Below, one piece after another: positions 1 to 26,433 of a stretch of 26,433 nucleotides of DNA; the first letter of the stretch is position 1; every line of letters starts with the position of its first letter. Both the position numbers and the translations under genes were made by a program. Origin of the DNA: a virus. The notes beneath the pieces were generated by a model that saw nothing but the letters and a program-made list of their open reading frames with translations, did no database searches and was not told the DNA's origin. Location of the stretch: positions 1 through 26,433 of the IMG/VR virus record IMGVR_UViG_3300042542_000350. One strand, given 5' to 3'.

Positions 1-666
1 GTATGGCCAGAGTATGACGATAGTTCTATGAGTGGTGAAGTCGATTATGATCCTGAGCATGCATTGCAAGTGGGTCTTGACTTTGGTTTGACACCAGCCG
101 CAGTTGTAGGACAACGATTACCTAATGGTAGATGGATTATTTTAGATGAGATAGTTACATTTGATATGGGATTAGAAAGATTTGGTCAGCAGTTATTAGC
201 AGAACTCAATGCTCGCTATCCTAAAGCACAGATTATGATGTGGGGTGATCCAGCGGGTATGCAACGAGATGCTATTTACGAAGTGACTGCATTTGATTAT
301 CTTAGAACTTTAGGCTTACGCGCACAACCTACACCATCTAATGACTTTAAAGTAAGACGAGAAGCAGCAGCCGCACCTATGCAAAGACTTATTGCTGGTA
401 AACCTGGGCTTATGATTTCAACTAAATGCAAAATGATTCGTAAGTCATTAGCGGGTGGATACCATTTCAAACGTGTAGCTGTTGGTGCTGGACAAGAACG
501 ATTTAAAGATGCACCTAACAAAAACGAACACTCTCACGTAGGTGATGCTTTTGGTTACTTACTACTTGGTGGTGGCGAACATAAACGATTAACTAAGAGT
601 CCATTGTCTGCATCAACTGTTGTCGCTCAAACTGTAGCTGGATCTGACTTTAATGTTTTTGACTGA
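1..666 (+). CDS. Terminase large subunit, C-terminal part (5' truncated by window)
   Basis: The reading frame is open from base 1, so this is the 3' end of a longer gene; the ATG at 28 is internal. The visible 221 residues match the RNase H-like nuclease half of phage large terminases, which cut concatemeric DNA during packaging. The strand after the window edge carries GLDFG with the first acidic metal ligand, and near the C-terminus HVGDAFGY supplies the late conserved Asp. The ATPase half (Walker A and B) lies outside the window. The stop overlaps the start of the next gene by 14 bases, which suggests translational coupling. Its place before portal, scaffold and capsid genes fits a packaging enzyme. 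Confidence 0.93.
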   Translation, partial: VWPEYDDSSMSGEVDYDPEHALQVGLDFGLTPAAVVGQRLPNGRWIILDEIVTFDMGLERFGQQLLAELNARYPKAQIMMWGDPAGMQRDAIYEVTAFDYLRTLGLRAQPTPSNDFKVRREAAAAPMQRLIAGKPGLMISTKCKMIRKSLAGGYHFKRVAVGAGQERFKDAPNKNEHSHVGDAFGYLLLGGGEHKRLTKSPLSASTVVAQTVAGSDFNVFD

Positions 667-1144
667 AATACAACAAATATTACCATACATGCCAAATGTA
701 CGTGGTGTGTATTATTTACCATTTTTTATGCAACATTTAAGTGAATTAAATGGTACGGAGATGTATACCAAAGCATCTTTAAGCAGAGAGTCATTTGAAA
801 CGCATATTCAATACCAATCTTCAATGGGTCCAGCAATTACTGCCTTTGTACATAACAAGCCTGTAGCTGTTTTTGGGTGCGTTATAATATGGAATGGCGT
901 AGGAGAGGCATGGTCTTTGCTATCAGAGGAATCTCGTAGATATCCAATTGCTATGACTAAAGCTGGAATTGCATTTATTGATATCGTTGAGATATTATTT
1001 CGCTTGCACAGAGTACAAATAACTGTTAAAACCTCTGATGCTCGTGCTATTAGGTGGGCAAAAGCTCTTGGATTCCAATCTGAAGGCGTTTTAAAACAAT
1101 ACAGTGCGGATAAAGAAGATTATAATATTTTAAGGAGAACGTAA
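653..1144 (+). CDS. GNAT acetyltransferase-like protein, T7 gp13 type
   Basis: The 163-residue protein has a GNAT-like pattern: a central strand pair around AFVHNKPVAVFGC, a following helix, and a C-terminal segment DARAIRWAKALGFQSEG that looks like the end of an acetyltransferase fold. This is the style of the T7 gp13-like family (DUF2833), found beside structural genes in podoviruses and often called an internal virion protein. Whether it binds acetyl-CoA is unclear, because a clean pyrophosphate loop (Q/RxxGxG/A) is not visible. It starts inside the terminase 3' end and ends in TAATG with the next gene, so it is part of the same translation-coupled late operon. Confidence 0.7.
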   Translation: MFLTEIQQILPYMPNVRGVYYLPFFMQHLSELNGTEMYTKASLSRESFETHIQYQSSMGPAITAFVHNKPVAVFGCVIIWNGVGEAWSLLSEESRRYPIAMTKAGIAFIDIVEILFRLHRVQITVKTSDARAIRWAKALGFQSEGVLKQYSADKEDYNILRRT

Positions 1145-1389
1145 TGGGTGGAATGTTTGGTGGTGGTAAACCAGATACTTCAGCAATGCAAGCTCAAATT
1201 GAGCAGCAACGCAAAGAAACTGAAAGATTAAGAGCGCAAGCTGAGCAAGAAAAACGTGATTTATCAGAAGAACTGTCAGCTAAACGTAAAGCAAGATCAA
1301 CGCGTGGTGGTTCACGTTTGTTATTAGCAGAAGAAAGATTAACTCCAGAAGCTGGATTACCAATGGACGAAGAAAAATTAGGAGCATAG
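1144..1389 (+). CDS. Small charged coiled-coil phage protein
   Basis: This 81-residue protein begins with a glycine-rich MGGMFGGGKP segment, followed by a strongly charged Gln/Glu/Lys/Arg helix (about residues 16-50) predicted as coiled coil, then a basic RSTRGGSRLLL stretch. Small proteins with this Gly-rich start, charged helix and RxGR/LL end are common next to terminase and portal genes of podoviruses, but no biochemical role is known to me. The start shares the A of the preceding stop (TAATG) and the next gene begins one base after its stop. I regard it as a real gene of unknown function. Confidence 0.7.
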   Translation: MGGMFGGGKPDTSAMQAQIEQQRKETERLRAQAEQEKRDLSEELSAKRKARSTRGGSRLLLAEERLTPEAGLPMDEEKLGA

Positions 1390-1390
1390 T

Positions 1391-1834
1391 ATGGCAGAAC
1401 GCAATCTTTCTTATGTAGAAGCTGTAGCACAAGGATTAGTTGTTCCAAGTAAAAAATCTTCTAAAGGCAAAGCTATTTATAAAGGCTTTATGTCTGAATA
1501 TGGTGTTGATTCAAGTGTTGCTCAAAGAGCTATTTTAAAACCAGAGTCATGGTGGAATGCAAGATATTCATCTGATTTACAAAGTAGTAGTTCTACATAC
1601 CTTGAGTCAGCTAGAAAGCAACTTAAAGGGCAATCTGAAAAAGTACAAAGAGAAAAAGCGCGTGCTGATGTAGCAACACAAAGATTGTCTCGCGTTACTG
1701 GTGGTTTAATTGGTGGTGAAGCTGGTGGAGCAGCAGCATCTTCTCCAGTAGGATCATTGCCAGCATTAGGCGTATCAGGTTCTGGTGGTTTAGCAGATGA
1801 AACAATGTTAGGGTTAAGGAAAAAACTAAAATGA
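1391..1834 (+). CDS. Hypothetical phage protein, 147 aa
   Basis: I do not recognise a family. The N-terminal half has mixed charged and aromatic residues (KPESWWNARY around residues 51-60). A Lys/Gln/Glu-rich helix covers about 70-100. The last third is a low-complexity Gly/Ala/Ser stretch ending in a basic RKKLK tail. No signal peptide or membrane segment is seen. It is packed one base after the upstream gene, and its stop overlaps the next start in ATGA, so it is very likely translated with the terminase-to-portal operon. It may be a minor virion protein, but that rests only on position. Confidence 0.65.
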   Translation: MAERNLSYVEAVAQGLVVPSKKSSKGKAIYKGFMSEYGVDSSVAQRAILKPESWWNARYSSDLQSSSSTYLESARKQLKGQSEKVQREKARADVATQRLSRVTGGLIGGEAGGAAASSPVGSLPALGVSGSGGLADETMLGLRKKLK

Positions 1835-1986
1835 AAAAAGACAAAATGCAAGCTAAGGTTAAAAAAGTTATGCGTGAGTATAAGTCTGGCACACTTCATT
1901 CTGGTAAAGGTGGCCCAGTTGTTAAATCACAAAAGCAAGCAGTAGCAATTGCTATGAGCGAAGCTGGAATGGCTAAGAAAAAATGA
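1831..1986 (+). CDS. DUF6496-like small basic protein
   Basis: This is a 51-codon gene. It is basic and shows the pattern KVKKVMREYKSGTLHSG, then KGGPVVKSQKQAVAIAMSEAG and a KK tail, which matches the small DUF6496-type family (vMxEfk-G-LhSGsk-GP-VknrkQAiAIAlSEAg). Members are found in phages and bacteria; their role is unknown, though the basic composition suggests nucleic-acid or virion association. It begins in an ATGA overlap with the upstream gene and ends in an ATGA overlap with the next, a strong sign of a genuine coupled gene despite its size. Family naming is from memory of the motif. Confidence 0.8.
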   Translation: MKKDKMQAKVKKVMREYKSGTLHSGKGGPVVKSQKQAVAIAMSEAGMAKKK

Positions 1987-2132
1987 AAACAGAAATTTCA
2001 ATTGAGTTAGACGAAGAAGATCTTAAAGATAAAAAGTTATCTGTTTATGTTGCAAAACTATTAGCTAAAAAAGCCAAAGAAAATAAAAAAGGCATGATAG
2101 ATGAAATGCCAGAAGAAGATGAAGAAGATTAA
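1983..2132 (+). CDS. Small acidic hypothetical protein, 49 aa
   Basis: This 49-residue frame starts in an ATGA overlap with the DUF6496-like gene and ends in TAATG with the next gene, so it sits exactly in the coupled chain. The protein has an acidic N-terminus (ELDEEDLKD), a lysine-rich helix in the middle and a very acidic C-terminus (MPEEDEED). No family is recognised. The end-to-end overlaps and lack of any gap are the main evidence that it is real. Confidence 0.65.
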   Translation: MKTEISIELDEEDLKDKKLSVYVAKLLAKKAKENKKGMIDEMPEEDEED

Positions 2133-2716
2133 TGGCAATTACTGTATTTAGAGAGTCTGATAATACTAAATCAATATTTGTTACTCCAACATTTATTGAC
2201 CAAAATGACAATCAGATTGTAGCTGGATCTGAAAAGCCATTTCCTGTAGCTGATATTAATCATATTCGATTGCACGAAGGTCGTGCATATTATGTATATG
2301 ATTTCCATGGATCAGCAAATCAATTAGCAAATAATGCCAATATGGATATTGCTATTGCATGGGCAGCTGGTAAAACGCCGCATTTAGTTTTTGATGTAAA
2401 GTGTGGTGGAGATGCAGAGTTTAGAATTTATGAGGGAGCAACTGTAACTGGAGGAACTTCATTTACAGCTATTAATAGATATAGACCATCTACTAATGTA
2501 AGTGCTAGCGCTGCTCTTATTGACCCAACAGTAACGTCTACAGGAACTGTATTAGCTGCTCAGTTTATTGCTGGAGGATCTGGGGGTCAAGCTGTTGGAG
2601 GTGATGCATTTTCGTTTCAATATGTATTAAAACCATTAACAACGTATTTATTTAGATTAACAAATAAAAGTGGTCAATCACATATGGCTCACGCGATGAT
2701 TGAGTGGTATGAATAA
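2132..2716 (+). CDS. Putative head decoration or head-fibre-like virion protein
   Basis: The 194-residue protein resembles a widespread phage structural family of about 200 residues. Features include an early HEGRAYYVYDF segment, a middle FRIYEGATVTGGT, then NRYRPSTNVSAS, a Gly-rich GGSGGQAVGG turn and a C-terminal strand YLFRLTN..S...HAMIEWYE. The composition is beta-rich with no signal peptide or helix-rich region. Such proteins lie near head genes and are presumed to decorate capsids, although here that is inference. It overlaps its neighbours in TAATG at both ends, in the operon leading to the portal. Confidence 0.65.
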   Translation: MAITVFRESDNTKSIFVTPTFIDQNDNQIVAGSEKPFPVADINHIRLHEGRAYYVYDFHGSANQLANNANMDIAIAWAAGKTPHLVFDVKCGGDAEFRIYEGATVTGGTSFTAINRYRPSTNVSASAALIDPTVTSTGTVLAAQFIAGGSGGQAVGGDAFSFQYVLKPLTTYLFRLTNKSGQSHMAHAMIEWYE

Positions 2717-2988
2717 TGCCATTAAAGAAATATCAAAATCCTAAAGGTGGTTTGAATGAGGCTGGCAGAAAACACTTTGAAAGCAAAGAGGGTGGTAACT
2801 TACAATCTCCAGTCAAGAGTGGTACAAATCCTAGGCGCGTGTCTTTTGCTGCTCGTTTTGGTGGAATGGATGGTCCATTAGTAGATGATAAGGGTAGGCC
2901 TACTCGATTGAAGTTAGCTTTAAAAGCTTGGGGATTTGGTAGTAAAGAAGCAGCAAGAAACTTTGCAAATAAAAATAAGAAATCATAG
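2716..2988 (+). CDS. DUF6321-like small protein
   Basis: The 90 residues match the DUF6321-type pattern: KGGLNEAGRKHF near the N-terminus, then Gly/Asn-LQSPVKSGTNPRR, SFAARFGGMDGPLVDDKG, and PTRLKLALKAWGF followed by a basic tail. This family is often found in phages together with DUF6496-type proteins; its function is unknown. The protein is basic and small, with no membrane segment. It overlaps the upstream stop by one base (TAATG) and lies nine bases before the portal gene, so it is probably made with the head-assembly proteins. Assignment is from motif recognition. Confidence 0.8.
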   Translation: MPLKKYQNPKGGLNEAGRKHFESKEGGNLQSPVKSGTNPRRVSFAARFGGMDGPLVDDKGRPTRLKLALKAWGFGSKEAARNFANKNKKS

Positions 2989-2996
2989 GGATTAAT

Positions 2997-4577
2997 ATGG
3001 CAGAAATGATGAGATTATCCGCAGATGATGTTTTAAAAAGACATGATAAAGCGCTAACAAAAAAAGAGGACTTTAGAAGTCTATACGAGGAATGCTACGA
3101 ATTTGCGTTACCACAACGTAATCTTTATGACGGATACTACGAAGGTAAGGTAGGCGGTCAAAAGAAAATGAATCGTGTATTCGATTCTACAGCTATTAAC
3201 TCTACACAACGATTTGCTAATCGTATGCAATCTGGCATATTCCCACCACAACGTAAGTGGTGCAGACTTGAACCAGGACCAGATATTCCTGAAGATCGCA
3301 AAGAAGAAGCACAAGCAGCATTAGATATTTACTCAGATAAATTGTTTGCATCACTCAAGCAATCAAACTTTGATATTGCTATTGGCGAGTTTTTACTTGA
3401 TCTATCTGTAGGTACTGCTGTAATGATGGTACAACCAGGTGATGATATTAATCCACTTAACTTCATTCCTGTGCCACAATTCTTAGTATCATTTGAAGAA
3501 GGTGCTAATGGTCAAGTAGACAATGTATATAGACGTATGCGTCTTAAAGGTGAGTCTATTATGCGTCAATGGCCTGATGCAGTTATTCCAGATGACTTGC
3601 AAAAGAAGATTGACCAAAAGCCAACAGAAGATTTAGAGTTTATTGAAGCTACAGTATTAGATCAAAAGCGTGGTGATTTCTGTTATCACGTTATTCATAA
3701 AGAATCTAAGACTGAATTAGTATATAGACGTATGGAAGAAAGTCCATGGATTGTATCACGCTATGCAAAAGTAGCTGGTGAGATCTATGGTCGCGGTCCA
3801 TTAATCACTGCATTGCCAGATATTAAAACACTTAATAAGACATTAGAGTTATTGCTCAAGAATGCTTCATTAGCTATTGCTGGTGTTTATACAGCTGCTG
3901 ATGATGGCGTATTAAATCCTAATACAGTTAAGATTATTCCTGGTGCAATCATTCCTGTTGCTCGTAATGGTGGCCCACAAGGCGAATCATTAAAGCCATT
4001 GCCACGTGCTGGTGATTTTAATGTATCTCAAATTATTATGAATGACTTACGTCTAAGCATTAAGCGTATCTTACTTGATGAATCCTTACCACCAGATAAT
4101 ATGTCAGCTCGTTCTGCTACAGAAGTTGTAGAGCGTATGAAGGAATTATCACAAAACTTAGGCTCTGCTTTTGGTAGACTGATAAATGAAACGATGATAC
4201 CATTAGTTACTAAGATTTTAAGAGTCATGGATCAACGTGGTCTTATTGATTTGCCTCTTAAAGTTAATGGACTTGAAATTAAAGTGTCAGCAGTAGCACC
4301 ATTAGCTATGGCTCAAAGCATGGAAGATGTGCAGAATGTATTGCAATATGCACAGATCGTACAACAAGCTGGACCTCAAGCTGCTATGACTATTAAAACA
4401 GATGAGATGATGGACTTTATTGCTGAGAAGTTAGGTATCCCACAAAAGATACGTAATACGAAAGAAGAACGTATGATGCTACAACAACAAACTGCTGAGA
4501 TGGCACAACAAGTTGCTCAACAAAATCCAGAGGCAATTCCTGGTATGGTTGAAGCAGCTAGTCAAGGAGTGATGTAA
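2997..4577 (+). CDS. Portal protein (head-to-tail connector)
   Basis: The 526-residue protein has the size and motifs of podoviral head-to-tail connecting proteins (T7 gp8-like, PF12236 type). These form the dodecameric ring through which DNA enters and leaves. Visible signatures are FDSTAINSTQRFANRMQSG near the N-terminus, a central PWIVSRYAKVAGEIYGRGP followed by DIKTLNKTLE, then RSATEVVERM..L and INETMIPLV in the C-terminal helices. The last 40 residues are Gln-rich. An AGGG element lies just before the ATG. It ends in TAATG with the next gene. Identification is secure by motif and context. Confidence 0.95.
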   Translation: MAEMMRLSADDVLKRHDKALTKKEDFRSLYEECYEFALPQRNLYDGYYEGKVGGQKKMNRVFDSTAINSTQRFANRMQSGIFPPQRKWCRLEPGPDIPEDRKEEAQAALDIYSDKLFASLKQSNFDIAIGEFLLDLSVGTAVMMVQPGDDINPLNFIPVPQFLVSFEEGANGQVDNVYRRMRLKGESIMRQWPDAVIPDDLQKKIDQKPTEDLEFIEATVLDQKRGDFCYHVIHKESKTELVYRRMEESPWIVSRYAKVAGEIYGRGPLITALPDIKTLNKTLELLLKNASLAIAGVYTAADDGVLNPNTVKIIPGAIIPVARNGGPQGESLKPLPRAGDFNVSQIIMNDLRLSIKRILLDESLPPDNMSARSATEVVERMKELSQNLGSAFGRLINETMIPLVTKILRVMDQRGLIDLPLKVNGLEIKVSAVAPLAMAQSMEDVQNVLQYAQIVQQAGPQAAMTIKTDEMMDFIAEKLGIPQKIRNTKEERMMLQQQTAEMAQQVAQQNPEAIPGMVEAASQGVM

Positions 4578-4837
4578 TGGCTGGATGGGATGACTTAGAA
4601 GCATTGCCATTAGATGTTAGAGATGTCAGTCAAGCAAGAGAAGATTTAGATAGGTTAGCATTAAAAGTATTAGGAAGCGAAGATGGAGCTAAGCTTATGG
4701 CATGGCTTCGTCAAACTGTTTTAGAGCAACCAGTTGCTTTGCCTGGTAGCGATTCTAGTTATGCTTACTACCGAGAAGGTCAGAATAGCATAGTAAGAGA
4801 TTTAGAAGCAAAGCTAATTAGAGCAAGGAAAATGTAA
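4577..4837 (+). CDS. Bbp19-like phage protein
   Basis: The 86-residue protein carries the features of the Bbp19-like family known from Bordetella phage BPP-1 and relatives: a helical N-terminal region, KVLGSEDGAKLMAWLRQ, and a conserved YYREGQNSIVRDLE segment near the C-terminus. The family regularly sits between portal and scaffold genes, as here, but its role is not established; a head-assembly accessory function is the usual guess. Both ends overlap neighbours in TAATG, so it is embedded in the portal-scaffold translation chain. Confidence 0.75.
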   Translation: MAGWDDLEALPLDVRDVSQAREDLDRLALKVLGSEDGAKLMAWLRQTVLEQPVALPGSDSSYAYYREGQNSIVRDLEAKLIRARKM

Positions 4838-5628
4838 TGATAGACGAAAGCATCGAGCCTAGTGGCGATGAGGAAGTATCTCAAGAAACTGGCCTACTCG
4901 ACAACGTATCAGTCGAAAAAGAAACATTAGAAGCAAATCCTAACGCAGTACAAATCAATCATCTTGAAGCAACAGATGAAGATGATGATGATCCATTAGA
5001 AAGACCTGATTGGTGGCCAGAGAATTTTTGGAAGAAAGATGAAGCAGAGCCAGATTTACAGGCTATGGCTAAATCATGGTCAGACTTACGCAAACAAATC
5101 TCACAAGGTAAACATAAAGCTCCAGTAGATGGTAATTATGATGTAGCATCATTTAAAGATATTCCAGCAGAAGATCCAGTACGTAACCACGTATTATCTT
5201 GGGCAAAAGAATATGGTGTAAGCCAAGCTGCATTAGATGATTTAGTTGGTACAGTGGTAGAAATGGGCGTTAATCAGCAACAATCTTTCTCAATTAACTT
5301 AGAGCAAGAAAAGAAATCATTAGGTCCTAACGCAGATGCACGTATCAATGGCATGGTTAAATGGGCTAGTGGTTTAGTTAATAAAGGAATTTGGGGTAAA
5401 GACGATTTTGATGAGTTTAAAGTTATGGGTGGCACAGCAAAAGGCTTGGCTGCTTTAGAAAAACTTAGATCATCATACGAAGGTCGTGTACCTACAGATA
5501 GCGCTCCAATATCTGGCGCTCCATCAAAAGAAGAACTTTATGCAATGGTAGGAGATCCTAAGTACCAAACAGATCCAGCTTACCGTTCTAAAGTAGAAAG
5601 AATGTTCCAATCTAACTTTGGTTCATAG
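4837..5628 (+). CDS. Capsid assembly scaffolding protein
   Basis: The 263-residue protein is strongly acidic at the N-terminus (about residues 1-60, rich in Glu/Asp), and then has a DWWPENFWKKDE segment. The middle is a predicted helical region with SVAS-like composition, and the short C-terminal tail is YQTDPAYRSKVERMFQ, with charged residues of the kind that contact the coat protein. Acidic start, helical body, basic tail and position directly between the portal and major capsid genes are typical of phage scaffolds, which template procapsid assembly and leave before packaging. A rho-independent terminator follows about 20 bases downstream. Confidence 0.85.
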   Translation: MIDESIEPSGDEEVSQETGLLDNVSVEKETLEANPNAVQINHLEATDEDDDDPLERPDWWPENFWKKDEAEPDLQAMAKSWSDLRKQISQGKHKAPVDGNYDVASFKDIPAEDPVRNHVLSWAKEYGVSQAALDDLVGTVVEMGVNQQQSFSINLEQEKKSLGPNADARINGMVKWASGLVNKGIWGKDDFDEFKVMGGTAKGLAALEKLRSSYEGRVPTDSAPISGAPSKEELYAMVGDPKYQTDPAYRSKVERMFQSNFGS

Positions 5629-5648
5629 TACGACTCTGTAGTTGTTTT

Positions 5649-5673
5649 GACCCACTTCGGTGGGTCTTTTTTT
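5649..5673 (+). terminator. Rho-independent terminator after scaffold gene
   Basis: A perfect 7-bp stem, GACCCAC with GTGGGTC, encloses a UUCG tetraloop and is followed by a run of seven T residues. This is a textbook intrinsic terminator. It separates the terminase-to-scaffold transcript from the capsid transcript and may set a higher expression level for the capsid gene downstream. Confidence 0.92.
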
Positions 5674-5700
5674 GTCTTTTACGCAAAATACTTGCATAAT
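5672..5700 (+). promoter_or_regulatory. Candidate sigma70-type promoter for the major capsid gene
   Basis: TTGTCT (5672-5677) and CATAAT (5695-5700) are separated by 17 bases, matching four and five of six positions of the bacterial consensus. It lies immediately after the terminator and about 160 bases before the capsid start. The assignment is by sequence only; the long leader could also hold another start site. Confidence 0.45.
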
Positions 5701-5728
5701 TTTGCAAAATATGCTAAAAACTTTGCAA
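5683..5728 (+). promoter_or_regulatory. TTGCA-rich inverted/direct repeat cluster in the capsid leader
   Basis: GCAAAATA occurs at 5683 and again at 5704. ATTTTGCAAAAT at 5699-5710 is a perfect 12-base palindrome, and a further TTTGCAA lies at 5722-5728. The cluster overlaps and follows the candidate -10 box. It looks like a binding site or a phage-specific promoter element. The rest of the 5674-5862 leader shows no ORF; an AGGAG ribosome site at about 5851 serves the capsid start. Confidence 0.4.
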
Positions 5729-5862
5729 GGCTAATTGCATTCGCAACCCTTCACACAAGTCGTCTTGTCGTTTGGCTATCGTAAATAGCAAGCACTGGCC
5801 CAGGTTTTGTCTGGCTAACCAAAGCGATAAACTTTATTTTTATCAATTCTAGGAGAATTAAC

Positions 5863-6708
5863 ATGGCTATTGGATTATCTAATGCTTTTGTAACGCTCTT
5901 TGATGCCGAAGTTAAACAGGCTTACCAAGGTAAGGCAAAGCTAGTTGGTGCAGTTCGCCAAAGACGCGGTGTTGAAGGCTCAGTAGTAAAATTTCCTAAA
6001 GTCGGCAGAGGTGTTGCTACTTTAAGAATCCCACAAACAGATGTATCACCATTGAATGCTGGTTGGAGTCAAGTAACTGCTACTTTAGCAGACTGGAATG
6101 CAGCAGAATATTCTGACATCTTTATGCAACAAAAAGTAAACTTTGACGAAAGACAAGAATTAGTACAATTAGTATCTAACGCTATCGGTCGTAGACAAGA
6201 TCAAATGATTATTGATGCGCTTGTAAACTCATCAACATCATTAACAGTGTCTAACGATATTGGTGGTTCAGACACTAACCTAAGCGTAGCTAAACTACGT
6301 GAAGCTAAACGTCTATTAGACAAAAACAACGTACCACCAGAAGGTCGTCATATTGTTCTTCATGGTAACAGCTTGGCTTCATTACTTTCAGAAACAGCAG
6401 TAACTTCTTCTGACTTTAATACAGTTAAGGCTCTCGTAGCTGGTGAATTAAATACTTTCTTAGGCTTTACATTCCATTTATTGGGTGATCGCACAGAAGG
6501 TGGTTTACCAATTGACGGTTCTTTAGATCGCAAAGTTTTTGCATTCCATAAAGACGCTGTTGGTTACGCAGAAGGTATCGCTCCTCGCACAGAAATCAAT
6601 TACATTCCAGAAAAAACTTCATTCCTTGTGAATGCTGTATTCTCTGCGACTGCAACTGCTATTGATGCTGAGGGTATTGTTCAACTCACATGCCGCGAAT
6701 CAGCATAA
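5863..6708 (+). CDS. Major capsid protein
   Basis: The 281-residue protein resembles a family of podovirus-associated coat proteins: an N-terminal NAFVTLFDAEVKQAYQG, an Arg-rich VRQRRGVEG loop, DWNAAEYSDIFMQQKVNFDERQELV and IGRRQDQMIIDAL in the first half, then VPPEGRHIVLHGNSLASLL and a C-terminal FLVNAVFSATATAI. These fit an HK97-type coat fold, here with no obvious N-terminal protease-removed domain, so assembly probably uses the separate scaffold. A strong AGGAG ribosome site precedes the ATG and a dedicated terminator-promoter junction lies upstream, as expected for the most abundant virion protein. Confidence 0.93.
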   Translation: MAIGLSNAFVTLFDAEVKQAYQGKAKLVGAVRQRRGVEGSVVKFPKVGRGVATLRIPQTDVSPLNAGWSQVTATLADWNAAEYSDIFMQQKVNFDERQELVQLVSNAIGRRQDQMIIDALVNSSTSLTVSNDIGGSDTNLSVAKLREAKRLLDKNNVPPEGRHIVLHGNSLASLLSETAVTSSDFNTVKALVAGELNTFLGFTFHLLGDRTEGGLPIDGSLDRKVFAFHKDAVGYAEGIAPRTEINYIPEKTSFLVNAVFSATATAIDAEGIVQLTCRESA

Positions 6709-6725
6709 TTTAAGGAGATTAAAAC

Positions 6726-7001
6726 ATGGCTTATTCATCAACTGGTTTAAACTCTGCTGGCGGTCAATCAAAGGCTGGTAATGCTCCGCAAATTTGGACA
6801 TATACTAGCGCTGATGCAATCGCTACAGTAAACACAGCTGCTTACTTTAATGATGCTTCTTCACTTTTAAAAGTGGGCGACATCATTTTTGTTTACGATT
6901 CAGCAACTCCTACAATGAGCATTGTATTTGTATTATCAAATGCATCTGGCGTTGTAGACGTATCTGATGGTTTAACAGTAACAGCAACAGATACAGACTA
7001 A
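6726..7001 (+). CDS. Small capsid-associated beta-rich protein
   Basis: The 91-residue protein directly follows the major capsid gene with its own AAGGAG site. It contains WTYTSADAIATVNTAAYFNDASSLLKVGDIIFV, a recurrent phage motif (Y.s.Da.atV..a.YF..a...l..GD.I.v) found in small virion proteins and tail-fibre domains, followed by a short Ser/Val/Thr-rich strand region. I infer a capsid decoration or stabilising role from composition and position. No signal peptide or membrane segment is present. A hairpin lies just downstream. Confidence 0.65.
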   Translation: MAYSSTGLNSAGGQSKAGNAPQIWTYTSADAIATVNTAAYFNDASSLLKVGDIIFVYDSATPTMSIVFVLSNASGVVDVSDGLTVTATDTD

Positions 7002-7030
7002 AAAACTGTATAGTAGTAAGTAACTTGGGT

Positions 7031-7061
7031 AGGGCGGGTGTTTTGCACTCGCCTTATTCTT
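7031..7061 (+). terminator. Possible weak terminator or processing hairpin after the capsid genes
   Basis: AGGGCGGGTG pairs with CACTCGCCTT through a TTTTG loop (about ten pairs including G-U wobbles), followed by ATTCTT, which is T-rich but not a clean T run. It could reduce readthrough from the abundant capsid transcript into tail genes, or stabilise the capsid mRNA 3' end. Confidence 0.45.
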
Positions 7062-7078
7062 ACATTTGGAGATAGAGT

Positions 7079-7693
7079 ATGGCAGCTGGAGATTCAGCAT
7101 TATCAGTATGTTCTGATTCACTATTAATGTTAGGTGCTAAACCTATTGCGTCTTTTACCGAAGGTACAGACGAAGCATCTATATGCGATAGACTATATCC
7201 AGATATTAGAGATCAAGCATTAATGATGTATCCTTGGTCTTTTTCATTTAAAAAAGTTCAATGTGCTAGACTGGTCACTATACCAGTTACAGAATACAAA
7301 TACGAATATCAATTACCATCAGATAGACTAGGCTCTCCAAGAGCAGTCTATGATGCTAATGAAGTAGGATCGCCTGTTAGAAATGACTATCGCATTATGG
7401 GCGATAAAGTTTTAACTAATTACGAAGAAGTATGGGTAGATTATCAATACTCTGTTTCAGAGTCATCTATGCCAGTATTTTTTGTACAATTGCTTAAATA
7501 CTTATTGGCTTGGCATCTATCAGTGCCTATTACAGATCAAACAGAAAAGGCTCAATATTGGCAAGGCGTAGCAGTAGGCTCTCCATCAGAGAATGGTCGT
7601 GGTGGTTATATGCGTCAAGCTATGAATATTGACGGACAAGGACAGCCAATTAATGCTATTAATGATTTCTCATTAATTAATGTGAGATATTAA
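7079..7693 (+). CDS. Tail tubular protein A-like adaptor (T7 gp11 type)
   Basis: The 204-residue protein shows the gp11-like layout: a helical start with CSDSLLMLGAKPIASFTEGTDEASICDRLYPDIRDQALMMYPWSF, a YKYEYQLPSDRLGSPRAVYD strand region and a VWVDYQY repeat before the C-terminal helices. Such proteins form the ring between portal and tail nozzle. The upstream gene pair is separated by a hairpin, and an ATTTGGAG element precedes the ATG. The stop TAATG overlaps the gene for tail protein B, consistent with the two tube proteins being made together. Confidence 0.87.
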   Translation: MAAGDSALSVCSDSLLMLGAKPIASFTEGTDEASICDRLYPDIRDQALMMYPWSFSFKKVQCARLVTIPVTEYKYEYQLPSDRLGSPRAVYDANEVGSPVRNDYRIMGDKVLTNYEEVWVDYQYSVSESSMPVFFVQLLKYLLAWHLSVPITDQTEKAQYWQGVAVGSPSENGRGGYMRQAMNIDGQGQPINAINDFSLINVRY

Positions 7694-9693
7694 TGGCTCG
7701 TTTTGTTACATTACAAACAAACTTTACTACAGGTGAACTAGACCCTTTAATGAGGGCTAGGGTAGACTTAAAGGCATATGAGAATGCTTTAGAGACTGCT
7801 AAAAATGTATTATGCCAACCACAAGGTGGTATTACACGCAGATCTGGAACACGCTATATTAATGCTTTACCTAATTCTGGAGCAGAATCTGCTGCTAATG
7901 GCGTTAGATTAGTTTCGTTTGAGTTTTCTACATCAGATAGTTATATGCTTTGTTTTACACATAATCGTATGTTTGTGTATAAAAATGGTGCTTTAATTAC
8001 TAACATTAATGGATCTGGCAATCCTTATCTTGATACATCTGGAGTTGGTTTAACCGCAGCTAGATTAAATGAAATGTGCTGGACTCAATCAGCAGATACA
8101 TTAATCGTCACTCAAGAAAATATTAACCCTGTTAAAATTGTTCGCGGAGGCACAGATGCTACATGGACTGCATCTGCATTAAGTTTTGATAGCATTCCAA
8201 AATATGCATTTAGTATATCTGTAACTTCTCCAGCAGGCACTCTTACTCCTTCAGCAGTAACTGGCAAAGTCACATTATCATCTTCTGCTGGTATATTTGT
8301 TGCTGGTCATGTAGGTCAATATGTCAATGCATCTCCACAAGGCAGAGCAAAGATTATTAAATTTAATAGCTCTACTTCTGTAAACGCTGTAACTGAATTT
8401 CCATTTTTTGATACAACTGCTGTTGCAAATGGTTTATGGGAATTAGAAACAGGGTATGAAGCAGTATGGTCAGCTACTCGTGGCTATCCAAGAACGGTAA
8501 CATTTCATCAAGGTCGCTTATACTTTGGCGGATCTAAGTCAAGACCATCTACTATTTGGGGATCTCGAGCTGGATTATTCTTTGAGTTTGAAGCAGCAGA
8601 GGGATTGGATGATGATGCAGTAGAAGCAACATTAGATACTAATACATTTAACGCTATTACAGATATGATCTCTGGTAGAGATTTACTTGTATTTACAACA
8701 GGTGGTGAGTTTTATGTACCACAACAAGGTCTTGAGCCTATTACACCTACATCATTCTTTTTAGGATCTACTAGCCGAAACGGATCTAAACCTGGTGTAA
8801 GAGTTCAACAATTAGAATCTGGCGTATTATTTGTGCAAAGACAAGGAAAATCGTTATCAGAGATTGCATATTCAGATACACAATTAACATATGTTACATC
8901 TAAAATATCACTTTTAGCTGGTCACTTACTTAAAACTCCAACGCGCATGTCTTTAAGACGCGCAGTGGATACTGACGAAAATGATTTGTTACTTATGACT
9001 AATAGTGATGATGGATCAATAGCTGCATTTTCATTAATGCGATCACAAAATGTTATTGCTCCGTCTGAGTTAGTCACTACTAACGGAAGTTTTATTGATG
9101 TTGGCGTAGATATTACTGCTATATATAGTGTTGTAAAACGTACGATTAGTGGTGTGGATCAGTATTATGTAGAAAGATTAGAGCATTCATTGCTAACAGA
9201 TTCTGCTGTTACTGGTGGGGCAGCAGCTAGTGCTTCAGTATCCCATTTAATAGGACAAAGCGTTAATATTATTTTAGATGGCATTGTACAGGCTAATCAA
9301 ACAGTTCCAGGTGGAGGCACAGTAACATTTCCACGTGCGTCTACATCATCCTATGAAATAGGATTGCCAATTACAGTAGAAGCAACAACTATGCCAGTAG
9401 ATATTAAGATTCAAACAGGTTCAAGATTAGGCTTTAAAAAGCGCATTGTTGAAGTTAATGCTCTTGTATTAGATACTCAAAATATGGTCATTAATGGCAT
9501 TGAAGTTCCATTTAGATCATTTGATACACCTTTAACATTAGATTCAGATGTGCCAGATTTTACAGGAACTAAAGTATTACATGGTATACTTGGATATAGC
9601 AACGAAGCTAAAATAACTATTACTCAAAGCGCTCCATTAAAGCTAACATTATTGGGTATGGAATATAAAATAGCAGTACATCAGGGGACTTAA
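7693..9693 (+). CDS. Tail tubular protein B-like / tail nozzle protein
   Basis: The 666-residue protein begins with TNFTTGELDPLMRARVDLKAYENALETAKN, then QPQGGITRRSGTRYI, the hallmark of the podoviral tail nozzle family. Further motifs are FEFSTSDSYMLCFTHNRMFVYKNG, YPRTVTFHQGRLYFGGS, and SRDL-VFTTGGEFYV in the beta-propeller-like body. It would form the lower tail tube through which DNA exits and to which fibres attach. It follows protein A in TAATG and precedes the internal virion protein genes, the usual order. Length is close to other non-T7 family members. Confidence 0.87.
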   Translation: MARFVTLQTNFTTGELDPLMRARVDLKAYENALETAKNVLCQPQGGITRRSGTRYINALPNSGAESAANGVRLVSFEFSTSDSYMLCFTHNRMFVYKNGALITNINGSGNPYLDTSGVGLTAARLNEMCWTQSADTLIVTQENINPVKIVRGGTDATWTASALSFDSIPKYAFSISVTSPAGTLTPSAVTGKVTLSSSAGIFVAGHVGQYVNASPQGRAKIIKFNSSTSVNAVTEFPFFDTTAVANGLWELETGYEAVWSATRGYPRTVTFHQGRLYFGGSKSRPSTIWGSRAGLFFEFEAAEGLDDDAVEATLDTNTFNAITDMISGRDLLVFTTGGEFYVPQQGLEPITPTSFFLGSTSRNGSKPGVRVQQLESGVLFVQRQGKSLSEIAYSDTQLTYVTSKISLLAGHLLKTPTRMSLRRAVDTDENDLLLMTNSDDGSIAAFSLMRSQNVIAPSELVTTNGSFIDVGVDITAIYSVVKRTISGVDQYYVERLEHSLLTDSAVTGGAAASASVSHLIGQSVNIILDGIVQANQTVPGGGTVTFPRASTSSYEIGLPITVEATTMPVDIKIQTGSRLGFKKRIVEVNALVLDTQNMVINGIEVPFRSFDTPLTLDSDVPDFTGTKVLHGILGYSNEAKITITQSAPLKLTLLGMEYKIAVHQGT

Positions 9694-9695
9694 TT

Positions 9696-10223
9696 ATGTC
9701 ATGGGAAGTAGCATTATTTGCTGGGTCATCAATTCTTAGCGCTTCAAATTCAATGCAGCAGGCATCTGCTCAAGCTCAGATGTATAAACTGCAAGCATTA
9801 CAAACTCAGGCTGAATACGAACGTAGAGCATTGCAATACTCGCAAAGAGCTAATGAAACATTAAAAAAAGTAAGAGCTGCAAATTCTGCTGTAGTTGCAC
9901 GTAATTATGCTGGTGGCGTTAAAGGTCTTGAAGGATCTTCTGCATTAATTCGTCAAGTCAATGAAAGAGACGGTGGCGTAGAGTTTATGCGTGATATAGA
10001 TAACGCTAGAGATTCTATTACTTTTGGTAATATTCAAGCCAATATATTGCGTGAATCTGCTTCTATCGTTAAACGTAGTGGCACAATGAGTGCATTAGGT
10101 GATCTTGCTATGGCTGGTGCATCTGTAGCTAAAACAGGATTTTGGAAAACTGCTTCATCTGGTGGTAGTGGTTTATTTGGTACAGCGCCAGCTTCTGGCG
10201 GTCTGAAATTGGAGATAGGATAA
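9696..10223 (+). CDS. Internal virion protein, T7 gp14-like
   Basis: The 175-residue protein begins with a hydrophobic helix (VALFAGSSILSASNS), followed by a long Gln/Ala-rich helix (QASAQAQMYKLQALQTQAEYERRA) and a Gly/Ala-rich C-terminal part. This matches gp14-like proteins that are released from the capsid core and insert in the host outer membrane during DNA entry. There is no cleavable signal peptide of the standard type. It sits two bases after the nozzle gene and one base before the next internal protein gene. Assignment is from architecture and position rather than strong motifs. Confidence 0.75.
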   Translation: MSWEVALFAGSSILSASNSMQQASAQAQMYKLQALQTQAEYERRALQYSQRANETLKKVRAANSAVVARNYAGGVKGLEGSSALIRQVNERDGGVEFMRDIDNARDSITFGNIQANILRESASIVKRSGTMSALGDLAMAGASVAKTGFWKTASSGGSGLFGTAPASGGLKLEIG

Positions 10224-10224
10224 T

Positions 10225-11922
10225 ATGGCAGATAATCCACGTTATCAGAAGTCAGGCATACTATATGCAGATATGCCAACCATACAATTTACTAGTATGC
10301 AAGAAAGCATTAAGGCATCAAGATCTTTATCTGAAAGTTTAAATAAGATATCTGACTTTGCTTTTAAAGGGGTTGCTGAAAAAGCTAAAAAAGAAGGCAT
10401 GCTTTATGGTGTTACTAATAGGCCATCATTGCAGCAATTAGGGGATGCATTAAAAAAAGGCAGGAATCCTAACGATTTATTTTCAGAAGATTGGACTATC
10501 TTTGGACAAGCAGCCAAGTCAGTTCAAGCTGAAAGCGTAAGACAAGATTTAGAATTGGAAACAAGGCAAAAGTTTGCAGAGATTAGTGCTGCTTTAGATT
10601 CAGGCGCTCCATTTGATTTAGATCAAGTAACAACAGAAATGGATGCCATGGTTAATGGCTTCTCTAAAGTATTGTCTACTGTTGATGCTGAAGAAACAAT
10701 GAAGTATAGAGCTTCTGCTTCTACATCAGGATATACAGTATATCAAAAAGCATTAGATTTAAAGTCTAAACATATATTAGCAGACAATCAAGCCAAAGCT
10801 GATACAGGATTGCGTTTGTTTGAGCAAGTATTGCCAGATGTTATTAATGCTACCAATGGTAATCCTATTGAAATTAAAGCTATGTTAGCTCCTGAAAAGG
10901 ATAGAATAGATGCATTAATTGCTAGGACTGGAGGAAAAGAATACGAGTATAAATCTAAGTTTGTTGAAATGGAAGATACTGCATACTCTAATAGTATTAT
11001 TGATTATGCTTTAAAAAATTCTACTGAGTTTGTTCCGCCAGGAAGTAATGTATTTAAAGAAATGCGTAAAGGCAATGTAGGTAAATTAACAGACTTATAC
11101 TTTACTTTGCCAAAGAAAACTCAAAGAAATATTGAAGAACAACTGATTAAAGATGTCTCTAATTCTAATTCATTAATGAAATTACAAATGGATGAAAAAG
11201 CTTTGGCTAATGAAGAAGCTATTACTAACATTGAAATTAAAGTAGCGCGTGGCGATATGACAGGCATGGAAGGATTAACTGAAATGAAAAAGTTAAAACA
11301 TATGACGCGTGATGATATTACAGCTATGCTTCAACCACAAAAGCCTACAGCAGATCAATTAGAATATGGTCAAACTATTAAGCGTAAAATTGAATTTGGA
11401 GAAATAGGATTTAATGATCTTAAAGGGCTATACAAAAAAGGTCAAATATCTGGTACGCAATATGACCAATTAGGTGATTACTATAGCAATCAATTAACTC
11501 AAATAAAATCTGGATTGCAAGTGATTCATACTAGTATGGGCATAAAAGACATTAATGATTATTATATGTTGCCTAATTTATCTAAGAGTGAAGTTAATAA
11601 ACAGGTAGATACATTAGCTCGTGACGCTGAAAAAGCTAGAAAAGAAGGCAAGCCATTCGACCAAGTTAAAGCTGCTAATGATATTATAAAGCAATATAAA
11701 GTCGATAGTGTAAATTCTAACGTAGACAATGCATTAAAAACAATAAGCGATAACTTACCTAAAGATAAAGATGGTAAAGCTACCATTATTACTAAAGACA
11801 ATTATTACTTATTTACAGATGAAAAGCTTAAAGACCTTAAACTTAATAGAGATGCACGTGATACTATTGCTAGAGAGCGTAATGCGCTTGAGCGTATTTT
11901 AAGAGAAGGGACACCTCAATGA
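10225..11922 (+). CDS. Internal virion/ejection protein, gp15 position
   Basis: The 565-residue protein is almost wholly helical and highly charged. It opens with a segment (about residues 15-50) containing PTIQFTSMQESIKASRSLSESL, similar in style to the start of gp15-like internal core proteins. No enzymatic motif or membrane segment is visible. It lies between the gp14-like and the 1034-residue protein, the classic place for a gp15-type ejectosome component that spans the periplasm. Its stop overlaps the next start in ATGA. Confidence is moderate because primary sequence is poorly conserved in this class. Confidence 0.68.
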   Translation: MADNPRYQKSGILYADMPTIQFTSMQESIKASRSLSESLNKISDFAFKGVAEKAKKEGMLYGVTNRPSLQQLGDALKKGRNPNDLFSEDWTIFGQAAKSVQAESVRQDLELETRQKFAEISAALDSGAPFDLDQVTTEMDAMVNGFSKVLSTVDAEETMKYRASASTSGYTVYQKALDLKSKHILADNQAKADTGLRLFEQVLPDVINATNGNPIEIKAMLAPEKDRIDALIARTGGKEYEYKSKFVEMEDTAYSNSIIDYALKNSTEFVPPGSNVFKEMRKGNVGKLTDLYFTLPKKTQRNIEEQLIKDVSNSNSLMKLQMDEKALANEEAITNIEIKVARGDMTGMEGLTEMKKLKHMTRDDITAMLQPQKPTADQLEYGQTIKRKIEFGEIGFNDLKGLYKKGQISGTQYDQLGDYYSNQLTQIKSGLQVIHTSMGIKDINDYYMLPNLSKSEVNKQVDTLARDAEKARKEGKPFDQVKAANDIIKQYKVDSVNSNVDNALKTISDNLPKDKDGKATIITKDNYYLFTDEKLKDLKLNRDARDTIARERNALERILREGTPQ

Positions 11923-12533
11923 AGGTAGATTTAGATCAAAGGTATATGGATTATTATACCAATGGATTGTTGCCAGCTCCAGAAGAAATAGCAATGGTAG
12001 AGATTAAAGATGCTCCATTACTTGCTACCAATAAAAAAGTTGCTTTAGAAAAGGCTCAAGCTATTTCTAAGTTTGAAGCACCAGCAGACGCAAACCTTAA
12101 AGCTATTTGGGAATCTGCTAAAAGCTTAGGTATTAATCTTCCTGTAGGATTTATTGAGGGAACTATTGCATCGCCCAAAGAAACTATTAATTTAATTAAG
12201 GGCGTAGTCAATATGTTTAATGATGAGCAAGGTAAGGGAGTTATGCAGAAATTTGTAGAGGGAATGAATACACCTATTCCTAAAGATTCTGTTTTTGCTC
12301 CATTAGAAAATTTGCCAACCATTGAAGAAACGCAATCTATGCGTAAAGAATTAATAGGTGAAACACCTCCTATGTCTAAACGACCAGCAGTAAAAGAGCT
12401 TCAAGGTGTCATGCCAAATATTGAGCAGCCATTTGAAGAAATGGGTTTAATTACAAGTTTAGCTCCTGAGTTTGCGGTAACTGGAGCTGCTATTAAAGGT
12501 GGGTCAAAATTAGTGAAAGGCGTAGCAAAATAA
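11919..12533 (+). CDS. Hypothetical internal virion-associated protein, 204 aa
   Basis: I do not recognise a family. The protein begins with charged residues (VDLDQRYMDYYTNGLLPAPEE), has a hydrophobic stretch around residues 70-90 (SLGINLPVGFIEGTIASPKE), then an acidic-proline middle, and ends with a hydrophobic Gly/Ala region (EFAVTGAAIKGGSKLVKGVAK). This weakly membrane-active composition, and its place between two large internal virion genes with ATGA and near-zero spacing, suggests a further ejection-complex component, but that is inference. The next gene starts one base after its stop. Confidence 0.55.
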   Translation: MKVDLDQRYMDYYTNGLLPAPEEIAMVEIKDAPLLATNKKVALEKAQAISKFEAPADANLKAIWESAKSLGINLPVGFIEGTIASPKETINLIKGVVNMFNDEQGKGVMQKFVEGMNTPIPKDSVFAPLENLPTIEETQSMRKELIGETPPMSKRPAVKELQGVMPNIEQPFEEMGLITSLAPEFAVTGAAIKGGSKLVKGVAK

Positions 12534-12534
12534 G

Positions 12535-15500
12535 ATGGCTAATGAATCATTAGATAAACGTATAGATCAACTTACAGATTTACCTGAGATTGTTGTTCGT
12601 CCAGACGGAACTAAAATACCTGATCCTACTGAATTTGAATTTAAGTATGGCAATGTGTTAGATGATCTATTGCCTCCTACTGAGAAACAAACAACTAAAC
12701 CATACTCAGAATCTTCTACGATTATGACTTCCTCAGAAGATCCAGCATTTAAAACTGAGAAAGTTGATGTTGCTGCTTTAAATTGGAAGAATGTATTTAA
12801 GAAAACTAAGCTCACTGCTGTAGAACAAGACATACTCGATACAATTCCTAAAGCTCCAATGGCTGGTAAGCCTCCTAAAATGACATTCAATCTTGATATG
12901 ATTGATAGTGAAGATGGCATTAAACAGCAAATAGAAACATTAGCACAAATAGATGGACTTAATAAATACAAAAAGATTTCATACAAACAAATTGCTGATG
13001 AATTTAACAAGCCTGAATATGCAGTATTGTCAGGTGATAATGCTATTAGAATATTTGGGGACAAAGTTGAGGCAGAGAAATGGATCTCTGGCGAAGCTAA
13101 GACTGCTCAAAAGAACGGTACAAAAGTACCTGAGTATACATTAAGAGAACAACCAGTTTACTCTCAAGAGTTTATTGAGAAGATGACTGACCCTAAATAC
13201 AACATTGATCCTAACACTAAAACAATTGCTGACCCATATGAGTTCTATAAGCAATTCCATTTTATGACTACAGTAAGCAAACGTGCTTATGATTTAGGAC
13301 AACAAATTGTTAATCTAAAACGTACCAATTCTTATAACAAGAACTTGCTTATTCAGTTTAGACAAGCAGTGGCTTTAGAGGGTATGTTAGCTAGACAAAT
13401 AAAGAAGCAACAAGTAGATGTAGCTAGAACACTAGGTGTATTAAGTCAAGCTAGGAAACCAAGTAAGGCTCAGGCTGAGCTTATTGAAATGGCTATTGAA
13501 GAAAATGGTGGTACTAACAAAATACTAGAATTTGCAGAAAAGTATGTTGCTACATCAGATAGAGCAAAACGTACTGAGATGGCTTCTGCTATAGAAACAT
13601 CAGTAGGTAGACGCTTGATAGAAATTATACCTACAACATATGTTACAGGCTTAGTATCTGGCGTTAAGACTCATATTAGAAATATTACTGGTTCTGCTGC
13701 ATTATCAGGATTTGATATTCCAGAACGCTTTGTTGGTGTAGGCGTTGGCAAATTAAGAACTACATTATGGGATTCTCAAAAAGATACAGAACGTATATTA
13801 CTTAGCGAAGCTATGGTTAATGCTAAGTTTAATAGCTCATATTGGACTAAATCATTTTCTGCTATGTGGGATTCATTTAGACATAATAAAACAATAGATC
13901 CGTATACTAAAGCTGAGATTAGTCGTCCTGGCAGACAAGCATTTACTTATGACCTTGGACCAGATTATAAACATGTATCTAACGGTATTCAATACATGGG
14001 CAATGCAGTAACAATCAGTGGACGCATCTTACAGTCAGAAGATGACTTTGTTAAGACATTGCATTATTGGCGTTCTATTGAAATGCAAGCTGCTGGTGAA
14101 GAAGAAAAGATGCTCAAGTCTTTGATTGAAGATGGCATGGATAGACCTAGTGCTATTGAACAAGCAGCAAAACATAGAGAAGAACTATTACAGAATCCTA
14201 CTGAAGATATGATTCAAGAAGGATTGGACTTTGGTCGATATGTTACAAGTACACAGCCATTAACTGGTAGTTTAAAGACTATTGAGAACATTACTAATAA
14301 TCCATTAATGAAACTCTTTATGCCATTTATGCGCACCACATCTAATGTCATTGGTGCAGCATCAGAGAGAACCCCATTTACATTCTTTTTAACTCCAAGA
14401 TTTTATAAGAATTGGAATAAGGGTGGTAAGCATAGAGATTTAGCCATATCTAAAGTGGCTGTTGGTACTGGTTTTATGTATGCCATGGGAACACAAACCA
14501 TGAATGGCAGACTTACTGGGGCTGGACCATATAGATGGGAAGATCGTCAAGCTTTGATAAGAACTGGATGGCTTCCATTTGCTACAGTCTTTAATGCTGG
14601 AGAGTTAAGCAAAGAAAAGATTGAGATGTTTAAGAAGATTACTAATGTTAGCGTTACTAAGGACAAGATATATATCTCTTATGAAGGCATTGAGCCAATA
14701 TCTATTTTAGTAGCTATGTCTGCTACAACAGCAGAATACGCATACCTTAATCCTAAAGATGGTGAAATGGATGGATTAGCTATGGGTGTTGCTATGGCTG
14801 GACATGACTATGTATCTGAGCATCCATTGCTACAAGGTATGGCTAAGTTTACTAAGATATTTACATCTCGCGCTAATGATGGTGCAGATCTATTATATGA
14901 CATTATGAAAAATGCATCTAATGAATATGGACAATATATAGCTCAAGGTATTCCTACTGGTGTACCAGCGACTATAGATGGCGAAAGAAGAATGGTAGGT
15001 GGGGCATGGAGTGGGTTTAAGCGTAACCTTGAAAATATGGTGCATCCACAAAGAAGCAACATAGCTCCAGACAGAATGGAATCTAAGTTAGATCCAGGGC
15101 TTCAATCTGCTGTAGATGGTTGGTCTAAAGCTATACGTACAGTATGTGCTGCTAATCCAAGTTGCAGTGAATCATTGCCTTATGCACGTGATCCATTGAC
15201 TGGAGAAACCATGAAGAATGGTAAGGGTAACCTATATGACATATGGGGACCATTTAAAACCTCTGAGGGCAAGATACCTAATGGATATATTGTATTGGCT
15301 GAGCATGGTGTACAGCCACCTAAAGTACCACAAACAATTCAAGGTGTTAGATTAACTGCTACCCAACAAAATAATTTGATAAATTTTGCTACAAAGGGTG
15401 GTAGATTAGAGAAGCAAGTGTTAGAATTGTCTGAAAACATATTAACCAAAAATAGCTCTTTGACTCGCAAAGAGAAGGCTGATGCAATTAATCATGTTAT

Positions 15501-15639
15501 TAGTCAGTTTTACAGTGCTGCTGAACAGGAATTAATGATGAATGATCCTGAGTTGCGTAAGAAAATAGAGAACACAAAGAAGATTAAAGAAGGTAGATTC
15601 AATTCTGAAACAGAAGTAATGAGGTATATAGGGGACTAA
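12535..15639 (+). CDS. Large internal virion/ejection protein, gp16 position
   Basis: The 1034-residue protein stands where T7-like phages encode gp16. The first 360 residues are charged and helical. A hydrophobic VTGLVSGVKTHIRNITGSAA segment follows at about 370. The best conserved-looking block is NPLMKLFMPFMRTTSNVIGAASERTPFTFF around residues 585-615, followed by KVAVGTGFMYAMGTQTMNGRLTG. That block is common in large phage ejection or polyvalent proteins. I see no SLT transglycosylase Glu motif at the N-terminus, unlike T7 gp16, which fits with cell-wall cutting being provided elsewhere. No frameshift is seen. The tail fibre gene starts three bases after the stop. Confidence 0.66.
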   Translation: MANESLDKRIDQLTDLPEIVVRPDGTKIPDPTEFEFKYGNVLDDLLPPTEKQTTKPYSESSTIMTSSEDPAFKTEKVDVAALNWKNVFKKTKLTAVEQDILDTIPKAPMAGKPPKMTFNLDMIDSEDGIKQQIETLAQIDGLNKYKKISYKQIADEFNKPEYAVLSGDNAIRIFGDKVEAEKWISGEAKTAQKNGTKVPEYTLREQPVYSQEFIEKMTDPKYNIDPNTKTIADPYEFYKQFHFMTTVSKRAYDLGQQIVNLKRTNSYNKNLLIQFRQAVALEGMLARQIKKQQVDVARTLGVLSQARKPSKAQAELIEMAIEENGGTNKILEFAEKYVATSDRAKRTEMASAIETSVGRRLIEIIPTTYVTGLVSGVKTHIRNITGSAALSGFDIPERFVGVGVGKLRTTLWDSQKDTERILLSEAMVNAKFNSSYWTKSFSAMWDSFRHNKTIDPYTKAEISRPGRQAFTYDLGPDYKHVSNGIQYMGNAVTISGRILQSEDDFVKTLHYWRSIEMQAAGEEEKMLKSLIEDGMDRPSAIEQAAKHREELLQNPTEDMIQEGLDFGRYVTSTQPLTGSLKTIENITNNPLMKLFMPFMRTTSNVIGAASERTPFTFFLTPRFYKNWNKGGKHRDLAISKVAVGTGFMYAMGTQTMNGRLTGAGPYRWEDRQALIRTGWLPFATVFNAGELSKEKIEMFKKITNVSVTKDKIYISYEGIEPISILVAMSATTAEYAYLNPKDGEMDGLAMGVAMAGHDYVSEHPLLQGMAKFTKIFTSRANDGADLLYDIMKNASNEYGQYIAQGIPTGVPATIDGERRMVGGAWSGFKRNLENMVHPQRSNIAPDRMESKLDPGLQSAVDGWSKAIRTVCAANPSCSESLPYARDPLTGETMKNGKGNLYDIWGPFKTSEGKIPNGYIVLAEHGVQPPKVPQTIQGVRLTATQQNNLINFATKGGRLEKQVLELSENILTKNSSLTRKEKADAINHVISQFYSAAEQELMMNDPELRKKIENTKKIKEGRFNSETEVMRYIGD

Positions 15640-15642
15640 AAG

Positions 15643-18600
15643 ATGGCTGATTATGCAATAACAAACGTAGCAAGACGAATCGTATACACTGGATCTGCGG
15701 GTGTGGGGCCTTATGCCTTTTCATTCCCCATATTAGTAAATACAGATATCGCAGTATACAAGAATACTACACTTCTTACATTAACCACAGACTACACTGT
15801 AACCATTAGCGGAACTACTGGTCAAGGATCAGTCACATTAGTAGTAGCTGCTACAGGTGCTGATCGTATTACTATTGTAGGTGCTAGATCTATTCAGCGT
15901 TCAACAGACTTCGTAACTGGTGGTGATTTCTTTGCCAATACTCTTAATACAGAATTAGATTCAGAAGTAATCTTTGTTCAGCAAGTAGCTGAAACAGCAG
16001 AGCGTTCTATTAAAGCGCCTGTAACAGATCCTACATCTATTGACATGACGTTGCCAGCAAATACAACTCGTGCTAATAAATTCTTAGCATTTAACTCTAC
16101 TGGTAATCCACAAACATTAGATGCTGTTGGAACATATAGAGGTAATTGGGCTGCAAGCACAGCATATGTCTTACAAGATATCGTTAAAGATACATCTAAT
16201 AGCAATATCTATATTTGCATTTCTGCACATACATCTACAGGATCACAACCTATATCAAGTAATGCTGACGTAGCTAAATGGTCTTTAGTTGTAGACGCTG
16301 CGGCTGCTGGCACAAGTGCTACTGCTGCTGCTGCTAGTGCTAGTGCTGCTTCAACAAGCGCTACTAACGCTGCCGCTTCTGCTTCTACTGCAACTACCCA
16401 AGCAAGCAATGCTTCTACTAGCGCATCGACTGCATCTACTCAAGCATCAAATGCTTCAACAAGTGCAAGCAATGCTGCATCAAGTGCATCTGCTGCAAGT
16501 GGATCAGCAACAACAGCTGCAACACAAGCAAGTAACGCTGGCACATCAGCTACCGCTGCTGCTTCATCCGCATCTGCTGCGTCATCTAGTGCAACTGCTG
16601 CTGCTGCTTCTGCTTCTACTGCTACAACACAGGCTTCTAATGCAGCTACTTCTGCTAGTAACGCATCTACAAGTGCAACAAGTGCATCTGGCTTTGCGAC
16701 ATCTGCAAGCACACAGGCTGGCAATGCAGCAACATCTGCAAGTAATGCTTCTACATCAGCGTCTAACGCATTAACATCAGAAACTAATGCAGCAACATCT
16801 GCAAGTGCAGCTTCAACATCGGCGACTAATGCAGCTGCTAGTTATGATGCTTTTGATGATAGATACCTTGGATCTAAATCATCTGCTCCTAGCGTAGATA
16901 ATGATGGTAATGCTTTATTAACTGGTGCTTTATATTACAACACTACAGCAAGTCAATTATATGTATGGACAGGATCTGCATGGGATGCTGCTGCATTTAG
17001 TATCTCTGGATCAGTTACTAGCTTTAGTGCTGGAAGCACAGGCTTTACTCCAAATACCGCAACAACTGGCGCTGTCACTTTAGGTGGCACATTAGCTGTA
17101 GGTAATGGTGGTACAGGAACATCTACAGCGTTTACTGCTGGTTCAGTCCTATTCTCAGGTGCATCTGGTGTTTACTCACAAGACAATGCTAACTTCTTTT
17201 GGGATGATACTAATAATTATTTAGGTATAGGTACTACAAGTCCAATTACAAATTTAACTATCAATAGAAACGCATCATTTACAGGAACTCCAGCAATTAC
17301 AACTAATGGATTTCATATAATTGGTCAGGATTCTTCTAATACTGGAATGACTGTTGATACTTTTGCTATAAATTCACAAATAACATTTAGACGAGCCAAT
17401 GGTACTCTTGCTTCACCTACTGCACTTATATCTGGAAATATTATTGGTTCTATAACAGGGCGTGGATATGGAGCTACAGCTTATGCTTCAGCTAATAGAG
17501 GACTGATACAGTTAGTAGCAGCAGAAAATTGGACAGACACCGCACAAGGAACATATTGGCAATTTAACACAGTAGCTTCAGGCACAACTACATCATCAGA
17601 AAAAATGCGTATAGACTCCTCTGGTAATGTAGGTATTGGTACTAGTAGTCCAACAACTACTCTATTCGTAAATAGAGCTACCTCTGGTCATGCAGCTACT
17701 TTCTATTCAAATGGTGGTGGAGTAACAACTGGATTTAACATATATGGCATTACTTTAACAGGTAATGTCTCCAACGGTTCTTCAGAGTGTAATATTGTTT
17801 ACGGAGCTGGTGGTGCTGGATTAGCATTCAATAGCTGGAACGGCACTACGCAAACAGAACGTATGCGTATTACCTCTGCTGGTAATGTAGGGATTGGTAC
17901 TAGTAGTCCTTTGTATAAATTAGATATACACACATCAGGTAGTGGAACTGCACTTCACGCAACAGATAACGCAAATGCAGATATGTTTGTTGATTTTCCT
18001 TCTGCAGGAATTACTAGATTAACTTCTCAATATGGAACAGATGGAATATTTACATTTGCAAACGGAACTGGAAAAACAGAACGTATGCGTATAGACTCTA
18101 GTGGTAATGTAGGGATAGGTACTACGAGTATTTTAGCATCTACTAAACTAGATGTTCGTGGCGCAATTTCTGCTTATGATGGTGGTACTCAAGAAGTTAG
18201 ATTAAATATTGATGGTAATATTGAATTAGCTAGAACTGATGCTGCAGCTTTTATTGATTTTAAATCATCTACAGCAGAAGATTATGATTGTCGCATTCAA
18301 CAACAGTCTAATGGACTAACATTTCAAACAGGTGGAAATGGAACAGCATCAGAACGCATGCGTATAAACTCTATTGGTAATGTAGGAATTGGAACATCAA
18401 CACCAACTGGGGCTTTAAGTATAACTACAGGTCAAAATGCTTCTATTGTAACTACAGGTCCTGGCGCCCATGGGCGGATGATTGGAAAGTATTTTACTAA
18501 TGGTGGTTCTGCTAAAACAATTAATTTACTTACAATTGATAGTTTTAATACTGTTAATACTCGTGTATTTGTAACTGTAAAGATAAGATGGGTAAATGCT

Positions 18601-18840
18601 ATTGGAGACCAAGGCAGTGCAGCATCAGCATGGGCTGGAGCTTCACAAGGTGGAACAAGAACACAAGGTGCTTTTGTAGCTTCAGAAGTTTGGGGTTCTT
18701 CAGTACTTCCGTCATTAAGCTGGAGCGGAAATACATTGCGAATAACTACTCCAGCTGTATCGTTTATAGGCGGTTCTATAGATGTTGAATTTGTATCTTT
18801 TGACGGAGCTAACGTAACACTTGACTCATCAAATCAATAA
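15643..18840 (+). CDS. Tail fibre protein with T7-type N-terminus
   Basis: The 1065-residue protein starts with the T7 tail-fibre N-terminal domain (about residues 1-130): VARRIVYTGSAGVGPYAFSF, DYTV, then STDFVTGGDFFANTLNTELD and FVQQVAETAERSIKAP, which anchors fibres to the tail nozzle. Residues 219-401 form an Ala/Ser/Thr shaft of short imperfect repeats. The segment NALLTGALYYNTTASQLYVWTGSAWD follows. The distal half carries four EKMRIDSSGNVGIGTSSP-type modules. The C-terminus has aromatic receptor-tip composition (VNAIGDQGSAASAWAG..), and no S74 autoprotease Ser-Asp/His region is evident. It is the likely host-range determinant. Confidence 0.93.
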   Translation: MADYAITNVARRIVYTGSAGVGPYAFSFPILVNTDIAVYKNTTLLTLTTDYTVTISGTTGQGSVTLVVAATGADRITIVGARSIQRSTDFVTGGDFFANTLNTELDSEVIFVQQVAETAERSIKAPVTDPTSIDMTLPANTTRANKFLAFNSTGNPQTLDAVGTYRGNWAASTAYVLQDIVKDTSNSNIYICISAHTSTGSQPISSNADVAKWSLVVDAAAAGTSATAAAASASAASTSATNAAASASTATTQASNASTSASTASTQASNASTSASNAASSASAASGSATTAATQASNAGTSATAAASSASAASSSATAAAASASTATTQASNAATSASNASTSATSASGFATSASTQAGNAATSASNASTSASNALTSETNAATSASAASTSATNAAASYDAFDDRYLGSKSSAPSVDNDGNALLTGALYYNTTASQLYVWTGSAWDAAAFSISGSVTSFSAGSTGFTPNTATTGAVTLGGTLAVGNGGTGTSTAFTAGSVLFSGASGVYSQDNANFFWDDTNNYLGIGTTSPITNLTINRNASFTGTPAITTNGFHIIGQDSSNTGMTVDTFAINSQITFRRANGTLASPTALISGNIIGSITGRGYGATAYASANRGLIQLVAAENWTDTAQGTYWQFNTVASGTTTSSEKMRIDSSGNVGIGTSSPTTTLFVNRATSGHAATFYSNGGGVTTGFNIYGITLTGNVSNGSSECNIVYGAGGAGLAFNSWNGTTQTERMRITSAGNVGIGTSSPLYKLDIHTSGSGTALHATDNANADMFVDFPSAGITRLTSQYGTDGIFTFANGTGKTERMRIDSSGNVGIGTTSILASTKLDVRGAISAYDGGTQEVRLNIDGNIELARTDAAAFIDFKSSTAEDYDCRIQQQSNGLTFQTGGNGTASERMRINSIGNVGIGTSTPTGALSITTGQNASIVTTGPGAHGRMIGKYFTNGGSAKTINLLTIDSFNTVNTRVFVTVKIRWVNAIGDQGSAASAWAGASQGGTRTQGAFVASEVWGSSVLPSLSWSGNTLRITTPAVSFIGGSIDVEFVSFDGANVTLDSSNQ
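16297..16845 (+). repeat. Ala/Ser/Thr/Asn low-complexity shaft repeats in tail fibre
   Basis: The stretch is built from short imperfect units such as ASNASTSAS and AATTQASNA. At DNA level it is rich in GCN, TCT and ACA codons with many near-identical 15-30 base blocks. It encodes fibre residues 219-401, probably an extended trimeric shaft. The codon runs create long false frames in the other five frames. Confidence 0.85.
17599..18405 (+). repeat. Four GNVGIGT modules in the distal tail fibre
   Basis: Near-identical segments encoding E(R/K)MRI-S-GNVGIGT start at 17599, 17857, 18079 and 18352 (fibre residues 653, 739, 813 and 904). A degenerate start of the same kind (YLGIGTTSP) lies at about 17218. 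Spacing is about 86, 74 and 91 residues. The DNA is conserved enough to allow recombination between copies, a known way for fibres to change length or receptor tip. Confidence 0.82.
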
Positions 18841-18850
18841 GGAAAATAAA

Positions 18851-19216
18851 ATGGCATTAACATGGAAAATAGAAGCATTAAACTGTAAACCATCTTTTGA
18901 TGGTAAAACAAATGTAGTAGAAACTATCCATTGGAGACTTAATGGTGTAGAAGGTCAAATATTTTCAAATATAGATGGTGAAATACCTTTAAGCACAGAT
19001 GGTTACTATGCAACTTCTGTATATGGTTCTCAAAAAGTTACATACGAAGAAGGCAGTCCTTTTACAGACTATGACAGCTTAACAGAAGAAGCTGTAGTAG
19101 CATGGGTAAAAGATGCACTTGGTGAAGAGCAAGTAGCTGCTTACGAAGCAAATGTAAGCAATCAATTAGAGGCTCTTAAAAATCCAACTGTAGTTAATCC
19201 ACCATTACCATTTTAA
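18851..19216 (+). CDS. Small tail-fibre-adjacent protein, DUF7936-like
   Basis: The 121-residue protein begins LTWKIEALNCKPSFDGKTNVVETIHWR and contains FTDYDSLTEEAVVAWVKDALG toward the C-terminus. This pattern (W.i..l......G.v...hW........y..LTee.v..Wvk) recurs in small proteins just after tail fibre genes in many phages, and I associate it with the DUF7936-type family. Function is unknown; a fibre chaperone or virion accessory role is possible. I take the ATG at 18851, with an AAGGAAAA site just before it. The in-frame TTG at 18821 would overlap the fibre gene and lacks a site. Confidence 0.7.
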   Translation: MALTWKIEALNCKPSFDGKTNVVETIHWRLNGVEGQIFSNIDGEIPLSTDGYYATSVYGSQKVTYEEGSPFTDYDSLTEEAVVAWVKDALGEEQVAAYEANVSNQLEALKNPTVVNPPLPF

Positions 19217-19228
19217 TTAGGAGTAGTT

Positions 19229-19393
19229 ATGCAAGAAATTAACTTAGTTTTAACAGTAGAAGAAGTGAACGGATTACTAAATGTATTGGGTGAACTTCCT
19301 ACTAAAACTGGTGCATGGAATCTAGTGGTAAAAATCAAACAACAAGCAGACCAACAAGTAGAAAAGCCTACTGAAACTTCTGAAGAAAAATAA
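19229..19393 (+). CDS. Small phage protein (MeiNL..T..evN family), 54 aa
   Basis: It is a 54-codon gene with a TTAGGAG site six bases before its ATG. Its sequence opens QEINLVLTVEEVNGLLNVLGELPTKTGAWNLV, then KIKQQADQQV, and this is a common pattern in very small phage proteins placed between tail fibre and lysis genes (mEinl.ltv.evN.iL.aLgelP...v..li.kI..Q). The function is not known to me. It is acidic at the C-terminus and has no membrane segment. Confidence 0.72.
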   Translation: MQEINLVLTVEEVNGLLNVLGELPTKTGAWNLVVKIKQQADQQVEKPTETSEEK

Positions 19394-19405
19394 GAAAGAA
19401 AAGCA

Positions 19406-19573
19406 ATGGTTAAGCATAATGTTAATGAAGTTGAGTCAAGACTAAGCACGCACGAGGAAGTATGTGCTTATCGTTATGAGTCAATTAATGCTAGATTGAA
19501 ACGACTAGAGCAGATCCTATTAGGCACTGCTGGATTTGTTATTGTTTATCTACTTACTAACGGAATGAAATGA
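19406..19573 (+). CDS. Small membrane protein, holin/XhlA-like, 55 aa
   Basis: The gene encodes 55 residues: a charged helix THEEVCAYRYESINARLKRLEQ (residues 15-36), with the repeated THEE-C--RYE-I--RL-RLE pattern seen in small phage lysis-associated proteins, followed by one hydrophobic segment ILLGTAGFVIVYLL (about 37-50). The topology, a cytoplasmic amphipathic helix plus one membrane helix, fits an XhlA-like or holin-accessory protein. Its stop overlaps the next start (ATGATG), and it is the first gene of the lysis/surface cluster. Confidence 0.68.
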   Translation: MVKHNVNEVESRLSTHEEVCAYRYESINARLKRLEQILLGTAGFVIVYLLTNGMK

Positions 19574-20061
19574 TGCAATCATTAAGAAACATTGTAGCCT
19601 TAATTGTTGGCATGTCTATTGGAATGTTACTAGCATTGTCTATGGATTCTAAAGCAGACACAACTACAATCAATAACAAAGGGATGCCAGTGCCAAGTGC
19701 TATGGCCCCATCCATGTCTGGCTTCTCTAATGACATGTGTAAGTCTGGCGTATCTGGTGGTGCTAACACAGGTATGTTCTCTATCAGTGGTGGTGCTACT
19801 ATCACAGATGAAAACTGTGAGCGTATCAAATTAGCTAAGACACTTAACGATTTAGGTTTAAAGGTAGCAGCAGTATCAGTATTGTGTCAAGACAATCGTG
19901 TTTGGGAAGCTATGGAAATGTCTGGCTCACCTTGCCCTATTGGTGGCTCACTAGGTTATACAGCTAAACGTGCATGGCATGAGAGAGATCCAAAACGATT
20001 TGAGAAACTATATGGTTCAACCTATACGCTCCCTCTTATTCCTAATACTCCTGTGGAGTAA
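19570..20061 (+). CDS. Exported cysteine-containing hypothetical protein
   Basis: The 163-residue protein has a signal-peptide-like N-terminus (SLRNIVALIVGMSIGMLLALSMDSKA, residues 4-29) with a plausible cleavage after SKA. The mature part has a Gly/Ser/Met-rich region, then DENCERIKLAKTLNDLGLKVAAVSVLCQDNRVWEAME with Cys residues that could pair in the periplasm, and ends SPCPIGGSLGYT. I do not recognise a named family. It starts in ATGATG with the upstream small membrane gene, with the second ATG at 19573 also possible. Its 3' end overlaps the next exported protein by 50 bases. I infer a periplasmic or virion role near lysis. Confidence 0.65.
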   Translation: MMQSLRNIVALIVGMSIGMLLALSMDSKADTTTINNKGMPVPSAMAPSMSGFSNDMCKSGVSGGANTGMFSISGGATITDENCERIKLAKTLNDLGLKVAAVSVLCQDNRVWEAMEMSGSPCPIGGSLGYTAKRAWHERDPKRFEKLYGSTYTLPLIPNTPVE

Positions 20062-21010
20062 CCCACTCTATGCATGGTATTGCACATATGTTCCAACAAC
20101 TCAAGGCTGGGTTAGTAACTTACAGTGCCATGGCATTGACGATGCTACAGCGCTTGCTACAGCATGGTGTCCGTATAGGCCAGATGATCCTATCTGCGCT
20201 CCATACATTCAGCCAGTCTGCACCGATACAGTGGAGTATCAGTCGCTTAGTTGCCCTCTACCACACTATAGTGGCGTGGTTAATCAGAGTCGTTCCTATG
20301 CTTGTAGCTCAAGCACTTGGACTTCTTGGACAACTACGTCAGATAATTGCACACAAGATCCGCCAACTTGTTTTGAAACTACAGAACAAAGGACACTAGC
20401 ATGCGAAGCTGGATACACTGGATCAATACTAGAGCAAAGAACTTCGACATGCTCAGATCCATACTCGACTCCAGCGTTTGGTTCTTGGATTCAAGTTACC
20501 AACAGTTGTGTCAAGTCGATGGACAATCCAACGAATCCAATCAGTCCGACAAGTCCACTCAGTGTGACAAGCCCACTGAATCCCATGAATGCACCAGTCA
20601 TAGTAATAGATCCTGTAACTGTGCCGATGGACAATGTGCAGATGCAGACTCAACAAGCACCTACTTCGGGCAAAGAAGAAGTGAAGTCAGCGGAAACTTC
20701 AACGACAACGAGTTCTACAACATCTACGCCAGAGGTAAAGACGGAGCTGCCAAAGGGAAAAGAAATAGTGCCTGGGTTTGGGATTGTTATGAGCATGCAA
20801 CTATTGACTCAAGCATACACGATACAGAACCAACAGATCATAGAAGCAATCAACATGGAGCAAGAGAATGACTACGCAAGAGAACAAGAAGTATACCTTA
20901 AACTTATCCTCGCAGATGATATTGGGGATAATCTTATCAGTGCTAGTTCCTACCAGTGGAGCAGTCTACTACGGGATAACCCTATTCAACGATTTGACTT
21001 CGACAATTGA
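20012..21010 (+). CDS. Exported protein with two tandem Cys/Trp repeats
   Basis: From the ATG at 20012 the protein has 332 residues. It opens with a signal peptide, PIRSLLFLILLWSNPLYA, with mature start near W22. Residues 70-113 and 120-166 are two tandem modules with the pattern C..x-E-x3-L-x-C-x3-Y-S/T-G-x-V/I-x3-R-S/T-x2-C...W-x-x-W/V..C, resembling thrombospondin-like repeats. A Pro/Thr/Ser linker (about 170-255) and a helical C-terminus follow. I prefer 20012 to an upstream GTG at 19970 because it places the signal peptide at the start. It overlaps the previous gene by 50 bases and the next by 143. Confidence 0.7.
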   Translation: MVQPIRSLLFLILLWSNPLYAWYCTYVPTTQGWVSNLQCHGIDDATALATAWCPYRPDDPICAPYIQPVCTDTVEYQSLSCPLPHYSGVVNQSRSYACSSSTWTSWTTTSDNCTQDPPTCFETTEQRTLACEAGYTGSILEQRTSTCSDPYSTPAFGSWIQVTNSCVKSMDNPTNPISPTSPLSVTSPLNPMNAPVIVIDPVTVPMDNVQMQTQQAPTSGKEEVKSAETSTTTSSTTSTPEVKTELPKGKEIVPGFGIVMSMQLLTQAYTIQNQQIIEAINMEQENDYAREQEVYLKLILADDIGDNLISASSYQWSSLLRDNPIQRFDFDN

Positions 21011-21269
21011 AGAAGTAAAGAAGATGAGTAATGTTGAAACACGCATTACATTAGTAGAAGATAGAGTTAAAGCTGCTGACAATCGTATGATTGAATTAGC
21101 TATGTCTAACAACAGAGCGTATGAGAAAGCATCAGAAGCTTTTGCTACATCTAAAGAAACAGCAGCCATCATTAAAGGATCACAAAGAGAGATTGATGTG
21201 TCACTCAACGCAGTGCGTGAGGAGATGAAAGCATTACGCAAATCAACGATCAATCCATTGGCCAAGTAA
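20868..21269 (+). CDS. Membrane-anchored coiled-coil protein
   Basis: The 133-residue protein has one N-terminal hydrophobic segment (MILGIILSVLVPTSGAVYYGITLF, about residues 17-40) and a long charged helix to the C-terminus (VETRITLVEDRVKAADNRMIEL.. and REIDVSLNAVREEMKALR), predicted as coiled coil. The architecture resembles i-spanin or XhlA-like lysis proteins. A clear GGAG site lies seven bases before the ATG, which supports this start even though the first 143 bases overlap the upstream exported protein in another frame. The stop overlaps the protease gene start (TAATG). Confidence 0.7.
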   Translation: MTTQENKKYTLNLSSQMILGIILSVLVPTSGAVYYGITLFNDLTSTIEEVKKMSNVETRITLVEDRVKAADNRMIELAMSNNRAYEKASEAFATSKETAAIIKGSQREIDVSLNAVREEMKALRKSTINPLAK

Positions 21270-21610
21270 TGAAGCTACTTACCAAACAAAACTTGCGTAA
21301 GATGTATGCTTGTTTTGTTGGGCTACCTCCATTCAATGGCTACAAGATGCCAGCACCGCACAAGGTAAACTTCAGTATCATCAATACTAAAGGTGAGGTG
21401 CTAGGTTACTTTCTTACAGAGCCTACTAGAATACAAATAGATATCTCTAATGATACATACTTAAAGATATCTGAAACACTTATGCATGAGATGATCCATT
21501 GTATGCTTTGGTATCATGGACACAATGACTTTGATGCACATGAAAAGAAGTTTAACAAATATGTTAATATCATCTGTGATTTATACAAATTTAATAGAGA
21601 GGAATTTTAG
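21269..21610 (+). CDS. SprT-like zinc metalloprotease
   Basis: The 113-residue protein carries HEMIH at residues 73-77 (HExxH) and a downstream His in DAHEKKF (H91), the SprT-like zinc-site arrangement of H-E-x2-H followed by a third His before a Phe. The upstream strand VNFSIINTKGEVLGYFL, followed by RIQIDIS, also fits the family. SprT-like proteins elsewhere act in protein turnover or DNA-protein crosslink repair; the role in this phage is unknown. It lies between a membrane coiled-coil protein and a holin-like gene, and is translation-coupled to the former by TAATG. Confidence 0.82.
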   Translation: MKLLTKQNLRKMYACFVGLPPFNGYKMPAPHKVNFSIINTKGEVLGYFLTEPTRIQIDISNDTYLKISETLMHEMIHCMLWYHGHNDFDAHEKKFNKYVNIICDLYKFNREEF

Positions 21611-21612
21611 GA

Positions 21613-22113
21613 ATGTTTAGCATCATCAGCGGAATTTTAGGGTTTGCCACTAGTGGACTCCCGAGTTTATTAGGATTTTTTCAGCAAAAAGGTGACCAAG
21701 CACATGAGCGTGAGATGGCTAAGTTACAGAACGAACAAGCTATGCGTATGGCAGAGAAAGGTTTTGTATCTCAAGAGAAGATTGCTGCTATTGAATTAGA
21801 AGGAACGTACGCAGAAACGTACGCTCAAGAACGTGAAGCATTATATGCACATGACACTAAGCTTGTAGAAGGTGCATCACAGTGGGTCAAGACTCTTAAT
21901 GCTTGTGTCAGACCATTCGTTGCATTTACTTTTGTAGGCTTACTTGTATTCGTTGATGTAGCTGGCTTCATATGGGCAGTTAAATCTACTGGTGGATTCA
22001 CACCAGAATCTATGGATGCTATATTCTCTAGCGATGAGATGAGCATTGTAGCTTCTATCATTGGATTCTACTTTGGCTCTCGCACATGGGAAAAGAAACG
22101 TGAAAGTATCTAA
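21613..22113 (+). CDS. Holin-like protein, 3TM type
   Basis: The 166-residue protein has hydrophobic segments near the N-terminus (SIISGILGFATSGLPSLLGF), around residues 101-121 (FVAFTFVGLLVFVDVAGFIWA) and near the C-terminus (IVASIIGFYFGSRTWEK), with a long charged helix (HEREMAKLQNEQAMRMAEKG) between the first two. The C-terminal GFYFGSRTWEK is typical of 3TM holin-like proteins of phages and gene-transfer agents (PF11351 type). It would permeabilise the inner membrane and let the lysozyme reach peptidoglycan. The endolysin gene begins inside its 3' end. Confidence 0.82.
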   Translation: MFSIISGILGFATSGLPSLLGFFQQKGDQAHEREMAKLQNEQAMRMAEKGFVSQEKIAAIELEGTYAETYAQEREALYAHDTKLVEGASQWVKTLNACVRPFVAFTFVGLLVFVDVAGFIWAVKSTGGFTPESMDAIFSSDEMSIVASIIGFYFGSRTWEKKRESI

Positions 22114-22552
22114 GCGTGGTATCGAACTTATTAAACATTTTGAAGGTGTGCGTAGTCGGCCCTATCGTTGTGCTGCAAACCTGTATACTGTGGGTGTTGG
22201 TCACCTTATCGGCGATGGCAAACATTTGCCTGATTCTTGGAACAGAATTTTTACGCAAGAAGAAATAGATGGACTTCTTAAATCCGACCTCAATCGTTTC
22301 GAGTTGGGAGTATCTAAGATGCTACCTAACGTGCCTCTTAGACAGTGCGAGTTTGATTGCATTATATCTTTTGCCTTTAACCTTGGCTTGGGTACATTTC
22401 AGCGATCAACACTCCGTCAAGCGTTGCTTCGTGGCGATAAAGAAGCTGCTATGGAATCGCTCCTAAAGTATTGTCGTGCTGGTGGTCGTGTGCTTAAAGG
22501 ACTTCAACTAAGACGTGAAGCAGAAGCTAAGATGTTTAAGTCAGGCTATTGA
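22100..22552 (+). CDS. Endolysin, GH24 T4-type lysozyme
   Basis: From the GTG at 22100 the protein is 150 residues: KRGIELIKHFEGVRSRPY, NLYTVGVGHLIG, then a helical domain with FDCIISFAFNLGLGTFQRSTLR and GLQLRREAEAKMF. The catalytic triad spacing fits the family (Glu15, Cys24, Thr30; E-x8-C/D-x5-T), here in the Cys variant. It cleaves the peptidoglycan glycan chain at lysis. I prefer GTG at 22100, which is close to a GGAAAAGA element, over an upstream in-frame TTG at 22061. It overlaps the holin-like gene by 14 bases. There is no signal peptide, so release depends on the holin. Confidence 0.95.
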   Translation: MKVSKRGIELIKHFEGVRSRPYRCAANLYTVGVGHLIGDGKHLPDSWNRIFTQEEIDGLLKSDLNRFELGVSKMLPNVPLRQCEFDCIISFAFNLGLGTFQRSTLRQALLRGDKEAAMESLLKYCRAGGRVLKGLQLRREAEAKMFKSGY

Positions 22553-22577
22553 TTTAACAAACTAACTGTGCTATCTT
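22549..22577 (+). promoter_or_regulatory. Possible sigma70 promoter before phosphoesterase gene
   Basis: TTGATT (22549-22554) and TATCTT (22572-22577) are separated by 17 bases, with a TGC extended -10 just before the second box. It lies in the short gap between the lysozyme and phosphoesterase genes. It is weak by sequence alone. Confidence 0.3.
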
Positions 22578-22604
22578 TCAGATACCTAATTTATAGGAGC
22601 TGTA

Positions 22605-23315
22605 ATGGCACAAGCATACAAGTCCGTATTAGTAATCAGTGATCTCCATATACCTTATCACCACCCAGATGCATTCAACTTTCTTAAAGCGCTCAAGACA
22701 AAATACAAACCAGACTTAGTTATAAATATAGGAGATGAATTAGATATGCATGCGATGTCTATGCATGATAGCGATCCAGATCTATTCTCTGCTGGCCATG
22801 AGTTGGCAGCGTCTATTGCATACATTCAAACACTAGAAAAGATCTTTCCTAAGATGAGGATTGTACATAGCAATCACTCATCTATGTTATACAGACGTGC
22901 ATTAAAGCATGGAGTACCTAAGGGTTATCTTAAACATTACAATGATTTCCTGGGTGTTGGACCTGGATGGCAATGGGAAGAAGATATTACCATTAGCTTA
23001 TCAGATGGATCACGTTGCTTCTTTACCCATGGATTATCTGCTGACGTACTCAAGGTAGCTATGCAATACGGAATGAATACAGTGCAAGGCCACTACCATA
23101 CCAAATTCTCTGTGTCCTATTATAGCAATCCCGATGCTTTAGTTTGGGGTATGCAAGTGGGATCACTTATCAATCAGAAGTCTATGGCATTTAACTATGC
23201 TAAGAACTTCAAGACTAGATTCATTGTTGGATGTGGAATGATACTGAATGGGCAACCTAAACTAATGCCAATGGTTCTTAACACAAATGGTAAATGGAAT
23301 GGTAAAATTGTTTAG
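22605..23315 (+). CDS. Calcineurin-like metallophosphoesterase
   Basis: The 236-residue protein has metallophosphoesterase motifs in order: ISDLH with D13 and H15, INIGDELDMH with D44 and D47, VHSNHSS where most family members have GNHD/E, FFTHG, and a final GHYHTKF. The set predicts a two-metal active site for phosphoester cleavage; the substrate cannot be told from sequence. Phages carry such genes for nucleic-acid or nucleotide processing, or RNA 2',3'-cyclic phosphate handling, but none of these is shown here. An AGGAG site precedes the ATG. It is downstream of the lysis genes, and the next gene starts at its stop in TAGTG. Confidence 0.85.
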   Translation: MAQAYKSVLVISDLHIPYHHPDAFNFLKALKTKYKPDLVINIGDELDMHAMSMHDSDPDLFSAGHELAASIAYIQTLEKIFPKMRIVHSNHSSMLYRRALKHGVPKGYLKHYNDFLGVGPGWQWEEDITISLSDGSRCFFTHGLSADVLKVAMQYGMNTVQGHYHTKFSVSYYSNPDALVWGMQVGSLINQKSMAFNYAKNFKTRFIVGCGMILNGQPKLMPMVLNTNGKWNGKIV

Positions 23316-23515
23316 TGGAAAATCCAACATCAGAACAAATAGATATCTTAGACAAACTTATTGGTCGTAAGATTTGGGATATTGAGATCATTGAGGAGCA
23401 ACCTCTTTCAATCATTAGAATTTTTTTCACTGAAAACGAGGATGATTACATAGAGATCAATGCAGAATACATGCAGATGCTCTACATTTCCCCTAAACCT
23501 CAAGCTTTACACTAA
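23315..23515 (+). CDS. Small acidic hypothetical protein, 66 aa
   Basis: The 66-residue protein starts at a GTG that overlaps the stop of the phosphoesterase gene (TAGTG), so it is translation-coupled to it. The sequence is acidic with alternating hydrophobic residues (WDIEIIEEQPLSIIRIFFTENEDDYIEI) and predicted beta strands. No family is recognised and no membrane segment is present. It is the last rightward gene before the convergent region. Confidence 0.6.
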   Translation: MENPTSEQIDILDKLIGRKIWDIEIIEEQPLSIIRIFFTENEDDYIEINAEYMQMLYISPKPQALH

Positions 23516-23546
23516 AACTAGGTAGGCTAAGGTATTACCCACCTAG
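23513..23546 (-). terminator. Candidate terminator in the convergent gap (leftward transcript)
   Basis: CTAGGTAGG (23518-23526) pairs with CCCACCTAG (23538-23546), with one mismatch, around an 11-base loop. Read leftward the hairpin is followed by TTTTAG, which fits termination of the leftward operon. Between 23516 and 23601 there is no ORF; a second weak stem (about 23548-23569) and a TCTTTCTTT run (23577-23585) may act in the rightward direction. Confidence 0.42.
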
Positions 23547-23601
23547 AGATCGTGCGTTATAGAGCGATTGTGTAGGTCTTTCTTTACAATCAATGACTTA
23601 G

Positions 23602-23814
23602 CTAGAACTTTCTTTGCTCAAAGCATTCAAGATGGTTAGTCACAAACATATTCTTCTTTACTTCCTCAAATAGTTTGCCATCAATACACTTTAAATCTTT
23701 GTCTGCAAAACTTCTTGGCTTGATCTGATTAATGTTTACCTCAACGCTAACAAATAGCATTATAAATATACACACTATACACATTAGCGTTAGCCATATT
23801 TCTTTATTCGTCAT
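23602..23814 (-). CDS. Small single-pass membrane protein with periplasmic tail
   Basis: From the ATG at 23814 the protein is 70 residues: a hydrophobic segment (WLTLMCIVCIFIMLFVSVEV, about residues 6-25) followed by a basic/charged tail with Cys and Lys residues (DKDLKCIDGKLFEE..) and ending LECFEQRKF. I prefer this start because an AGGATC ribosome site sits just before it; an upstream in-frame ATG at 23838 lies inside the preceding small gene and lacks a site. No family is recognised. It overlaps the upstream 47-codon gene by 11 bases. Confidence 0.62.
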   Translation of the reverse strand: MTNKEIWLTLMCIVCIFIMLFVSVEVNINQIKPRSFADKDLKCIDGKLFEEVKKNMFVTNHLECFEQRKF

Positions 23815-23947
23815 AATGATCCTGTATGCCATGGTCATGTTTAAAGTTACTAATTAAGTCCTCATCTTCCATCGGTTCTTCATATAATCTTTGAAGTCCT
23901 TTGAGTGGTTTCTTAACTTTCTTAGGCTGCTCTAAATCATCATCCAT
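23804..23947 (-). CDS. Small acidic hypothetical protein, 47 aa
   Basis: A 47-codon leftward gene has an excellent AGGAGG ribosome site just before its ATG at 23947. The peptide begins MDDDLEQPKKVKKPLKGLQ and ends with HDHGIQDHYDE, so it is charged with a basic middle and acidic His-rich end. No family is recognised. The strong ribosome site and its close fit between the SleB-like gene and the next membrane protein support it as real. Confidence 0.65.
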   Translation of the reverse strand: MDDDLEQPKKVKKPLKGLQRLYEEPMEDEDLISNFKHDHGIQDHYDE

Positions 23948-23956
23948 AATATCCTC

Positions 23957-24310
23957 CTAATAAAATATATGATTGTTAATAATAGTTCTTGGCTTCATAC
24001 CCCACTGATTATCCATCTTAACATGATGAAAGTAACTAGCTCCCTTGCTACTGTCTTTGATTTGTTGTTGGATAATTTTTTGGGATAATTCTATGAATGG
24101 TTTGAGTGTTTTGTAAGGCGGGACATGCTTTGTTTTTTTAGTCCATTCAAACTGGTGTGGTTTGAAAGTCTCCGAGCATATATTCTTTTGGTCAAAGTCA
24201 GCTCTCCGATAAAGCACATACCCCACTGCCACTTGGCCAGAGATAGGTTCACCTCTGGCTTCATGGAACATGGTCAAACTCATACACATGACTGCTGCAA
24301 TATCTAACAT
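23957..24310 (-). CDS. Cell wall hydrolase, SleB-like (Hydrolase_2)
   Basis: The 117-residue protein matches the SleB/Hydrolase_2 domain: MFHEARGEPISGQVAVGYVLYRR (about residues 14-36, with the conserved catalytic Glu in HEARGE), ICSETFKPHQFEW, then GASYFHHV and a C-terminal W. These enzymes cut peptidoglycan glycan chains. There is no clear signal peptide, so it may be released by holin or act in another way. The ATG at 24310 follows an AAGGAG site. It lies on the leftward strand with recombination genes, apart from the lysozyme in the rightward lysis cluster, and immediately left of pqqA. Confidence 0.85.
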   Translation of the reverse strand: MLDIAAVMCMSLTMFHEARGEPISGQVAVGYVLYRRADFDQKNICSETFKPHQFEWTKKTKHVPPYKTLKPFIELSQKIIQQQIKDSSKGASYFHHVKMDNQWGMKPRTIINNHIFY

Positions 24311-24353
24311 AAAGTCTCCTTCATTAGGTAGCTTTCATGGTTTTACTGATTAG

Positions 24354-24381
24354 TTTGTCTTGCAAAAAGTGCATACTTTGC
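24354..24381 (+). promoter_or_regulatory. pqqA upstream element shared with the capsid leader
   Basis: The block order TTTGTCTT, GCAAAA, TGCATA, TTTGC occurs here with short gaps and also, in the same order with slightly longer gaps, at 5671-5705 upstream of the capsid gene. It lies 42 bases before the pqqA start, in the only space where pqqA could have its own promoter. A clear -10/-35 pair at 17 spacing is not visible, so this may be an activator site or a phage-type promoter. The rest of 24382-24422 holds a small ACAAG/CTTGT inverted repeat (24385-24402) and an AAGGA ribosome site. Confidence 0.4.
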
Positions 24382-24422
24382 GTAACAAGTAATCTTGCTT
24401 GTCATAGATAAGGACTAACACC

Positions 24423-24494
24423 ATGTGGACAACTCCAGCAGCTACTGAAATGCGCTTTGGCTTCGAAGTTACAATGTACGTAATGAATAAATAA
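24423..24494 (+). CDS. pqqA: PqqA, precursor peptide of the cofactor PQQ
   Basis: The 23-codon frame encodes a near-consensus PqqA: MWTTPAATEMRFGFEVT followed by MYVMNK. It has the family W2, P5, R11, G13 and the E-x3-Y motif at Glu15 and Tyr19. In known pathways PqqE, a radical SAM enzyme, with PqqD joins these two side chains to begin PQQ synthesis, and proteases and PqqB/C finish it. Length equals the short form of the family. No pqqB-E gene is in the window, so host enzymes would be required. An AAGGA site lies eight bases upstream. It is the only rightward gene in a leftward region, which implies its own transcript. The 3' end overlaps the next leftward gene by 26 bases. Chance occurrence is very unlikely. 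Confidence 0.92.
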   Translation: MWTTPAATEMRFGFEVTMYVMNK

Positions 24495-24669
24495 GCCAAG
24501 CATACAATGATAAGGCAATGCCTACGGAGATCTTTGTTGCTCTCCAGATGCGTTGCCTTTTCTCTTTAGGTGACTCCATTGTCACCTCGTATTCATAGCC
24601 ATTGATCTCTTTAAATGAGCGTGGATAACGCCATTCAAAAGCATTGAAGTTAGTTTTTATTTGTTTCAT
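24469..24669 (-). CDS. Small membrane protein, 66 aa, convergent with pqqA
   Basis: The 66-residue leftward protein has a charged aromatic N-terminus (FNAFEWRYPRSFKEINGYEYEV), a basic region (SPKEKRQRIWRATK) and one C-terminal hydrophobic segment (ISVGIALSLYAWLIYSL), so it is probably anchored with the tail in the membrane. An AAAGGA site lies before its ATG. Its start is 20 bases inside the ERF gene end, and its last 26 bases are antisense to the end of pqqA. No family is recognised. Confidence 0.62.
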   Translation of the reverse strand: MKQIKTNFNAFEWRYPRSFKEINGYEYEVTMESPKEKRQRIWRATKISVGIALSLYAWLIYSLRTL

Positions 24670-25387
24670 TTGATTGTCCTTTCGTTCTGTTGATTCTAGT
24701 GGCTTGTCTGCCTATGTATAGAACCTTCTTATCTACGGGTAAGCGATCTAATGTCGGTAAGTTTACGTCTATTAGTGCCTTGAGTTTTGCTATCTTATCC
24801 TCTGTTGGTAGGCTAGAATTAACTAGCTGTTCAGACATTGCATCAAAATTCTTCTCCCATGTCAATAGATCTGGGCAACTAATTGCCTCTTTGTTGGGAA
24901 TAAAGAAGGATAAAGAGTTAGTTTGTGGCTTTTTTACAACACTGCCAGCTCTTTCTGTAGCTAGATTACCATCATCATCCTCTGGGGCTATGCCACAAGT
25001 AGCCATAAGGCTATATCTACGGGCATAAGTGAGGGCTGATCCATATCCTTGTGGGTCTTGTTTAGGTGCTGGTACATGTAAGATACCACCTGTTAAAGTC
25101 TCACCACTTTCGTGGATTAATATAGTCTCAATCTTGACACCGCTTTCACAATCGTGCGTCTGTTGGATGAGTGCAATACCATTGTTGTTGAGTGCATCCA
25201 ATACAGCTTCAATACATCCATCTAAAGACACATACTTAGATCTAAAGTGTGGATTCGTTGATGTCTTGAGTGCTGGTGCAAACTCTTTCTGTGCCTTAAC
25301 AAAGGCTGTTGCGATAGTTTTCATACTTTTCTCCTGTTGTTGTAATTCATTCATAACTTCTGTTTCAAAACGATCTTGATCGTTCAT
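24650..25387 (-). CDS. ERF-family single-strand annealing recombinase
   Basis: The protein shows ERF hallmarks: FVKAQKEFAPALKTSTNPHFRSKYVSLDGCIEAV, then NNNGIALIQQTHD, and a conserved QGYGSALTYARRYSLMATCGIAPEDDDGN. ERF proteins anneal complementary single strands for phage recombination and replication. The frame opens at 25387 in TAATG with the upstream gene (245 residues). A second in-frame ATG at 25324 has a much stronger AGGAG site six bases away and would give 224 residues, still including the whole conserved domain; this may be the true start. With the YqaJ exonuclease upstream it forms an exonuclease-annealase pair. Confidence 0.92.
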   Translation of the reverse strand: MNDQDRFETEVMNELQQQEKSMKTIATAFVKAQKEFAPALKTSTNPHFRSKYVSLDGCIEAVLDALNNNGIALIQQTHDCESGVKIETILIHESGETLTGGILHVPAPKQDPQGYGSALTYARRYSLMATCGIAPEDDDGNLATERAGSVVKKPQTNSLSFFIPNKEAISCPDLLTWEKNFDAMSEQLVNSSLPTEDKIAKLKALIDVNLPTLDRLPVDKKVLYIGRQATRINRTKGQSNETNKN

Positions 25388-25851
25388 TATCTAATTGCAG
25401 AGGCTATCTTGTCTAGTCTGCCTTCCTTTTCTAAAGCTGCTAACTGATTCATAGCTGTAGCTGCTCGCTCTAATAACTCTACATAACGATTAAGTCTTTC
25501 AAAGTTAGCTGCTTTCTCTACCCTTGCTAAACCTTGCAATAACTTTTCTTCTGCGTCTTTAACTGAGCTTGCTGCTTTCTTTGCATCACTAGAAAACAAT
25601 TCCTCAACCTGATTGAATTGATTGTACTGTTTTTTAAATGTTGTGATTGCTGTTTCTAAGTGTGATTCTGCTTTTTCAATATCTGTTGATATCATTTTGG
25701 CTTTCCTTTCAAATAAATAATTGTTGTTAATAAGTCTTGCTGCTGCTGTTAAAAAATCTTTGTCTGCAAACTTAGGGCCAAGCTTATCGTGACCAAATGG
25801 CTTTAACCCTATATCTTCAAAAGACTTTGTTGCTAAATCATAATGTCTCAT
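25387..25851 (-). CDS. Coiled-coil protein between exonuclease and annealase genes
   Basis: The 154-residue protein is mostly helical and charged after residue 50 (ISTDIEKAESHLETAITTFKKQYNQFNQVEELFSSDAKK..), predicted as coiled coil, with an N-terminal part that lists LGPKFADKDFLTAAARLI. No enzymatic motif is seen. It overlaps the exonuclease stop in ATGA and ends in TAATG with the ERF gene, so it is co-translated with the recombination pair and may link them or bind DNA. An internal ATG at residue 53 (25695) has a GGAAAG element and could start a shorter form. Confidence 0.65.
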   Translation of the reverse strand: MRHYDLATKSFEDIGLKPFGHDKLGPKFADKDFLTAAARLINNNYLFERKAKMISTDIEKAESHLETAITTFKKQYNQFNQVEELFSSDAKKAASSVKDAEEKLLQGLARVEKAANFERLNRYVELLERAATAMNQLAALEKEGRLDKIASAIR

Positions 25852-26433
25852 ATGCGATCCTTGATAGATAGTTTAGATTGCCTGATAACATAGGCTTCCT
25901 TAGCTGGCACAGTCTTTGCTGGCTGTGCTTTGTAAGAACGCATAGGCCATGAGATTTTGTAACGACCCGCATTACATACTTCGTGATCTCTCATATGCTC
26001 CATAATGTTGATTTGTAAGCGATCAATCTGTGCTTCTAACTCCGCGATTTGCTCACGAATTGTGATGATCTTCTCAGCTTGGATCTCAACTTCGGGTAAC
26101 TCAATCGTACTCTTTTCCGCACGATCAAACACGCGACTAGCTTCAAAAGAGTTTTGTAAGTCATACCATTCAATCTCTTGATTGGTTTTGTACTTATTCA
26201 AACGCTCTTGAAAATCCTCTACTGCATTGTGAATCATGTTGATGTGATCTTCATTAATAGGATATAAAAATATGCGTAATGTTGTGCCTTTGTATAACAC
26301 ACAAAGAGCGCCCCATGATGCTTTCATAATATCCATTTGACCTTGTAACTGTATGACACCACGATAAGGCGCTGGCTCATTCTCGACTTCCTGAGCTGTG
26401 AGTTTAGCTTCTAAGATACCATAGCCATCGAGC
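25848..26433 (-). CDS. YqaJ-like exonuclease (5' truncated by window)
   Basis: The leftward frame is open to the right edge, so the N-terminus is missing; the ATG at 26336 is internal. The visible 194 residues begin LDGYGILEAKLTAQEVENEPAPYRGVIQLQGQM, with the E-x-K core of PD-(D/E)xK nucleases (the Glu and Lys of LEAK) and the following QLQ-QM, as in YqaJ viral recombinases. A charged coiled-coil region (residues about 95-145 of the visible part) and a C-terminal segment GRYKISWPMRS.. end in AYVIRQSKLSIKDRI, typical for this family. It resects double-stranded ends for the ERF protein encoded downstream. Confidence 0.88.
   Translation of the reverse strand, partial: LDGYGILEAKLTAQEVENEPAPYRGVIQLQGQMDIMKASWGALCVLYKGTTLRIFLYPINEDHINMIHNAVEDFQERLNKYKTNQEIEWYDLQNSFEASRVFDRAEKSTIELPEVEIQAEKIITIREQIAELEAQIDRLQINIMEHMRDHEVCNAGRYKISWPMRSYKAQPAKTVPAKEAYVIRQSKLSIKDRI

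Follow-up and report, generated by a model that had tools for sequence, protein, structure and literature searches.

An orphan pqqA gene in a podovirus-like relative of OM43 phage MEP301, and its occurrence in methylophages

The window, by which we mean the whole stretch of DNA that was analysed, is a linear 26,433-base contig from IMG/VR (record IMGVR_UViG_3300042542_000350) and is probably incomplete; the genome of OM43 phage MEP301, for comparison, is 34.8 kb. Rightward genes occupy 28 to 23515, most of them of phage structural or lysis type; leftward genes follow from 23602 to 26336, among them those for an endolysin and an Erf-like recombinase. PHROGs assignments of a head-tail adaptor, a major head protein, a tail protein, the endolysin and the Erf-like annealing protein agree with the sequence-only reading, in which the surrounding genes were described as those of a phage. 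Within the leftward block lies a rightward pqqA gene, with the endolysin on one side and a 66-aa ORF on the other; given these flanking phage genes, it lies within a phage genome, as opposed to a host contig or a junction of host and virus. The features of the locus are as follows.

23957–24310, − strand: endolysin / cell wall hydrolase gene (phrog_938 endolysin, E 3.2e-13)
24311–24422, + strand: gap of 112 nt upstream of pqqA, with no rightward gene before it
24410–24414, + strand: Shine-Dalgarno site AAGGA, 8 nt upstream of the ATG (from the sequence)
24423–24494, + strand: pqqA, encoding a 23-residue PQQ precursor peptide (TIGR02107 and PF08042 over cut-off; purifying selection)
24465–24467, + strand: codon of Glu15, predicted cross-link residue (from its position in the peptide; invariant among copies)
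24477–24479, + strand: codon of Tyr19, predicted cross-link residue (from its position in the peptide; invariant among copies)
24469–24669, − strand: 66-aa ORF that converges on pqqA and covers its last 26 nt (from the ORF list)
24650–25387, − strand: Erf-like ssDNA annealing protein (phrog_2324, E 5.4e-43)

The reading frame of pqqA consists of 69 nt plus the stop codon TAA, and translation of 24423–24494 (+) gives MWTTPAATEMRFGFEVTMYVMNK followed by the stop. The 23-codon gene with an AAGGA site that had been proposed from the letters alone was borne out, and W2, P5, R11, G13, E15 and Y19 were each verified in the translation, including the E-x3-Y pair of the PqqA C-terminal part (E15 and Y19). 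Comparison with the PqqA profiles, the check suggested at that stage, was passed for both models: the Pfam PqqA model PF08042 matched with 40.3 bits (cut-off 21.1, E 3e-10, model positions 1–19 of 19) and the NCBIfam equivalog TIGR02107 with 38.8 bits (cut-off 20, E 5.6e-10) over its full length. Searched in all six frames, the complete record returned a single PqqA match, at this locus. By these matches the ORF is clearly assignable to the PqqA family, and the gene looks functional. An AGGA/AAGGA-type site also precedes nearly all of the pqqA genes collected here, viral and host. Any promoter of its own would have to sit in the 112-nt gap, and a consensus scan of the + strand upstream of pqqA found no sigma-70-like site; a CATAAT-like box was common to some relatives only and was unconvincing as a promoter. 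The 66-aa ORF had no match in a PHROGs search. Elsewhere in the window, 15643–18840 (+) encodes a 1065-residue tail-fibre-like protein with a long repetitive stretch rich in Ala, Ser and Thr.

The nearest cultured relative of the window phage is MEP301, with head-tail connectors that are 83.5% identical, and pqqA of MEP301 adjoins the ERF gene in a place and orientation that correspond to those in the window. We describe the contig as podovirus-like and akin to MEP301. With MEP301 as its closest cultured relative, an OM43-type Methylophilaceae bacterium is the probable host, which supports the methylotroph host group proposed earlier.

To survey named phages, the window peptide was searched by tblastn against 50,697 phage records. 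Twelve records were recovered, namely P19250A, Venkman, MEP301, MEP401, MEP402, four Melnitz records, ctXG6705 and two mislabelled bacterial contigs, and queries with Acinetobacter-type and D-L-R-F-type PqqA returned the identical set. The PqqA of P19250A is 100% identical to the window peptide. Each of the nine records of Methylophilales phages found there carries pqqA (P19250A, Venkman, MEP301, MEP401/402 and the four Melnitz records). The OM43 isolates MEP431–434 (Pelagivirus) appear to be absent from the collection, no Methylophilales phage being among 75 relatives, and as the collection was not listed by host, a pqqA-less record could in principle have escaped the count. Apart from the uncultured podovirus ctXG6705, no other genuine phage with pqqA was found among the 50,697 records. 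Both records labelled ‘Acinetobacter phage MD-2021a’ (CAKLQF020000010.1 and CAKLQH020000055.1) look like bacterial contigs and were rejected as pqqA phages; the one examined carries ppk and a full pqqABCDE operon. The gene is present in complete isolate phage genomes, and its carriers span the cluster of P19250A and Venkman (one genus-level cluster; PMC8163748), MEP301, the Zobellviridae (MEP401/402) and the Kyanoviridae (Melnitz). Judged by these matches, cultured methylophages from several families commonly carry pqqA, which was missed there owing to its small size.

In IMG/VR, the pattern RFGFEVTMYV[ML] gave at least 120 matches and a D-[LF]-R-type pattern 83 further ones, including records of 215 kb and 372 kb. 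The pqqA genes of these two large viral records are of a different sequence type, and the gene is not limited to small methylophages. Because the DNA search patterns fix residues about 10–21 of PqqA, we computed conservation statistics solely on sets recovered via other genes. One marker was the Erf-like gene of the window, used to find relatives independently of pqqA: pqqA was at the syntenic site in every one of the 21 relatives whose best segment reached 67% identity or more, and 7 of the next 59, the weakest of which are more distant, also have a pqqA. The other was the recombination-module neighbour of pqqA in P19250A, for which 64 of 66 testable close relatives carried pqqA about 300–480 nt downstream; the remaining two lacked it even at low stringency, and it was absent from three distant relatives. 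Occurrence was variable in the other groups, with pqqA adjacent in 3 of 12 MEP401-type loci and in 9 of 80 Melnitz-type loci; the Melnitz-type loci include many that are distant or truncated. Among nearly identical Melnitz-type baseplate loci, some have pqqA beside the tRNA-Leu position and others lack it, which suggests recent gain or loss at this tRNA-flanked site. An attempt to count lineages from shared proteins was set aside, the lineages having merged at low thresholds.

Both marker-derived sets showed that pqqA is kept by selection. Across the 12 distinct sequences found via ERF, pN/pS was 0.12, and for residues 9–23 pN was 0.011 against a pS of 0.44. The P19250A-type set (39 distinct sequences) had a pN/pS of 0.10 overall and of 0.05 for residues 9–23 (pN 0.028, pS 0.54). 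Variation in PqqA is concentrated in residues 3–8, chiefly at positions 4, 6 and 8. The DNA upstream of pqqA diverges fast among relatives and shifts by insertions, whereas pqqA does not; what selection keeps is the peptide and not the DNA. Glu15 and Tyr19 did not vary among 149 viral and 126 host copies, most of them pattern-found and thus with about residues 10–21 preset, nor among 64 copies found via a neighbouring gene. Together with its recurrence in unrelated methylophages, this selection supports a real benefit of the gene to its carriers. As to ancestry, the window peptide is identical to many Methylophilaceae host PqqA copies, six nucleotide sequences of pqqA are exactly common to the host and viral sets, and nearest neighbours were mixed (71 phage, 22 host and 29 tied), so that 66 nt per sequence do not separate a host from a phage ancestry.

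The host family has the remainder of the pathway, as had been supposed. Twelve Methylophilaceae genomes contained 1–12 TIGR02107 matches each, PqqE was over cut-off in 11 of them (the twelfth being a small single-cell assembly), and pqqB–D were observed beside host pqqA. Published counts for the family are 3–12 copies of pqqA, with the other pqq genes in single copy (PMC4109929); that hosts multiply pqqA alone suggests that precursor dosage matters to them. Genes for pqqB/C were near pqqA in 21 of 120 host loci, and many host copies are likewise orphans. In viruses, pqqB, C, D or E was found beside pqqA in none of 208 loci, and PqqE was over cut-off in none of 50 long pqqA-bearing records. The earlier statement that no second pqq gene is present holds for the 26.4-kb window, from a contig that is probably incomplete. 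The window gene therefore resembles host pqqA in its 23-residue product, which is identical to many host copies and matched by both family models, and differs from it in being phage-encoded and an orphan, with no pqqB–E in the contig.

One pqqA-bearing virus of 72 kb (IMGVR_UViG_3300025120_009955) also encodes a 624-residue quinoprotein dehydrogenase of the methanol/ethanol family (607.9 bits to TIGR03075, cut-off 480). The gene lies at 990–2861 (+) of the extracted locus; its product has a Cys-Cys pair, together with a W-D-Y-D-G motif that suggests the lanthanide XoxF type. No such domain was found in the remaining 49 of the 50 long pqqA-bearing viral records, and no quinoprotein gene within the window. 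A search of 51 pqqA-bearing records for the AmoC/PmoC family found none, in a search that had no positive control.

Whether viral pqqA had been reported before was a question left by the sequence-only reading, and the answer is that it is already known, from virus VP_266 of Lake Baikal (Coutinho et al., 2020; PMC7678222). A 2026 reservoir study likewise has pqqA among its virus-encoded genes (PMC13188868). VP_266 is like the window in being a pqqA virus with a predicted Methylophilaceae host and the same proposed role (PMC7678222), and unlike it in being T4-like and carrying a methanol dehydrogenase, whereas the window is podovirus-like and has no such gene. The Baikal paper described P19250A as without any of the auxiliary metabolic genes (AMGs) of that study (PMC7678222); this is contradicted by pqqA at 28082–28153 (−) of P19250A, which is not within any annotated gene. 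Open-access papers on Venkman, MEP301, MEP401/402 and Melnitz make no mention of pqqA as a phage gene, and its extent among cultured methylophages appears unreported.

We consider it likely that the window carries a functional, stand-alone pqqA AMG of a Methylophilaceae phage (OM43 or Ca. Methylopumilus-like) that keeps host methanol oxidation going. PqqA is consumed once per PQQ, while the enzymes of the pathway are reused. As host mRNA decays during infection, the PqqA input would be exhausted first, because it is the sole pathway member used one-for-one, and the enzymes would persist. The phage-made peptide would then be passed to host PqqD/PqqE, cross-linked at Glu15–Tyr19 and trimmed, and host PqqB and PqqC would complete the PQQ that loads the XoxF/MxaF methanol dehydrogenases. 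By supplying pqqA alone, the phage could sustain methanol oxidation and with it the flow of energy and C1 carbon, by the same logic as psbA in cyanophages. If the phage shuts down host transcription, short-lived PqqA would be the first input lost, so that carriage of pqqA would keep the dehydrogenase in cofactor. Against such a benefit, hosts have several pqqA copies and one more might add little, and turnover of dehydrogenase-bound PQQ may be too slow for synthesis within one infection to matter. The patchy occurrence in MEP401-type and Melnitz-type loci and the lack of a clear promoter also weigh against this reading.

Supply of precursor is nevertheless the explanation that best fits the phage gene when set against its alternatives. 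A host fragment picked up recently and carried without selection could readily be drawn from the many scattered pqqA copies that hosts offer, and the six shared nucleotide sequences are consistent with such an origin. However, pqqA is near-fixed in two lineages (21/21 and 64/66), it is under strong purifying selection while the DNA upstream diverges, and unrelated phage families carry it, with hosts all of one order; these selection data largely refute a passive passenger, to which we give scarcely any credence. Still less, next to nil, is the chance that the segment acts as a DNA or RNA regulatory element with an incidental reading frame. Although the gene is very short and has no clear promoter, its codons change freely at synonymous positions but preserve the peptide, and the Shine-Dalgarno site is retained, a codon pattern that in effect refutes this reading.

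Two further alternatives accept the peptide as the functional product. It could tie up PqqD/PqqE as a decoy, throttling host PQQ or freeing SAM and the iron-sulphur enzyme, since a substrate mimic could compete; the concentration of variation in residues 3–8, in the N-terminal part expected to touch PqqD (PMC10906245), is in keeping with this. With its cross-link residues and C-terminal part invariant and its sequence often identical to that of the host, the peptide should be a good substrate and not a dead end, and one relative encodes its own quinoprotein dehydrogenase, which makes inhibition very unlikely. Alternatively, the benefit may be PQQ itself, as an antioxidant or as cofactor of another periplasmic enzyme, and not methanol oxidation. 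Antioxidant roles have been reported for PQQ, and the absence of a quinoprotein gene from the window also favours this option. Yet pqqA is tightly linked to methylotroph hosts and not to the many other PQQ-making hosts of the collection, and in one virus it is paired with a methanol/ethanol-family dehydrogenase; we regard a role of PQQ outside methanol oxidation as unlikely.

Members of the Methylophilaceae play an important part in methanol consumption in coastal seas and lakes. Should their phages commonly supply the PQQ precursor, viral infection would bear on one-carbon oxidation more directly than one would conclude from annotation. A comparable role in supporting one-carbon oxidation has been proposed for pmoC of large methanotroph phages (PMC7674155), there with an enzyme subunit and here with a cofactor precursor. 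A broader proposal, to which we give about an even chance, is that pqqA is the methylophage counterpart of cyanophage psbA: several unrelated families would each carry the sole consumed part of PQQ synthesis, host shut-off would starve methanol dehydrogenase, and the gene would have been overlooked because gene finders drop 23-codon genes. The two are alike in that the phage would bring only a short-lived or consumed part of the host energy system; they differ in that one is a photosystem protein and the other a 23-residue cofactor precursor, which makes this an analogy and not a membership. The gene may be the most frequent metabolic gene among cultured methylophages and have been overlooked as such, and peptide-precursor genes of fewer than 30 codons are a blind spot of viral metabolic gene surveys. 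In the records examined, phage pqqA was without annotation or lay beneath an opposite-strand ‘hypothetical protein’. Two hypothetical proteins antisense to pqqA, MelnitzEXVC044M_152 (locus 3961–4056, −) and UOF77531.1 (locus 2067–2195, −), are probably spurious gene calls.
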